NCBI RefSeq assembly: GCF_029167365.1
Contig: NZ_JARFNM010000001.1
Span: 1,356,001 to 1,420,000 of the forward strand
Length of the DNA: 64,000 nucleotides
Reading direction: 5' to 3'
Origin: Amygdalobacter nucleatus
GTDB taxonomy: Bacteria > Bacillota > Clostridia > Saccharofermentanales > Fastidiosipilaceae
Shown here: positions 1-64,000 of the stretch, in pieces
Layout: every line of letters starts with the position of its first letter
How positions within the stretch are numbered: position 1 is the first letter of the stretch
Translations under genes and position numbers: made by a program
The notes under the pieces: model-generated
Told to the model about the DNA's origin: nothing
Seen by the model: the letters and a program-made list of their open reading frames with translations, nothing else
Databases searched by the model: none

Positions 1-68
1 ACTTGCTCACATGTAGTTAATCAGTGACTTTTTCTAACGATTTCTGAAGCGTTTCATTTAGCTTTTAG

Positions 69-1399
69 CTATTTTGACGTTAACTTGTAGCGTCTATTCT
101 TACCTCTACCAACTTGCTCAATTACCCCTTTAGCTTGCATTGTTTTAAGTATGCGGCTAGAAGCAGATTGACTTATAGAAAGTGCATTATCTACATCACT
201 TCGCTTAATTTCACCATACTTACTAAGTAACTCACATACAGATAGCTCTTGCTTATCTAATTGATTCTGTGCATAAGTAGGTGTTTTAGCATAAGTAGAT
301 GTTCTAGCATAGCTAACTTGCAATTTGGGTAGAACAAGCTTAAAAGAATTAGGCCCTGCTATAATCTCTGGCTGCTTGGTTTGTCCTTTGTAAAGCTGCA
401 AAATCTTACTTAAACCTGTACCGTAAGCCTCGATCAATTTCAAGCAGTAAAAAACATCTGCCAGTAATTTGTTGCGACAAATTGACATTCCAAGTAGCAC
501 ATCTTCCATATGTATACCTGGCAAAAGTCCACCAATCGACACAAATTCAATCCAATTAGCATATATGCTGATCAACGTACTAGCACTATAAGCATAGTCA
601 CGATGAACAATAACATTAAGCAAAGCTTCTCGAACAGCCTGTTCTGGGAAATCTCTATTGTCTTTTCGATATAAGCCAGAAAAAGAAGCTGCATTTCGGT
701 TATTCAAATCAATGAACTCATAGCAATCTTTCAGTTGCTTAAGCAAAGAACCGCCAAAGTTACGCCGATTTTGAAAGTTTCTTTGATCATTGCCACCAAA
801 AACAGCACATTTCAACGTATACGGACATTGATCTGAAAGTAACAAGGCTAAATTCGTATACATACCGTCTATATCTATCAAGCCTAAGCTATACATTTTC
901 GCTTCCGTTATGGCTATTTGCTGCTTGAAAAATGTCGCTTCTAAGAATTGAAAACTAAGTTTTTGCTCTAAAGAACGAGAAGACTCAAACTTATCCCCAT
1001 CTGAAATTTTTATCATCTGCCTAATTTCTGCATATGATGCTTGAGCCGCTTCATTGCCCTGCCGCACATAAGCTCCAGCAGGCTTCAAGCCATATTTTGC
1101 CAAATAATAAGGTTTATTGCTCCCTCTTGAATTCCAATTTTTAGAACGTCTTTCGTTTGAATATTTAATTTCGTAAAGAAAACGAAACGCATAATATCTG
1201 GCTTAATTGCATCACTCAACATTGCCGAAATACGATTAGAAATTTCATCATAATTATCTATGCCACAAACCTCGCCTGAATCTGTCACACCAATATAAAT
1301 TGTTCCACCTTTATAATTGGAAAAAGCTATTACTTCTTTCTTTATAGCTTCTACATACTGTGCTTTGAGTTCAACGTCAGGGCTTTCAGCAAAATTCAT
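69..1399 (-). pseudogene. AlbA_2/Schlafen-type putative transcriptional regulator, frameshifted
   Basis: Two overlapping minus-strand frames, 1085-1399 (N-terminal) and 69-1103 (C-terminal), together make one protein of about 440 residues. The N-terminal part has the AlbA_2 pattern: an E-L-K motif, then AFSNYKGGTIYIGV and a GI motif. The C-terminal part has the typical ALLNVIVHRDY segment and ends in a winged-helix region (SVCELLSKYGEIKRSDVDNAL). The frame breaks near 1115-1122. In one frame GIQEG runs into unrelated residues, while the other frame reads NKPYYLAKYGLKPAGAYVR, the normal continuation for this family, so one lost base explains the split. These proteins are DNA-binding regulators, often called ATP-binding or RecG-like; the target is unknown. 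It may be inactive, or the break may be a sequencing error. Confidence 0.75.
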
Positions 1400-1419
1400 A
1401 TTCCTTCCTCATCGCTTTC

Positions 1420-1480
1420 TAGTCGTTTATAGTCATTTTAGTCTTTATAGATAGTCATAATAGTCAATTTTGCTTGACTA
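1420..1480. repeat. Phased TAGTC repeat cluster (possible operator)
   Basis: TAGTC starts at 1420, 1430, 1439, 1452 and 1461, and an inverted GACTA lies at 1476-1480. The spacing of 9-13 bases is close to one helical turn. The cluster sits just upstream of the minus-strand AlbA_2-type gene (start 1399) and upstream of the plus-strand antitoxin (start 1609), so it is a plausible binding array for one of those DNA-binding proteins. Function is inferred only from position and spacing. Confidence 0.45.
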
Positions 1481-1608
1481 GCTAACTACACAAATACGAA
1501 AATTGTCATCACATATGAAACATATTTTTGTATTTGCACGTCTATTGCATTTACTGGACATAATAATTTTGCTAGCTTTTAATTAAAGATACAAAGGAGT
1601 TAAATCTA

Positions 1609-1884
1609 ATGGCAAACACAACTACTTTTAGTTTACGCATAGATCAAAATTTGAAGAAACAATCTGAGGCACTATATGGCGAATTAGGACTGAATTTGAC
1701 TGCTGCTATCAATGTCTTTTTGCGCCAATCTCTCCGCACTGGTGGTTTTCCCTTCCCAGTATGTCTTGAACAGCCTAATAAAACAACAATCGCTGCCCTT
1801 CAAGAAGCGGAACAAATTGTTAATGACCCTAATTACAAATACTACACAGATGTTGAATCTGCCCTACGAGATTTGAAAGCATGA
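1609..1884 (+). CDS. RelB/DinJ-family antitoxin, no toxin partner
   Basis: The 91-residue protein begins MANTTTFSLRIDQNLKKQSEALYG and continues with LGLNLTAAINVFLRQSLRTGGFPF, the ribbon-helix-helix fold and conserved core of DinJ/RelB antitoxins. These bind DNA and neutralise a RelE/YafQ-type RNase. The start has a good RBS (aaaggag, 8-9 bases upstream). The usual toxin gene should follow directly, but a strong hairpin lies 4 bases after the stop and then the convergent ABC operon, so this antitoxin is an orphan. It could still act as a repressor or neutralise a toxin encoded elsewhere. Confidence 0.85.
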   Translation: MANTTTFSLRIDQNLKKQSEALYGELGLNLTAAINVFLRQSLRTGGFPFPVCLEQPNKTTIAALQEAEQIVNDPNYKYYTDVESALRDLKA

Positions 1885-1888
1885 AAAT

Positions 1889-1916
1889 GCCCTCTTTACT
1901 CTGTAGTAAAGAGGGC
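1889..1916. terminator. Hairpin after antitoxin gene
   Basis: A perfect 12-bp inverted repeat (GCCCTCTTTACT / AGTAAAGAGGGC) with a CTGT loop lies directly after the antitoxin stop and before the convergent permease gene. It lacks a long T tract, so termination strength is uncertain. Confidence 0.6.
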
Positions 1917-1951
1917 GCATACAAATTTCTCTGTATCTATGAATTAACCAA

Positions 1952-2812
1952 TCAGCCCTTAACCGCACCAGACAAGACACCTTTGATGATGTACTTCTGA
2001 CCTAAGAGGTATAACACGATAACTGGAATAATTGTCAACACGATGCTTGCCATCATTGGGCCAAGCTCAACTTTACCATAGCTGCCTCTGAAATATTGCA
2101 CGAGCATCGGAATGGTTCGATACTTACGAATATCCAAGACCAGGTTCGGCAAGAGATAGTCGTTCCAAATCCACATAGTTTCGAGAATGCCGACTGAAAT
2201 CATGGTTGGCTTCAAAATTGGCAAAACCACTTTGAAATATGTTTGGCAAGGATTACAGCCATCAATCATCGCCGCTTCCTCAATCTCAATTGGCACTGAT
2301 TTCATAAAACCAGCAAAGAGGAAAACGGCTAAACCAGCACCAAAGCCCAAATAAATGAAGCAAATAGTCCACGGCGTATTAAAGCGTAAGCCAAAGATGC
2401 TCAACTTATCTGCCGTCTGTGACAAGGTGAACATAACCATTTGGAATGGTACAACCATTGAAAAAGCGCACAAAAGATAAATCAATTGTGAGATAAAGCC
2501 TTTGACGCGAGTGATATACCAAGCGCACATTGAGCAACAGATCAAAATTAAGGCAACAGATGAAATTGTGATAAAGGTACTATAACCTAAGCTCTCCAAA
2601 AAGCCCTGCGAATAAACTGCTTTGATGTAGTTGCTGATGCCAGCAAAAGTAGCAGCTTGTGGCAATTCAAAAGTCGTAGCAGTTGAAATAGCAGTCTCTT
2701 TCTTTAATGAATTTAAGATGACCAACACAATTGGATAAATATAGACGATACTCAAAAGTGAAAAGAAAACCGTAGCTAAATTCAGCCAAATTTTTGCTCT
2801 TGTCTCTCTCAT
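1952..2812 (-). CDS. Carbohydrate ABC transporter permease (MalG type)
   Basis: The 286-residue membrane protein has about six hydrophobic segments. The permease EAA loop reads EIEEAAMIDGCNPCQTYFKVVLPILKP, which contacts the ATPase subunit. The C-terminus (QKYIIKGVLSGAVKG) is characteristic of the MalG subfamily of CUT1 sugar importers. Its start overlaps the stop of the upstream permease by four bases (ATGA), which suggests translational coupling. No ATPase gene is nearby, so a shared MsmX-like ATPase encoded elsewhere is likely. The sugar cannot be deduced. Confidence 0.93.
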   Translation of the reverse strand: MRETRAKIWLNLATVFFSLLSIVYIYPIVLVILNSLKKETAISTATTFELPQAATFAGISNYIKAVYSQGFLESLGYSTFITISSVALILICCSMCAWYITRVKGFISQLIYLLCAFSMVVPFQMVMFTLSQTADKLSIFGLRFNTPWTICFIYLGFGAGLAVFLFAGFMKSVPIEIEEAAMIDGCNPCQTYFKVVLPILKPTMISVGILETMWIWNDYLLPNLVLDIRKYRTIPMLVQYFRGSYGKVELGPMMASIVLTIIPVIVLYLLGQKYIIKGVLSGAVKG

Positions 2813-3660
2813 TGTTGTACCTCCTTATTACGAGTGAAGTAAAGCTGTGACAAAGCCATCAACACAACGACGAAGAAGAAAATAACAGCTTTGGCCTGAC
2901 CGATACCCTTCCACTGGGCACCTGCACGCGCATAGAAAGTATTAACAATATTCAAAGCCAACATTTCTGTCTGTTTCATCGGCTCACCTGCTGTCAATGC
3001 AATGTTCTGATCAAAGAGCTTGAATGAGTTAGTGATACTCAAGAATAAGCAGATCGTAATTGATGACATGACCATCGGCAATTTCACCTTAATAAGCGTC
3101 TGCCACCAGTTAGCGCCGTCAATCTGAGCAGCCTCCAACAAAGTTAATGGCACATTTTGCAAACCAGCGATATAGATGATCATCATGTAACCAATCTGCT
3201 GCCAGCACATCAAAATAATTAAACCCCAATAACCAGCTGTCGGATTCAAGTTCATAAGCGGCTTACCTAATTGCAGCAAGAAACCGTTTATAAGAATATT
3301 CCAAATATAGCCTAAGACAATTCCACCAATCAGATTGGGCATGAAAAATACGGTTCTAAAGATGTTTGTCCCGCGCATTTTTTTCGTCAAAGCTAAAGCT
3401 AAAACAAAAGCTAACGCATTGATTAACACAGTTGCTACGATCGCAAACATAAATGTAAATGTGAACGCTTGCAAAAAAGTTGGGTCACTAAAAGCACGTT
3501 GATAGTTCTTGATGCCATTCCAGGTAAAATTGCTGACTGTCGTAAACTTAGTAAAAGACAGAAACAAACCAAACAAAAACGGCCAAATGAAACCCACAAC
3601 AAAGGCCAACAATGTTGGTAAGACAAAGAGTGGAAACCACTTCTTGAGAGCCTTTTCCAT
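2809..3660 (-). CDS. Carbohydrate ABC transporter permease (MalF type)
   Basis: The 283-residue inner-membrane permease begins MEKALKKWFPLFVLPTLLAFVVGF and has six hydrophobic segments. The EAA loop reads LLEAAQIDGANWWQTLIKVKLPMV. It pairs with the MalG-type permease to form the channel of a CUT1 sugar importer. It lies downstream of the binding-protein gene and is separated from it by a stable hairpin, which probably lowers its expression relative to that protein. Confidence 0.93.
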   Translation of the reverse strand: MEKALKKWFPLFVLPTLLAFVVGFIWPFLFGLFLSFTKFTTVSNFTWNGIKNYQRAFSDPTFLQAFTFTFMFAIVATVLINALAFVLALALTKKMRGTNIFRTVFFMPNLIGGIVLGYIWNILINGFLLQLGKPLMNLNPTAGYWGLIILMCWQQIGYMMIIYIAGLQNVPLTLLEAAQIDGANWWQTLIKVKLPMVMSSITICLFLSITNSFKLFDQNIALTAGEPMKQTEMLALNIVNTFYARAGAQWKGIGQAKAVIFFFVVVLMALSQLYFTRNKEVQQ

Positions 3661-3690
3661 ATAATCCCCTCTCTTTTATTACTATAAATT

Positions 3691-3720
3691 AGGCGTAATC
3701 AAACACTTATGATTACGCCT
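3691..3720 (-). promoter_or_regulatory. Intercistronic hairpin between binding protein and permease genes
   Basis: A perfect 11-bp inverted repeat (AGGCGTAATCA / TGATTACGCCT) with an 8-base loop lies between the binding-protein stop (3747) and the MalF-type start (3660). There is no strong U tract in the direction of transcription. It may be a partial terminator or a 3' stabiliser that keeps the binding-protein mRNA in excess. Confidence 0.6.
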
Positions 3721-3746
3721 GCCATGTTTTAGTCTTAACTTAAGAC

Positions 3747-5150
3747 TTATTTATCGGCGCTTAACTTAGCTTCTTTAGCCCAGCCTTCAACGAAAGCCTG
3801 TTGAACTAAGTTCCAATTAGCATCTGTCTGATCAGCTGCATAAGCTGTCAAAGCACTACCAACACCATTCTTCCATTCTTCAGATGGCATTGTGGAGAAT
3901 GTCCAAGCAACTGGATTCAAACCAGCCTTGGTGTATGTAGCATCAGCTTGGACGAAAACATTCTTAGAAGGAATAGCCTTTTTGAAAGGAATAACGAAGC
4001 CCATACCGTCCTTACCTGAAGGCATTGCCTTTTCAGTACCGCACATAGCCTTTGTACCAACTTCAGAAGTTACACACCAGTTGATGAAATCTAATGTAGC
4101 TTGAATGTCTTCTGGCTTAGCATTCTTATTAACACACCAGAAGTTCTCTGTACCTGTGCATAAGCCTTGCTTAGCTTCATCGCCAACACCAATGTAAATT
4201 GGCAACATTGTCAAATCTTCATCCTTGAATTTGCCTTCGCCAACCAAGTTAGCATATTCCCATGAACCATTTTGGAAGAAGACAGCATTACCAGCTAAGA
4301 ACTCATTACGGGAGTCATCGCCTGTCTTAGCAGACAATTGCTTAGGATCTACTGTTGAATTGTTGATGTAAAGATTCCAAATGTCACGATAGTTCTTCAA
4401 GTATGTACCCTTGATAGCATCTGTGTTATCAATCTTGTCAGTTTGGTATTCATGATAGATTGGTAAGTTAGCCAAATGGGTCTTGAAACGCCAGTCAGAG
4501 GATTTATCCATACCAGCTGATGTAAAGGCTGCAAAGCCCAAATCTGCCTTCTTAGAAGTGATAGTTTCAGCTACCTTCTTCAAATCAGCAAATGACTTAA
4601 TATCATCAGTCTTGAAGCCAGCTTTTTCCAACAAAGTCTTGTTTGTAATCAAACCGTAGCTCTCAACAACATAAGCAATACCATATGGCTTGCCGTCTGT
4701 ACCTTTGAGCAAATAACCCTCGTTAGTTAATTGTTCAGCAATCTTGCTGCCTGTCAAATCCAAGCATGTATCCTGCCAGTTCTTCAAACCAACTGGGCCG
4801 TTAACTTGGAACAAAGTAGGAGCTTCACTCTTACTCATTTCAGCTTGTAAGTTTGTCTCATATTGGCCAGAAGCAGCTGTAACAACCTTTACAGGTACGC
4901 CTGTCTCTTTTGTATAAACTTGAGCCAATTCTTGCCATTGCTCATCTTGTTCAGGTTTGAAGTTAAGATAATAAACTTGTCCTTTAGCTGCTGGCTTCTC
5001 TGATTCAGCTGATTTGCTCTCTGTCTGAGCCTTGCTTTCAGCTACTTTCTCAGCTGGCTTATTTTCTTTTGTCTCTGGCTTCTTGGAGCAAGCTGTCAAA
5101 AGAACAGCACTCATACTCAATGCTAAAACTGAAGCTAATACTTTCTTCAT
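3747..5150 (-). CDS. Extracellular sugar-binding lipoprotein of ABC importer
   Basis: The protein has 467 residues from the ATG at 5150, chosen because the lipoprotein signal peptide MKKVLASVLALSMSAVLLTAC begins there and a GGTGAG RBS precedes it; an upstream in-frame ATG at 5186 is less likely. Cys21 is the lipidation site. A charged Lys/Glu/Ala/Ser linker follows, then a family 1 solute-binding fold (WQELAQVYTKETGVPVKVVTA; FLAGNAVFFQNGSWE). It would capture a sugar outside the cell and deliver it to the two downstream permeases. Confidence 0.92.
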   Translation of the reverse strand: MKKVLASVLALSMSAVLLTACSKKPETKENKPAEKVAESKAQTESKSAESEKPAAKGQVYYLNFKPEQDEQWQELAQVYTKETGVPVKVVTAASGQYETNLQAEMSKSEAPTLFQVNGPVGLKNWQDTCLDLTGSKIAEQLTNEGYLLKGTDGKPYGIAYVVESYGLITNKTLLEKAGFKTDDIKSFADLKKVAETITSKKADLGFAAFTSAGMDKSSDWRFKTHLANLPIYHEYQTDKIDNTDAIKGTYLKNYRDIWNLYINNSTVDPKQLSAKTGDDSRNEFLAGNAVFFQNGSWEYANLVGEGKFKDEDLTMLPIYIGVGDEAKQGLCTGTENFWCVNKNAKPEDIQATLDFINWCVTSEVGTKAMCGTEKAMPSGKDGMGFVIPFKKAIPSKNVFVQADATYTKAGLNPVAWTFSTMPSEEWKNGVGSALTAYAADQTDANWNLVQQAFVEGWAKEAKLSADK

Positions 5151-5186
5151 GAAACACTCACCTTTCTTTTTTGTGCTTATGCACAA

Positions 5187-5644
5187 AGTTACTTGTTTTC
5201 ACAGAGCAATTATAAACATTAAGCCAACAAATTGCTAGTGGTAAAATTTAATCATTATATAAAATGCCCTATCAAAGCTTTTGCCTCTATAAACAATATT
5301 TTGCCTAAATCATTGGACATTAAGCTTGACAGTTCGTAGAAATATTCTCTTTTTTCATTTAAATCTGATGTTTCAAAGCTTGACACCATCTAAATTATTT
5401 TATAAGTTGGTTCGTTGTTATCTAAGCTTTACAGATATAATTTCATTGTCAAACCTTGTAATTTTTTCTTCGATCAAGTACTGATTTTTGTACAATTTGT
5501 ATGCTTTTGGTCCATACAGACAGACGTACGCAGCATAATTGGCGGTTTATTGTTGCAAATGAGCAAAAAAGGTCTTTTCAAACGTAAATTAAAGCCTATA
5601 ATTAACTAGCAAAAAAAATTTGAAAGGGGGATCGTCCTAAGCCA
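5187..5644. other. AT-rich divergent intergenic region
   Basis: About 460 bases separate the divergently transcribed binding-protein and decarboxylase genes. Two TTGACA boxes preceded by AAGC (near 5325 and 5380) could be -35 elements, but no convincing -10 box was identified at the right distance. No credible gene was found; short open frames here lack RBSs and family features. Confidence 0.4.
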
Positions 5645-7228
5645 ATGAAAGACGAAAACCAACAACAAAAAGCTGAACAAGCAGCTTTACGATCACCTCT
5701 CTTGATGCATTTGCGAAACGGTAAGCATCGCGAACGCATTTCTTTTTCTCTGCCTGGTAATGCCAACGGCTTGCTCTATCCGCAGTTTTTGAAAGATGAC
5801 TATTTAGCCTACGATCTGACAGAACTCTCTATCACAGAGGATTTGAACGATCCTGGACCGGCTATTCAAGCTGCTGAAGCTAACGCAGCTAAAGCTTGCG
5901 GTGCCAGCCAAGCCATCTTTATCACACTCGGTTCATCAGTCGCTATCAAAGCTATGATTGGTGGTGCATGTGGTCGTAAAGGTACTCTACTTACAGCATT
6001 AGACGTACACAAATCAGCCTTACAAGCAGCAGAATTGCTTGATTTAGGTTTACTTTTTCTCAATCTCGATACTATCGAAAATCCAAGCAAATTACCTAAT
6101 CTTCTCAAAGAACACCCAGGAATTAGCGCCGTTTATTTAACAACGCCTGATTTCTATGGTCATTGCTATGATATTTCGAAAATTGCAGCTGCGTTGGCTG
6201 ACACTAACGTGCTTCTTATCGTAGATAGCGCCCACGGTGCGCACTTCCCATTTGGCAAGCATTTATTGCCTAAATTCGCAATTGACCAAGGAGCTGATTT
6301 GGTTGTCTGTTCAGCTCACAAGACTTTGCCAGCCCCAACTCCTACCTCGCTTATTTTGATTGGCCGTAGGATGATGGAGAAGCGCCCAGATTTGGATAGT
6401 CGTAAGATTCGTAACTTGGCTGCTACTTTCACTTCAACTAGCCCACCGCTTATGTTAGGTGTCGGTTTGGACTATGCAGTTTCTTATATGGATATGTATG
6501 GCGTTGAAGAAACAGCCAAACTCTTAGAGCATGTCAATGAATTCATCGCTAAGTTGCCTGAGGGCTTACACCGTGTTGATCTTGGTATAAGTAGCGACAG
6601 TAAGGTATTAGCAAGTAATCCAGCTAGTTCAACTGATCACCCTACCCATGATCCACTCAGAATGGTCATTGATTGTGCTAATCTCTGCCCAGGCCCTCGT
6701 CTAGCTCATGATCTCATGGCTAACAAAATCAATCCTGAAATGGCTGATCTCTGCCGTGTCGTTTTAATTCCACACTTTGGTCAACCTAAAGCTGAATTTG
6801 ATCGCACCTTGGAAGTTATCAACAAGCTTGTAGCGGAATATCGTAAAATAAAATGGCCAAGTGATTTGCAAACAGCTAACTTACGTCGCCTCGATGCTTA
6901 TTATCGCAAGCGTTTGCAAGTACCGGCTTTCAGCAATAAGCCCTATCATCCAGCTGCTTGTCTCAATTTGGATTGGCGTCAAGATACTATCTGGGTCAAT
7001 ATTGACGAGGCAAAAGACAAATTTGTCGCCGAGGCTCTGATCCCTTATCCACCAGGAATTCCGCTCTTGTGGCCTGGCGATAAGTTGAATCAAGATGATA
7101 TTGAGCTGTTCAAGTCCTTGATTCATCATGAAATTAATGTACATGGTACAAGGTTAATTGGTGACGAAATTAAAGTGCCGATTTTGAAATCAGCAACTGA
7201 AAATTTCAGCAGCACCTTAGAATACTAA
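5645..7228 (+). CDS. Orn/Lys/Arg decarboxylase-family PLP enzyme
   Basis: The 527-residue protein has the fold-type I PLP domain of this family. The co-factor aspartate is in VDSAHGAHF and the Schiff-base lysine is Lys226 in the SAHKTLPAPTP motif. The N-terminal segment LLMHLRNGKHRERISFSLPGNANG resembles the family's start of the catalytic domain and no receiver-like wing domain precedes it. A C-terminal domain follows (PYPPGIPLLWPGD is the conserved C-terminal signature). Family members make polyamine precursors from basic amino acids, but others are unrelated in substrate. It is monocistronic with its own terminator. The RBS is a G-rich stretch about 14 bases upstream. Confidence 0.85.
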   Translation: MKDENQQQKAEQAALRSPLLMHLRNGKHRERISFSLPGNANGLLYPQFLKDDYLAYDLTELSITEDLNDPGPAIQAAEANAAKACGASQAIFITLGSSVAIKAMIGGACGRKGTLLTALDVHKSALQAAELLDLGLLFLNLDTIENPSKLPNLLKEHPGISAVYLTTPDFYGHCYDISKIAAALADTNVLLIVDSAHGAHFPFGKHLLPKFAIDQGADLVVCSAHKTLPAPTPTSLILIGRRMMEKRPDLDSRKIRNLAATFTSTSPPLMLGVGLDYAVSYMDMYGVEETAKLLEHVNEFIAKLPEGLHRVDLGISSDSKVLASNPASSTDHPTHDPLRMVIDCANLCPGPRLAHDLMANKINPEMADLCRVVLIPHFGQPKAEFDRTLEVINKLVAEYRKIKWPSDLQTANLRRLDAYYRKRLQVPAFSNKPYHPAACLNLDWRQDTIWVNIDEAKDKFVAEALIPYPPGIPLLWPGDKLNQDDIELFKSLIHHEINVHGTRLIGDEIKVPILKSATENFSSTLEY

Positions 7229-7243
7229 TGTAAATTAAAACTA

Positions 7244-7280
7244 ACAAGGCATGGTTATTAATACTGTGCCTTGTTTTTTA
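7244..7280 (+). terminator. Rho-independent terminator after the decarboxylase gene
   Basis: An 8-bp stem (ACAAGGCA / TGCCTTGT) with a 15-base loop is followed by a T-rich tract (tttttta). Confidence 0.75.
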
Positions 7281-7462
7281 GTATTCAGCTTAACATTTAT
7301 TACCTAACGTAAAACTAATTGTGCCATTTTAAAGAAATTATTTCATACTCTCTCAACACTATCTAATCTGGATCAATTTGTTAGTTTCATGGTACTGAAA
7401 ATAACATTTATTTACAAGGAACTTCAATTATTTTGTAACAAAGTTTCACGCTTTGTAATTCA

Positions 7463-8339
7463 TCAAATATTTTCGTCTTCTTTATCTTCTTTCTTTAGTA
7501 AATATCTTGTTTGAATGATTCTATCAGCATACTTAATTTTCATTTTCTCAATATAAGTATTATAAATGACATCTATCAATGCCATCTGACTAATCCTACT
7601 AGATCCGGCACTAATTCTTTTAATACCCTCAATACTTGGGACAAACATTTTATAATCTGCTAGGCTCATAACTTGATTACTATCATATCTCGTAATTGAA
7701 ATCAATTTTGCTCCATTATTTTTAATCATATTAGCCATATTAACTATCTCTTGTGTAATACCCGAATATGAAATCACAAAGGCTAATTCATCCTCTTTAA
7801 TATTCGAAGCACTTATAAGCTGCATATGGATATCTTCGTAAAGAATACAATGTTTATTTATTCTTTCGAGTTTTTGCTGTAAATCTTTGCAAACTAAATA
7901 GCTAGCCCCTATACCATAAAGTCTTATAAGACTTACACTTATCAAGTTCTTCAATTATCTTGCCTAATTTTTCAAAGTCAATCGAATTATAAGTATTTGC
8001 AATAGCATTTACACTTTGGTTTAAAACCTCTTGCGTAGTTTTATGTAAATCATCACCTTCAAAATCTGCAAATTTATTTCTTAAACTTTCTTCGTTGAAC
8101 GTTAACTCGTTTAATATCGCAAGCTTGACATCTCTAAAGCCCTTAAATCCGTTCTTTTTACATATCCTAACTATAGTAGGCGCACTACAATATCCTATTT
8201 TGGCTAAGGTATGTATATCCACAGATGTTACTTTTCTTGGATTTTCTAAAATATATCTTATGAATGGTTTTTCAATATCCGTAGCCTGGTATTTATAATA
8301 GCTTTGCAACCTAAACAATATTTTTTTCACAAGCTTCAC
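7463..8339 (-). pseudogene. RpiR/MurR-family transcriptional regulator, frameshifted
   Basis: The N-terminal part (7902-8339) has the RpiR helix-turn-helix (VTSVDIHTLAKIGYCSAPTIVRICKKNGFKGFRDVK). The C-terminal part (7463-7954) has the SIS sugar-phosphate-binding domain (LYGIGASYLVCKDL; FVISYSGITQEIV). RpiR proteins sense sugar phosphates and control sugar or amino-sugar catabolism genes. The frame breaks near 7915-7930, just where the SIS domain starts, at the 16-bp palindrome AAGTCTTATAAGACTT. The joined protein would have about 280 residues, normal for the family. No sugar gene is adjacent on the same strand, so the target is unknown. Confidence 0.8.
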
Positions 8340-8432
8340 CTAATTATTTATCATATTTACTAGTTTAAATATTTAACTATCCCTCAGAATCCATTTTAGG
8401 CTGTTAACCATATCTCACGTAGATAATAATAG

Positions 8433-8472
8433 AAAAATCGGCACAAAGGCTATTTCTAGCTATCATGCCGAT
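8433..8472 (-). terminator. Terminator of the synthetase operon
   Basis: A 7-bp stem (ATCGGCA / TGCCGAT) with a long loop is followed, on the minus strand, by a U run (gccgattttt). It lies downstream of the gene ending at 8531. Confidence 0.65.
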
Positions 8473-8530
8473 AATATTTAGAAAACAGTTGCTAAGCTTA
8501 AACTAGCAATTTTGGCTTTTAGCAGGTTAA

Positions 8531-9949
8531 TTACTTAACTTGCTTGTTTTTCTTGATTTGGCCATAACGATAGAGAGCAACCATCGCATTGACAGCCTGT
8601 TCAGCTGTTGGATAAGCTGGAATACCATGATCACGCAATTTCATGATTGCACGCTGGCATTCTTCACCGCCCTGGCACTCCATAACAAATGGCTTGTGCA
8701 AATGCTTGAAAGCTTCATGGATTTCAATTACGACATCTGTAACAGCTTCAACATCTGTAACAGCAGTTGGGCAGATTGAACCCAAAATACCGTTGACATT
8801 TGGATCGCGCATAGCTTGACGGAAAGCACCCTTGTAGTGAATTGGTGATGCTGTACCAGAAATATCAACTGGGTTCAAAGGTGAACCGAACATTGGCATA
8901 TAAGCTCTAATGCGCTCAGCCAAACTTGGTGAAATTTCTTTCAATTCATGAAGTGGTAAGCCACAACGCTCAAAATGGTCACAGCTCAACAAACCAGAAC
9001 CACCGCCATTAGTGATCATGACGATCTTGTCATCATACAGAGGTGGCTGCATACCTAAAGCAAGTGATACATCCAAGAATTGCTGCCAAGTAGTAGCACG
9101 AATTGCGCCAGCTTTTTGGAAAATCTCGTCATAATAAGCATCATTTGTGCCTTCATTCTCTGAAGCTGTATGCGCAAATGCAGCCTTAACACCAATCTTA
9201 GAGCCACCGACTTTAATCGTGACAATTGGTTTATCAACCTTTTGACAAGCTTTAACGAAAGCCTCTTCGCTATCCAAGCCTTCAATATAGATAGCTAAGC
9301 ACTTTGTATTATCATCAATACCTGCATAAGCAACAAATTCACTGAAATCAACGTCAGCTTTATTGCCTAAGCCAACGAAGAAGCTCATGCCGAAGTGATC
9401 TTTTTGAGAAGTGCCGAGGGCTGCTAACAAGTTAGCGCCTGATTGGGAAATCATTGCTACAGGTCCCTTAATTGGCAGATAAGGAATAAAGCCACAGTTG
9501 AAATTGAGATATGGGCTACCCATACCAACCAAGTTAGGTCCAATCAAAGGCAACTTATTGTCACGGCAATATTGAGTTAATTCATTCTGCAACTGGCCAC
9601 GGCCAATTTCTTTGAAAGCACTGGTTGCAATAACAACAATCTTGACTTGCTTAGCAACGCAATCTTCCAAAACAGATTTAACGATATGAGCTGGAACGGC
9701 GATGAAAACTAGATCAATTTCAGCTGGAATATCTTTGACTGTCGGATAAGCCTTAAGCCCATGGACTTCATCAGCACGTGGGTTGACTGGATAAATTTCG
9801 CCCTTGTAGCCCCAAGCTCTTAACTCTTCAATTACTTTATAACCAAACTTCGTGTTATAACGGCTAGCACCAACTACTGCAATTGACTTAGGATTCAAAG
9901 CATATTGTAACTTATCGACAACGTAATCACGGACATTAAGAACTTTCAT
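8531..9949 (-). CDS. CoA-binding acyl-CoA synthetase (ADP-forming) alpha-subunit-like protein
   Basis: The 472-residue protein has an N-terminal CoA-binding Rossmann domain (NPKSIAVVGASRYNTKFGY; YPVNPRADEVHGLKAYP), then succinyl-CoA-synthetase-like domains (GPVAMISQSGANL) and a third ligase-CoA domain (MITNGGGSGLL). His260, in KAAFAHTAS, matches the catalytic phospho-histidine of ADP-forming acetyl-CoA synthetases. Those enzymes convert acyl-CoA, ADP and phosphate to acid, CoA and ATP. The ATP-grasp (beta) domain is absent, and no beta-subunit gene is in the window. It is one base downstream of the Lrp-like gene and clearly co-transcribed with it. Confidence 0.85.
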   Translation of the reverse strand: MKVLNVRDYVVDKLQYALNPKSIAVVGASRYNTKFGYKVIEELRAWGYKGEIYPVNPRADEVHGLKAYPTVKDIPAEIDLVFIAVPAHIVKSVLEDCVAKQVKIVVIATSAFKEIGRGQLQNELTQYCRDNKLPLIGPNLVGMGSPYLNFNCGFIPYLPIKGPVAMISQSGANLLAALGTSQKDHFGMSFFVGLGNKADVDFSEFVAYAGIDDNTKCLAIYIEGLDSEEAFVKACQKVDKPIVTIKVGGSKIGVKAAFAHTASENEGTNDAYYDEIFQKAGAIRATTWQQFLDVSLALGMQPPLYDDKIVMITNGGGSGLLSCDHFERCGLPLHELKEISPSLAERIRAYMPMFGSPLNPVDISGTASPIHYKGAFRQAMRDPNVNGILGSICPTAVTDVEAVTDVVIEIHEAFKHLHKPFVMECQGGEECQRAIMKLRDHGIPAYPTAEQAVNAMVALYRYGQIKKNKQVK

Positions 9950-9950
9950 C

Positions 9951-11168
9951 TTATTTCACCTCTTTCTTTCCAGAAAAGCAGCATTTCACATCGTTCACTG
10001 CCGTCCGATCCTGCAGGAAATCATCGGTAAAGACGCACTCTTCCCAGTAACCGTTTTGATCATCTAAGCGGCAAACCCAACGCCGGAACTGTTTAGGTGA
10101 TGTGGAAACTTTGACTTCTTCAATTTCGCCATAGTTTTCAATTTTAGCTCTCAAAGCTTCCCAATCGGTCAACTCATCAAAAGAGCTCAACATAATGTCA
10201 TAGAATGAATCGGTAAATTCCCAAATATTATTAAACTCAGGCATAGCTGACAATTCATCGGTAATTTGTGATTTACGATAGCTTGGAACATTTTGGAACA
10301 TGCGAACTAGATACATCTTCATGTGTAAACCGAGCTTCATGTGATTCAAATAAATCATTGGTACAGCATAACGGCCTACATCACAAATTTTGACGAAATC
10401 TTTCTTCATCTGTTCGCCATCTAAGCCTGAAAGTTGAGCTAAGACATTGTAATCGAACATATCAGCGATGGATTTGGTGTTGTTGATGGCATCAATAATT
10501 GCAAAGTCAACTTTGTCTAATTTGTCTTGCATCTTTAACAGTTTATCAACTTGAGCCTTACCCCAAACGAATTTGCGATAGCCATCACCTGGAGCGTCCC
10601 ACATATTAACATTGGACTCACGCACATCGCGACGAATTGGGCAAAGATGCACATATTCAACTTCCGGACGATCTTTCCATGGTGCAATGACATCTGCCAA
10701 TAAGTTATCCAAAACGCGCATATGATTACCGTTAAAGAAATCAAAATCACCCTCTGTTTCATAACCTGTGCAAATATCATCTTTATTTTGGAACCAGTTG
10801 GATAATTCTTGCTTAAGCTCAGCTGGTGTATTGTCTTTTAGTTTAACTACCCAGTAATAAAGCCCCCAACCATATACTGCTACTGCTGGATTATAAACTA
10901 GCATGATCAAACGCTCGTCATACATTCTCTTCAATCTGGTACGAATTTCAGCCTTGTCTACCTTAATTTTCGAGGCAATGTAATCCAAATTAAATACCTC
11001 TGGATAATTTTGATAAAAAGATTTGGCAATATTATAAGCGCTAAATTCAGCACTATCTGTGGCCACTGTTCCAGGTTCTGTGAACCCAATTCCCCTTGGA
11101 GCAAAGAAATAATTGCGCATCCATTCCTGTTGCTCGCTCGTTCCTAATAGATACTTTTTGTCTTCCAT
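9951..11168 (-). CDS. Lrp/AsnC-like winged-helix protein, operon partner of synthetase
   Basis: The 405-residue protein lacks a signal peptide. A winged-helix-like segment near residues 55-95 reads VFNLDYIASKIKVDKAEIRTRLKRMYDERLI, and is followed by a ligand-domain-like region (AVAVYGWGLYYWVVKLKDNTP). A second, weaker repeat of helix-turn-helix plus ligand domain appears in the C-terminal half (DFAIIDAINNTKSIADMF). This duplicated layout is like that of tandem Lrp/AsnC regulators but much longer than the usual 150 residues. It could regulate the synthetase by sensing a substrate, or be a scaffold; function is not established. Confidence 0.55.
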   Translation of the reverse strand: MEDKKYLLGTSEQQEWMRNYFFAPRGIGFTEPGTVATDSAEFSAYNIAKSFYQNYPEVFNLDYIASKIKVDKAEIRTRLKRMYDERLIMLVYNPAVAVYGWGLYYWVVKLKDNTPAELKQELSNWFQNKDDICTGYETEGDFDFFNGNHMRVLDNLLADVIAPWKDRPEVEYVHLCPIRRDVRESNVNMWDAPGDGYRKFVWGKAQVDKLLKMQDKLDKVDFAIIDAINNTKSIADMFDYNVLAQLSGLDGEQMKKDFVKICDVGRYAVPMIYLNHMKLGLHMKMYLVRMFQNVPSYRKSQITDELSAMPEFNNIWEFTDSFYDIMLSSFDELTDWEALRAKIENYGEIEEVKVSTSPKQFRRWVCRLDDQNGYWEECVFTDDFLQDRTAVNDVKCCFSGKKEVK

Positions 11169-11282
11169 TAGAATTCTCTCCTCTCATTAAAGCAAATGTA
11201 ACAAATTGATAAATTTACCCCTAATATTTATATTATAAATCGCTTCATTTTAAGTCGCAAGCGAAAAGTCACAAAATGAAAT

Positions 11283-11313
11283 AAAAAGGACAACTTTGGT
11301 TAGTTGCCCTTTT
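11283..11313 (-). terminator. Terminator after aminopeptidase gene
   Basis: An imperfect stem (AAAAGG-CAAC / GTTG-CCTTTT) is followed by a U run on the minus strand, 30 bases after the aminopeptidase stop. Confidence 0.65.
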
Positions 11314-11343
11314 AAAAATGAATATTTTCTCTAAATTTGAAAT

Positions 11344-12807
11344 TTATCGTTCACATGCTGATGAACATGCTTCTTGTTGCTTAGCCAAATTGTAGAATGT
11401 CTTAACTATCGTGCCTGTTGCAAAAATTGGTAGATAACCGCTTGCTTCATGCAAATAAGCTGTCCCAGCAATATCCAAGTGCAACCACGGCATATCTTTG
11501 GCCAAAAATTCACGGACAAACAAGCCTGCTGTAACTGTACCACCTAAGCGCCCAGCTACGTTCTTGATGTCGGCCCGTTTGCTCTTGTTCATGGCTTTGA
11601 AGCGCTCAGAAACTGGCAAACGCCAAATCTTCTCGTCGGCCTTGGAGCTTGCATTTTCCAAATCCTTGTAGAAATCGTCACTATCTGTAACAACGCCTGT
11701 AAACTCTTCGCCCAAAGCTACCAAGCAAGCACCTGTCAAAGTAGCAATATCAACAATCTTAGTTACATTGCAACGGCTTGTGACATAGTAAACAGCGTCA
11801 GCCAATGTTACACGGCCCTCTGCGTCAGTATTGGCAATTTCAATAGTTTTGCCTGCCATGGAGCGAACAATATCACCAGGCTTATAGGAACTACCAGACA
11901 ACATATTCTCGCAAAGTGCTGTTGCAGCTACCACGTTGACCTTGGCTTTACGTTTGGCCAAAGCATAGATAGCGCCGATAACTGTGGCACCGCCTGTCAT
12001 ATCATCAAACATGGTGGACATACCCTCTGTTGATTTGATGGAGTAACCACCAGCATCATAGCAGATGCCTTTACCAACCAAGCCTAAACGCTCATTACTT
12101 GCAGGATTTCCTTCGTAGGTCATAACTAAGAATCTCGGTTCACGATCTGAGCCAGAAGCTACAGCCAAGAAAGCATGCATGCCTAATTGTTCGCAAGCTG
12201 CTTTATCAAAGATCTCAATTTTAACGCCAAGTGGGGCTAATTTTTCTTTTGCAATCTCACATACGCGTTCTGGATACATCACGATAGCTGGCTGATTGGC
12301 TAATTCTTGAGTCAATTCAATGCCTTCCATGACGTCATGCATCTCAGCCAAATTAGCCTCGACACGTTCAAGCTTGTCGCTAGGAACTTGCAAGTTGACA
12401 GTCAATTCAGGATCGACCTCTTTGTCTGTAAAATATTCATCAAAAGCATGGTCAGCCCGCCAGAAGCCTTCTGCAACTGCTTGCGTAATTCTACCTAAGC
12501 AAAGGTGCTTGGGTTTGTCTAACTTTAAGCTAATTTCTGTCAATTTGTGTTGATGGGCGCATTTGCCGATATTGAAAGCCAACAAACGATAATCGTCAAT
12601 TGTAAGTTTCTCAGGTTCGCCAAAGCCTGCTAATAGTTTTTGTTTAGAGCCTGAAAATTCAGGTATAAAGTATGTTTCAGCTAATTTGCCAGAGAAGCAG
12701 CCTCTTGCTTTGAGTTTGGCACATTCTGAACAAGCTTGTACCTGTTCGGTTGATAGTAAGCTAACTTCTAAGCCACCTGTTTGATTTACGTTAAATTTAG
12801 TTTTCAT
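11344..12807 (-). CDS. pepA: Leucyl aminopeptidase, M17 family
   Basis: The 487-residue cytosolic peptidase removes N-terminal residues from peptides using two metal ions. The C-terminal catalytic domain carries the M17 signatures: GKGICYDAGGYSIKSTEGM (metal-binding Lys and Asp; the usual Ser-Gly-Gly is Ala-Gly-Gly here) and NTDAEGRVTLADA, which has the Asp and Glu metal ligands and the catalytic Arg. The N-terminal 150 residues are the less conserved regulatory domain. It is transcribed alone with its own terminator. The start is supported by a nearby GAAAGGAAGA RBS. Confidence 0.93.
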   Translation of the reverse strand: MKTKFNVNQTGGLEVSLLSTEQVQACSECAKLKARGCFSGKLAETYFIPEFSGSKQKLLAGFGEPEKLTIDDYRLLAFNIGKCAHQHKLTEISLKLDKPKHLCLGRITQAVAEGFWRADHAFDEYFTDKEVDPELTVNLQVPSDKLERVEANLAEMHDVMEGIELTQELANQPAIVMYPERVCEIAKEKLAPLGVKIEIFDKAACEQLGMHAFLAVASGSDREPRFLVMTYEGNPASNERLGLVGKGICYDAGGYSIKSTEGMSTMFDDMTGGATVIGAIYALAKRKAKVNVVAATALCENMLSGSSYKPGDIVRSMAGKTIEIANTDAEGRVTLADAVYYVTSRCNVTKIVDIATLTGACLVALGEEFTGVVTDSDDFYKDLENASSKADEKIWRLPVSERFKAMNKSKRADIKNVAGRLGGTVTAGLFVREFLAKDMPWLHLDIAGTAYLHEASGYLPIFATGTIVKTFYNLAKQQEACSSACER

Positions 12808-12939
12808 GTGGTCTTCCTTTCTTAGAGAGGTATGTGTTAATTGTAAGCGATGGCGATGTTTTTGGGAAGTTGAGAATTTTTTAAGAACATAATGGAGTAG
12901 TTAATTAGTGATAATTCTCATATGAATAACCACTTTAAA

Positions 12940-14098
12940 GGTTGTGTCAAGAAAGTTGGTGTAAATTCCTTTCAGTTAATAAGGGAGTGTGTGAATAAAT
13001 CTCTGTAAATAAGATTTCCTGTGATATAATTTCCTGCTTATTAGCCCAGATGCTTGCTATTCCAACTACTTAGCAGTTATTCATTATATAATTCATGTGA
13101 AATTGCATGTCAAGAGCAGGCAGGTGTTTCCTGTCTGCTCTTTTGCTTGGTATTTTCAAGTTATTCAGGTAGCCTATCCTCATACATGAGCGTCAATTCG
13201 CCATAAACTTGGCCCCAGTTTCTAAGTGGCATAGTCCATTTTTTCGTAGCTTCAAAAGTAGATAGATACAAAGCCTTCAATAACGCTTGTGAGCTTGAAA
13301 AAACGCTCCTTTGGCGATTTAATTTGCGATAAGTTGCATTAAGGCTTTCAATTGCTTTCTTCGTATAGATAACCTTACGAACATCAGCTGAAAACTTAAA
13401 GATAGGTGTTATAACATCCCAATCTCTTTCCCAGCGTTTCATGGCATTGGGATATTTAGTCGACCACTTTTCTGTCACATAATCTCGATTTTTGCGCCCC
13501 TGTTCTTCGTTTGTCGCATTGTAGATTGTCTTTAGATCTTTAGAAAATTCTTTTCTGTCCTTATCTGCCACATATTTTAGAGTGTTTCGGTCTTGATGAA
13601 CTATACAACGTTGGTATTCAGTGTTAGGAAAAGCTGTAGATATAGCTTCACGAATGCTGGCCAGTCCGTCAGCACATATGATCATCACGTCTTTTACGCC
13701 CCGATTTTTTAGGCTTTCAAGACCGATAACCAGTACTTTGCACTCTCATTTTCACCAACTTCTATGCTTAAAACATCTTTCTTGCCGTTACAGCCGATGT
13801 CTAAAATGACGTAGGCTGCAAGTTTGCGTATTATTCCGTTTTCTCATACAGAATAGTGAATTGCATCAATAAAAAATACCGGATAAATCTCATCTAATGG
13901 TCGATTTTGCCATTCTTCTATTTGTGGTAGCAGCTTGTCCGTTACGTCAGATATGAAACCTTCTGATACTTCAAATCCATAAATATCCATCAATGTATCT
14001 GAAATTTGCCTTGTTGTCATCCCTTTGGCGTACATTGAGATGATTTTTTGATCAATTTCTGAGATGTCTTTTCTCATAGTTCTTTTTATTATCTTCAA
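12940..14098 (-). mobile_element. Decayed IS256 (Mutator)-family insertion sequence
   Basis: The element keeps a likely terminal repeat near 12940-12970 (ggttgtgtcaagaaagttgg), typical of IS256-type ends. Transposase pieces lie at 13844-14098 (MRKDISEIDQKIISMYAKGMTTRQISDTLMDIYGF) and 13161-13688 (MMIICADGLASIREAISTAFP, the catalytic-core region). Between them the frame shifts and stops occur near 13690-13840, where the reading ENGIIRKLAAYVILDIGCNGK is still recognisable. The N-terminal 80-90 residues and the left end are missing, with unrelated AT-rich island sequence beginning at about 14100. So the IS is dead and truncated at the island border. Confidence 0.85.
13113..13145 (+). terminator. 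Strong hairpin inside the IS remnant
   Basis: A 12-bp stem (AGAGCAGGCAGG / CCTGTCTGCTCT) with a 5-base loop is followed by TTTT on the plus strand. It lies just past the transposase stop, so it may block transcription entering the IS from outside. Confidence 0.5.
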
Positions 14099-14115
14099 CA
14101 GTTTCTCTTATTTAT

Positions 14116-14319
14116 TTAATTCAAAAAGTTGAATGGAAATATCAAAAATTCGCTGACTGTACGGTACGAATTATCTCTTGCCACGCGATAGGTCGTATAG
14201 GAATACAGTACCGCTCTATAGGAAGAGACAACTCCTTCTCTTGAGTCGAATGGATTTGAAATTAATAGTAGCAGGATCAATAAAATTATCTTCTTTTTAC
14301 TTAATTTTCCTCTCTTCAA
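14116..14319 (-). pseudogene. Possible truncated secreted-protein remnant
   Basis: A TTG start preceded by AAAGGAGC opens a frame LKRGKLSKKKIILLILLLLIS, which looks like a signal peptide. The remaining 45 residues have no recognisable domain. It follows the lipoprotein gene directly and runs into the IS remnant, so it may be the front of a gene cut by the IS. Weakly supported. Confidence 0.25.
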
Positions 14320-14356
14320 AAATTATCCTGCTCCTTTCGACCATTCGACTAGTAAA

Positions 14357-15820
14357 TTAACCCTTGCCCATTATGGACATGATTCTTTCAAACATCATTT
14401 GTGAATAGTTTTCTTTGTTAATCAAACTATTCCAATCGAGGACATCTTCTCCGTCAACAACTTCTTCCGGAAGCACAAGACTTCCGTCCTTAAGACTGAT
14501 TGAAGGCGAAAACTCGAAACTGTCGTCTCTGTACCTGATGGTGATCTTGCCATTTGGAGCGATGTCGCTTATATTTTGGAAGATAAATGTGGTGCCACTA
14601 CTAGAAATAGCGTCTAAATAAATATTATCAACCTCTTTTAATTTTCCATCTTCAGAAAATTCCAGTTCTTTTAGAGAAACTGAAGCGTTTTTGTACTTAG
14701 GAATTACTAAGTAGCACTCCTCTCCGTTTAAATATGGTCTGTCGCCAACTTCGCCATCTTTCATAGAGATGATCATTCGCGGATCTTCAAAATCAGAAAA
14801 AATACTTGTCCAAGCAAATAGTTTTTCAAGAGGAGCTTTCAAAGTAGCTTCATCGTAGGCAGAGCCCAGATAGATTACAAAGGCTTTGTGATTTTTATCC
14901 TTTAGATCGACGCCGAGTTTTCTCGCCATTCTTAGATATTCATCTGAAATCTCACTTCTATCGAATTTATCTATCTTTAGTTTTAGAGCCGTTGGGATTA
15001 GTCCCATGTCCATACTGGAATACTCAAAAAAAACAAAGTTAGGTGTGCCCATTTCGTCTATAAAGATTTGACTATTTTTGTAATTGTAACTATCCCATAT
15101 ATCGTTTAAAAGCTTTCCTGTGCAGTTAGAAGGATTGTAGATATAGGTAGAATCCGTTACATCTCTATAATATAGATTCGTTTTACGAGTTTGTTCCTCG
15201 CTAAGACTATTTTCAATCATCCCAAGGATTTCTTCCTTATCTGTGCCAAAATTTTTCATAAGTTCTTCGTCATTTATAAATTTTCCATCAGGAAGAGAGA
15301 AGTTACACACTTCGTACATCGGAACCTCTCCCTCCCATATATTAGAAACTTCAACCACGACACTTAGCACATTTTCATCTTGATAAACGGAAAAATAAGA
15401 GTAGATCCCAATTTCGAAATCTCCCATATCCTTTTTATGAGTAGTATATAGATCTTTTATATATTTTACCAAACCATCGATCTTATCATTTGCCGCCTTT
15501 GCGTCCTTGGAATCCAAAAGAATCCTAGGAACGTGGATGCCATAATCATCCCTCTTTGCAAAACCTATGTATTTTTCATCGACGAAGTCCTTCCAAACTT
15601 CTCTGTCCTCTACATATGAAGACATGGAACCGATAACAGCCCCGTCAACAGGCTTTAGATTTTCCTTGGCTTTTGAAGCATTTTCTTTAGAGTTTTCCAC
15701 CGCAGAATTTGCATTTGCCTTTTTATGTTCTACCTTAGGCGAATTTCCGTCCTTCTTGCAACCAGTAAGGAGGACCATCGCCACCATAAAAACAATTAAA
15801 AATTTAAAATTTCTTTTCAT
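14357..15820 (-). CDS. Putative lipoprotein of the island, unknown function
   Basis: The 487-residue protein begins MKRNFKFLIVFMVAMVLLTGC, a lipoprotein signal peptide with Cys21 as the lipidation site. A low-complexity Lys/Asn/Ala linker follows, then a globular extracellular domain of about 420 residues without a motif I recognise. Arginine codons are mainly AGA/AGG and the gene is AT-rich, unlike the flanking backbone. It is upstream of the IS256 remnant and downstream of decayed surface genes on the same strand. It is probably exposed on the cell surface. Confidence 0.75.
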   Translation of the reverse strand: MKRNFKFLIVFMVAMVLLTGCKKDGNSPKVEHKKANANSAVENSKENASKAKENLKPVDGAVIGSMSSYVEDREVWKDFVDEKYIGFAKRDDYGIHVPRILLDSKDAKAANDKIDGLVKYIKDLYTTHKKDMGDFEIGIYSYFSVYQDENVLSVVVEVSNIWEGEVPMYEVCNFSLPDGKFINDEELMKNFGTDKEEILGMIENSLSEEQTRKTNLYYRDVTDSTYIYNPSNCTGKLLNDIWDSYNYKNSQIFIDEMGTPNFVFFEYSSMDMGLIPTALKLKIDKFDRSEISDEYLRMARKLGVDLKDKNHKAFVIYLGSAYDEATLKAPLEKLFAWTSIFSDFEDPRMIISMKDGEVGDRPYLNGEECYLVIPKYKNASVSLKELEFSEDGKLKEVDNIYLDAISSSGTTFIFQNISDIAPNGKITIRYRDDSFEFSPSISLKDGSLVLPEEVVDGEDVLDWNSLINKENYSQMMFERIMSIMGKG

Positions 15821-15959
15821 AATATCCCTTCATTTCAACTTTACTCTATTTAGTACAGAATTAAAATCTACATATAAACTTTTTCGACTTATGTAAATAA
15901 AAACGGTCTTGATAACTAAACTGTTTTTACTTTTCTTATCTAGTTTTAAAGAGTGAATT

Positions 15960-16410
15960 CTATTTTACTACGATAGATCTGTTAACTGTTGTTGGTGTAC
16001 CGTTAATTGTTACTGTATCAATTTCATAACCAGTATTTGCTGTGAATGTTAAAGTAACATCTGTATTTTCATCTACTGTCTTTGTTGTTGGATCAACTGT
16101 TCCGTAGCCGCCGTCTACTCTTGCTGTAACTGTGTATTGTGTTGGTGTTGGTGGTGCTACAGGCTTCTTTGTCCATTTAGCATAAAGTGTTATATCTCCA
16201 TTAACAGGTTTTGAGAAATCATATTCATTATCACATGTCGCTTCTGTATATCAACCGCCGAAGTCAAAATCAGTGTCTATTGGGTCACTTGGTGCTTTAG
16301 CTTGTTTTCCATCCCTAACTGTTTGCTCCTTAGGTTTTATTCCGTGACCATTAGCATTGAAACTTACCACGAACTCTTTATAAGGATACAGCATTGCTTG
16401 TCCTGTTCTT
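15960..16410 (-). pseudogene. C-terminal fragment of surface protein with InlB-type B repeat
   Basis: The minus strand reads FVVSFNANGHGIKPKEQTV, then a break, then NGDITLYAKWTKK, and ends QYTVTARVDGGYGTVDPTTK...SIVVK. The NGDITLYAKW block is the hallmark of the Listeria-Bacteroides (InlB B) repeat of Gram-positive adhesins. An in-frame TGA falls exactly where the repeat should read FGGW-YTEA, so TGG (Trp) has become TGA. No sorting signal or complete N-terminus is present. It is a dead, truncated surface-protein gene, transcribed in the island direction. Confidence 0.75.
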
Positions 16411-16414
16411 TGAT

Positions 16415-16762
16415 TCAAATTCTTGTTATTCGGTTTAAATATCCATTTATATAGTTGTTTATAAGGATATCTGCTAAAGTGCTACCGTCTCTATGAACAG
16501 CTGAGTAAGTAATGAAGCCCTCTATGTTAGCTTTCTTTATTTTCCAATCAATTGCCAAGCTTCCTGTTGAGCCATCAGACTTCTGGTTCGAGCCTGCCTG
16601 CAAGGATTATAAGCTTACCTTCGTTTTCGATTTTTATTTTCCCATCATCTATGTATACCGCTTCTTGCAGTGTCTTTTGTATTCCTGGTTGTTCTACCAA
16701 GATAAGTATTCCAAGTCCGAGTATTAATGCTCCGGCGATGATTAGTATTATGATTTTTTCAT
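16415..16762 (-). pseudogene. Broken TMEM43-like membrane protein, joined to surface-protein debris
   Basis: An ATG at 16762 with AAGGAGGG just upstream opens MKKIIILIIAGALILGLGIL, a transmembrane segment. It continues into VYIDDGKIKIENEGKLIILAGRLEP, resembling the start of bacterial TMEM43-family proteins (a normal one has more than 250 residues). The frame then stops after about 65 residues and a second frame (16415-16603) carries unrelated residues. The 3' part is missing, probably by deletion into the adjoining surface-protein fragment. The TMEM43 assignment is by eye and tentative. Confidence 0.45.
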
Positions 16763-16912
16763 ATTTTCCCTCCTTAATCCTTTTCGTATGGAAACATATG
16801 CTTTATATCGTTATCTTATAAAAATATTTTGCTTCCCACATCACCCGAAAGTATGAGACGAGAAAATTTTATAAACCCACCGGTATAACCAATGGGTTTA
16901 AAATGTAATATT

Positions 16913-17551
16913 TTACTTTTGAATTAGACTTCCTTCACTTACTCCTTCTGTAAGATCCAAGATGATCCATGCACTTGTTCCTGCTCCTACCTTATGCTTG
17001 CCCGTATTGGCTGCAAGCATCGTCTCAAATGTTGAGCTACTAGAACATTCAATGACATCTAGAATAGTCGTTGTGATATCATTGCCATTTGTAGTAATTG
17101 TAACCTTATCGTCTTTAGCCAATTCACCGGTTATAATCTCTGAGGTAGCCACAATTCTGTTCTTGTATGCCTTCGCACGTTTCATTCCAACATCTAATGC
17201 CTTCGGTGCAATGGAGAAGCATTTGTCGGCTTTGGCAACATTGGCATAATCGGAACCGACATTCTCTATAATCTCTCTTTGATCTTCTTTCATTGATTTT
17301 ATCATTTTTTCAATTTCTGCTATTGTCATGACCTTTAGAGGATCTCTGTTTTTTATTACATAATCTGCTCTATTAAAGCCATCTTTGCCCCATCTTTTTT
17401 TCCAATATTCAGTGATATCGAACTTACCGCGGAGCATCTTTTCACAATCACTGCAGATTCGTCCATCTTCAACTGTCAAGCCGCTTAAGAATTTCATTTC
17501 ATTGCCGCATATTGGACATAATTTCTTTTCTTTTTTACCGAATAATCCCAT
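16913..17551 (-). CDS. DUF4428-type zinc-ribbon protein
   Basis: The 212-residue protein begins MGLFGKKEKKLCPICGNEMK, and a second pair (CSDC) follows near residue 35; the four Cys form the zinc ribbon of DUF4428. The middle region is mainly helical (IEKMIKSMKEDQREII) and the C-terminal half (GELAKDDKVTITTNGNDITTTILDV) looks like a beta-rich PH-like domain. Function unknown. Similar small zinc-ribbon proteins sit next to SPFH and membrane-stress proteins, as here, so a role at the membrane is plausible. AT-rich codon use matches the island. Confidence 0.75.
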   Translation of the reverse strand: MGLFGKKEKKLCPICGNEMKFLSGLTVEDGRICSDCEKMLRGKFDITEYWKKRWGKDGFNRADYVIKNRDPLKVMTIAEIEKMIKSMKEDQREIIENVGSDYANVAKADKCFSIAPKALDVGMKRAKAYKNRIVATSEIITGELAKDDKVTITTNGNDITTTILDVIECSSSSTFETMLAANTGKHKVGAGTSAWIILDLTEGVSEGSLIQK

Positions 17552-17599
17552 TATTTTCTCCTCGTATTATTAGATTTGTAGTTTTTATAGACCCTCAGC

Positions 17600-18054
17600 A
17601 AGGTCTTATAATCTCTAACAGACGCTGTGAATTAGTATTTACCTCCTAACGCATAGACGTTTTAAGAAAGGCAATAACCACAGCCGTTTGTTTAAGCGGT
17701 AATTAGTTAGATAACGCATGACGTTTTATGTAGCACGAGGTTACGTGAGAACAAACAAGTCTGTGAGGCAATACAGTGCCTAATTTTTACTGGAGGTCTG
17801 CTATGTTTTACTCAGGAATTGATGTAGCCATGGATAAACACGACTGTGTTATCCTAGATGCTAATGGCAAGTGTTTCATTGAAGTATTTACCTTCAAGAA
17901 CAGTCGTGACGGGTTGCCTTTATTCCTCTGGCTTAAGCCGCTACCTTATACGACTTATTTGCCAAGCACCTCGTGGTGCTTATTTCGTTATGCAATTATC
18001 AAGGTTCTTTTTATCCGATTTGCATTTCTGCATTTTCATGCTTTTTCTTCTTGA
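17600..18054 (+). mobile_element. Internally deleted IS110-family insertion sequence
   Basis: The transposase starts at 17803 behind TGGAGGT and reads MFYSGIDVAMDKHDCVILDANGKCFIEVF, the RuvC-like DEDD N-terminus of IS110-family transposases. After about 45 residues the sequence jumps to a non-coding 3' end containing the hairpin AAGCACC-TCGT-GGTGCTT. The 200-base leader upstream of the gene is typical of IS110-type elements. About 350 residues of the transposase are missing, so it is a non-autonomous remnant inserted, on the opposite strand, between the DUF4428 and zinc-ribbon genes. Confidence 0.7.
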
Positions 18055-18093
18055 CTTTTAATAGTTAGTCTTTCATTTTCTAATCATGTTAAT

Positions 18094-19617
18094 TTATGAC
18101 TGCTTGTCAAAAGTCTCGTTAAGTCTCTTTTTATTTTCTTCGACCTCATCCAGGATTCCTTTTTCTTTTGCTTTTTTGAGGTGTTTGTCCTTGGTTAGAT
18201 CGAGCCTGTTACCTTTTAGTTCACTTGAGTTTTCGCCTTCGATATAACATTCTGCAAGTCCTTTTAGATTTTTTACAAATTTGTCTTTGCAAATTAGGTT
18301 ACTTATTTCGTGCTTGGTTTCTAGTTCGTAGTGGTGCCTTTCGTCTGAGTTTCTGTACCTTGCATACATTGTGAAGTAAAAGACGAATCCTGATAGTAAT
18401 AGGATCCAGAAGAGCTGCCTTGAATCTTGGAATTTTGTGTCGTCAAAAATGCTCATAGCAGCCACAAGATTTAATACAAATGCTGCTAATCCTCCTAAGA
18501 TCTCAACAAGGACTGAACAGATAAACAGCTTCGTAAAGTTTATAGGCACGCTACCCATGGTTTCCTTGGTTCTTGCGTTTACCGCCACATAGTGAAGTAG
18601 ATTCTTGCCGTTTTTCTTTTGCATATAGCTGTAGAGCCACACTGGTAGGTAGGCTGCCTTCCATGAATCGCCTTTTACTTTGTAGTCTTCGTCCTCCCAT
18701 CTTACACCTCTGTCATATTCTTCCACAGTATCCTTTGCTGCAAGTCTTGCCACGTCGGAGCTTTGTGCAAAGACTGCTTCTCTTAGAAAGTCGATATTAC
18801 TATCTCTCTTCTCTGATGTGTAGCCTTTCATGTAGTTTGCGTTAAACTTGACAGAGTTTTCTGTGTCAAAGGGCATGATGGCGTTTATGATGTTGGTAGT
18901 TTTTTCCTTGGCTGTGTAATCCAGTTTGTCGGTTGAAGATTCTATGGATAAATCATCCATAAATATATCAAAGTCCCTTTCGATTTCGTAGCAATCTGCG
19001 TCGTACTTTGTATGTTTGTCGTCCCCTGTGCCAACTTCGTAGCTATTCGTTTTGATTTCTCCTTCGCCCCATAGGTGCATGTGGGCGTTGACATCCACAA
19101 GCATGTACGGAAGGTAGACTCCGCAGATATTCTCTGTGGTAAACTCCCTTGTAAATTTTGGATGGGCGAAAAATTTTCTCTGTTTGACGAATTTTTCTAT
19201 CTCTTCTTGGGCGTCACTCCTTGTCACGCTAAATGGAAGTATGACGTCTGGCACTGCTCCATTCGGCACTATATTGTTGATGGAGAGTGTGTTGCGACAC
19301 CAGTGACACCTCGCCTGGGTGGTGGTGTTGGTATCGATTACTACTTCGGCGCCACAGCTTTCACATTTAACTGTGATTATGCTTTCCGCAGCTTCGTCTA
19401 TGTCTGCTGCTCCACTTCCCATGGTGGTTCCTTCTAATGTGCTTATGTCTTGGTCTTCTGGTGCTAGTTCTGGCTCGAATTCAGTTCTACAGAAATTACA
19501 TCTGAGCTTGCCAGTCTTGGTGTTGGTCTGTATGTCTGTTGAGCCACACTTAGGACACTTGATCTGACCATCCTTTAAGCCGCTTGACATATCTATTATT
19601 TTTATATCGTCTTCCAT
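18094..19617 (-). CDS. TFIIB-type zinc-ribbon membrane protein (YdjG-like)
   Basis: The 507-residue protein has a TFIIB-type zinc ribbon (CPKCGSTDIQTNTKTGKLRCNFC, about residues 20-45) and a second ribbon (CESCGAEVVIDTNTTTQARCHWC, about 84-106). A soluble domain follows, with two transmembrane helices near residues 365-425. Bacillus subtilis YdjG has the same plan (zinc ribbons then membrane segments) and works with YdjH, YdjI and PspA at the stressed cell membrane. The SPFH gene is directly upstream (8 bases), forming an operon as in ydjGHI. No YdjH or PspA homologue is seen. Function by homology is tentative. Confidence 0.7.
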   Translation of the reverse strand: MEDDIKIIDMSSGLKDGQIKCPKCGSTDIQTNTKTGKLRCNFCRTEFEPELAPEDQDISTLEGTTMGSGAADIDEAAESIITVKCESCGAEVVIDTNTTTQARCHWCRNTLSINNIVPNGAVPDVILPFSVTRSDAQEEIEKFVKQRKFFAHPKFTREFTTENICGVYLPYMLVDVNAHMHLWGEGEIKTNSYEVGTGDDKHTKYDADCYEIERDFDIFMDDLSIESSTDKLDYTAKEKTTNIINAIMPFDTENSVKFNANYMKGYTSEKRDSNIDFLREAVFAQSSDVARLAAKDTVEEYDRGVRWEDEDYKVKGDSWKAAYLPVWLYSYMQKKNGKNLLHYVAVNARTKETMGSVPINFTKLFICSVLVEILGGLAAFVLNLVAAMSIFDDTKFQDSRQLFWILLLSGFVFYFTMYARYRNSDERHHYELETKHEISNLICKDKFVKNLKGLAECYIEGENSSELKGNRLDLTKDKHLKKAKEKGILDEVEENKKRLNETFDKQS

Positions 19618-19625
19618 AAAATCAC

Positions 19626-20885
19626 CTATAGACCTAGTAATTCTCTCTTCATCTTGTCAAATTCTTCTTGGGTTATGACTTCTGCATCGAGAAGTTTCTT
19701 CATCTTAATTAATTTTTCTGTTGGATCTTCTGGTGGTTGGTTTTGGTTTTGTGGTTGTCCTTGATTTTGTTGTTGATTTTGTCCTTGGCCATAGTTTCCT
19801 TGGTTTTGATTTAACTGACCTCCACCGAAATTAGGTTGGTAGTAGTTTCCTACGTTTGGTTGTTGAACTCCTCCCATCATATTTCCTGCAGCGTTCATGC
19901 CCATTCCCATAAATGCCATGTTTGCTCCGCCACCATTTTCTCCTGCAGCTTGCATGCCTCTAGCCACAGATTGTTGCATAAATGAATTGCCACGGGAGCC
20001 TGAAAGTGCATCGGCTCTCTTGACATCCTTCATCATTTCCTTGGTATCTTCGTCATATTCGATTGCCAAGATTGCTGTCTTCACAATTTCAAGACCACGG
20101 GTGGAACTCCATTCGTAATTGTCTTCTACTGCAGCTGAAAGAGATTTTGCAAATCCTATTTGATCTCCTTGGATCTTGCTAATCCTATTGCCCCTAGTTG
20201 GATCGTTGGTATAGTTTGAAAATGCCGCTGATAGACTGCCAACTACTTCGTTGAAGAGTTGTTCTGCTGCATCATTATCCATATCTCCTAAATCAAATGC
20301 TGGTGCTCCAGAACTTAGATATTTAACTGGAACGAAATTTTTTAAAAATGAGATTGGATCTACGATCTTTACTGTATACGTTCCTCTTATAACTGCTCCT
20401 ACTTGGGTGCCGAAGAAGGCATCGTCCCAATAGATTTCACTTTGAGTGCCGAATCTATTGTTTGGTATTTCTTTCAGGTTTACATAGAAGAGAAGTTGGT
20501 TTGTGGCTGGTATGCCTCCAAACTTAAATTTTTCCCAGGATGTTTTGACTATGGATTCCATAAGTCCGTCCCCTGAAAATATGGATTTTGAATTCGGATC
20601 GTCTGAGCTATAAATATATCCACCTATTTCTGTAATTATGCTGGTGATTGCTCCGTCTTGGATGGTTACAAGGGCGGTTCCTTCTGGAACGATGACCTTG
20701 GTTCCATTGGTAATTACATTTTCATTTCCTTTGTAATTTGCTCCTCTACCGTTGTTTGTTCCCATTGGTACTCCTGGGAACAATGCCGCCGTTTCTGGCA
20801 CTCCTTCCATCGGCCCATAAAAATCTTTCCATTGATCTGCGAGAGTTCCTCCTAGTGAACCTCTAAATGCTTGAATAAATCCCAT
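19626..20885 (-). CDS. SPFH-domain protein with SHOCT tail (YdjI-like)
   Basis: The 419-residue protein starts MGFIQAFRGSLGGTLADQWKDFY, the N-terminus of the YdjI / 'virion core protein' SPFH family. The SPFH-like domain covers about residues 30-290. A Gly/Asn/Gln-rich linker (330-385) leads to a C-terminal SHOCT domain (DPTEKLIKMKKLLDAEVIT). SPFH proteins form large rings that organise membrane domains. The linker is low-complexity, with runs of Gln and Asn. It sits 8 bases upstream of the zinc-ribbon gene and is translated first. Confidence 0.85.
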   Translation of the reverse strand: MGFIQAFRGSLGGTLADQWKDFYGPMEGVPETAALFPGVPMGTNNGRGANYKGNENVITNGTKVIVPEGTALVTIQDGAITSIITEIGGYIYSSDDPNSKSIFSGDGLMESIVKTSWEKFKFGGIPATNQLLFYVNLKEIPNNRFGTQSEIYWDDAFFGTQVGAVIRGTYTVKIVDPISFLKNFVPVKYLSSGAPAFDLGDMDNDAAEQLFNEVVGSLSAAFSNYTNDPTRGNRISKIQGDQIGFAKSLSAAVEDNYEWSSTRGLEIVKTAILAIEYDEDTKEMMKDVKRADALSGSRGNSFMQQSVARGMQAAGENGGGANMAFMGMGMNAAGNMMGGVQQPNVGNYYQPNFGGGQLNQNQGNYGQGQNQQQNQGQPQNQNQPPEDPTEKLIKMKKLLDAEVITQEEFDKMKRELLGL

Positions 20886-20912
20886 TTTTTTACCTCCTAT
20901 TTTGTTTAATTA

Positions 20913-21631
20913 CTAATAAATTCTTTCAAATATGTCCTTGACCACATCATATTTAAGGACCATGGTTCCAGTTTTGTTTATGAAGTAGTATCCCACTAGC
21001 TCTGTCAGTTCTTTGTCCTTTGGATTGTCTTTTCTAATGGTTACAAAATAACCTTCGTCTTTTGTTCCATCTCGATCGACTTTGTAATCGCTAACGTCCA
21101 TGTAGAATAGACCATCGCCGATGATCGAAAGTTTTTTAATCTTTCTAGAACTTCGTCCCCTGCGTTATTCTCATCTATATCATCTGAAATAGTTTTGTCG
21201 TTTATGTAGATTGATCTCTTCTTGGCGTTCCATTTCACATCCATATCAAATAGTTCTGAAACGGATCTAAGTGGAATATAGGTTCTGTTGTTTCTTATAA
21301 ACACCGACTCATCTAGAAGCACAGGTCCAGCTTTTACCTCATCTGAATACCAAGCCGTGTCATCTCCTATGGCTAGAAGAATATTTGTGTGATCTTTTTC
21401 TATGGTCACAGTCATATCTTCTCTATTATATTCAACCTTTGCTCCTAGATTTTCTGCAATAATGCTAACCGGCACAAAGGTTCTGTTTCCAAATATAAGT
21501 GGCGGTTGATCTGATTTTACAAGTTTTCCGTTTACATATATCTTTACATCGTTTTGTGCTCTAAATCCTGTGAGAAAAACTGCTGTTAATATTAACAAAA
21601 CAGTGCCTATCCTCTTTAAACTCTTTGACAT
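20913..21631 (-). pseudogene. Copper-amine-oxidase-type stalk-domain protein, frameshifted
   Basis: From the ATG at 21631 (GGAGG RBS) the protein has a signal peptide (MSKSLKRIGTVLLILTAVFL) and the stalk domain, with two repeats (KIYVNGKLVKSDQPPLIFGNRTFVPVSIIAENLGAKVEY and the following half). The frame breaks at the six-base T run 21132-21137 (A6 on the coding strand). Adding one A joins LERLKKLSIIGDGLFYMDVSDYK to the second frame, which ends at 20913 (FERIY). The joined protein has about 240 residues. The stalk domain is a cell-envelope protein module. The short homopolymer makes phase variation or a sequencing error equally possible. Confidence 0.75.
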
Positions 21632-21900
21632 AGCGTCCTCCAATTTATTTGTAATGCAAGCAACGAAAACTTTATAAATTTATAATGCTAAATTTATAAT
21701 ACTAAATTTAAAATATCTCCACATCACCCGAAAGAATGACTTTTATAAAATTTTTAGATTTTATTTTACAGTGTCGGTCAATAGATTATAGATAATATAT
21801 TTGATATAATTAAAAAAAGATTTTATTTATTTTATTGATTTAACAGCTTAATAAATTTTATTTCTTTTATTTCGTAGAATATTATTGAAGGGAGGTTACT

Positions 21901-23199
21901 ATGTATCGCAAAGAAATTATAAGTTATATCGTTTCTATTTGTTTGGTCTTAATCGCTTGTTTGCTACATGCTTTGGATTTTTATCACTATATAGATTTCC
22001 CTATACATACCATTGTGCTTATTCTATATACGTTTGTAATTTTTATATGGATGCACAATATGATGAATAGAGTAATTAGAAGTTCTATAGTCACTAGATT
22101 TAGAATCATCGGCATACTCCTTATCTGTTATCTCACGATAAGGACTGTGAAGTACGAATTTTTGATCGAAAATGAAGACGCAGTAAGACTTATAAGAAAT
22201 TTTTACTTTGTCTTTCCACTTGTTTTAACTCATCTCGTGTTCCTCACTTCTCTTCACGTCGGTAAATCAGAGAGAGAAAATATAAGCCATCATTGGAATC
22301 TTCTTTGGATACCTACTTGTGTAACTGCCCTTCTAATCTTGACCAATGACTACCACGAGCTTGTCTTCTCCGTTGACCCAAATGTTAGAGGTCTAAATAT
22401 GTATGGTCCCGTATTTTATTTTGTAATTATCTACATAGGACTTCTTTCTCTATGCACTTTAGTATTTACAATGCTTCCTTCCTTTAAAAATAGAAATTTA
22501 GCTTCTGTAGATCTGCCTATCTTTATACTTATCATCTGGGGTCTATATACTTTTCTATACATGATTGGTTGGAAAAATTTCGAATACTTTAAAATTATTT
22601 TCAAAAGTGCAGAATTCAATATCTTGATAGTTGTGCTTTTTATAGAATCCTTGGTGTTTATGAGACTTCTGCCTTCCAACAGAGGATATGAATCATTCTT
22701 GCAGATTTCTTCTTTAAATATTGGGATTATGGACTTAAATGGCAAGATGATATTCAGTCCAAAAATGTATAGAGATATCGAGCCATCTCTCATTGAAGAT
22801 GCGCTATTAAATCCAATTTTTATCGATGAAGATACTATGCTTGAAAGTGCAAAGATCAAGGGCGGTAAATCTTTTTGGTTTGTAGATTTTACCGATTTCA
22901 ACAATCTAAAGAGAAAGCTAATCAGTATCAGCGAAGATATGCTAAGCGAAAACGAACTTCTAAAGGCAAATAGCATCTTGCAGAAAAATATGGTTAAACT
23001 GGAAGAACAAAGAGAGATTAGAGAACATATTCACATGAAGCTAAAGCCTCAGTTCGGTCAACTTAAATACATCTTGATGAACCTGCCGGATGATGAAAAT
23101 TTGTTTGAGATAAAACTAAAACACGCATGTTTTCTCGATGTATATATAAAGAGGTACGCCAACTTATTTTTGATTACTAAAAATAGCATAAAAATCTAG
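21901..23199 (+). pseudogene. 7TM sensor protein, 5' part, disrupted by Tn916-type insertion
   Basis: Residues 1-428 of a sensor protein. Seven hydrophobic segments in the first 260 residues fit the histidine-kinase N-terminal 7TM sensor region. A PAS-like segment follows (LQISSLNIGIMDLNGKMIF), then a coiled-coil and a HisKA-like stretch (QREIREHIHMKLKPQFGQLKYIL). The last six residues (SIKI plus stop) come from the transposon. The rest of the gene lies at 41220-41585. RBS GGGAGG precedes ATG 21901. The joined protein would have about 547 residues and head a three-gene signalling operon. Confidence 0.85.
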
Positions 23200-23200
23200 T
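23179..23200. other. attL: left junction of the Tn916-type element
   Basis: The host codons ATT ACT AAA AAT (ITKN) run into agcataaaaatctagttatc, the recognisable left end of Tn916. The shared aaaaata (23179-23185) recurs at the right junction 41220-41226, marking the recombination (coupling) site. It lies in an A/T-rich stretch as Tn916 prefers. Confidence 0.85.
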
Positions 23201-23417
23201 TATCCGCATAAAAACTGGACTTATCACACTTTATCAAGGTCAAAACCACTCAATTTACTACTAATTTACTACTTATGAATGAGCTTTGATACGACGATTT
23301 ATCCTTGAAAAGTGAAGATATAAAGATACTTCCAATAAAATTTGAATATTTAATAGGTAGACACTTCAAAAAATGAGGTGTCTATTTTTTTACCCGATTT
23401 TGAAAGGAAGTGAACTT

Positions 23418-23492
23418 ATGAAAACAAAAAATCAAGAATCAAAAGGTCGTTCCCCACTCTTTAAGACCATCAAACATTCATTCAGCCAATAA
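23418..23492 (+). CDS. Small Tn916 leader-end peptide (orf24 position)
   Basis: A 24-residue peptide (MKTKNQESKGRSPLFKTIKH...) preceded by GGAAGTG. It occupies the orf24 position just before orf23, in the first part of the conjugation operon. It is basic and has no known role. Confidence 0.5.
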   Translation: MKTKNQESKGRSPLFKTIKHSFSQ

Positions 23493-23514
23493 AAAAGAAA
23501 GGATAGGTAAAAAT

Positions 23515-23829
23515 ATGGAACTTAAATTTGTGATTCCCAACATGGAAAAAACATTCGGCAATTTAGAATTTGCTGGCGAGGATAAAGTCGTTCAGCGAAG
23601 AATCAACGGACGGCTAACTGTCTTATCAAGAAGCTATAATCTCTATTCTGATGTTCAAAGAGCAGATGATATTGTGGTGGTGCTTCCTGCTGAAGCTGGC
23701 GAAAAACATTTCGGCTTTGAGGAACGTGTGAAGTTAGTCAATCCACGTATTACCGCAGAGGGCTACAAAATCGGCACTCGTGGTTTTACAAATTACCTTT
23801 TACATGCTGACGACATGATAAAAGAATAA
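23515..23829 (+). CDS. orf23: Tn916 Orf23 (DUF961-type) conjugation protein
   Basis: The 104-residue protein begins MELKFVIPNMEKTFGNLEFAG and contains NPRITAEGYKIGTRGFTNYLLHADDM. It is the usual Tn916 Orf23, a YdcP-like family protein, and a paralogue of Orf22, sharing the FGxL start and the DD motif near the end. Its part in transfer is unclear; it is encoded in the same transcript as the transfer genes. Confidence 0.9.
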   Translation: MELKFVIPNMEKTFGNLEFAGEDKVVQRRINGRLTVLSRSYNLYSDVQRADDIVVVLPAEAGEKHFGFEERVKLVNPRITAEGYKIGTRGFTNYLLHADDMIKE

Positions 23830-23844
23830 AGAAAGAGAGGAAAA

Positions 23845-24231
23845 ATGATGAGATTAGCAAATGGCATTGTATTAGATAAAGACACGACTTTTGGAGAATT
23901 GAAATTCTCTGCTCTACGTCGTGAAGTGAGAATCCAAAATGAAGACGGGTCGGTTTCAGATGAAATCAAGGAACGTACCTATGACTTAAAATCCAAAGGA
24001 CAAGGACGCATGATTCAAGTAAGTATTCCTGCCAGCGTGCCTTTGAAAGAGTTTGATTATAACGCACGGGTGGAACTTATCAATCCCATTGCGGACACCG
24101 TTGCTACTGCCACCTATCAAGGAGCAGATGTTGACTGGTATATCAAGGCAGACGATATTGTGCTGACAAAGGATTCTAGTTCATTCAAAGCTCAACCACA
24201 AGCAAAGAAAGAACCGACACAAGACAAATAG
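23845..24231 (+). CDS. orf22: Tn916 Orf22 (DUF961-type) conjugation protein
   Basis: The 128-residue protein begins MMRLANGIVLDKDTTFGELKF, with ADDIVLTKDSSSF near the end. It is the Orf22 of Tn916-like elements and a paralogue of Orf23. A GAGAGGAAA RBS precedes it. Function is not established. The tail is Lys/Gln-rich. Confidence 0.9.
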   Translation: MMRLANGIVLDKDTTFGELKFSALRREVRIQNEDGSVSDEIKERTYDLKSKGQGRMIQVSIPASVPLKEFDYNARVELINPIADTVATATYQGADVDWYIKADDIVLTKDSSSFKAQPQAKKEPTQDK

Positions 24232-24259
24232 TCGCTAGGTAGAAAGGAGACTTTTTCGC

Positions 24260-25645
24260 ATGAAACAGCGTGGTAAAAGGATTCGCCCATCTGGTAAAGA
24301 TTTAGTCTTTCATTTTACGATAGCGTCACTCCTGCCTGTTTTCCTGCTGGTTGTCGGACTGTTTCATGTGAAGACAATCCAGCAGATCAACTGGCAGGAT
24401 TTTAACCTATCACAAGCAGATAAGATTGACATTCCCTATTTAATTATCAGTTTCAGTGTCGCAATTCTTATCTGCTTGCTGGTAGCGTTTGTATTCAAAC
24501 GGGTTCGCTATGATACGGTTAAACAACTTTACCACCGTCAAAAACTGGCAAAGATGATACTTGAAAACAAGTGGTATGAATCTGAACAGGTCAAAACAGA
24601 GGGTTTCTTTAAAGATAGTGCTGGTCGTACAAAGGAAAAGATAACCTACTTCCCTAAAATGTATTATCGACTTAAAAATGGCTTGATACAGATACGGGTG
24701 GAAATCACGCTGGGAAAATATCAAGACCAACTCTTACACTTGGAAAAGAAATTAGAGAGTGGCTTGTACTGTGAGCTGACGGATAAAGAGTTAAAGGATT
24801 CCTATGTGGAATATACTTTGCTCTATGACACCATAGCCAGTCGTATTTCTATTGATGAAGTAGAAGCTAAAGATGGTAAACTTCGCTTAATGAAAAACGT
24901 ATGGTGGGAATATGATAAGCTCCCTCATATGTTGATTGCTGGTGGTACAGGTGGCGGTAAAACTTACTTTATACTGACACTGATTGAAGCCTTGCTTCAT
25001 ACAGATTCAAAACTGTATATTCTTGACCCGAAAAATGCTGATCTTGCGGACTTAGGTTCTGTGATGGCAAATGTCTACTATAGAAAAGAAGACTTGCTTT
25101 CTTGCATTGAAACATTCTATGAAGAAATGATGAAACGTAGTGAGGAAATGAAGCAGATGAAGAACTATAAGACTGGCAAAAATTATGCTTACTTAGGTCT
25201 CCCGGCACACTTCTTAATCTTTGATGAATACGTCGCTTTCATGGAAATGCTGGGAACAAAAGAAAACACCGCAGTTATGAATAAGCTGAAACAGATTGTC
25301 ATGTTAGGTCGTCAAGCTGGCTTCTTTCTAATACTGGCTTGTCAACGTCCAGACGCAAAATATTTAGGCGACGGAATCCGTGATCAGTTTAATTTCAGAG
25401 TGGCTTTAGGTCGTATGTCTGAAATGGGCTATGGCATGATGTTTGGCAGTGACGTACAAAAGGATTTCTTCTTAAAGCGAATCAAAGGTCGTGGCTATGT
25501 TGATGTAGGAACAAGTGTCATATCAGAGTTTTATACTCCCCTTGTACCAAAAGGATATGATTTCTTGGAGGAAATTAAAAAGTTATCCAACAGCAGACAG
25601 TCCACGCAGGCGACGTGCGAAGCGGAAGTCGCAGGTGTGGACTGA
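24260..25645 (+). CDS. orf21: Tn916 Orf21: FtsK/SpoIIIE-type coupling protein (TcpA)
   Basis: The 461-residue ATPase links the relaxosome to the conjugation channel. Two N-terminal transmembrane helices (about residues 15-75) are followed by an FtsK/HerA motor with the Walker A motif GGTGGGKTYF and the Walker B-like FLIFDEY. The length equals the Tn916 Orf21. It is located upstream of oriT as in all family members. Confidence 0.95.
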   Translation: MKQRGKRIRPSGKDLVFHFTIASLLPVFLLVVGLFHVKTIQQINWQDFNLSQADKIDIPYLIISFSVAILICLLVAFVFKRVRYDTVKQLYHRQKLAKMILENKWYESEQVKTEGFFKDSAGRTKEKITYFPKMYYRLKNGLIQIRVEITLGKYQDQLLHLEKKLESGLYCELTDKELKDSYVEYTLLYDTIASRISIDEVEAKDGKLRLMKNVWWEYDKLPHMLIAGGTGGGKTYFILTLIEALLHTDSKLYILDPKNADLADLGSVMANVYYRKEDLLSCIETFYEEMMKRSEEMKQMKNYKTGKNYAYLGLPAHFLIFDEYVAFMEMLGTKENTAVMNKLKQIVMLGRQAGFFLILACQRPDAKYLGDGIRDQFNFRVALGRMSEMGYGMMFGSDVQKDFFLKRIKGRGYVDVGTSVISEFYTPLVPKGYDFLEEIKKLSNSRQSTQATCEAEVAGVD

Positions 25646-25822
25646 TCTTGCTGGCTGGTGTGGCAATAGCCACGCCAGCACTTAACCCCCCGTATCTAAC
25701 AGGGGGGTACAAATCGACAGGAAACAGTCAAAAAAACATTAGAAAATCCTTTGGTTACAAGGGATTTACAAAATTTCAGCGTATGTCAAATGGGCTTTAA
25801 AAGTTGACATACGCCTTTTTGA
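25646..25822 (+). other. oriT: Tn916-type origin of transfer
   Basis: The 177 bases between orf21 and orf20 are the known oriT position. They contain two inverted repeats, TGCTGGC...GCCAGCA and CCCCCC...GGGGGG, on either side of the GTATCTAACA segment, where the MobT relaxase acts. Assignment rests on position and pattern. Confidence 0.8.
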
Positions 25823-27028
25823 TTGGAGGGATTTTTACTGAATGAACAAACTTGGTTACAGCATTTAAAAGAAAAACGCTTGGCTTATGGACTATCTCAA
25901 AACCGTTTAGCTGTTGCGACTGGTATTACAAGGCAGTATCTAAGCGATATTGAAACAGGAAAAGTCAAGCCATCAGAGGATTTACAGCAGTCCCTTTGGG
26001 AAGCTCTGGAACGCTTCAATCCCGACGCTCCCCTTGAAATGCTGTTTGATTATGTAAGAATTCGCTTTCCGACAACAGACGTACAGCAGGTGGTCGAAAA
26101 CATCTTACAACTGAAACTGTCCTATTTTCTTCATGAGGACTATGGTTTCTATTCTTATTCAGAGCATTATGCTTTAGGCGACATATTCGTCCTTTGCTCC
26201 CATGAACTGGACAAAGGAGTTCTGGTGGAATTGAAAGGTCGTGGGTGCAGACAATTTGAAAGCTATCTTCTGGCACAACAAAGAAGCTGGTATGAGTTCT
26301 TTATGGACGTTTTGGTGGCTGGCGGTGTGATGAAACGCCTTGACCTTGCCATTAACGATAAGACAGGGATTTTAAATATCCCTGTACTCACTGAAAAGTG
26401 CCAACAGGAAGAATGTATCTCCGTCTTCCGCAGTTTTAAAAGCTATCGCAGTGGCGAACTGGTACGCAAAGAGGAAAAGGAATGTATGGGAAACACCCTC
26501 TATATCGGTTCATTACAAAGTGAAGTTTATTTCTGTATCTATGAAAAGGACTACGAGCAGTACAAGAAAAATGATATTCCCATTGAAGACGCAGAAGTAA
26601 AAAACCGTTTTGAGATTCGATTGAAAAATGAGCGTGCCTATTATGCAGTCCGTGATTTACTCGTCTATGACAATCCAGAGCATACCGCCTTTAAAATTAT
26701 CAATCGGTATATCCGTTTTGTAGATAAAGACGATTCCAAACCTCGTTCTGATTGGAAACTGAATGAAGAATGGGCTTGGTTTATTGGGAACAATCGTGAA
26801 CGATTAAAACTAACCACAAAACCAGAGCCTTACTCCTTCCAAAGGACGCTGAACTGGCTATCTCATCAAGTTGCCCCGACCTTAAAGGTTGCGATTAAAC
26901 TTGATGAAATCAACCAGACGCAGGTTGTAAAAGACATTCTCGACCATGCGAAACTGACAGACCGACACAAGCAGATTTTGAAGCAACAGTCAGTAAAAGA
27001 ACAGGACGTGATAACAACAAAAAAATAA
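25823..27028 (+). CDS. orf20: Tn916 Orf20: MobT relaxase (Rep_trans family)
   Basis: The 401-residue protein has an N-terminal helix-turn-helix (LKEKRLAYGLSQNRLAVATGIT) and a Rep_trans replication-initiator-like domain (KGRGCRQFESYLLAQQRSWYEFF; MKRLDLAINDK). It nicks oriT and starts single-strand transfer and rolling-circle replication. The TTG start at 25823 overlaps the GGAGGG RBS region and is taken from the family; CTG at 25838 with better spacing is an alternative. Confidence 0.93.
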   Translation: MEGFLLNEQTWLQHLKEKRLAYGLSQNRLAVATGITRQYLSDIETGKVKPSEDLQQSLWEALERFNPDAPLEMLFDYVRIRFPTTDVQQVVENILQLKLSYFLHEDYGFYSYSEHYALGDIFVLCSHELDKGVLVELKGRGCRQFESYLLAQQRSWYEFFMDVLVAGGVMKRLDLAINDKTGILNIPVLTEKCQQEECISVFRSFKSYRSGELVRKEEKECMGNTLYIGSLQSEVYFCIYEKDYEQYKKNDIPIEDAEVKNRFEIRLKNERAYYAVRDLLVYDNPEHTAFKIINRYIRFVDKDDSKPRSDWKLNEEWAWFIGNNRERLKLTTKPEPYSFQRTLNWLSHQVAPTLKVAIKLDEINQTQVVKDILDHAKLTDRHKQILKQQSVKEQDVITTKK

Positions 27029-27070
27029 CTCAAATACAAATTCATTGAATATAGAGAGGAGAACATTTTT

Positions 27071-27292
27071 ATGAATTTTGGACAAAACCTTTATAACTGG
27101 TTTCTATCAAACGCTCAATCACTGGTGCTTTTAGCAATCGTTGTGATTGGCTTGTATCTTGGCTTCAAGCGTGAGTTTAGCAAACTGATTGGCTTTTTAA
27201 TTATTGCGATTATTGCGGTTGGCTTAGTCTTCAACGCTGCTGGAGTAAAAGACATTTTACTAGAGCTATTCAATCGCATTATTGGTGCTTAA
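27071..27292 (+). CDS. orf19: Tn916 Orf19: small membrane conjugation protein
   Basis: The 73-residue protein begins MNFGQNLYNWFLSNAQSLVLL and has two hydrophobic segments. It is the usual Orf19, likely a small component of the Tn916 transfer machinery. RBS GAGAGGAGAA precedes it. Confidence 0.85.
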   Translation: MNFGQNLYNWFLSNAQSLVLLAIVVIGLYLGFKREFSKLIGFLIIAIIAVGLVFNAAGVKDILLELFNRIIGA

Positions 27293-27408
27293 ATAAAACC
27301 GTTCTTTTGTGGAATATAAGTGGTTTTCTTATGTTCCGCAAAGGAATGGTACACCAAACGAAGTGCGGTAGGGATTTTTGAATCTCTACAAAGAAAGGAC
27401 GTGAATAT

Positions 27409-27903
27409 ATGGACGATATGCAAGTCTATATTGCGAATTTAGGCAAATACAATGAGGGCGAATTGGTCGGTGCGTGGTTTACCTTTCCCATTGACTTTGA
27501 GGAAGTCAAAGAGAAAATCGGCTTGAATGATGAATATGAGGAATACGCCATTCATGACTACGAGTTACCCTTTACGGTTGACGAATACACTTCCATTGGC
27601 GAACTCAATCGACTATGGGAAATGGTATCGGAATTACCCGAAGAATTACAATCGGAGCTATCTGCTCTGCTCACTCATTTTTCAAGCATTGAAGAACTAA
27701 GCGAACATCAAGAGGATATTATCATTCATTCCGATTGTGATGATATGTATGACGTGGCACGCTACTACATTGAAGAAACGGGTGCTTTAGGCGAAGTACC
27801 AGCTAGTCAAAACTATATTGATTATCAAGCCTATGGTCGGGATTTAGACCTTTCAGGAACGTTTATCTCAACCAATCATGGGATTTTTGAAATCGTCTAT
27901 TAA
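27409..27903 (+). CDS. ardA: Antirestriction protein ArdA (Tn916 Orf18)
   Basis: The 164-residue acidic protein (MDDMQVYIANLGKYNEGELVGAWFTFP; RDLDLSGTFISTNHG) is the DNA-mimic ArdA, which inhibits type I restriction enzymes and helps the element to establish in new hosts. It may lack one or two residues relative to the common Tn916 form near VPASQNY; that comparison is from memory. It starts after GAAAGGACG and overlaps the reading upstream of orf17. Confidence 0.95.
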   Translation: MDDMQVYIANLGKYNEGELVGAWFTFPIDFEEVKEKIGLNDEYEEYAIHDYELPFTVDEYTSIGELNRLWEMVSELPEELQSELSALLTHFSSIEELSEHQEDIIIHSDCDDMYDVARYYIEETGALGEVPASQNYIDYQAYGRDLDLSGTFISTNHGIFEIVY

Positions 27904-27991
27904 ATCTGTCGGTACATTACTACTGGCAGATTTTCTATTTTACGGGGTGGCTCAATCAGCTACCCCTATTTTTTATGAAAGGATTGATTAC

Positions 27992-28384
27992 ATGAAGAAA
28001 ATACGAAGCTATACCAGTATCTGGTCTGTGGAAAAGGTACTGTATTCTATCAATGATTTTAGACTTCCGTTTCCCATAACCTTTACGCAAATGACATGGT
28101 TTGTCGTGTCACTCTTTGCAGTGATGATACTTGGCAACTTGCCCCCTCTTTCCATGATAGAGGGAGCATTTCTCAAATACTTTGGGATTCCTGTGGCTTT
28201 CACATGGTTTATGTCTACAAAAACTTTTGATGGTAAAAAGCCTTATGGATTTTTGAAGTCTGTCATTGCTTATGCACTGCGACCAAAGCTGACCTATGCA
28301 GGAAAAAAAGTAACGCTTGGCAGAAACCAGCCACAAGAAGCCATTACAGCAGTTAGGAGTGAATTTTATGGCATATCCAATTAA
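27992..28384 (+). CDS. orf17: Tn916 Orf17: TcpE-family conjugation membrane protein
   Basis: The 130-residue protein starts at the ATG 27992 (MKKIRSYTSIWSVEKVLYSIN), chosen because it follows GAAAGGATTG and matches the family start; the longer frame from 27878 is unlikely because it overlaps ardA. It has two transmembrane segments and the TcpE family pattern. It overlaps the front of orf16, suggesting coupled translation. Confidence 0.9.
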   Translation: MKKIRSYTSIWSVEKVLYSINDFRLPFPITFTQMTWFVVSLFAVMILGNLPPLSMIEGAFLKYFGIPVAFTWFMSTKTFDGKKPYGFLKSVIAYALRPKLTYAGKKVTLGRNQPQEAITAVRSEFYGISN

Positions 28385-30815
28385 ATACATTGAAAACAAT
28401 CTCGTCTGGAATAAAGACGGGGAATGTTATGCTTACTATGAGCTTGTTCCTTACAATTACTCATTTCTAAGTCCAGAACAGAAAATACAAGTGCATGATT
28501 CTTTCAGACAGCTTATCGCACAAAATCGTGATGGCAAAATTCATGCTTTACAAATCAGTACAGAATCCAGCATACGTTCTGCACAAGAGCGTTCCAAAAA
28601 TGAAGTCACTGGCAAGCTCAAAGCGGTTGCCTATGACAAAATCGACCAACAGACAGACGCTTTAATATCCATGATTGGCGAAAATCAAGTGAACTACCGT
28701 TTCTTTATCGGCTTTAAGTTGCTTCTCAACGATCAGGAGTTTTCTATGAAAAGTCTTACCGTTGAAGCAAAAAATGCTTTGTCTGATTTTGTCTATGATG
28801 TGAACCATAAGCTGATGGGCGATTTTGTTAGTATGAGTAATGATGAAATCCTGCGTTTTCAGAAGATGGAAAAGCTCTTAGAAAATAAAATCTCTCGTCG
28901 TTTCAAAATCCGCAGGTTAGATAAGGACGACTTCGGCTATCTGATTGAACACCTTTACGGACAGACAGGCACTGCCTATGAAGAGTATGAGTACCATCTA
29001 TCAAAGAAAAAGCTGGATAATGAAACGCTGATTAAATACTATGACTTGATTAAGCCTACTCGCTGTTTGGTGGAAGAAAAACAGCGATATTTGAAAATCC
29101 AGCAGGAAGATGAAACCGTCTATGTAGCTTACTTTACCATTAACAGCATTGTCGGAGAACTGGACTTCCCGTCCTCTGAAATCTTCTACTACCAGCAACA
29201 GCAATTTACATTCCCGATTGATACGTCAATGAATGTGGAAATTGTAGCGAATCGTAAAGCCCTATCTACTGTCCGCAATAAAAAGAAAGAACTGAAAGAC
29301 TTGGATAACCACGCTTGGCAAAGTGATAATGAAACCAGCTCCAATGTGGCGGAAGCTCTGGAAAGTGTGAATGAGCTGGAAACCAATTTAGACCAAAGCA
29401 AGGAATCTATGTACAAGCTGTCTTATGTGGTAAGGGTATCAGCAAATGATCTTGACGAACTCAAACGTCGTTGTAATGAAGTGAAAGATTTTTATGACGA
29501 TTTAAGCGTAAAACTGGTACGACCATTTGGGGATATGCTCGGCTTACATGAAGAATTTTTACCTGCCAGCAAGCGTTATATGAATGATTATATTCAATAC
29601 GTGACCTCTGATTTCCTCGCTGGTTTAGGTTTTGGTGCTACTCAAATGCTGGGGGAAAATGAGGGGATTTATGTTGGCTACAGCTTAGATACTGGACGCA
29701 ATGTCTATCTGAAACCTGCTCTTGCCAGTCAAGGGGTTAAGGGTTCAGTAACCAATGCGTTAGCGTCGGCTTTTGTTGGTTCGCTGGGTGGTGGTAAATC
29801 CTTTGCGAATAACCTTATCGTCTATTATGCGGTGCTTTATGGGGCACAAGCAGTGATTGTAGACCCAAAAGCAGAACGTGGCAGATGGAAAGAAACCTTG
29901 CCAGAGATTTCCCATGAAATCAATATCGTCACTCTGACTTCTGATGAGAAAAACAAAGGCTTACTTGACCCTTATGTGATTATGAAAAATCCCAAAGATT
30001 CTGAATCACTGGCTATTGATATTCTGACATTCCTTACGGGGATTTCCTCTCGTGATGGGGAACGCTTCCCAATCCTTAGAAAAGCCATTCGTGCAGTAAC
30101 CAATAGTGAAGTACGAGGGTTGATGAAAGTGATTGAGGAATTACGGGTTGAGAATACGCCACTAAGTACCAGTATAGCCGACCATATCGAAAGTTTTACA
30201 GACTATGACTTTGCACATTTATTATTCAGTAATGGTTATGTGGAGCAGTCTATCAGCTTAGAAAAACAACTGAACATTATACAGGTTGCGGACTTGGTAC
30301 TTCCCGACAAGGAAACTTCCTTTGAGGAATATACCACTATGGAGCTTTTATCCGTTGCTATGCTGATTGTCATTAGTACCTTTGCTTTAGACTTTATCCA
30401 TACAGACCGAAGCATTTTCAAGATTGTAGATTTAGACGAAGCATGGAGCTTTTTACAGGTAGCACAAGGAAAAACACTATCTATGAAGCTGGTTCGGGCT
30501 GGTCGTGCTATGAACGCTGGGGTATATTTCGTGACCCAAAATACAGACGACCTCTTAGATGAAAAACTGAAAAATAACCTCGGCTTAAAATTTGCATTTC
30601 GTTCCACTGACCTTAACGAGATTAAAAAGACCTTAGCCTTTTTTGGTGTAGACCCAGAGGACGAAAACAATCAGAAGCGATTGCGTGATTTGGAAAACGG
30701 GCAATGCCTTATCAGTGATTTATATGGTCGTGTCGGTGTGATACAGTTCCACCCTGTATTTGAAGAACTGCTCCATGCCTTTGATACCAGACCACCTGTG
30801 CGAAAAGAGGTGTAA
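28368..30815 (+). CDS. orf16: Tn916 Orf16: VirB4-type conjugation ATPase
   Basis: The 815-residue protein starts at ATG 28368 (MAYPIKYIENNLVWN), giving exactly the Tn916 Orf16 length. The Walker A motif is GSLGGGKSFANNL and Walker B lies in FKIVDLDEAWSF. It powers the Tn916 type IV secretion channel from the cytoplasmic side. It is followed after two bases by orf15. Confidence 0.95.
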   Translation: MAYPIKYIENNLVWNKDGECYAYYELVPYNYSFLSPEQKIQVHDSFRQLIAQNRDGKIHALQISTESSIRSAQERSKNEVTGKLKAVAYDKIDQQTDALISMIGENQVNYRFFIGFKLLLNDQEFSMKSLTVEAKNALSDFVYDVNHKLMGDFVSMSNDEILRFQKMEKLLENKISRRFKIRRLDKDDFGYLIEHLYGQTGTAYEEYEYHLSKKKLDNETLIKYYDLIKPTRCLVEEKQRYLKIQQEDETVYVAYFTINSIVGELDFPSSEIFYYQQQQFTFPIDTSMNVEIVANRKALSTVRNKKKELKDLDNHAWQSDNETSSNVAEALESVNELETNLDQSKESMYKLSYVVRVSANDLDELKRRCNEVKDFYDDLSVKLVRPFGDMLGLHEEFLPASKRYMNDYIQYVTSDFLAGLGFGATQMLGENEGIYVGYSLDTGRNVYLKPALASQGVKGSVTNALASAFVGSLGGGKSFANNLIVYYAVLYGAQAVIVDPKAERGRWKETLPEISHEINIVTLTSDEKNKGLLDPYVIMKNPKDSESLAIDILTFLTGISSRDGERFPILRKAIRAVTNSEVRGLMKVIEELRVENTPLSTSIADHIESFTDYDFAHLLFSNGYVEQSISLEKQLNIIQVADLVLPDKETSFEEYTTMELLSVAMLIVISTFALDFIHTDRSIFKIVDLDEAWSFLQVAQGKTLSMKLVRAGRAMNAGVYFVTQNTDDLLDEKLKNNLGLKFAFRSTDLNEIKKTLAFFGVDPEDENNQKRLRDLENGQCLISDLYGRVGVIQFHPVFEELLHAFDTRPPVRKEV

Positions 30816-30817
30816 AT

Positions 30818-32995
30818 GTGAAACCATCAATAGTAAACAGAATAAAATCAAACTGGACGCTGAAACGTCTAGGTAAAGTGGCAATGACAGTGGCTTTCAC
30901 ACTTGTGATTGCCATTTTTCTTTTAGCCATGCTGGGAACGGTGGTTCAAGCTGCGGGCTTGGTAGATGATACGGTCAATGTGGCAAATGAATACAGCCGA
31001 TACCCACTTGAAAACTATCAACTGGATTTTTATGTGGATAATAGCTGGGGCTGGCTTCCGTGGAACTGGTCGGACGGGATTGGAAAACAGGTCATGTATG
31101 GACTATATGCCATTACCAATTTTATTTGGACAATCAGTTTGTATGTTTCCAATGCGACAGGTTACTTAGTACAGGAAGCCTATTCCTTAGACTTCATTTC
31201 CGCTACAGCAGATTCCATTGGTAAGAATATGCAGACCTTAGCTGGTGTGAGTGCAAACGGATTTTCAACAGAGGGTTTCTATGTTGGATTCCTCTTACTC
31301 TTGATTTTGGTTCTTGGGGTTTATGTTGCCTATACGGGACTGATAAAGAGAGAAACCACAAAGGCAATTCATGCCATTATGAATTTTGTGCTGGTGTTTA
31401 TCCTATCGGCTTCCTTTATTGCCTACGCTCCCGACTACATTAAAAAAATCAATGACTTTTCATCAGACATCAGTAATGCCAGTTTATCACTTGGCACGAA
31501 GATTGTCATGCCCCATTCCGATAGTCAAGGCAAGGACAGCGTGGACTTAATCAGAGATAGCCTGTTTTCCATACAGGTTCAGCAACCGTGGCTACTGCTT
31601 CAATACAACAGTTCAGACATTGAAAGTATCGGTATTGACCGTGTGGAAAGCCTGCTCTCCACCAGCCCAGATTCCAACAATGGCGAAGACAGAGAAAAAA
31701 TTGTTGCGGAAGAAATTGAAGACAGAAGCAATACCAATCTAACCATTACAAAGACCATTAACCGTTTAGGTACAGTCTTCTTCCTATTTGTCTTCAATAT
31801 TGGGATTTCCATATTTGTATTCCTATTAACAGGAATCATGATTTTCTCGCAGGTACTTTTTATCATCTATGCTATGTTTCTGCCTGTGAGCTTTATTTTA
31901 AGCATGATTCCATCATTTGATGGTATGTCAAAACGAGCCATAACAAAGCTCTTTAATACCATTTTGACACGAGCTGGAATCACATTGATTATTACGACAG
32001 CATTTAGTATTTCAACCATGCTCTATACCTTATCGGCTGGTTATCCGTTCTTTTTGATTGCTTTTCTACAGATTGTGACCTTTGCAGGAATCTACTTCAA
32101 GCTGGGCGATTTAATGAGTATGTTTTCTCTACAGAGTAACGATTCTCAAAGTGTGGGAAGTCGTGTGATGAGAAAACCTCGTATGCTTATGCACGCTCAC
32201 ATGCACCGTCTACAGCGGAAACTTGGACGTTCCATGACTACTCTAGGGGCTGGGTCTGCCATTGTTACAGGTAAAAAAGGACAGTCGGGTTCGGGGAGTT
32301 CTGCAAGGACACAAGCAGATCACTCCCGACCAGACGGAAAGGAAAAATCAACACTTGGAAAACGTATCGGTCAAACCATCGGTACAGTAGCTGATACCAA
32401 AGACAGAATGGTAGACACTGCTAGTGGTTTGAAAGAACAGGTTAAAGATTTGCCGACCAATGCAAGATATGCAGTATATCAAGGAAAATCCAAAGTAAAA
32501 GAGAATGTCCGTGATTTAACCAGTAGTATTTCTCAAACCAAAGCGGACAGAGCCAGTGGACGCAAGGAACAGCAGGAACAAAGGCGAAAAACCATTGCGA
32601 AGCGTCGCTCTGAAATGGAACAGGTCAAACAGAAAAAACAGCCTGCTTCTTCTGTTCATGAAAGACCGACTACAAGACAAGAACAATATCATGATGAACA
32701 GACCTCAAAACAGTCTAATATTCAGACTTCATATAAGGAATCTCAACAAGCCAAACAAGAGCGTCCAGCAGTTAAGTCCGATTTTTCAAGTCCAAAAGTG
32801 GAACGCCAAGGCAATACCGTTCAAGAAAAAACCGTTCAAAAGCCAGCAACTTCAACCACTACAGCAGATAGAACTTCACAACGTCCAATCACAAAAGAAC
32901 GTCCGTCTACTGTTCAAAGAGTACCACTACAAAATACAAGAAGTAGACCACCAATCAAAACCGCCACCATTAAGAAAGTCGGTAAGAAACCATGA
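30818..32995 (+). CDS. orf15: Tn916 Orf15: VirB6-like multi-span membrane protein
   Basis: The 725-residue protein starts with GTG (MKPSIVNRIKSNWTLKRL). About seven to nine hydrophobic segments lie in the first 450 residues, then a long Gln/Lys/Ser/Thr-rich cytoplasmic tail with repeats of ARG/LYS-rich segments (RRKTIAKRRSEMEQVKQKK). It is thought to form the membrane channel of the transfer apparatus. It overlaps orf14 by four bases. Confidence 0.92.
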   Translation: MKPSIVNRIKSNWTLKRLGKVAMTVAFTLVIAIFLLAMLGTVVQAAGLVDDTVNVANEYSRYPLENYQLDFYVDNSWGWLPWNWSDGIGKQVMYGLYAITNFIWTISLYVSNATGYLVQEAYSLDFISATADSIGKNMQTLAGVSANGFSTEGFYVGFLLLLILVLGVYVAYTGLIKRETTKAIHAIMNFVLVFILSASFIAYAPDYIKKINDFSSDISNASLSLGTKIVMPHSDSQGKDSVDLIRDSLFSIQVQQPWLLLQYNSSDIESIGIDRVESLLSTSPDSNNGEDREKIVAEEIEDRSNTNLTITKTINRLGTVFFLFVFNIGISIFVFLLTGIMIFSQVLFIIYAMFLPVSFILSMIPSFDGMSKRAITKLFNTILTRAGITLIITTAFSISTMLYTLSAGYPFFLIAFLQIVTFAGIYFKLGDLMSMFSLQSNDSQSVGSRVMRKPRMLMHAHMHRLQRKLGRSMTTLGAGSAIVTGKKGQSGSGSSARTQADHSRPDGKEKSTLGKRIGQTIGTVADTKDRMVDTASGLKEQVKDLPTNARYAVYQGKSKVKENVRDLTSSISQTKADRASGRKEQQEQRRKTIAKRRSEMEQVKQKKQPASSVHERPTTRQEQYHDEQTSKQSNIQTSYKESQQAKQERPAVKSDFSSPKVERQGNTVQEKTVQKPATSTTTADRTSQRPITKERPSTVQRVPLQNTRSRPPIKTATIKKVGKKP

Positions 32996-33993
32996 AGTTG
33001 AAAACTTTAGTGATTGGTGGTTCTGGATTATTCTTGATGGTCTTCTCACTGCTTCTGTTTGTTGCCATTTTATTTTCAGATGAACAGGACAGCGGAATTT
33101 CCAATATTCATTATGGAGGTGTGAATGTTTCCGCAGAAGTGCTGGCTCATAAGCCTATGGTAGAAAAATATGCCAAAGAATATGGCGTTGAAGAATATGT
33201 CAACATACTTCTTGCGATTATACAGGTGGAATCGGGCGGTACTGCGGAAGATGTTATGCAGTCCTCGGAATCCCTCGGTCTTCCACCTAATTCATTGAGT
33301 ACAGAAGAATCCATTAAGCAAGGTGTGAAGTATTTCAGTGAATTATTAGCCAGTAGCGAAAGGCTCAGTGTAGATTTAGAATCGGTTATCCAGTCCTACA
33401 ATTATGGTGGTGGTTTCTTAGGGTATGTGGCTAATCGTGGAAATAAATATACCTTTGAACTGGCTCAAAGTTTCTCAAAAGAGTATTCAGGTGGCGAAAA
33501 AGTGTCTTACCCCAATCCCATAGCCATACCTATCAATGGGGGCTGGCGATACAACTATGGCAATATGTTTTATGTGCAACTGGTAACGCAGTATCTTGTC
33601 ACAACAGAGTTTGATGATGATACGGTACAAGCCATCATGGACGAAGCACTGAAATATGAGGGCTGGCGATACGTTTACGGTGGAGCTTCCCCGACTACTT
33701 CTTTTGATTGTAGCGGACTGACACAATGGACGTATGGAAAAGCTGGAATTAACTTACCACGAACCGCACAACAGCAATATGATGTGACCCAGCATATCCC
33801 ACTATCGGAAGCACAAGCTGGCGATTTGGTTTTCTTTCATTCTACCTATAACGCTGGCTCTTATATTACTCATGTTGGGATATACCTTGGCAATAACCGT
33901 ATGTTTCATGCAGGCGACCCAATCGGTTATGCCGACTTAACAAGCCCCTACTGGCAACAGCATTTAGTGGGAGCAGGACGAATCAAACAATGA
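32992..33993 (+). CDS. orf14: Tn916 Orf14: lysozyme-like and NlpC/P60 cell-wall hydrolase
   Basis: The 333-residue protein has an N-terminal transmembrane anchor (LVIGGSGLFLMVFSLLLFV). A lytic-transglycosylase-like domain follows (NILLAIIQVESGG; SYNYGGGF). The C-terminal NlpC/P60 peptidase has the catalytic Cys in SFDCSGLTQW and His in ITHVGIYLG. It opens peptidoglycan for the transfer channel. It overlaps orf13 by four bases. Confidence 0.95.
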   Translation: MKLKTLVIGGSGLFLMVFSLLLFVAILFSDEQDSGISNIHYGGVNVSAEVLAHKPMVEKYAKEYGVEEYVNILLAIIQVESGGTAEDVMQSSESLGLPPNSLSTEESIKQGVKYFSELLASSERLSVDLESVIQSYNYGGGFLGYVANRGNKYTFELAQSFSKEYSGGEKVSYPNPIAIPINGGWRYNYGNMFYVQLVTQYLVTTEFDDDTVQAIMDEALKYEGWRYVYGGASPTTSFDCSGLTQWTYGKAGINLPRTAQQQYDVTQHIPLSEAQAGDLVFFHSTYNAGSYITHVGIYLGNNRMFHAGDPIGYADLTSPYWQQHLVGAGRIKQ

Positions 33994-34922
33994 GAAAGGA
34001 AGATTTAATGATGAAATTTAGAAAAAATCAGAATAAAGAAAAACAGATACCAAAGGAAAAGAAACCTCGTGTCTATAAGGTCAATCCTCATAAAAAGGTT
34101 GTGATTGCCTTGTGGGTACTTTTAGGGCTTAGTTTCAGCTTTGCGATATTCAAGCACTTTACAGCTATAGATACTCATACTATTCACGAAACAACTATCA
34201 TAGAAAAGGAATACGTTGATACTCATCATGTAGAAAATTTTGTAGAGAACTTTGCGAAAGTCTACTATTCATGGGAGCAATCCGATAAGTCCATTGATAA
34301 TCGAATGGAAAGTCTAAAAGGCTATCTGACAGATGAACTTCAAGCTCTCAATGTTGATACAGTACGCAAAGATATTCCTGTATCGTCTTCTGTAAGAGGA
34401 TTTCAGATATGGACGGTAGAGCCAACTGGCGACAATGAGTTTAATGTAACCTACAGTGTAGACCAGCTCATTACAGAGGGAGAAAATACAAAGACCGTCC
34501 ACTCTGCTTATATAGTGAGTGTCTATGTAGATGGTTCTGGAAATATGGTACTGGTTAAGAATCCGACCATTACCAACATACCTAAGAAATCAAGTTATAA
34601 ACCAAAAGCCATTGAAAGTGAGGGGACGGTTGATTCCATTACAACCAATGAAATCAATGAGTTCTTAACGACGTTCTTCAAGCTCTATCCTACAGCGACA
34701 GCCAGTGAACTTTCCTACTATGTGAATGACGGGATATTAAAACCAATCGGAAAAGAGTACATCTTTCAAGAACTGGTAAATCCTATTCACAATCGTAAGG
34801 ATAATCAAGTCACGGTATCGCTGACAGTGGAGTATATCGACCAGCAGACCAAAGCAACGCAGGTATCTCAATTTGATTTGGTACTTGAAAAGAACGGGAG
34901 TAATTGGAAGATTGTAAAATAA
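33990..34922 (+). CDS. orf13: Tn916 Orf13: VirB8-like conjugation protein (TcpC)
   Basis: The 310-residue protein has one transmembrane helix (KKVVIALWVLLGLSFSFAIF, about residues 30-50) and two NTF2-like domains outside the membrane, typical of TcpC. It is a core structural part of the transfer channel. GAAAGG before ATGATGAAA makes 34008 an alternative start. A strong terminator follows. Confidence 0.92.
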   Translation: MRKEDLMMKFRKNQNKEKQIPKEKKPRVYKVNPHKKVVIALWVLLGLSFSFAIFKHFTAIDTHTIHETTIIEKEYVDTHHVENFVENFAKVYYSWEQSDKSIDNRMESLKGYLTDELQALNVDTVRKDIPVSSSVRGFQIWTVEPTGDNEFNVTYSVDQLITEGENTKTVHSAYIVSVYVDGSGNMVLVKNPTITNIPKKSSYKPKAIESEGTVDSITTNEINEFLTTFFKLYPTATASELSYYVNDGILKPIGKEYIFQELVNPIHNRKDNQVTVSLTVEYIDQQTKATQVSQFDLVLEKNGSNWKIVK

Positions 34923-34931
34923 CAAATATTG

Positions 34932-34972
34932 GTACATGATTACAGATACTTTGTAATCATGTACTCTTTTTG
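34932..34972 (+). terminator. Terminator after orf13
   Basis: A 13-bp inverted repeat (GTACATGATTACA / TGTAATCATGTAC) is followed by CTCTTTTT, ending the conjugation operon before tet(M). Confidence 0.85.
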
Positions 34973-35051
34973 ATAAAAAATTGGAGATTCCTTTACAAAT
35001 ATGCTCTTACGTGCTATTATTTAAGTGACTATTTAAAAGGAGTTAATAAAT

Positions 35052-35263
35052 ATGCGGCAAGGTATTCTTAAATAAACTGTCAATTTGATAGCGGGAACAA
35101 ATAATTAGATGTCCTTTTTTAGGAGGGCTTAGTTTTTTGTACCCAGTTTAAGAATACCTTTATCATGTGATTCTAAAGTATCCAGAGAATATCTGTATGC
35201 TTTGTATACCTATGGTTATGCATAAAAATCCCAGTGATAAAAGTATTTATCACTGGGATTTTT
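35052..35263 (+). promoter_or_regulatory. tet(M) transcription-attenuation leader
   Basis: A mini-frame ATGCGGCAAGGT...TAA begins at 35052. Its AGGTATTCTTAAATAAACTG pairs with CAGTTTAAGAATACCT (35143-35160), a long-range stem. Further down, CCCAGTGATAAA / TTTATCACTGGG (35230-35257) followed by ATTTTTA is a terminator lying inside the orf12 leader peptide. This is the known tetracycline-responsive attenuator: stalled ribosomes let transcription read through into tet(M) and, in Tn916, on into the xis/int and transfer genes. Confidence 0.85.
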
Positions 35264-35283
35264 ATGCCCTTTTGGGTTTTTGA
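35197..35283 (+). CDS. orf12: tet(M) leader peptide (orf12)
   Basis: A 28-residue peptide (MLCIPMVMHKNPSDKSIYHW..LLGF) that overlaps the attenuator hairpin and ends 15 bases before tet(M). Its translation senses ribosome inhibition. Short and best understood as a regulatory peptide. Confidence 0.85.
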   Translation: MLCIPMVMHKNPSDKSIYHWDFYALLGF

Positions 35284-35298
35284 ATGGAGGAAAATCAC

Positions 35299-37218
35299 AT
35301 GAAAATTATTAATATTGGAGTTTTAGCTCATGTTGATGCAGGAAAAACTACCTTAACAGAAAGCTTATTATATAACAGTGGAGCGATTACAGAATTAGGA
35401 AGCGTGGACAAAGGTACAACGAGGACGGATAATACGCTTTTAGAACGTCAGAGAGGAATTACAATTCAGACAGGAATAACCTCTTTTCAGTGGGAAAATA
35501 CGAAGGTGAACATCATAGACACGCCAGGACATATGGATTTCTTAGCAGAAGTATATCGTTCATTATCAGTTTTAGATGGGGCAATTCTACTGATTTCTGC
35601 AAAAGATGGCGTACAAGCACAAACTCGTATATTATTTCATGCACTTAGGAAAATGGGGATTCCCACAATCTTTTTTATCAATAAGATTGACCAAAATGGA
35701 ATTGATTTATCAACGGTTTATCAGGATATTAAAGAGAAACTTTCTGCCGAAATTGTAATCAAACAGAAGGTAGAACTGTATCCTAATATGTGTGTGACGA
35801 ACTTTACCGAATCTGAACAATGGGATACGGTAATAGAGGGAAACGATGACCTTTTAGAGAAATATATGTCCGGTAAATCATTAGAAGCATTGGAACTCGA
35901 ACAAGAGGAAAGCATAAGATTTCATAATTGTTCCCTGTTCCCTGTTTATCACGGAAGTGCAAAAAACAATATAGGGATTGATAACCTTATAGAAGTGATT
36001 ACGAATAAATTTTATTCATCAACACATCGAGGTCCGTCTGAACTTTGCGGAAATGTTTTCAAAATTGAATATACAAAAAAAAGACAACGTCTTGCATATA
36101 TACGCCTTTATAGTGGAGTACTACATTTACGAGATTCGGTTAGAGTATCAGAAAAAGAAAAAATAAAAGTTACAGAAATGTATACTTCAATAAATGGTGA
36201 ATTATGTAAGATTGATAGAGCTTATTCTGGAGAAATTGTTATTTTGCAAAATGAGTTTTTGAAGTTAAATAGTGTTCTTGGAGATACAAAACTATTGCCA
36301 CAGAGAAAAAAGATTGAAAATCCGCACCCTCTACTACAAACAACTGTTGAACCGAGTAAACCTGAACAGAGAGAAATGTTGCTTGATGCCCTTTTGGAAA
36401 TCTCAGATAGTGATCCGCTTCTACGATATTACGTGGATTCTACGACACATGAAATTATACTTTCTTTCTTAGGGAAAGTACAAATGGAAGTGATTAGTGC
36501 ACTGTTGCAAGAAAAGTATCATGTGGAGATAGAACTAAAAGAGCCTACAGTCATTTATATGGAGAGACCGTTAAAAAATGCAGAATATACCATTCACATC
36601 GAAGTGCCGCCAAATCCTTTCTGGGCTTCCATTGGTTTATCTGTATCACCGCTTCCGTTGGGAAGTGGAATGCAGTATGAGAGCTCGGTTTCTCTTGGAT
36701 ACTTAAATCAATCATTTCAAAATGCAGTTATGGAAGGGATACGCTATGGTTGCGAACAAGGATTATATGGTTGGAATGTGACGGATTGTAAAATCTGTTT
36801 TAAGTATGGCTTATACTATAGCCCTGTTAGTACCCCAGCAGATTTTCGGATGCTTGCTCCTATTGTATTGGAACAAGTCTTAAAAAAAGCTGGAACAGAA
36901 TTGTTAGAGCCATATCTTAGTTTTAAAATTTATGCGCCACAGGAATATCTTTCACGAGCATACAACGATGCTCCTAAATATTGTGCGAACATCGTAGACA
37001 CTCAATTGAAAAATAATGAGGTCATTCTTAGTGGAGAAATCCCTGCTCGGTGTATTCAAGAATATCGTAGTGATTTAACTTTCTTTACAAATGGACGTAG
37101 TGTTTGTTTAACAGAGTTAAAAGGGTACCATGTTACTACCGGTGAACCTGTTTGCCAGCCCCGTCGTCCAAATAGTCGGATAGATAAAGTACGATATATG
37201 TTCAATAAAATAACTTAG
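35299..37218 (+). CDS. tet(M): Tetracycline resistance ribosomal protection protein Tet(M)
   Basis: The 639-residue EF-G-like GTPase removes tetracycline from the ribosome. The start ATG 35299 has GGAGG eight bases upstream (35286-35290) and gives the standard length. The G domain has the GHVDAGKTT-type P-loop ([13 protein letters not shown]), DTPGHMDF and NKID motifs; EF-G-like domains II-V and the C-terminal helix follow (VRYMFNKIT). It confers resistance to tetracycline, doxycycline and minocycline. No disruption is seen. Confidence 0.98.
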
Positions 37219-37315
37219 TGTATTTTATGTTGTTATATAAATATGGTTTCTTGTTAAATAAGATGAAATATTTTTTAATAAAGATTTGAATTAAAGTGTA
37301 AAGGAGGAGATAGTT

Positions 37316-37504
37316 ATTATAAACTACAAGTGGATATTGTGTCCTGTATGTGGAAATAAAACACGATTAAAGATAAGGGAAGATACTGAATTAAAAAAAT
37401 TCCCCCTCTATTGTCCGAAATGCAGACAAGAAAATTTAATTGAAATAAAGCAGTTCAAAGTAACTGTGATTACAGAGCCAGACGCAAAGACGCAGAGCCG
37501 ATAA
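37316..37504 (+). CDS. Tn916 Orf6-type cysteine-rich KTR protein
   Basis: The frame reads NYKWILCPVCGNKTRLKIRE and ends at 37504. Two CxxC pairs (CPVC, CPKC) form a zinc ribbon, and KTR is the family's name motif. The start codon is unusual: no ATG/GTG/TTG is in frame; ATT 37316 sits 8 bases after AAGGAGG and ATA 37319 follows. About 62 residues. Role unknown. It lies directly downstream of tet(M). Confidence 0.65.
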   Translation: MINYKWILCPVCGNKTRLKIREDTELKKFPLYCPKCRQENLIEIKQFKVTVITEPDAKTQSR

Positions 37505-37563
37505 AATGAGATTAATACAATCTCATTTTATCGGCTCTTTCCGTTATGTATGGATTCTTTTAA

Positions 37564-37917
37564 TTAGTCTTCGATGTTTCTTGCTTCGTTGATACCGCTG
37601 GCTAAAGATTCCATTAAGGATAGTTCTTTGTCTGTAAAGCTATCCATGTATTTCTCTATCTGTAATCGTCGGGTGCTTTTTACCAAGTTATTAGCAGGTA
37701 AGAAAAATTCATCAACGGAAACATGAAGTAACGATACAAGGTCATAAAGAACTTGTATGCTGGGGTGTTGCCCTTTATTTTCAATATTAGTTAAGTACCG
37801 TGGGTCAATTTCAATCAATGCTCCCACTTGTTCACGAGTTAAACCTCGTTTCAATCGAGCTTCTTTAATGGCTAAACCAAAGGCTCTAAAATCATATTTA
37901 TCTTCTTTTTTACGCAT
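37564..37917 (-). CDS. orf9: Tn916 Orf9: XRE-family repressor-like regulator
   Basis: The 117-residue protein carries an N-terminal XRE helix-turn-helix ([25 protein letters not shown]). In Tn916 it is transcribed against the other genes and is thought to repress orf7 and orf8, which drive excision. It is the only minus-strand gene of the element that can be firmly called. Confidence 0.92.
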
Positions 37918-38421
37918 AGTAGACCACCTCTATACATTTTATTGTTCCTACTGAATTAAAAACAGGTATAGAAAAACGTGTTATATGGTTTATAGGTTTA
38001 TATTTAATAAAAAGCACTACTAAACGCCAATAAAAAAAACCGTTATATGGTAGTGCTATTTACGCTGTTAAAATATTGTATATTACTTCCAAATGGCGGT
38101 TTGTTGGAGGTCAACGTCGCCATGAAGTACATCATATACAATAAATTTCCTTACATTGGGTTCTTGTCAAAAAAAGTCGTCTATCTGCAATAGATAAGTA
38201 CGTCCACCAATGTGGTTTTATAAATCATATAGATAGAATAACAGAAGCATGTAAACAGAGAAATAAATCTGTTTATATGCTTTTTTGGCTATTCAGAACT
38301 TTTTTACAAAGTTTATTTATCAGTAATGCAACAAATCCCCCTTTCACATTGGGACTAAGAGTGAAAGGAGATAAACGAGCAAGGCTCACTTCCTTTCCTA
38401 GACAGAAAGGGGGTGAGAAAC
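37918..38421. other. Control region between orf9 and orf7
   Basis: About 500 bases without a clear gene. It holds the divergent promoters expected for orf9 and orf7 and the terminator-like hairpin described separately. In Tn916 this region includes orf10 and is where transcription from tet(M) meets the orf7 promoter. The exact promoter boxes were not resolved. Confidence 0.5.
38247..38286 (+). terminator. Terminator-like hairpin before orf7
   Basis: A stem of about 11 bp (GCATGTAAACAG / CTGTTTATATGC) with a 10-base loop is followed by six T. It may block readthrough into orf7 unless antiterminated. Confidence 0.7.
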
Positions 38422-38844
38422 ATGAAACCATCTTCTTTTCAGACCACAATAGAAAATCAGTTTGACTATATCTGTAAACGTGCTATGGAAGACGAGCGAA
38501 AGAATTATATGCTTTATCTTTCAAGGATTGCAAAGCGTGAGGTGTCCTTTTCGGATGTTGGCGATTATCTTGTTAGCCAGTTTGCGACAACAGATAACTA
38601 TTCAACTGACTTTCAGATTTTTACACTCAATGGGTTATCAGTAGGCGTTGAAAATGATTTGTTGAGTGAAGCATTACGTGAGTTGCCAGACAAGAAACGT
38701 GAAATTCTACTGCTGTTTTACTTTATGGACATGAGCGATTCAGAAATTGCAGACCTGTTGAAATTGAACCGTTCTACTGTCTATCGGCATAGAACCAGTG
38801 GACTAGCCTTAATTAAAAAGTTTATGGAGGAATTTGAAGAATGA
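38422..38844 (+). CDS. orf7: Tn916 Orf7: sigma-factor-like activator
   Basis: The 140-residue protein starts at ATG 38422, with AGAAAGGGGGTGAG just upstream. The C-terminal region carries a sigma-70 region 4-type helix-turn-helix (DMSDSEIADLLKLNRSTVYRHR). In Tn916 it helps start transcription of excision and transfer genes. It overlaps orf8 by four bases. Confidence 0.9.
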   Translation: MKPSSFQTTIENQFDYICKRAMEDERKNYMLYLSRIAKREVSFSDVGDYLVSQFATTDNYSTDFQIFTLNGLSVGVENDLLSEALRELPDKKREILLLFYFMDMSDSEIADLLKLNRSTVYRHRTSGLALIKKFMEEFEE

Positions 38845-39071
38845 AAACACAATATCCTATGATTCCCTTTCCTCTCATTGTAAAGGCAACAGATGGCGAT
38901 ACCGAAGCGATTAACCAGATTCTACATCATTACAGAGGGTACATAACGAAGCGTTCCCTACGACTTATGAAAGATGAATATGGCAATCAAAGTATGGTCG
39001 TTGATGAAGTCTTACGTGGAAGAATGGAAACCAGACTGATTACAAAGATTTTGTCATTTGAAATTAAGTAA
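38841..39071 (+). CDS. orf8: Tn916 Orf8: helix-turn-helix regulator
   Basis: The 76-residue protein (MKTQYPMIPFPLIVKATDGDTEAINQIL) has a helix-turn-helix-like fold and acts with Orf7 in activating the xis/int and transfer genes. Its start overlaps the orf7 stop. Confidence 0.88.
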   Translation: MKTQYPMIPFPLIVKATDGDTEAINQILHHYRGYITKRSLRLMKDEYGNQSMVVDEVLRGRMETRLITKILSFEIK

Positions 39072-39531
39072 TATCCTCTCTCCTTTCGTGGAAGCGTGCT
39101 AAACCATTCCACGCTTCCCGAACAGGGAGGTTTGTTATTCCACCAAAGCATATTGAGCTTTCAATGTGTTTTGATAGGCTAACGAGCCATTGTTCTTTGA
39201 AAACTGAATAAAAGTAATCGAATACGTTTCGATAAGAAAAGAGCCAACGGAACTAACCGCCATGACCTATCTTATAAAGATAGCGAGCGATTCATGTTAG
39301 TGATCCGAGAAGCAATCTTTAGCAGGATTGCCTGCAACGACATTCTTATCGTGATAATGATACTCCCATACAGTCAATAGTCCGAGCGTGATAAAACCGT
39401 CGCAGGCAATGAGTATGGCTACATGAGAACCATGCAGGGGTGGAACTCCCGTGAGCTTTGCTAAAGCTGTTCGATTGCTGGTAAAACAACTTTTATGAAA
39501 TCCAAATAAGTGATTTGGAAAGGAGGATTTT
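39072..39531. other. Region between orf8 and xis with weak orf5-like frame
   Basis: The 460 bases include inverted repeats and the xis RBS (GGAAAGGAGG). A minus-strand frame of 83 residues at 39297-39548 ([16 protein letters not shown]) occupies the place called orf5 in Tn916 literature, but it has no domain and overlaps the xis start, so it is not treated as a gene here. Confidence 0.4.
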
Positions 39532-39735
39532 ATGAAGCAGACTGACATTCCTATTTGGGAACGTTATACCCTAACCATTGAAGAAGCGTCAAAATATTTT
39601 CGTATTGGCGAAAACAAGCTACGACGCTTGGCAGAGGAAAATAAAAATGCAAATTGGCTGATTATGAATGGCAATCGTATTCAGATTAAACGAAAACAAT
39701 TTGAAAAAATTATAGATACATTGGACGCAATCTAG
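39532..39735 (+). CDS. xis: Excisionase Xis-Tn916
   Basis: The 67-residue basic protein ([26 protein letters not shown]) is the Tn916 excisionase, with the conserved winged-helix core [24 protein letters not shown]. It directs Int to excise rather than integrate. It has a strong AAAGGAGG RBS and is followed by int. Confidence 0.95.
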
Positions 39736-39816
39736 CGTCGCCAAAGGGTCTTGTATATGATAAAATAGTATTAAGTCGTATCAAGGCTCTTTCCATAAAG
39801 GAAAGGAGCAAATGCC

Positions 39817-41034
39817 ATGTCAGAAAAAAGACGTGACAATAAAGGTCGAATCTTAAAGACTGGAGAGAGCCAACGAAAAGACGGAAGATACTTATACAAA
39901 TATATAGATTCATTTGGAGAACCGCAATTTGTTTACTCGTGGAAACTTGTGGCTACAGACCGAGTACCAGCAGGAAAGCGTGATTGTATCTCACTTAGAG
40001 AGAAAATCGCAGAGTTACAGAAAGACATTCATGATGGTATTGATGTTGTAGGAAAGAAAATGACACTCTGCCAGCTTTACGCAAAACAGAACGCTCAAAG
40101 ACCAAAGGTTAGAAAAAACACTGAAACTGGACGCAAATATCTTATGGATATTTTGAAGAAAGACAAGTTAGGTGTAAGAAGTATTGACAGTATTAAGCCA
40201 TCAGACGCTAAAGAATGGGCTATTAGAATGAGTGAAAATGGTTATGCTTATCAAACCATCAATAACTACAAACGTTCTTTAAAGGCTTCATTCTATATTG
40301 CTATACAAGATGATTGTGTTCGGAAGAATCCATTTGACTTTCAACTGAAAGCAGTTCTTGATGATGATACTGTCCCTAAGACCGTACTAACAGAAGAACA
40401 GGAAGAAAAACTGTTAGCCTTTGCAAAAGCTGATAAAACCTACAGCAAAAATTATGATGAAATTCTGATACTCTTAAAAACAGGTCTTCGTATTTCAGAG
40501 TTTGGTGGTTTGACACTTCCAGATTTAGATTTTGAGAATCGTCTTGTCAATATAGACCATCAGCTATTGAGAGATACTGAAATTGGGTACTACATTGAAA
40601 CACCAAAGACCAAAAGTGGCGAACGTCAAGTTCCTATGGTTGAAGAAGCCTATCAAGCATTTAAGCGAGTGTTAGCGAATCGAAAGAATGATAAGCGTGT
40701 TGAGATTGATGGATATAGTGATTTCCTCTTTCTTAATAGAAAGAACTATCCAAAAGTGGCAAGTGATTACAACGGCATGATGAAAGGTCTTGTTAAGAAA
40801 TACAATAAGTATAACGAGGATAAATTGCCACACATCACTCCACATAGTTTGCGACATACATTCTGTACCAACTATGCAAATGCAGGAATGAATCCAAAGG
40901 CATTACAGTACATTATGGGACATGCTAATATAGCCATGACGCTGAACTATTACGCACATGCAACATTCGATTCTGCAATGGCAGAAATGAAACGCTTGAA
41001 TAAAGAGAAGCAACAGGAGCGTCTTGTTGCTTAG
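39817..41034 (+). CDS. int: Tyrosine integrase Int-Tn916
   Basis: The 405-residue site-specific recombinase catalyses excision and insertion of the transposon. It has an N-terminal arm-binding domain, a core-binding domain, and a catalytic domain with Arg in TGLRISEF, the H-x-x-R motif in HSLRHTFCTNYANAG and the nucleophile Tyr379 in LNYYAHAT, counted from the end of the protein. RBS GAAAGGAG lies upstream. Complete and probably active. Confidence 0.97.
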   Translation: MSEKRRDNKGRILKTGESQRKDGRYLYKYIDSFGEPQFVYSWKLVATDRVPAGKRDCISLREKIAELQKDIHDGIDVVGKKMTLCQLYAKQNAQRPKVRKNTETGRKYLMDILKKDKLGVRSIDSIKPSDAKEWAIRMSENGYAYQTINNYKRSLKASFYIAIQDDCVRKNPFDFQLKAVLDDDTVPKTVLTEEQEEKLLAFAKADKTYSKNYDEILILLKTGLRISEFGGLTLPDLDFENRLVNIDHQLLRDTEIGYYIETPKTKSGERQVPMVEEAYQAFKRVLANRKNDKRVEIDGYSDFLFLNRKNYPKVASDYNGMMKGLVKKYNKYNEDKLPHITPHSLRHTFCTNYANAGMNPKALQYIMGHANIAMTLNYYAHATFDSAMAEMKRLNKEKQQERLVA

Positions 41035-41210
41035 TAGTACAAATGAATTTACTACTTATTTACCACTTCTGACAGCTAAGACATGAGGAAATATGCAAAG
41101 AAACGTGAAGTATCTTCCTACAGTAAAAATACTCGAAAGCACATAGAATAAGGCTTTACGAGCATTTAAGAAAATATAAAAAGATAATTAGAAATTTATA
41201 CTTTGTTTAA

Positions 41211-41228
41211 TTTAAAAATAAAAATACT
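41211..41228. other. attR: right junction of the Tn916-type element
   Basis: The Tn916 right end (tttatactttgtttaattt) runs through aaaaata (41220-41226) into the host sequence ACT TTG GAT CTA. The frame of aaa-aat-act-ttg-gat continues the left-hand codons AAA AAT, showing that one gene was split. Confidence 0.85.
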
Positions 41229-41585
41229 TTGGATCTATCTGAGCTTAGGCTTGCGTTCTCCGAATCCCTCGACTATTTAAAGTTAAGCGATGTAAGTACC
41301 CATATAGATTGGGAAATGAGTGGAAAGTTTGATGCCAAGTACTGTCTTAATCTCTATGAAATTTTTCAATATGCTTTAGAATTTTATATGCCTGGTATTG
41401 ACTCTCTTTATATAAAGCTTTATATGGATGAGAATGCTCCAGTGTTAAGTATAAAAATTAAAGGAGCAAAGCCTAAATCTTTTTTAGATAAGTACAAAGA
41501 TACTTACTCAAAAGACGATATTTTAATTGACGAAGATATAGTAGATGATGAAATTAATCTATGTATATCTCTTGGAAGGAGGTAG
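41229..41585 (+). pseudogene. 7TM sensor protein, 3' part, separated by Tn916-type insertion
   Basis: Residues 430-547 of the disrupted sensor gene. The frame lacks its own ATG and RBS; the apparent start is TTG, which encodes Leu in the intact gene. The segment (LDLSELRLAFSESLDYLKLS; NLYEIFQYALEFYMPG) resembles the ATP-binding part of a histidine kinase, but without a clear N or G box, so the protein may be a non-catalytic sensor. The stop is two bases upstream of the next kinase start. Expression of this part now depends on readthrough from the transposon. Confidence 0.85.
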
Positions 41586-41587
41586 CT

Positions 41588-42877
41588 ATGACGCTTATAA
41601 ATCTAAGCAGCTACAACCTTGTCCTTCTATTTATCTTTAACACCGCCATCTTAGTTGCAAGTGTAAAGATTGTTGTCGATACAGCAAATAGCAAATTACA
41701 CGCCAAGTACTTTGTGCATAGTATATTCATCTTTTCATTGAGTTTTTTCTCTATGCAAATTTTGGCAGAGATTGGAACTGGCAGACTCTACATCGCAAAA
41801 CCTATGGTGGACCTTCCCGTTTACTTATTTATAGTCTACGATTTGTGCCTCTGCATATTCGAAATTATCTTTGCCATAAGTTTTATAAAGAACAAGAACA
41901 GAGTCATAGGCAAGAACTCCATAAAGGAAAGTATGGATAACCTCCCTGACGGTATATGTTTTTCAAAATTAGATGGAACACCTCTTTTGGTAAATAGAGT
42001 AATGCAGGATATTAGCTACGCAGTATTCGGAAACATGTTAGTTAACGATGTGGTCTGTGCAGAAGATATAAGAAATAATAAAATAAAAAAGGAAGCTCGC
42101 ATCTTGCAAAAGGATCCCCTCATAGTAGAAGCTCTGGGAGATATTTGGCATATAAAGATAATCCTCCACGAAAATGTGAGAGAAACCTTGGCTTACAAAA
42201 TCACCCTTGAGTGGGGTCTGTACCAAGAGATTGAAGAAAAGAATAGGCAGATTGAAAAGATTAACCAAAGTCTCAAAGAATATCATAAGAATGTGGGAGA
42301 ATACACTCGACAAAAGGAAATCTTACAGGCTAAGGTCAAGATTCACGACAAAATTGGTCAATCACTAATCTATTTTAAAAGATACTTGGATATGGACAAA
42401 AAGACTAAGGAAGATCGGGATAAGCTCATAAATTTATGGATGGCGAGCCTTGTAATGCTAAACGAAAAAGAAGATTTCTTAAGTGAAAAGGATGATTCTT
42501 CGAAGAATGAAGCAAAATTTGAAAAACTCATATTCACCGCAAAAGATATCGGAGTTGCGGTCCATTTAGATGGTGAAACTCCAAAGGATGAAGGTGACCT
42601 AAATCTCTTAATCGATATAGTTCACGAGGCGCTTAACAATGCCATTCGCCACGGTCAAGCTAAAAATATATGGATTAAATTAGATGAAGGAGATTTAAAT
42701 ATCCATTGCAAGATAAGAAACGACGGAATATTATCCAAAGAGCCGATAAAAGAAAAGGGCGGTCTCAAAAATATCCATCAAAGGATAAAAAGTTTTGGCG
42801 GTAAGATGAATATAGAACTTAATCCACAATTCACCTTGGACCTATCCTGGCCAAAAGGAGGAAACTATGACCTATAA
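41588..42877 (+). CDS. Sensor histidine kinase (HisKA_3 / NarX-like)
   Basis: The 429-residue protein starts at ATG 41588 with GGAAGGAGG upstream; a longer frame from 41561 is less likely. Four hydrophobic segments lie in the first 115 residues. A PAS-like region follows (PDGICFSKLDGTPLLV), then a dimerisation segment (KVKIHDKIGQSLIYFKRYL) whose His is the likely phosphorylation site. The C-terminal ATPase has an N box (HEALNNAIRHGQA) and G box (GGLKNIHQRIKSFGG). It probably phosphorylates the response regulator that overlaps it by eleven bases. Confidence 0.88.
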   Translation: MTLINLSSYNLVLLFIFNTAILVASVKIVVDTANSKLHAKYFVHSIFIFSLSFFSMQILAEIGTGRLYIAKPMVDLPVYLFIVYDLCLCIFEIIFAISFIKNKNRVIGKNSIKESMDNLPDGICFSKLDGTPLLVNRVMQDISYAVFGNMLVNDVVCAEDIRNNKIKKEARILQKDPLIVEALGDIWHIKIILHENVRETLAYKITLEWGLYQEIEEKNRQIEKINQSLKEYHKNVGEYTRQKEILQAKVKIHDKIGQSLIYFKRYLDMDKKTKEDRDKLINLWMASLVMLNEKEDFLSEKDDSSKNEAKFEKLIFTAKDIGVAVHLDGETPKDEGDLNLLIDIVHEALNNAIRHGQAKNIWIKLDEGDLNIHCKIRNDGILSKEPIKEKGGLKNIHQRIKSFGGKMNIELNPQFTLDLSWPKGGNYDL

Positions 42878-43493
42878 AATAATGATTGTAGACGATCAGT
42901 TCGTCTCCAGAGAAATGTTTAAGCTATACATCAGCCAATGCGCGGACTACGAAGTTGTCTACTGCGTCGACACCGCCATGTTTGCAGATACCTATGTGCT
43001 AAATACTAAACTCGACCTGGTGATTATGGACATACTGATGCAGGACGGATCCAATGGACTCGATGCAGCGGCTAAAATAAAGAAATTAAAACCAGAACTA
43101 AAAATAATCGCCGTTACGAGCATGCCAGAAGTATCCTGGATGGATAGAGCAAAAGAGATTGGCATAGAAAGTTTTTGGTACAAAGAAGTATCAGAAGAGA
43201 CAATTTTAGAAATAATCGAAAGGACATTAAATGGGGAGTCCATCTATCCAATTAAAACTCCAGAGGTTAAATTGGGGATGACTAAATCCACCGACCTAAC
43301 TCCGAGGGAGATTCAAGTCTTAAGGCTACTTACCACAGGTGTTGGAAACGACGAAATCGCCGACAGCTTAGGCATCTCACTAAACACGGTGAAGACCCAC
43401 ATAAAACATCTCATAGAAAAGACAGGATTTTCAAGTAGAACGCAACTTGCAATTCAAGCACGGATTACTGGATTTGTCATAGAAGACGATTAA
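42867..43493 (+). CDS. LuxR/NarL-type response regulator
   Basis: The 208-residue protein has a receiver domain with acidic residues Asp9/Asp10, phospho-acceptor Asp55 (DLVIMDILM), Thr85 and Lys107. A LuxR-type helix-turn-helix follows at about 140-200 (LTPREIQVLRLLTTGVGNDEIAD). It overlaps the kinase gene by eleven bases, so the pair is translated together. A terminator follows at 43515. It probably controls the island's lipoprotein, stalk, zinc-ribbon and SPFH genes, but no binding site was found. Confidence 0.92.
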   Translation: MTYKIMIVDDQFVSREMFKLYISQCADYEVVYCVDTAMFADTYVLNTKLDLVIMDILMQDGSNGLDAAAKIKKLKPELKIIAVTSMPEVSWMDRAKEIGIESFWYKEVSEETILEIIERTLNGESIYPIKTPEVKLGMTKSTDLTPREIQVLRLLTTGVGNDEIADSLGISLNTVKTHIKHLIEKTGFSSRTQLAIQARITGFVIEDD

Positions 43494-43514
43494 AAAATTA
43501 AAAGATATTAAAAA

Positions 43515-43543
43515 AGGGCTAAACGATAAGCCCTAATTTTTTA
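43515..43543 (+). terminator. Terminator of the two-component operon
   Basis: A 6-bp stem (AGGGCT / AGCCCT) with an 8-base loop is followed by AATTTTTT. It marks the right edge of the island before the convergent beta-phosphoglucomutase gene. Confidence 0.7.
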
Positions 43544-43594
43544 CAACATTTTTATTTTATCTTTTTCATAGGAAATCCCTCATAACCCCATATC

Positions 43595-44233
43595 TTATTT
43601 CCGATTAACTATTTTCAGTAAATCACTCAAAAAATAAAGCTGATAATTAACTCTGTCTAACTCCCTAGCTGAGCCAATTCCTGCCACTTGAAAGCCACCT
43701 CGAATTGCAGCCTCTACGCCAGCTTCCGCATCTTCTACCACTAAGCAATCTGCTGGCTGCATCTCTAATTTTTGCGCTGCCAACAGAAATACTTCTGGAT
43801 CTGGCTTAGAGTGTTTGATCTGATTACCATCAATGATGGCTGTGAAAAAGTCGGCAATCTGCAATTTGTCCACAATGAGCTGCGTGTTTTTACTTGATGA
43901 ACCAATTGCCAATTGCAAGCCCTTTTCACTTAATTCAGTAAGTACAGCTTTAGCGCCGCTTGCTAAATCTTTTTCCGTCATCTTATCTAAGTATTTGCGA
44001 TATATCGTGTTCTTGCACTCAGCTAAAGCAACTTTTTCAGAATCAGTGAATGTTCTGTTCGCCTTTTGCAAAATTATCTCTAAGCTAGCCATTCTCGAAA
44101 CGCCACGCAATTTTTCATTGATTTTATGATTGAACGGGATTTTTAGTTCATCTGCTATAGCTTTCCAAGCTAAATAATGAAATTCATCTGTCTGGCACAA
44201 AACGCCGTCTAAATCAAAGATAATTGCTTTCAT
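43595..44233 (-). CDS. pgmB: Beta-phosphoglucomutase
   Basis: The 212-residue HAD-family enzyme converts beta-glucose 1-phosphate to glucose 6-phosphate. The start MKAIIFDLDGVLCQTDEFHY holds the nucleophile Asp7 and Asp9; the EKLRGVSRMASLEIIL segment is the subfamily's substrate loop; DCLVVEDAEAG is motif IV. Its start overlaps the stop of the GH31 gene by one base (TAATG). The substrate is the product of the GH65 enzyme encoded in the divergent operon. Confidence 0.93.
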   Translation of the reverse strand: MKAIIFDLDGVLCQTDEFHYLAWKAIADELKIPFNHKINEKLRGVSRMASLEIILQKANRTFTDSEKVALAECKNTIYRKYLDKMTEKDLASGAKAVLTELSEKGLQLAIGSSSKNTQLIVDKLQIADFFTAIIDGNQIKHSKPDPEVFLLAAQKLEMQPADCLVVEDAEAGVEAAIRGGFQVAGIGSARELDRVNYQLYFLSDLLKIVNRK

Positions 44234-46221
44234 TATCTTCCTCCCTGCTCATTCAGTCGATATATCTCAACCGGCATATCAGTAGAATTTTCCAACTGAA
44301 CACTATTAGCTTCCCAATTACAATTTAGTACTGTCCTATCAACTGAAAATGTTTGTTTCCCTGAATTTCCTGCTAATAGCAACAACATTTTGTGAGAGTC
44401 TACAATGGGTTGACCTAATTCACTAAAGCTACTTGCATTTAGTAGTACGCCATAGCCACCTCTAACAAAAACAGGAAATTTCATCTGAGGTGTAGTCAAA
44501 ATTGTTTGTTCTCCACTGTAATGTTCACCTGTAAACAAGGCATACCACTCACCAGCAGGTAAATAGACATGTCTAATTACCTGATTCTCCTCAAGTAATG
44601 GAGCAACAAGCAACGCCTCACCAAATAAATATTCATCTTCAATATCATAAACTCGCTCATCATGCGGCCAATCATATACGAGCATACGCATCATTGGTTG
44701 ATTAGCTTTAGCACACTTTGCAGCTGTATCCAGTATATAAGGCTGTAAATTCATGCGTAGCCAATGCCAAAAACGCATTTCAGTGACAAATCCAGGCGCA
44801 TTATACACGGCAGCCATATTCCATGGGCTACGTTCATTATTTCCTTTAGCACCTGGCATAATTTCCTTAAACTGGCCGCCATCAGGTTCCGAATGCCACT
44901 GCATAATTGGCGTGAAAGAAGCGAACATCGTAGCTCTCCGATACAAATCAAGTGTTGGCAATGGCCCAGCAAAACCAGCTATGTCAAATCCCCAATATAT
45001 AATTCCACTCATACCAGCACTTAAACCAGCCGCAAGTACATGTTGTAGCTCTGCATTGGTCGACTGTTGATCTCCAGCCCAATGACATGGTGTAGTATGT
45101 TGACCCATAAATCCAGCACGGCTAAACAACACTCGTTTATCGCCTAAAAATTTTGTATATGCCTGTGTATATTGCTGTGGATAGTAATTACGACTTTTAT
45201 CTCCTGTACTGCCATCATAAAAGCACACATCATCACCGCAAATAAATTCTCCTCCGTCCGCCTTAAATCCATCAACACCCATATCAAGTAAATATTGTCG
45301 TTTACCAAACCAAGCTTTACATGTTTCAGGATTGGTAAAATCTGGAATTAACGACCCTGAAAACCAGTGGCCTTCTGGTATTTCGTATGGTGAACCATCT
45401 GCATTTTGTACACAAAGTCTTCGTTTAACAGCATCTAAGCGGTCTAAATCATTTTGCAGATTTCTTACTTCATCATCGCCTTGCAATTTATAAACAGGCA
45501 CCTGCCACAAGAGTAAATGCAAACCAGCAGCATGCAATTTGTCGATCATTGCTTTAGGAGCAGGCCAATAAGCACTAGTTGAATAATCGAAATCAGAGCT
45601 TACAAAAGCAGCTCCGTCGGTTTTAACCTGGTACTTAGCTCCATTAAAGATGTAGAATGTTGCCTCATCGCTCCAAGCTTCTAGAACTAAAACACTGGCG
45701 GGAAATTTATATTTATGTAAAAGTTCGACTTGTTTTTCCGTTACTGCTTGTGTATTCCAATGATTAGCAGAAATCCACGGTCCAAATACCCATGCTGGTG
45801 GTAGAACCGCTTGACCAGATAAAGCCATATAGTCCGCAATCAACTTGGCTGGTAAGCCAAAATTAAACGCAAACTCACAATCACGTGGAACCTTAATCTT
45901 TATAATGTTATCTTCCGTAAAATCGAATTGTAATTTGCTACCTGTAAAGGCACAAACAGAAAATCCAGTATCTGTAAAAAAGAAAGGAGCAGGGCAATAG
46001 CTCTGATTGCCCTGATTGCAAAATTTTTCTTCAACCAAAATAGTCAAAACACGCCCATTTTGATTCACTCCATCATAGCGCTCGCCCAAGCCGTAAATGT
46101 AAGCGTAATTTACATTGATTATCAATTCTTCTGAGCTATCATTCCAACAAAGTTGTATTTTTTGCTTTGAATTTGGCAATGTAAAAACTGTTTCAGGCAC
46201 GCTTGCTTTCCATCGAATCAT
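44233..46221 (-). CDS. GH31 family alpha-glycosidase
   Basis: The 662-residue protein has the GH31 catalytic barrel after an N-terminal beta domain. The nucleophile lies in VDGFKADGGEF and the acid/base in HWAGDQQS. It begins VFGPWISANHWNT in the usual place before the catalytic domain. GH31 enzymes cleave terminal alpha-glucosides or alpha-xylosides. The substrate is not decided by sequence; the neighbouring GH65 and beta-phosphoglucomutase favour an alpha-glucoside. No signal peptide, so it works in the cytoplasm on imported sugar. Confidence 0.88.
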   Translation of the reverse strand: MIRWKASVPETVFTLPNSKQKIQLCWNDSSEELIINVNYAYIYGLGERYDGVNQNGRVLTILVEEKFCNQGNQSYCPAPFFFTDTGFSVCAFTGSKLQFDFTEDNIIKIKVPRDCEFAFNFGLPAKLIADYMALSGQAVLPPAWVFGPWISANHWNTQAVTEKQVELLHKYKFPASVLVLEAWSDEATFYIFNGAKYQVKTDGAAFVSSDFDYSTSAYWPAPKAMIDKLHAAGLHLLLWQVPVYKLQGDDEVRNLQNDLDRLDAVKRRLCVQNADGSPYEIPEGHWFSGSLIPDFTNPETCKAWFGKRQYLLDMGVDGFKADGGEFICGDDVCFYDGSTGDKSRNYYPQQYTQAYTKFLGDKRVLFSRAGFMGQHTTPCHWAGDQQSTNAELQHVLAAGLSAGMSGIIYWGFDIAGFAGPLPTLDLYRRATMFASFTPIMQWHSEPDGGQFKEIMPGAKGNNERSPWNMAAVYNAPGFVTEMRFWHWLRMNLQPYILDTAAKCAKANQPMMRMLVYDWPHDERVYDIEDEYLFGEALLVAPLLEENQVIRHVYLPAGEWYALFTGEHYSGEQTILTTPQMKFPVFVRGGYGVLLNASSFSELGQPIVDSHKMLLLLAGNSGKQTFSVDRTVLNCNWEANSVQLENSTDMPVEIYRLNEQGGR

Positions 46222-46224
46222 AAA

Positions 46225-47070
46225 TTACCCCTTTACACCGCCAAGGTTCAAACCCTCTTTGAAATATTTCTGAGCTAAAATATACACAACTAATATAGGT
46301 ATGATTGAAATCAATGCACCTGCCATCGTTAAATTATATTGATTCTTGTATTGTCCAGATAACGTACTAAGTAATAGTGGCAAAGTGAATTTGCTTCGGT
46401 CACTCAATAATACTAACGGCAACAAATAATCATTCCACATATCCATAAATGACAAAATAGCCAATGTAGCTAAGGTGCTTCCGCTCATAGGTAAAACAAT
46501 TTTGAAAAAGATTTTCCACATACTTGCACCATCAATTACAGCCGCTTCAATATACGCATCATTAATAGTCATCATTCGCTGCCGCAACATAAATATCGCA
46601 AAAGCATTAAATAACTGCAAAAACAAAAAGCTATTCAAACTATTTGTTAAATTCAATTTCGTCATAATAATGAACAATGGTATAAAAGTTATTTGCGCTG
46701 GAATCATTAATGCCGTAACGTAAATCCCAAACACAGTGTTCCTACCTCTGAATGGAATTTTCGTAAGAGCAAAAGCTGCCATAGCTGCACATAACAATCT
46801 TAAAGCCGTGCATGCTACGGATATATAAAAGCTATTCATAATAGAGCTCATAAACTCTGGCATGGCAAGCAACTTTTTATAAGCTGTCAATGTCGGATTT
46901 TTAGGTATCCACTGTACAGGAATACTCATAATAGCCCCTTTACCTTTTAAGCTAGTTATAATCATCCAATAAAATGGTATACAGACGATTACTGCAACTA
47001 AAAGACCTAGGATATAAAAAATAACTTTACTCAACCTTTTTTTCTGTTTTAGCCCTATTTTAATCATCAT
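46225..47070 (-). CDS. Carbohydrate ABC transporter permease (MalG type)
   Basis: The 281-residue permease has six hydrophobic segments, an EAA loop (YIEAAVIDGASMWKIFFKIVLPMSGSTL) and the MalG-type C-terminus (QKYFKEGLNLGGVKG). Its start overlaps the end of the upstream permease by about ten bases. No ATPase gene is present in the cluster. Confidence 0.93.
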   Translation of the reverse strand: MMIKIGLKQKKRLSKVIFYILGLLVAVIVCIPFYWMIITSLKGKGAIMSIPVQWIPKNPTLTAYKKLLAMPEFMSSIMNSFYISVACTALRLLCAAMAAFALTKIPFRGRNTVFGIYVTALMIPAQITFIPLFIIMTKLNLTNSLNSFLFLQLFNAFAIFMLRQRMMTINDAYIEAAVIDGASMWKIFFKIVLPMSGSTLATLAILSFMDMWNDYLLPLVLLSDRSKFTLPLLLSTLSGQYKNQYNLTMAGALISIIPILVVYILAQKYFKEGLNLGGVKG

Positions 47071-47980
47071 AATTCACCCATTTTTTCTGAAGTTTCATTT
47101 GCACCATAGTCAAAATCAACAATATTGCGAACAAAATCCAACTATATGCCGCAGCTGTTCCCATTTGATAATAGCGGAAGCCGTATTTATATATGCGTTC
47201 CACCATAACAATCGTAGAATTTAGAGGCCCACCCTCTGGTGTCATAATCACAATTTGCGTAAAAAGTTGGAAAGAATTGATTAAGCTAATTATTATCACA
47301 AAAAATATTGTCGGCGTTAATAGCGGCAACGTAACTTTAGTAAATTGCTTAATCTTACCAGCGCCATCTACAGAAGCAGCTTCATAATATTCCTGATTAA
47401 TCCCTTGTAGACCCGACATTAGCATCAAACCAAAATAGCCCATATCTTTCCAAACGGAAGCTAAAACAATAGCTGGCATCGCCCATTTGGAGCTTTGCAA
47501 CCATGCTGGACCCTCTATTCCAAATATAGCCAGGATATTATTAATGGCACCATAATCAGGACTTAAAACCCATTTCCAAATTAAAGCTCCTGCTACCCAT
47601 GATGTAATTACAGGTATGTAGTAAAGTACTCGAAATAGGCCTAGTCCCTTAACATGACTATTTAAAATCAAAGCCACTATCATCGAACAAACTAACATCA
47701 ACGGAATATACAGCACCACAAATTCTAATGTATTTCCTATAACTTGTAAAAACTCTTTTGATGTCAGAATAAATTTGTAATTTTGCAACCCAACATAAAA
47801 TTCTTGCATAAAGCCGCTAAAATTACTAAACAAAACCAATTCGCTCAATCCATCCCAATTGGTCAAGCTGACAAAAATCTGCATTATCATTGGGATAATA
47901 CTGAATATAAGGAACCCTATTAAGCTTGGTAATAAAAATAGCAATGCAGTTTTCCAGCTTGCTAATCGATAATTCTTCAT
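47060..47980 (-). CDS. Carbohydrate ABC transporter permease (MalF type)
   Basis: The protein has 306 residues from ATG 47980 (MKNYRLASWKTALLFLLPSL), which follows GGGGGATAAG; the longer frame to 48028 runs through the hairpin upstream and is rejected. Six hydrophobic segments and the EAA loop (YYEAASVDGAGKIKQFTKVTLPLLTP) are present. It forms the channel with the downstream permease. Confidence 0.92.
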   Translation of the reverse strand: MKNYRLASWKTALLFLLPSLIGFLIFSIIPMIMQIFVSLTNWDGLSELVLFSNFSGFMQEFYVGLQNYKFILTSKEFLQVIGNTLEFVVLYIPLMLVCSMIVALILNSHVKGLGLFRVLYYIPVITSWVAGALIWKWVLSPDYGAINNILAIFGIEGPAWLQSSKWAMPAIVLASVWKDMGYFGLMLMSGLQGINQEYYEAASVDGAGKIKQFTKVTLPLLTPTIFFVIIISLINSFQLFTQIVIMTPEGGPLNSTIVMVERIYKYGFRYYQMGTAAAYSWILFAILLILTMVQMKLQKKWVNYDD

Positions 47981-47995
47981 CTTATCCCCCAAACA

Positions 47996-48021
47996 TCGGG
48001 ATAGGCCTTCGCCTATCCCGA
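47996..48021 (-). promoter_or_regulatory. Intercistronic hairpin between binding protein and permease genes
   Basis: An 11-bp perfect stem (TCGGGATAGGC / GCCTATCCCGA) with a CTTC loop lies between the binding-protein stop (48031) and the permease ATG (47980). It has no U tract in the minus direction. It mirrors the hairpin of the first ABC operon at 3691-3720. Confidence 0.65.
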
Positions 48022-48030
48022 ACAACAAGC

Positions 48031-49362
48031 TTACTTACTTAAATCAATTTGTTTCTCGCACTCTGCTTGCATATCTTTTAATGCTTGTTCAGGTGTTACA
48101 GCGCCGCTAGCAGCTGCATTCAAATGTTTACCGACTATATCTTGTAACTCAGCATATTGTGTAATTACTGGTGGCGTTACAAGGCTATCCAAGCTCTTAA
48201 ATACTGCTTCTCTGTTAGTTGGCGGTGTTTTAGCTTTGTATTGTTTAAGAATTTCTTCATCTTGCACTGGCGGCAATTCCCAACCTGCATCAATTCTGAT
48301 TTGAGTTGCAGCTCGATTAGAAGAAATATATGTTATAAATTTAACCGCTTCCTCAGCAACCTTAGAATCCTTAGAAATCACATAACCGTTAGAGAAGAAA
48401 TGTGTAGCCTTTTTAACATGACCAGGTTCTACAACTATATCCCAATCAAAATCACAATTCTTGGTAAACTCTGGGAAAGCCCAAATACCGGTAACAAGCA
48501 TACCTAAACGCCCAGATTCAAACAAGTCCCAATCGCCCATACCAGCCAATTGTTCTTGAGTTGGCATAACATTGCTTGCTCGTTGCATATCAACCATGTA
48601 TTTTAGGGTTTCAACATTTTCCTTTGTATCCATCGTGAATTTACTAAAATCTTCATTGAATAGGCTGCCATTATTTTGTTTTACTGTTTTATAAAATTCA
48701 TTAAAGGAAATAGGATGATAGTAGCCATAAATATCTTTACCAAGGGCGCGAATCTTCTTAGCCGCTTCCATAGCATCTTCCCATTTCCAATCATCAGTTG
48801 GATAAGCTACTTTAGCTTGATCAAACAATTTCTTGTTATAGATCAAAACAACGTTTGAGAAGCTGTTAGGTACACCATACTGTTGATTATCAGCGCTAAA
48901 AGCATTTAAAGCCATTTTGTTATAAATTGATGTGTCGATATTAGATTTTTTCAAAAGTTCTTGTAGAGGCAACAATGCGCCTTTTTTAGCATAAGATACA
49001 AAGTTTTCATAATTTAGCTCAAAAACATCTGGAGCCTGACCACCAGATACCTTAGCTGTCATTTGTGTAAAATAATCATCATAACCATAAGTTTGCATAT
49101 CGACTTTTACATGTGGGTTTTCTTTCATGTAATTGTCAACCATTTTCTTCAGATACTGTTCATTGTCACCAGATCCTGAATACTGTGCAAATGTAATGGT
49201 AACAGCATCTTTCTTTTTGGTATCAGAAGTTTCTTTCTTGCTTTCCGAACTTGCTGTATTAACAGTCGTAGTTTCAACCTTATTAGTTTTTGGTACGCTG
49301 CAAGCACTTAGTGCAAGTATCGCAGCGAGAGAGCCTGCTACGTATGATAGTGTCTTTTTCAT
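48031..49362 (-). CDS. Sugar-binding lipoprotein of alpha-glucoside ABC importer
   Basis: The 443-residue protein begins MKKTLSYVAGSLAAILALSAC with Cys21 as the lipidation site, then a Thr/Ser/Lys linker and a family 1 solute-binding fold (VTITFAQYSGSGDNEQYLKKMV; WDLFESGRLGMLVTGIWAFPEF). It delivers sugar to the permeases. GGGAGGAAAAAT precedes its start. It is the first gene of the GH31/pgmB operon. Confidence 0.93.
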   Translation of the reverse strand: MKKTLSYVAGSLAAILALSACSVPKTNKVETTTVNTASSESKKETSDTKKKDAVTITFAQYSGSGDNEQYLKKMVDNYMKENPHVKVDMQTYGYDDYFTQMTAKVSGGQAPDVFELNYENFVSYAKKGALLPLQELLKKSNIDTSIYNKMALNAFSADNQQYGVPNSFSNVVLIYNKKLFDQAKVAYPTDDWKWEDAMEAAKKIRALGKDIYGYYHPISFNEFYKTVKQNNGSLFNEDFSKFTMDTKENVETLKYMVDMQRASNVMPTQEQLAGMGDWDLFESGRLGMLVTGIWAFPEFTKNCDFDWDIVVEPGHVKKATHFFSNGYVISKDSKVAEEAVKFITYISSNRAATQIRIDAGWELPPVQDEEILKQYKAKTPPTNREAVFKSLDSLVTPPVITQYAELQDIVGKHLNAAASGAVTPEQALKDMQAECEKQIDLSK

Positions 49363-49407
49363 TATTTTTCCTCCCTTAAATGACCTAAGACGTGATTTTT
49401 TGCTCTT

Positions 49408-49419
49408 CTTCGCTTAAAC
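49408..49419. promoter_or_regulatory. Possible LacI-family half-site before the binding-protein gene
   Basis: CTTCGCTTAAAC reads GTTTAAGCGAAG on the minus strand, matching the GTTTAAGCG core of the operators near 50552 and 50682 on one side only. It lies 45 bases upstream of the binding-protein start, a plausible place for control of the import operon. Confidence 0.4.
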
Positions 49420-49491
49420 TAATAGCCAGAAGAGTAATTTCTTATTCTTTGTTTGTGGCTGCACGGACTTTTGCCAGTAGTGCAGTCTTTT

Positions 49492-50523
49492 TTATACCCC
49501 CTCTCCTATCTTTTTTACAGATTCACGTTCAACCAAACTAACTGGGATAATAATCTCGCGCTTTGTCATATCTGGATCGTGAATATTTTCTAGAAGCAAT
49601 TTAACTGCCTCTTTACCTTTTTTAGTGATTCCTTGACGAACGGTAGTTAAACCGGGTGTCAAATAACGAGATATTTCCAAATCATCAAAGCCAATAACTG
49701 ACATATCGTGCGGTACGCTTATGCCCAATTCGTACAAGCCTTTCATTGCCCCAACTGCTAATATATCAGCACTAGTAACAATAGCCGTTACGCCTTTTTG
49801 GTCAGTACAGACTCTTTTCGCTAACGCAATACCGCTATCATAATCAACATTTCCTTCATACACTAATGCCTTATCAAATTCAATTTCCGCTTCTGCTAAA
49901 GCCTGTTGATACCCCATAAGACGCTTTTTAATTACACCGTTTTCTTTAATTTGGCCACAAAGAAAAGCCACTTGTTTATGTCCTTGTTTAAGTACATAAT
50001 TAGTCGCCAAATAACTACCATAAGCGTCATCAATACGCACGCTATGATAATAGTGATCGTTGCAATAGCTATCGACTAAAACGATTGGGATTTGTGTCTT
50101 TTTCATCTGTTGATAAAACTCGTCCGGATACATTCCAATGACTATAATTCCATCTAAATTTCGTTCGCGTGTCAACGTCAAGTAGCTTTCATCAACATCA
50201 GAAGCTGAAATCAGCACATGATAACCCTCTCTGCGTGCATAATATTCAATGCTGCCAATTATCTCACCATAAAAATCATTCTGTAGCATCAACTTACTGC
50301 CTGGCTCAGTTTGTGGAATAACAACTCCTATTAACTTCGACTTATTGCTGGAGAGGCTCCTTGCATTAAGATCAGGTACATAATTAAGTTCTTCTATGGC
50401 TGAATACACTTTCGACTTTGTAGATAGCGAAACAGTTTTCTTATTATTAAGAACGTAAGATACTGTTGCTATACTTACACCAGCTCGCTCTGCCACATCT
50501 TTTAGCGTTGCACGTTTGCCCAT
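49492..50523 (-). CDS. LacI-family repressor of the alpha-glucoside locus
   Basis: The 343-residue protein has a helix-turn-helix (LKDVAERAGVSIATVSYVLNNK, residues 5-31) and a periplasmic-binding-like sensor domain (LIGVVIPQTEPGSK; VIGFDDLEISRYLTPGLTTV). It lies between the two catabolic operons. Palindromic sites in the adjoining intergenic region are its probable operators. It most likely releases DNA when the imported sugar or a derivative is present. Confidence 0.92.
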   Translation of the reverse strand: MGKRATLKDVAERAGVSIATVSYVLNNKKTVSLSTKSKVYSAIEELNYVPDLNARSLSSNKSKLIGVVIPQTEPGSKLMLQNDFYGEIIGSIEYYARREGYHVLISASDVDESYLTLTRERNLDGIIVIGMYPDEFYQQMKKTQIPIVLVDSYCNDHYYHSVRIDDAYGSYLATNYVLKQGHKQVAFLCGQIKENGVIKKRLMGYQQALAEAEIEFDKALVYEGNVDYDSGIALAKRVCTDQKGVTAIVTSADILAVGAMKGLYELGISVPHDMSVIGFDDLEISRYLTPGLTTVRQGITKKGKEAVKLLLENIHDPDMTKREIIIPVSLVERESVKKIGEGV

Positions 50524-50551
50524 ACATTATCCTCTCCTAATAGATAAGCTT

Positions 50552-50567
50552 ATTTAAGCGTTTAACC
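50552..50567. promoter_or_regulatory. LacI-type operator 1
   Basis: ATTTAAGCGTTTAACC is an imperfect palindrome around a central CG, 28 bases upstream of the lacI-type start. It matches operator 2 in the core TTAAGCGNTTAACC and probably autoregulates the repressor. Confidence 0.65.
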
Positions 50568-50681
50568 TATTTATAGCCGTAATAATACAATTTCATAGTT
50601 AATTTGTCAACATTATTCACTTTTTTTCCGTTTTATTTGTTGACTATACAGCTTTTTGTTGCTATATTAGTTAGCAATCAA

Positions 50682-50697
50682 GGTTAAGCGATTAACC
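50682..50697. promoter_or_regulatory. LacI-type operator 2
   Basis: GGTTAAGCGATTAACC is a nearly perfect 16-bp palindrome with a central CG, typical of LacI-family operators. It lies 32 bases before the start of the glycosidase-phosphorylase operon. Confidence 0.8.
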
Positions 50698-50729
50698 ACC
50701 AAAACAACTTACGGAGGCCAATTATACAT

Positions 50730-52517
50730 ATGAAATATCTGCCTGTCGGCAATGACTTTATTTCTCTCCCCAGAATTAACGAACAATCAGGCGCCATAGA
50801 AGACATCACTTTTCTATATATGGCAGCTAAAGGGCTGATAGATATACGTGGCAACTCCCAAATGCCATTGATTCAGCCTTTTGTTCATCTTGAACAAAAC
50901 AATACAGAATCTCCACTTCCAGAAGTTTTGAATTGGTCACGGCTTGCCAATTGGTTACCTAATTTAATTTGCGAACGCGATAAGTTACAAATAAGTATTA
51001 CCTACTTACCACCAATAGATGAACGTGGTTTCGCTGTTCAAATAAACGTAAACAACACAGCTTCTTTAGAGCAAAGTGTCGAGCTTGGTTTAGAGGGATG
51101 CTGGGCATCGTCTTGGCACTGCGTAAATGAAGATAAGCCACTATCTGGCATTGCTAAGTGTTTCCAAAGTAATTGGAATAACAGCCTAGTTTTTGAATAC
51201 ACCAATGGATTTCCAATGTTTGCCTTTGCACCAATGGCAAATGTCACAACTTTAAATACTTTTAAGCAAGATAATAACGGCAGCATCAGCTACCGTTTAT
51301 GTCATAGCACTTGTATAGCTCCTAAATCTGAAAAATCAATTGTATTTTATTGGGGCTTGGGCTTTGAAGAAGTTTCGGCCGCCACAAGCGCCAAGGAAAT
51401 GCTAAGACAAGCATATGCTGTTGAATTAACTAAAACCATAAAATGGTTGCAAAAACGAAGCGTTCATTTCGCTAATTCCAAGCTGACACAACTGTATAAT
51501 ACGAACTTATTCTTCTGCTATTTCTTTTCTGCTGGTATAACACTAGATACAGAGGAACTTGTTTTGGTCACAAGCAGAAGTCCCCGTTACTATGTCAGTG
51601 CTGCTTATTGGGATCGTGATAGTTTGTTATGGAGTTTTCCTGCTATATTGGATATTGACCCTGTAAGAGCCAAGCAAATGCTTAATTATGTTTACACTAA
51701 ACAACAAAGAAACTTTGGTATTCATTCACGTTATATAGATGGTACAGTTCTTGAACCAGGATTTGAGTTGGATGAATTAGTAGCCCCACTGCTTGCTTTA
51801 ACTCGTTATGTTAAGCAAACAAAGGATTACGCATTTTTAGGCGAAAGCCACATACAGCAGGGTATTGACCATATTCTCAATAAATTAGCACAGCACAAAG
51901 CTAATAAATATTATCTCTATGATACTTTTTTGCAGCCAACAGATGATGAACGCGTTTACCCATTCATCACTTATGACAACGTGCTAGTGTGGAAAGCGCT
52001 AAAAGATTTGTCCTCCCTTTCAGACAAATATAAAGGCCTTAACACACTAGCTACCAAAATTAAGAATGATATTGTAAACAATTGCATAAAGCAATCAGAA
52101 AATGGTCAACCCTATTTCTGTTGGTCAACTGATTTAAACGGTAAACATGATATTTACGATGAGCCGCCTGGTAGTTTGCAGCTACTTCCGTTGTTAGGTT
52201 TTTGCAAAGCAGACGACGCTGTATATGTAAATACAGTTAATCTGATTCGTTCGCCTGAATATAAATATAGCTTTGCTAACAATCCAATTAATGAAATAGG
52301 CTGTCCACATGCTCCCCATCCTTGGATTTTGAGTTTAGCAAATAGCATATTATGTGGGCGTTTAGAGCACAGTTTATCCATCCTTGAAAAATTACACATG
52401 GATAACGGTATTGCCTGCGAAAGTGTAGATGAAATAACTGGATATTGTACAACAGGTGAAGCGTTTGCCACATGTGCTGGTTTTCTCTGTCACGCTATAT
52501 ACAGCATGTTCAAGTAG
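50730..52517 (+). CDS. Six-hairpin glycosidase-like protein (glycogen-debranching-like)
   Basis: The 595-residue protein has no signal peptide. The N-terminal 230 residues look like a beta-sandwich; the rest has a repeated helical pattern like (alpha/alpha)6-barrel glycosidases. Conserved-looking blocks are SPRYYVSAAYWDRDSLLWSFPA, RYIDGTVLEPGFELDEL and QPTDDERVYPFITYDNVLVWKAL, whose Asp and Glu residues are candidate catalytic residues. The exact GH family could not be fixed. GGAGGCC precedes the start. The gene is 15 bases upstream of the GH65 gene, so it likely acts on the same sugar. Confidence 0.6.
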   Translation: MKYLPVGNDFISLPRINEQSGAIEDITFLYMAAKGLIDIRGNSQMPLIQPFVHLEQNNTESPLPEVLNWSRLANWLPNLICERDKLQISITYLPPIDERGFAVQINVNNTASLEQSVELGLEGCWASSWHCVNEDKPLSGIAKCFQSNWNNSLVFEYTNGFPMFAFAPMANVTTLNTFKQDNNGSISYRLCHSTCIAPKSEKSIVFYWGLGFEEVSAATSAKEMLRQAYAVELTKTIKWLQKRSVHFANSKLTQLYNTNLFFCYFFSAGITLDTEELVLVTSRSPRYYVSAAYWDRDSLLWSFPAILDIDPVRAKQMLNYVYTKQQRNFGIHSRYIDGTVLEPGFELDELVAPLLALTRYVKQTKDYAFLGESHIQQGIDHILNKLAQHKANKYYLYDTFLQPTDDERVYPFITYDNVLVWKALKDLSSLSDKYKGLNTLATKIKNDIVNNCIKQSENGQPYFCWSTDLNGKHDIYDEPPGSLQLLPLLGFCKADDAVYVNTVNLIRSPEYKYSFANNPINEIGCPHAPHPWILSLANSILCGRLEHSLSILEKLHMDNGIACESVDEITGYCTTGEAFATCAGFLCHAIYSMFK

Positions 52518-52531
52518 AAAGTGTATTCTTC

Positions 52532-54667
52532 ATGCAACAAAATTTAAGTTTAGAGCCGTGGTCTATCTCAACAAGTTCAAACACAGAAGATTCTTTCGCA
52601 GAAAGTATCTTTTTTACTGGTAATGGTCGTATGGGTGCAAGAGCTTATATGCCATTTTTCCAAGAGAAACGCTCGGCTGAAATTGGTCTATTCGTTGCAG
52701 GTATATTTGGCGAAATCAAGCCTGGCATTACTGATTTTGTAAACCTACCCACACCAATCTGGGCTGATATTGAGTGTAACAAGCAACATATGATATTTAA
52801 TTCGCCTATTCAAACACAGCTTGATTTTAAAACAGGCTTACGAACACAAACATATACTGCCAGAAATAATGGCATAAGTTTATCTATTGAACATCAGATG
52901 TTCTTCAGTATGGCAGATCCGTCCTTGCTCGTCCAAAGATACAACATCACAGCTTCAAATTCAGCTAAAATTTCACTCAGTTTAGGTCTCAATACAGCTT
53001 GCTGTAACTGTCCTGTTCCTGACGATCAACTCAAGGAAAATCACGAAACTGTCCAACTATCTATATTAAAAGCAACTAGTACAAATGAAAATAATATTAA
53101 TTGCTGTTTTACTATCCAAGGCACTAATCTAAAAGTCAATGAAGAAATAGTTTTTCATGCCCCAATTGCTAGTTCAAATTCACATACAGATAGTAACGTT
53201 ATTGCTAAGAACTGGAATTTCTCTATTTCAAGCGGACAACAAGTCGTTTTTGAAGCTTGTACACGTGTCAGCACCAGTAGAGATATTGATACTAGAATAG
53301 GCAGCAATAAAATTAATGATTCTTTTTCTAATCTCTTGGCAAATTCAGCAAAAGTCTGGTCTGATTTATGGAAAAGATCCGATATAGAAATTACTGGTAG
53401 TTCTAATGACCAATCAGCTCTTCGCTACAATATTTTTCAATCAATAGCTAACTGTTCGGCCAATGATAGCACTGTCAGTATAGGAGCACGCGGTCTAACT
53501 CATACTCGTTATAAAGGCTGTTATTTTTGGGATACCGATTTCTTCATGTTACCATTCTATATATTCACACAGCCTAAAGCGGCAAAAAGTTTAATGGAAT
53601 ATAGAGTAAACACATTATCTCAGGCTAAAGATCATGCTAAGAAGATGAATAGTGCTGGTGCAAGGTATCCTTGGATGACTTCTTTTGATGGTACGGAACA
53701 ATGCGAAACTTGGGATATTGGTGCTAGCGAATTACACGTTACAGCTGATATTGTTTTCGCAATGCAACAGTATATCGCCTATTCTGGCGACATGAATTTT
53801 TACAAAGAAGCAACAGAAGTCTTCATCGAGACAGCACGTTTTTGGGCAAGTCGCTGTACAAAGCAAGCTGATGGTAGCGCTGATATTTTGTTCTGCAAAG
53901 GCCCAGATGAATATTGTGGAATTACGAACAATAATCTTTTTACAAATTACATGGTAAAAAACAACCTAGAATTAGCTTGTAAAGTAGCTAATGAACTTAA
54001 AGTCACAAGAAAAGAAGCTTATCAAGCTTTAAATCTATCCGATACAGAAATTGAAAACTGGCTACAATTAAGTAAGAACTTACGTGTATGTAGGGATTCT
54101 CAAACAGGTCATTTGTTGCCAGATGAAACCTTTGCCCGTTTAGAACCAATCGATCTTGGAAAGCTTAAGTTTGGTGATGAAGCAAGCTACCACAATGTTT
54201 CATTTGATCGTCTACAACGATACAAAGTTATTAAGCAAGCAGATACTTTATTGTTAATGTCACGCATGCCGCAAAAATTCACTAAAGAAGAACGCTTACA
54301 AGCTTGGCTAGACTTTGAGCCATTGTGTTTACATGATTCCACTTTAAGTTTTGCCAGTCATGCACTATTTGCAGCTCAGAACAATCTCTCTGATGCAGCC
54401 AATAACTATTGGCAAAAGGCCCTATATTTAGACTTACACGATATAATGCACAACACTGGTAAGGAGGGCCTGCACTTAGCTTGTATAGGAGAAACCTGGT
54501 CAACTCTGTTCTTTGGATTTTTAGGTGCTAAATTTGATGGTGATAAAATTTCCTTCTCGCCAAATCTACCTAGGAATTGGGAAAATGTAAAACTCAATTT
54601 CAACTTTCACAACAAAAGATACTCTCTCCTAGCTTCAAATAAGCAATGGGAACTACGTGAAATTTAA
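52532..54667 (+). CDS. GH65 family disaccharide phosphorylase
   Basis: The 711-residue protein starts at ATG 52532 (MQQNLSLEPWSIS); an upstream frame to 52472 overlaps the previous gene. N-terminal beta-sandwich then an (alpha/alpha)6 barrel with the phosphate-binding and acid motifs of GH65: YKGCYFWDTDFFMLPFY, ETWDIGASELH and GPDEYCGITNNN, which holds the catalytic Glu. Family members split alpha-linked diglucosides with phosphate into beta-glucose 1-phosphate and glucose (kojibiose, nigerose, maltose or trehalose types). The specific linkage is not decided. pgmB is supplied by the divergent operon. Confidence 0.88.
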   Translation: MQQNLSLEPWSISTSSNTEDSFAESIFFTGNGRMGARAYMPFFQEKRSAEIGLFVAGIFGEIKPGITDFVNLPTPIWADIECNKQHMIFNSPIQTQLDFKTGLRTQTYTARNNGISLSIEHQMFFSMADPSLLVQRYNITASNSAKISLSLGLNTACCNCPVPDDQLKENHETVQLSILKATSTNENNINCCFTIQGTNLKVNEEIVFHAPIASSNSHTDSNVIAKNWNFSISSGQQVVFEACTRVSTSRDIDTRIGSNKINDSFSNLLANSAKVWSDLWKRSDIEITGSSNDQSALRYNIFQSIANCSANDSTVSIGARGLTHTRYKGCYFWDTDFFMLPFYIFTQPKAAKSLMEYRVNTLSQAKDHAKKMNSAGARYPWMTSFDGTEQCETWDIGASELHVTADIVFAMQQYIAYSGDMNFYKEATEVFIETARFWASRCTKQADGSADILFCKGPDEYCGITNNNLFTNYMVKNNLELACKVANELKVTRKEAYQALNLSDTEIENWLQLSKNLRVCRDSQTGHLLPDETFARLEPIDLGKLKFGDEASYHNVSFDRLQRYKVIKQADTLLLMSRMPQKFTKEERLQAWLDFEPLCLHDSTLSFASHALFAAQNNLSDAANNYWQKALYLDLHDIMHNTGKEGLHLACIGETWSTLFFGFLGAKFDGDKISFSPNLPRNWENVKLNFNFHNKRYSLLASNKQWELREI

Positions 54668-54703
54668 GCTATCAATTTTAAAAGTTCAGCACAACACCAA
54701 ATT

Positions 54704-54731
54704 AAAAAGCTGGGAAAATTCCCAGCTTTTA
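54704..54731. terminator. Bidirectional terminator
   Basis: A perfect stem AAAAGCTGGGAA / TTCCCAGCTTTT lies between the convergent GH65 and DUF3139-like genes. A-rich and T-rich flanks on both sides allow function in either direction. Confidence 0.8.
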
Positions 54732-54737
54732 ATCGTT

Positions 54738-55247
54738 CTAAAAGTATGGATCTACATTTTCAGCATTAGCCTCTAAAGGTGGATATTTGCAAATAGACTC
54801 AGGCTTGCTGCGTCCTTCTTCTTTCTCACCATCACGCCACAACACCTCTAGGCGCATTTTGTGATAGTCATGCGTACGGAGCTTCTCTTTGGACGGACGA
54901 TAAAGCTGGTAAATATAGCGATACTCAAATTGTGGATCGTCTTTGTAATAGACCTTCAGATAAACTTCACCTGTTTTGAAATTCTTCTCTGGATTTTTAG
55001 ATTGAATGTTTGCATAATCAATCCCCTGTAATTGACGATACTCTTCATATTTAATCGTTGCCAAAATTGAGCGTAACGGCGTATTAAAATAAACGTAAAC
55101 AGCTGTTACAATAATAAAAAGCAAAAGCACAATTAGCAGCATGAACTTAAAAAATAGCTTAGGTGTCACAAAATACTTTTTTAAGATCGCAAACTGGCTC
55201 TCACTTCTACTTAACGCTTTCTGTTCTATTGGCTCGGAATCTTGCAT
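54738..55247 (-). CDS. DUF3139-like membrane-anchored protein A
   Basis: The 169-residue protein has one transmembrane helix (KFMLLIVLLLFIIVTAVYVYF, about residues 33-55) after a short cytoplasmic N-terminus. The outer domain has the block LRSILATIKYEEYRQLQGIDYANIQSK and the KDDPQFEYRYIYQLYR segment shared with the next gene. The pattern resembles DUF3139, a small Firmicute family of unknown function. It is 19 bases downstream of its paralogue. Confidence 0.65.
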   Translation of the reverse strand: MQDSEPIEQKALSRSESQFAILKKYFVTPKLFFKFMLLIVLLLFIIVTAVYVYFNTPLRSILATIKYEEYRQLQGIDYANIQSKNPEKNFKTGEVYLKVYYKDDPQFEYRYIYQLYRPSKEKLRTHDYHKMRLEVLWRDGEKEEGRSKPESICKYPPLEANAENVDPYF

Positions 55248-55265
55248 ATGTGCTTAGCTCCTCTT

Positions 55266-55685
55266 TTACACGTAATTGTTGTAAATATCCAAAGGCTTAT
55301 ATTTGGGCTGACTGTTTAACGCTTTCTCATTTAATTCAGCTGTGGCTTTGGGGCTTGTAGATACTACTAAACGCATTTTATGGAAGCTATGTTTCTGATA
55401 AGGATGTTTAAGGTTAGCTATATACAGGGCGTAATGATATTCATACACATGATCTGGATCGTCTTTGTAGAGGACTTTAACAAAGGCAGTTCCTGACTTA
55501 TAATCAACCAAAACCTTTTTGCTTTGAATCAAGCGCGCATCTATGCCTTGTGCCTGCCGATATTCCTCATATTTAATCGCTGCCAAAATTGAACGTAAAG
55601 GAGCATTAAAGAAAAGATACCTAGCAAATTGAAATAGCACAAATAAACCAAGTGCTAAGCTCAAGAAAATAATTGCTTTTTTCAC
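55266..55685 (-). CDS. DUF3139-like membrane-anchored protein B
   Basis: The 139-residue paralogue starts directly with a transmembrane helix (AIIFLSLALGLFVLFQFARYLFF). It shares NAPLRSILAAIKYEEYRQAQGIDA and LYKDDPDHVYEYHYALYIANLK with protein A, so the pair arose by duplication. It lacks the cytoplasmic extension of A. Function unknown; both would face outside. Confidence 0.65.
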   Translation of the reverse strand: MKKAIIFLSLALGLFVLFQFARYLFFNAPLRSILAAIKYEEYRQAQGIDARLIQSKKVLVDYKSGTAFVKVLYKDDPDHVYEYHYALYIANLKHPYQKHSFHKMRLVVSTSPKATAELNEKALNSQPKYKPLDIYNNYV

Positions 55686-55960
55686 AGTCTGATGCTCCGT
55701 TCATGTTTATTGCCATAATGCCTAACGAAAAGCTAATTTATAATGGTTTATCACAAAAATAATATTGTAGGTAAAGCCATACAGCTACATTCTTAGAAGC
55801 TATTAACATCTTAAAGCTGTTAATTTCCTGGGCTTCTTATGCTTTTTTCTTCCCTTAACTGTCAAAGTTAAATTTTCTTTCACAGATTGCTTTCACTCAA
55901 AAACATGCTAATATATGTTCCAAACACAAATCTAGTCACGACTTTGAAAGGAAGCTAACT

Positions 55961-56527
55961 ATGCCAAACCGGCACGGAACTAAAGCTATTAAAACTGAAC
56001 GCTTATTATTGCGTCCTTTCCGCCTGACAGATAGCAAAGCTATGTATACTAACTGGGCAAGTGATGACAAAGTAACTAAATATGTGACCTGGCCAACTTA
56101 TAAGTCTGTAGCTGATGCAGATACATATTTGCAATGTATTGTCAGCCATTACAGCGAAGCTGATTTCTACAACTGGGGTATTTGTTTGAAAGAAGAACCT
56201 GATCTAGTTATCGGCAATATCAGCGTAAATAAGCAATTTTACGAAATAAAAGCAGCTGATATTGGTTATGTCTTAAGCCGTAAATATTGGAATCAAGGTT
56301 ACATGACCGAAGCTGTTAAAGCTGTAATAAATTATTTGTTCACTAGCGAAAATTTCAATCGTATTCAAGCCTCCCATGCTGCTAATAACCCAGGCTCTGG
56401 AAAAGTCATGCAAAAAAGCAGTATGCAATATGAAGGTTGCTTGCGCCAGGCTGTCAAAAACAATACAGGTATCTGCGATAAAAAAGTTTATGCCATCTTA
56501 GCTGACGAATATAAACAAAATAAATAA
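55961..56527 (+). CDS. GNAT-family N-acetyltransferase (RimJ/RimL type)
   Basis: The 188-residue protein has the RimJ/RimL pattern: TERLLLRPFRLTDSKAMYTNWASDDKVTKYVTWP, YVLSRKYWNQGYMTEAVKAV (the acetyl-CoA-binding region) and IQASHAANNPGSGKVMQKSSMQYEG. It transfers an acetyl group from acetyl-CoA to an amine, such as a protein N-terminus or small molecule; the substrate is unknown. AAAGGAAG lies 8 bases before the start. Confidence 0.9.
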   Translation: MPNRHGTKAIKTERLLLRPFRLTDSKAMYTNWASDDKVTKYVTWPTYKSVADADTYLQCIVSHYSEADFYNWGICLKEEPDLVIGNISVNKQFYEIKAADIGYVLSRKYWNQGYMTEAVKAVINYLFTSENFNRIQASHAANNPGSGKVMQKSSMQYEGCLRQAVKNNTGICDKKVYAILADEYKQNK

Positions 56528-56529
56528 GG

Positions 56530-56813
56530 CTGTTAAATCTTTCAACAAAAGCAACTATTAAGAAGCAAAAACAAGCGACATTAAAGACATCAGTTTTAGA
56601 AAGACGAATAGAAGTATTCGCAGCAAAAGTATCTGCTTCATCAAGTTTTCTTTCTATATCATCAGTAAGAGCAGAGTATTGCTCAAGGATAATAAGAGCC
56701 ATTGTTCCATAAGATCTTTTAGCAAGAAATACTGGTGGATTAGAGTTAATAACAGCTTCTTCTATCTAGGGAAATTTAGTCCTGAAATCAGAAACAGGTC
56801 GAATATTAATCAT
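56530..56813 (-). pseudogene. Phd/YefM-family antitoxin with in-frame stop
   Basis: From the ATG at 56813 (AAAGGAGA RBS) the frame reads MINIRPVSDFRTKFP, then TAG at 56766-56768, then IEEAVINSNPPVFLAKRSYGTMALIILEQY and DIERKLDEADTFAANTS. This is a Phd/YefM antitoxin, which represses its operon and neutralises a RelE/Doc-type toxin. A single base change could explain the stop. The C-terminus after TDVF looks off-frame and runs into the acetyltransferase gene on the other strand. No toxin gene follows. Confidence 0.75.
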
Positions 56814-57030
56814 ATGTTTAGTCTCCTTTGTCATAATTACATCATAATTCCATCAGCATTAGGATATAGTGAATTACAAGAAGAATCAGTTATCTGAAAA
56901 TTGCGGATAACTGATTCCTATGGAGCATATAAAACAAATAATTATTCATCTCAATTGTGCTCAATATAGCAAACAAATGCCGCCTAGATAAAGCATAGCT
57001 AGACGGCAAAATTACATACTGAAATACAAA

Positions 57031-60219
<3,189 letters not shown>

Positions 60220-60294
60220 CTATAACATATCAATCTACCAAATAGATGGCATTAGGAGTGCAAAATTATCTAAAATGAACCGTCAAGCTTTTGT

Positions 60295-60468
60295 TTACTT
60301 GTCCTCGATGTGTAATTCTTTTTTCAAAGCAGCTTGCAAAACGGCTGAGAAATTTAAGCCTGCTGTTTCTGCCTGAAAATTAAGCCAAGAAGGAATTGTG
60401 CAATTTTTCTTAACTGCACGCAGGTCATTCTTGCGCCGATATTCAGCCAAATCTATATTAATTTTCAC
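60295..60468 (-). pseudogene. HicB-family antitoxin C-terminal fragment
   Basis: A 57-residue frame with a GTG start reads VKINIDLAEYRRKNDLRAVKKN and then CTIPSWLNFQAETAGLNFSAVLQAALKKEL. That is the ribbon-helix-helix C-terminus of HicB antitoxins. The HicB-type N-terminal domain and the HicA toxin are absent. The piece may be a stranded fragment. Confidence 0.55.
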
Positions 60469-60830
60469 ATAAAGACATGTTTTATAGCTATAATTACATC
60501 ATCTTTACGAGTAAGGACGTGATTAAAATCCTAATTATCCAATAGCCGTATTTATTGAAATCATACCATTTTAAAAAGTCACTCACTAAATGAGCTATCC
60601 CAGCTTTTTAATGAAAGAATGCTTCGTAATGCTTATTTGTATAAGTCCTCCCCTTCTATTAACCAAACTTATGATTTTTGTAAAAAAGCAATTAACAAAT
60701 TGATCTATTAGCTTTATCGTGAAGTCACGAATTGAAAACGTGAGTTTTGCAGGTAGTGCATTTATGCGCTACCTGATTTTTTTACGCAAAACGCAAATGT
60801 GTAATTCTCCCAACAAAACTAGCCACCGCT
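60469..60830. other. Intergenic region with possible gene debris
   Basis: About 360 bases with no complete gene. A plus-strand frame near 60610-60710 (ERMLRNAYLYKSSPSINQTYDFCKKAIN) looks protein-like but has no start and was not recognised. A terminator lies at 60750. Confidence 0.35.
60750..60783 (+). terminator. Terminator-like hairpin with plus-strand T tract
   Basis: A 10-bp stem (CAGGTAGTGC / GCGCTACCTG, one G-U) with a 6-base loop is followed by ATTTTTTT. No intact plus-strand gene precedes it, so it may mark a lost gene. Confidence 0.7.
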
Positions 60831-62879
60831 TTATTTCAGTTTTACCTCTTTGCCATTTAGTTCACGCCACAAGTTATCTTCGCCCGTTAGACCATTAAGC
60901 AATTTCGTTAGAGTCGGCTCACGCTTGATCTTCAAGGTTGATGTCATAACGAAAGAATCTATGGTCCAAGCCCAGTATTTGATAGCTTTGTAGGGTGGAA
61001 CTTGTGCATTAATACGGGCTAATTCCTGTTGAATTTGCTCTTTTATTGTATATGGTAATTCTTCACCTGGCTTTAGTTTAGCTTTTACAGCCTCATTCAA
61101 ATGCAATAACAGACAAACATCAATTGTATCTCGCTTGTTATGTCCGCCAAATGCCATTGCCTGATCCACTATTTCTGGCAAAGCAATCAAAGCTTCCAAC
61201 TCTTCTGGGAAAATTTTCTTACCATTTGTTAAGACAATCATCGATTTCACACGGCCTGTGATAAACAAAGCTCCATGTTCGTCCAAATAGCCAACATCAC
61301 CAGTATGGAACCAGCCATCTCGATCAATTGCAGCTTGTGTAGCTGCTTTATCTTCGTAATAACCTAACATAAGATTAGGACAACGTACCAAGACTTCGCC
61401 TTGATTTTGGCTTGTAGATTCAGCTTGTCCATCTTGCAAAAATTTAGCTTCGACACCGGCTGCAAAAGTACCAACGCTGCCTGCCACCTGTAAAAAATTG
61501 CTATTCATAGCTAAAATAGGTGCTGTTTCAGTCAAGCCATAGCCAACGTAAACAGAAAAACCAATTTCAGCAAAGAAAGCCTCCGTTTCAGGGGTGAGAG
61601 CTGCTGCACCTACAATAAACAGCTTGAGATTAGGTGAAATAGCCTCTCTGACTTTTTGGAACAAGCGAGGGCGCAAATCTATACCCAATTTTAGGGCAAA
61701 ATGGCTTAATTTGCACAAGAGCGCGAACTGTTTTTGTTTGCCACGTTTGGCTAAGGCATGTTCTACTTGCCGCTTTATATTATCAAGTAATAGAGGCACT
61801 GTGACCATTAATTCAATTGGAAATTTTTGGAGGTTTTGGCTGATATAACGCAACCCATTATTGAAAACAATTGTCTGCCGATGGCCCCACCAAGCATATT
61901 GCGCCGAATTTTCCAAAGTGTGATGCAAAGGCAAGACCGAGAGGACCATTTTGTCATATGGCAGTTTAATGGAAGCTCGGCAAATGTATTCCACGTGGCT
62001 GATATTACTGTGCGATAAGACCACGCCTTTGGCTTTGGAGGTAGTGCCTGATGTGAAAAATATGGCAGCTGGAGCTTTGGGATCAATTTCTACCTTTAAG
62101 AAAGCATCTTGCCCTGCTAAAAGCATTGTCTGGCCTGCAACTTCTAAATCATTCAAGCGCCAAACACGAACTCCATTAACCGTACAAATAGGTGAAATGA
62201 TAGCAGCCTCTGGCTTATCTAACGCCAAATTCGTGGCAACATCTGTAGCTAAATTCGTTGCACTCGTATCTTTTCTAAATTGCGAAGCTAAATCAGTAGC
62301 TACCTTTATCTGCTTGCCGCCGATTAATATGAGGTCAGTGATGGAACCAGGTTGAGCCAAAATGCCATCTATGAGCGTTTTTTTGCTAGCATCTAAGAAA
62401 ATTTTGCGACATCTAGAGCGACTAAGTAGGCCCTGTAATTCCTTAAGCCCTAATTGTTTGTCCAACGGAACAGCTAGGCCCGCGCCAAACATGGCCGCAT
62501 TTTGCGCCACAATCCAATCGACTGAATTATCACCCAAAATAGCTAAACGTGGTTTATTCATCCCTTCTAGACCTGGCAGATTACAATCTTCTACCTTTTC
62601 TTGAAAATAAGGTGCGCTCAAAGCCGTACCTAAGGCATTGATGCGAGCTTCCAGTTCTTTATACGTGAAGCTGACAGGGGCATTGGGATCATCTGGCATC
62701 TCAATATACGCTACTTTATCTGGACAAGTTTGCACAGTATCTCGTAATAGCTGACGTAAATCTGTAACTTTCTTCTGTCCACTTACAAGCATGGATGCTG
62801 GATGCTTTATAATTTCCGGCTGCTTTATGGCTGAATTACTAGTAGCTGAATTTTCATTTGATTGACAACATTTACGCAT
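60831..62879 (-). CDS. Long-chain acyl-CoA synthetase / AMP-forming ligase
   Basis: The 682-residue protein is a typical AMP-dependent ligase. The P-loop-like motif is FFTSGTTSKAKGVVLSHSN, and the adenylation signatures are YGLTETAPI and GWFHTGDVGYLDEHG, with the hinge ITGRVKSMIVLTNGKKIFPEE. It probably activates fatty acids to acyl-CoA for membrane lipid or other use; a peptide or aromatic acid substrate is also possible. No signal peptide. Confidence 0.88.
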   Translation of the reverse strand: MRKCCQSNENSATSNSAIKQPEIIKHPASMLVSGQKKVTDLRQLLRDTVQTCPDKVAYIEMPDDPNAPVSFTYKELEARINALGTALSAPYFQEKVEDCNLPGLEGMNKPRLAILGDNSVDWIVAQNAAMFGAGLAVPLDKQLGLKELQGLLSRSRCRKIFLDASKKTLIDGILAQPGSITDLILIGGKQIKVATDLASQFRKDTSATNLATDVATNLALDKPEAAIISPICTVNGVRVWRLNDLEVAGQTMLLAGQDAFLKVEIDPKAPAAIFFTSGTTSKAKGVVLSHSNISHVEYICRASIKLPYDKMVLSVLPLHHTLENSAQYAWWGHRQTIVFNNGLRYISQNLQKFPIELMVTVPLLLDNIKRQVEHALAKRGKQKQFALLCKLSHFALKLGIDLRPRLFQKVREAISPNLKLFIVGAAALTPETEAFFAEIGFSVYVGYGLTETAPILAMNSNFLQVAGSVGTFAAGVEAKFLQDGQAESTSQNQGEVLVRCPNLMLGYYEDKAATQAAIDRDGWFHTGDVGYLDEHGALFITGRVKSMIVLTNGKKIFPEELEALIALPEIVDQAMAFGGHNKRDTIDVCLLLHLNEAVKAKLKPGEELPYTIKEQIQQELARINAQVPPYKAIKYWAWTIDSFVMTSTLKIKREPTLTKLLNGLTGEDNLWRELNGKEVKLK

Positions 62880-62921
62880 AATAAGCTCACTTTCTTATTG
62901 GGGGAATATATTGAATTTGCT

Positions 62922-63476
62922 TTATTCCACTTTAGCTAGGGTGCTTGTCAAAAGTCCGCCAGCTTCAACGCCTCCGCTTTGCACAATGTAATCCAAAAAG
63001 CATTGAAAGACGAAAGTCTGCGCGCTCAAAGCTAACGAAACATATTGCACGTTGGCAGGTAAATTAGGCAAAACTATCTGACCATCATTGTTAGCAAGAC
63101 TATTAAACATAGTCCTAAAGCCTTGATTAATAAATTCAGCTAAGCAATCGTACGCTTCAGCTACATTCATAAAATTTTGCTGTAAAGTAATTCCTTTTGC
63201 AACGTCTTTGATTGGCAAAATGCGCTTATACAACGTTATGCAAATACACCAAGCTAGATGTTCTCGCTCATATTTACGGCCTTTAATAGGTGGTAACAAA
63301 TTCCACTTGAGATAGTTCTGAATCATTGTCGGCGTCAAATGAATCTTCTCGTTGTGTAAAGGTGCCATGAGTTGATTAACAAATGTACAGATTTCTTCTC
63401 CGTACATCCGCTTTAGTGGAAGTTCTTCCCACTTAGGCAAGACAAACTCCTTTAATTCTGTAAACATTACGTTCAT
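62922..63476 (-). CDS. DUF1836-family protein
   Basis: The 184-residue protein has an N-terminal helix-turn-helix-like segment (TPTMIQNYLKWNLLPPIKGRKYERE) and the DUF1836 core (HLAWCICITLYKRILPIKDVAKGIT). The family occurs in Firmicutes and is considered MerR-like, of unknown role. It is upstream of the synthetase gene with a 42-base gap, so may be in one operon. Confidence 0.75.
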   Translation of the reverse strand: MNVMFTELKEFVLPKWEELPLKRMYGEEICTFVNQLMAPLHNEKIHLTPTMIQNYLKWNLLPPIKGRKYEREHLAWCICITLYKRILPIKDVAKGITLQQNFMNVAEAYDCLAEFINQGFRTMFNSLANNDGQIVLPNLPANVQYVSLALSAQTFVFQCFLDYIVQSGGVEAGGLLTSTLAKVE

Positions 63477-63765
63477 TAATTTTCCTTACTAACTTGCTGT
63501 ATATCCCTAAATATAGGATTAATTCAGCAAATTACTGCTTTATTAGCTTTTCGCTAGCTGTTCAATATGCAGTTATGATAACCGTATATAAGCCGTATAT
63601 CAAGATAAAATAAATCACGGTTTTTGTCAATGCAGCTATAAATTTTGAGTCAAGCCAGAAACATAATTTTCAAGCATTTACAAGTGTCTATTTAAAGCTC
63701 ACGCAACTTTTACGCAAACTTCGCTGGATTTGCCTGTTATTTTCCAATCGTTAAATATTTACAAT

Positions 63766-63794
63766 TTATATTTAAGACTATCGCATGCTAAAAT
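63766..63794 (+). promoter_or_regulatory. Predicted extended -10 promoter
   Basis: TTATAT (63766-63771), 17-base spacer, then TAAAAT (63789-63794) preceded by TGC, an extended -10 element. Transcription would start near 63801. Confidence 0.5.
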
Positions 63795-63800
63795 GGATTT

Positions 63801-63990
63801 ATAAATAAAGTTTGAGATCTGGCGGTCGTGCATACCGTTACCCTAAGCTGAGTGGTCAGAAATATCAGTCATGGTGAAACTGCATTACCTTGATAGCTAA
63901 GGTAGACCAAAGCGTGGGTGGGTATCTTTGTGATCGTAACACGTTAAAGTTTTGAAAGTCTTGTAGGTAATCTGCAAGGCTTTCGTTATA
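63801..63990 (+). ncRNA. Candidate structured RNA (class unresolved)
   Basis: Downstream of the promoter, complementary blocks pair from outside inwards: CGGTC with GATCG, ATACC with GGTAT, CCC with GGG and TGGTC with GACCA, giving a long rod. A 13-bp hairpin (63954-63984: GAAAGTCTTGTAG / CTGCAAGGCTTTC) follows, without a T tract before the window ends. The region has no credible ORF. A rod with bulges is like 6S RNA, but no diagnostic motif was recognised, so the identity is open. Confidence 0.35.
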
Positions 63991-64000
63991 TAACCTAAAC

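Follow-up and report, generated by a model that had tools for sequence, protein, structure and literature searches.

An ACD-type alpha subunit paired with a two-part Lrp-like protein in Amygdalobacter nucleatus: a possible two-subunit enzyme

In Amygdalobacter nucleatus, the gene for a synthetase alpha subunit of the ACD type lies directly behind the gene for a long two-part Lrp-like protein, which we call Lrp2. ACDs are energy-conserving, NDP-forming acyl-CoA synthetases, and alpha is their CoA-handling half. We hold it to be possible, at slightly less than an even chance, that the two proteins make up an obligate two-subunit catabolic enzyme in which Lrp2 replaces the ATP-grasp subunit. The pair was found in a 64,000-nucleotide stretch of the forward strand (assembly GCF_029167365.1, contig NZ_JARFNM010000001.1, positions 1,356,001 to 1,420,000), and this whole stretch is what we call the window.

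Layout of the gene pair

Both genes are read from the minus strand (Table I), Lrp2 upstream and alpha downstream, with the single base at 9950 between them. This spacing, together with the GAGG run inside the end of Lrp2, suggests that the two are translationally coupled, and the hairpin between pepA and Lrp2 suggests that the pair forms its own transcription unit. Promoter-like sites in the region number 11, against 9.4 expected from shuffles, and terminator-like sites number 4, against 2.7 expected. The hairpin listed 3' of alpha was not among the results of the terminator scan, which allowed loops of up to 8 bases.

Table I. Features of the pair and its surroundings, in window coordinates
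Feature	Position	Strand	Basis or remark
Lrp2 (405 aa), gene 1 of the pair	9951-11168	minus	ORF, AlphaFold2 model, fold matches, alignment of 20
Alpha (472 aa), gene 2 of the pair	8531-9949	minus	ORF, Pfam, NCBIfam, PDB matches, alignment of 20
Lrp2/alpha junction	9950-9967	minus	Shine-Dalgarno-like GAGG run for alpha within the final Lrp2 codons
Candidate promoter of the pair, TTGCGA-17-TATAAT	11232-11260	minus	Consensus match only
Terminator-like hairpin between pepA and Lrp2	11284-11313	minus	Consensus match only
pepA	11344-12807		Beyond the hairpin, on the upstream side of Lrp2
Possible terminator 3' of alpha	8433-8472	minus	By eye: 7-base arms, T run, long loop

Two apparently damaged elements lie nearby on the same strand. 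At 7463-8339, two overlapping ORFs in different frames resemble, to the eye, the HTH domain and the SIS domain of a single RpiR-type regulator, whose gene is probably broken. At 13161-14098, two fragments appear by eye to come from one IS256-type transposase, which points to a disrupted insertion element close to the pair.

Conservation of the pair

Alpha follows Lrp2 directly in 23 of the 23 loci in which the contig continues, namely the window, L002-L019, L021, L022, L034 and L035; L020, whose contig ends within Lrp2, and L036, which is cut by a contig end, stand outside this count. A single genome scan had yielded 21 Lrp2 loci, and in 20 of them alpha begins right after Lrp2. The gap was measured at 19 junctions (the window and 18 other loci, leaving out L015, which has Ns, L019, with an early stop in Lrp2, and L034 and L035) and is 0 bases in seven, 1 base in eight, 2 in three, and 4 in one. 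A Shine-Dalgarno-like G-rich run lies inside the end of Lrp2 in these 18 other loci. This conservation in other genomes, those of distant bacteria included, shows that the pairing is not a matter of chance. The distance matrices of Lrp2 and alpha correlate (r 0.89, 19 pairs), which is expected from shared descent alone.

Overall the pair is rare, a concern that the original prediction had raised. Counting the window's own genome each time, Lrp2 matches occur in 8 of 398 genomes of the phylum, one of these a decayed remnant, and in 3 of 391 genomes of the class, and Lrp2 is absent from all 57 other genomes searched in the window's family and order. Where Lrp2 does occur, however, the concern falls away, as the neighborhood search advised by the same prediction makes plain through the 23 loci above. 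The alpha profile behaves accordingly: across the 398 phylum genomes (with four per genome scored where candidates were many), it reaches 923-991 bits in six genomes, every one an Lrp2 carrier, and the next score is 349 bits, most of the following ones falling in ORFs of about 700 aa. The two Lrp2 genomes outside these six are G443, in which the locus is cut by a contig end, and G390, which holds the remnant. That remnant (L030, 1504-1608) is 35 residues long with 63% identity, no alpha match lies near it in 3,111 bases, and G390 seems to have lost the pair.

In the alpha tree, in which the window's own alpha is placed without firm support, families are mixed, and two MAGs, one of Atopobium and one of Bacteroidetes, fall among Clostridia, which probably reflects horizontal transfer or a binning error. 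No neighbor gene was seen to recur in all loci when we inspected the flanks by eye, going by ORF starts. Two loci carry irregular Lrp2 genes. In L019 (an Anaerovorax MAG), an in-frame stop near 9030 ends Lrp2 about 55 codons early, which reflects a sequence error or a broken gene, and alpha is intact. In L035, the Lrp2 match (9493-10839) comes in two pieces about 150 bases apart within one open frame of 481 codons, an insertion or an assembly feature.

The alpha subunit and the search for its beta partner

The CoA_binding_2, Succ_CoA_lig and Ligase_CoA_2 models all exceed their Pfam cut-offs in alpha, and the three ACD domains (CoA_binding, Succ_CoA_lig and Ligase_CoA) stand in the order of an alpha chain. 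The protein aligns over nearly its full length to the solved ACD alpha chains 4xyl (E 1.6e-85) and 2csu (E 2.1e-76), and in both its H260 and E223 face a His and a Glu. These two residues, the phospho-His and its Glu, are invariant among 20 of 20 aligned alphas, the other 19 of which share 72-87% identity with that of the window. The catalytic His that had been predicted is borne out, as is the predicted lack of an ATP-grasp domain. Alpha shares its three domains, loop His, and Glu with the ACD alphas (4xyl, 2csu; TIGR02717), but it falls short of the curated TIGR02717 cut-off (426.8 of 567.15 bits), and its His loop reads AAFAHTASEN in 20 of 20 copies versus AAASHTGS in 4xyl. The pair differs from ACDs further in its Lrp2 partner and in that no ATP-grasp subunit was found. 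For the swinging-loop function in ACDs, we refer to PMC11494057.

Both the window's genome and those of other carriers were searched for a beta subunit. In known ACD enzymes, the ATP-grasp part relays phosphate between nucleotide and His. In a profile search, neither ATP-grasp_5 nor ATP-grasp_2 had a match in the window's genome (95.5% complete); as positive controls, ATP-grasp_5 had matches in 13 of 14 genomes and ATP-grasp_2 in 11 of 14. The only Succ_CoA_lig match in the window's genome is the alpha gene itself. A beta gene elsewhere, which the original prediction had named as telling against it, is therefore rejected for this genome.

The wider sample comprised 24 carriers (the window's genome and 23 others, leaving out the genome of L021). 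In 17 of the 23, the searches found no long ATP-grasp_5 ORF and no ATP-grasp_2 gene of the SucC type. Some beta-type ATP-grasp gene is present in the other six: three (the genomes of L006, L022 and L027/L034) have ATP-grasp_5 ORFs of 689-817 aa, and three (L018, L028/L035 and L029/L036) have ATP-grasp_2 ORFs of SucC length (395-404 aa). In the genomes of L009 (an 898-aa ORF) and L034 (ORFs of 879 and 306 aa), partial matches reach or barely exceed the ATP-grasp_5 cut-off; judging by ORF length, these, like the matches that stay under the cut-off, are probably other ATP-grasp-like enzymes.

The Lrp2 protein

No Pfam or NCBIfam model passes its cut-off on the Lrp2 of the window. The AlphaFold2 model (pLDDT 79.7, pTM 0.80) has the order wHTH-RAM-wHTH-RAM, with the wHTH units at about 37-86 and at 218-266, the RAM units at 87-186 and 267-362, and a conserved tail at 363-390. 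In a Foldseek search with this model, the best solved match is the siroheme decarboxylase NirDL, a loose one (E 3.6e-8, TM 0.42 by query and 0.53 by target, rmsd 11.1), followed by Lrp/AsnC regulators; in VIA, NirDL is again at the top (Z 13.1, rmsd 5.0, 248 residues aligned), followed by ferredoxin-like proteins from Z 12.0 down. Weak HTH_AsnC-type matches appear in 7 of 20 aligned Lrp2 proteins (best E 0.0036) and weak NirdL-like_HTH matches in 2 of 20 (best E 0.0033). Judged from the model and these fold matches, Lrp2 is probably an Lrp/AsnC-like single-chain pseudo-dimer, and the prediction of a 405-residue, two-part Lrp-like partner one base from alpha agrees with this.

Conservation among the 20 Lrp2 proteins is uneven along the chain. 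Its mean is highest in the tail (0.82) and RAM1 (0.77), followed by wHTH1 (0.69), RAM2 (0.65), and wHTH2 (0.64), and invariant residues number 10 of 28 in the tail, 29 of 100 in RAM1, 12 of 50 in wHTH1, 9 of 49 in wHTH2, and 6 of 96 in RAM2. RAM1 and the tail together hold 27 of the 46 invariant polar residues, among them H149, R151, H174, R179, R183, R363 and R367. All 20 copies are acidic, and the mean net charge of the recognition helices is +1.5 in the first and -1.55 in the second. When Lrp2 is modeled alone, the tail has a pLDDT of only about 37-51, which we read as the mark of a possible docking segment for a partner or ligand.

We also modeled the L005 pair, which comes from a Clostridium, as one chain, translated through its one intervening stop. 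This joined model has a pLDDT of 80.0 and a pTM of 0.75, against about 0.5 estimated by hand for randomly placed halves. Relative to Lrp2 alone, pLDDT rises from 65 and 64 to 89 and 83 in the segment 181-200 and from 51 and 42 to 76 and 63 in the segment 361-380, and it is lower in residues 1-40. Residues 656-671 of the joined chain, which bear the phospho-His loop of alpha, stay below 50, as expected for a mobile loop. Because the two models differ in query and alignment, and because the comparison, read from pTM and pLDDT only, had no mismatched control pair, the joined model is no more than suggestive of an association between Lrp2 and alpha.

Regulators around the pair

Signs of a local regulator are present in 13 of 25 loci and are of three kinds, split by lineage. 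First, six loci (L009, L010, L019, L034, L035 and L036) have a gene for a GAFTGA-bearing sigma-54 activator upstream of the pair. These activators share 39-78% identity with one another, and those of L009, L010 and L019 were confirmed by Pfam. Candidate -24/-12 sites in the six loci score 17-18 of 19, against at most 14 in 17 other upstream regions, and the mononucleotide shuffles that reach the score number, in 2000, 1 for L009, 20 for L010, 8 for L019, 4 for L034, 41 for L035, and 1 for L036. Second, a divergent TetR-type gene, named by eye, accompanies the pair in L007, L011 and L012 (53-80% identity). Third, a cre core occurs without mismatch in L013, L014 and L017 (at most 3 of 500 shuffles) and with one mismatch in L016 (23 of 500). 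The site scans left out L020, L021 was scanned for cre only, and the cre scan left out L034-L036. No dedicated regulator was found in the other 12 of the 25 loci, the window included.

As far as sequence can tell, then, a local regulator seems to control the pair in those 13 loci, and its kind varies by lineage. Different regulators around a constant pair are as expected of an effector under local control, and such changes fit an enzyme better than a transcription regulator.

Discussion

Our preferred reading, a two-subunit enzyme, draws on the strict pairing, the invariant H260 and E223, the fact that no beta subunit was found, the match of Lrp2 to NirDL, the changing regulators, the acidity of Lrp2, the joined model, and the precedent of AllF described below. 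From these we infer a physical complex, catalysis, and an Lrp2 that does not act on DNA. In such an enzyme, alpha would bind acyl-CoA (or acid and CoA) together with phosphate and would move acyl and phosphoryl groups by way of an acyl-phosphate and phospho-His H260, as NDP-forming acyl-CoA synthetases do. No ATP-grasp subunit would take part as the groups pass among CoA, phosphate, and His. Lrp2, as a pseudo-dimer of the Lrp fold in one chain, would have turned into a ligand-binding or catalytic subunit, much as in siroheme decarboxylase, and would provide the other substrate site or an acceptor site.

Each half of the pair resembles a known system, but because no ATP-grasp part was found and no HxYxR motif is present, we place the pair with neither the ACDs nor the siroheme decarboxylases. 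With the siroheme decarboxylases NirDL and AhbAB, Lrp2 shares two Lrp-like halves, each a wHTH and a RAM unit, and these proteins are a case of an enzyme on the Lrp fold. Their active-site motif HxYxR, as given in PMC4145669, is found in 0 of the 20 aligned Lrp2 proteins, however, and Lrp2 differs from them also in its conserved N-terminal part and tail and in its CoA-type partner. With the Lrp/AsnC (feast/famine) regulators, Lrp2 shares the wHTH and RAM fold but has both halves in one chain, is acidic, and in the window reaches no cut-off of a Pfam or NCBIfam model. A functional precedent is the oxamic transcarbamylase AllFGH of Escherichia coli, in which, according to PMC11326118, AllF and two further subunits together use carbamoyl phosphate. 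The likeness lies in a CoA-ligase-type subunit whose working partners belong to other families: by domain search, E. coli AllF has CoA_binding and Ligase_CoA domains. AllF (FdrA) shows no detectable sequence similarity to alpha and was rejected as its sequence relative; AllG and AllH belong to families that the E. coli proteins match and for which no Lrp2 match was listed.

If the enzyme reading is true, the ACD catalytic module with its His can be combined anew with a partner that handles no nucleotide, and siroheme decarboxylase is not the only case in which the Lrp fold has taken on enzymatic work. The annotation that the two genes probably carry in fermenting and syntrophic anaerobes, acetate-CoA ligase subunit and Lrp regulator, would then need to be corrected. 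Among open-licence papers, we found none that links Lrp/AsnC with ACD, CoA-binding, sigma-54 or pyrophosphatase; the parts alone are covered.

Several observations count against an enzyme. Lrp2 retains two wHTH units, the first with a positively charged recognition helix and with an invariance (12/50) little below that of RAM1 (29/100). The NirDL match is loose, and its Z of 13.1 in VIA stands close to the 12.0 of the next, ferredoxin-like protein. A beta-type ATP-grasp gene does exist in 6 of the 23 other carriers, and 12 of 25 loci lack a dedicated regulator. Finally, PMC4145669 reports DNA binding by a NirL homologue from Heliophilum.

Some of these points favor an acyl-CoA-responsive regulator, in which Lrp2 would bind DNA by its wHTH units and alpha would sense acyl-CoA or its own phosphorylation state. 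Besides the DNA binding of the NirL homologue, such a role would suit the wHTH and RAM fold that the Lrp2 model has in common with Lrp/AsnC regulators, the charge of the first recognition helix, and the lack of constant metabolic neighbors in flanks read by eye. Moreover, ACD-like parts occur also in protein acetyltransferases (9isq and 9it0 are among the PDB matches of alpha), where they are regarded as metabolite sensors. Against this, the pair itself seems to be under regulators that differ by lineage (13 of 25 loci); Lrp2 is acidic in every copy, with a second recognition helix of negative charge; the invariant share of RAM1 and the tail exceeds that of both wHTH units, though RAM2 has just 6 of 96; and H260 and E223 are kept in all 20 alphas. 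We consider a regulator unlikely, if still worth weighing. Where the original prediction had left the choice between an acyl-CoA sensor and a bipartite acyl-CoA enzyme, the evidence leans toward the latter, and the sensor is the weaker of its two proposals.

A nucleotide-free, PPi-linked synthetase is a more specific idea. Here the phospho-His would exchange phosphate with Pi/PPi at a site on Lrp2 (acyl-CoA + 2 Pi <-> acid + CoA + PPi), and a membrane pyrophosphatase would tie PPi to an ion gradient. Anaerobes could then couple acyl-CoA cleavage to PPi and, with H_PPase, to the gradient. The conserved His and the lack of an ATP-grasp part would suit this scheme, and in L009, L010 and L019 the first long ORF past the pair on its strand is an H_PPase gene, about 240, 400 and 650 bases downstream. 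The scores of these three (597, 607 and 955 bits) are of two types, which suggests more than one origin for the association. The co-location is known from gene positions, however, not from one transcript, and in L019 a 119-residue minus-strand ORF intervenes. H_PPase has matches in 16 of 24 carriers, and the 8 in which it has none include the window's genome; a pyrophosphatase link is therefore optional at most, and we reject it as obligatory and keep it as a hint only. We know of no PPi site in an Lrp fold. Taken together, this scheme seems distinctly improbable. The genomes of L009 and L010 (G065 and G066) have two H_PPase genes apiece, and each of these genes belongs to the type with the lower scores (597-611 bits).

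It is very improbable that alpha is an ordinary ACD alpha served by a beta subunit encoded at another site and that Lrp2 regulates it locally. The three carriers with a long ATP-grasp_5 ORF and the three with a SucC-type gene could offer such a beta, but the window's genome and 17 of the 23 other carriers have none that we found, the long ATP-grasp_5 ORFs are, from their length, big enough to contain an alpha part of their own, and alpha misses the TIGR02717 cut-off. That Lrp2 is a relative of the siroheme/tetrapyrrole decarboxylases acting on such a substrate, with alpha an unrelated neighbor, is hardly credible, because despite the top fold match to NirDL and the two weak NirdL-like_HTH matches, HxYxR is missing in 20 of 20 Lrp2 proteins and the two genes were never seen apart in testable loci. 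As to the role of the pair, a general replacement of phosphotransacetylase is rejected, since PTA_PTB occurs in 20 of 24 carriers, one of which is the window's genome.
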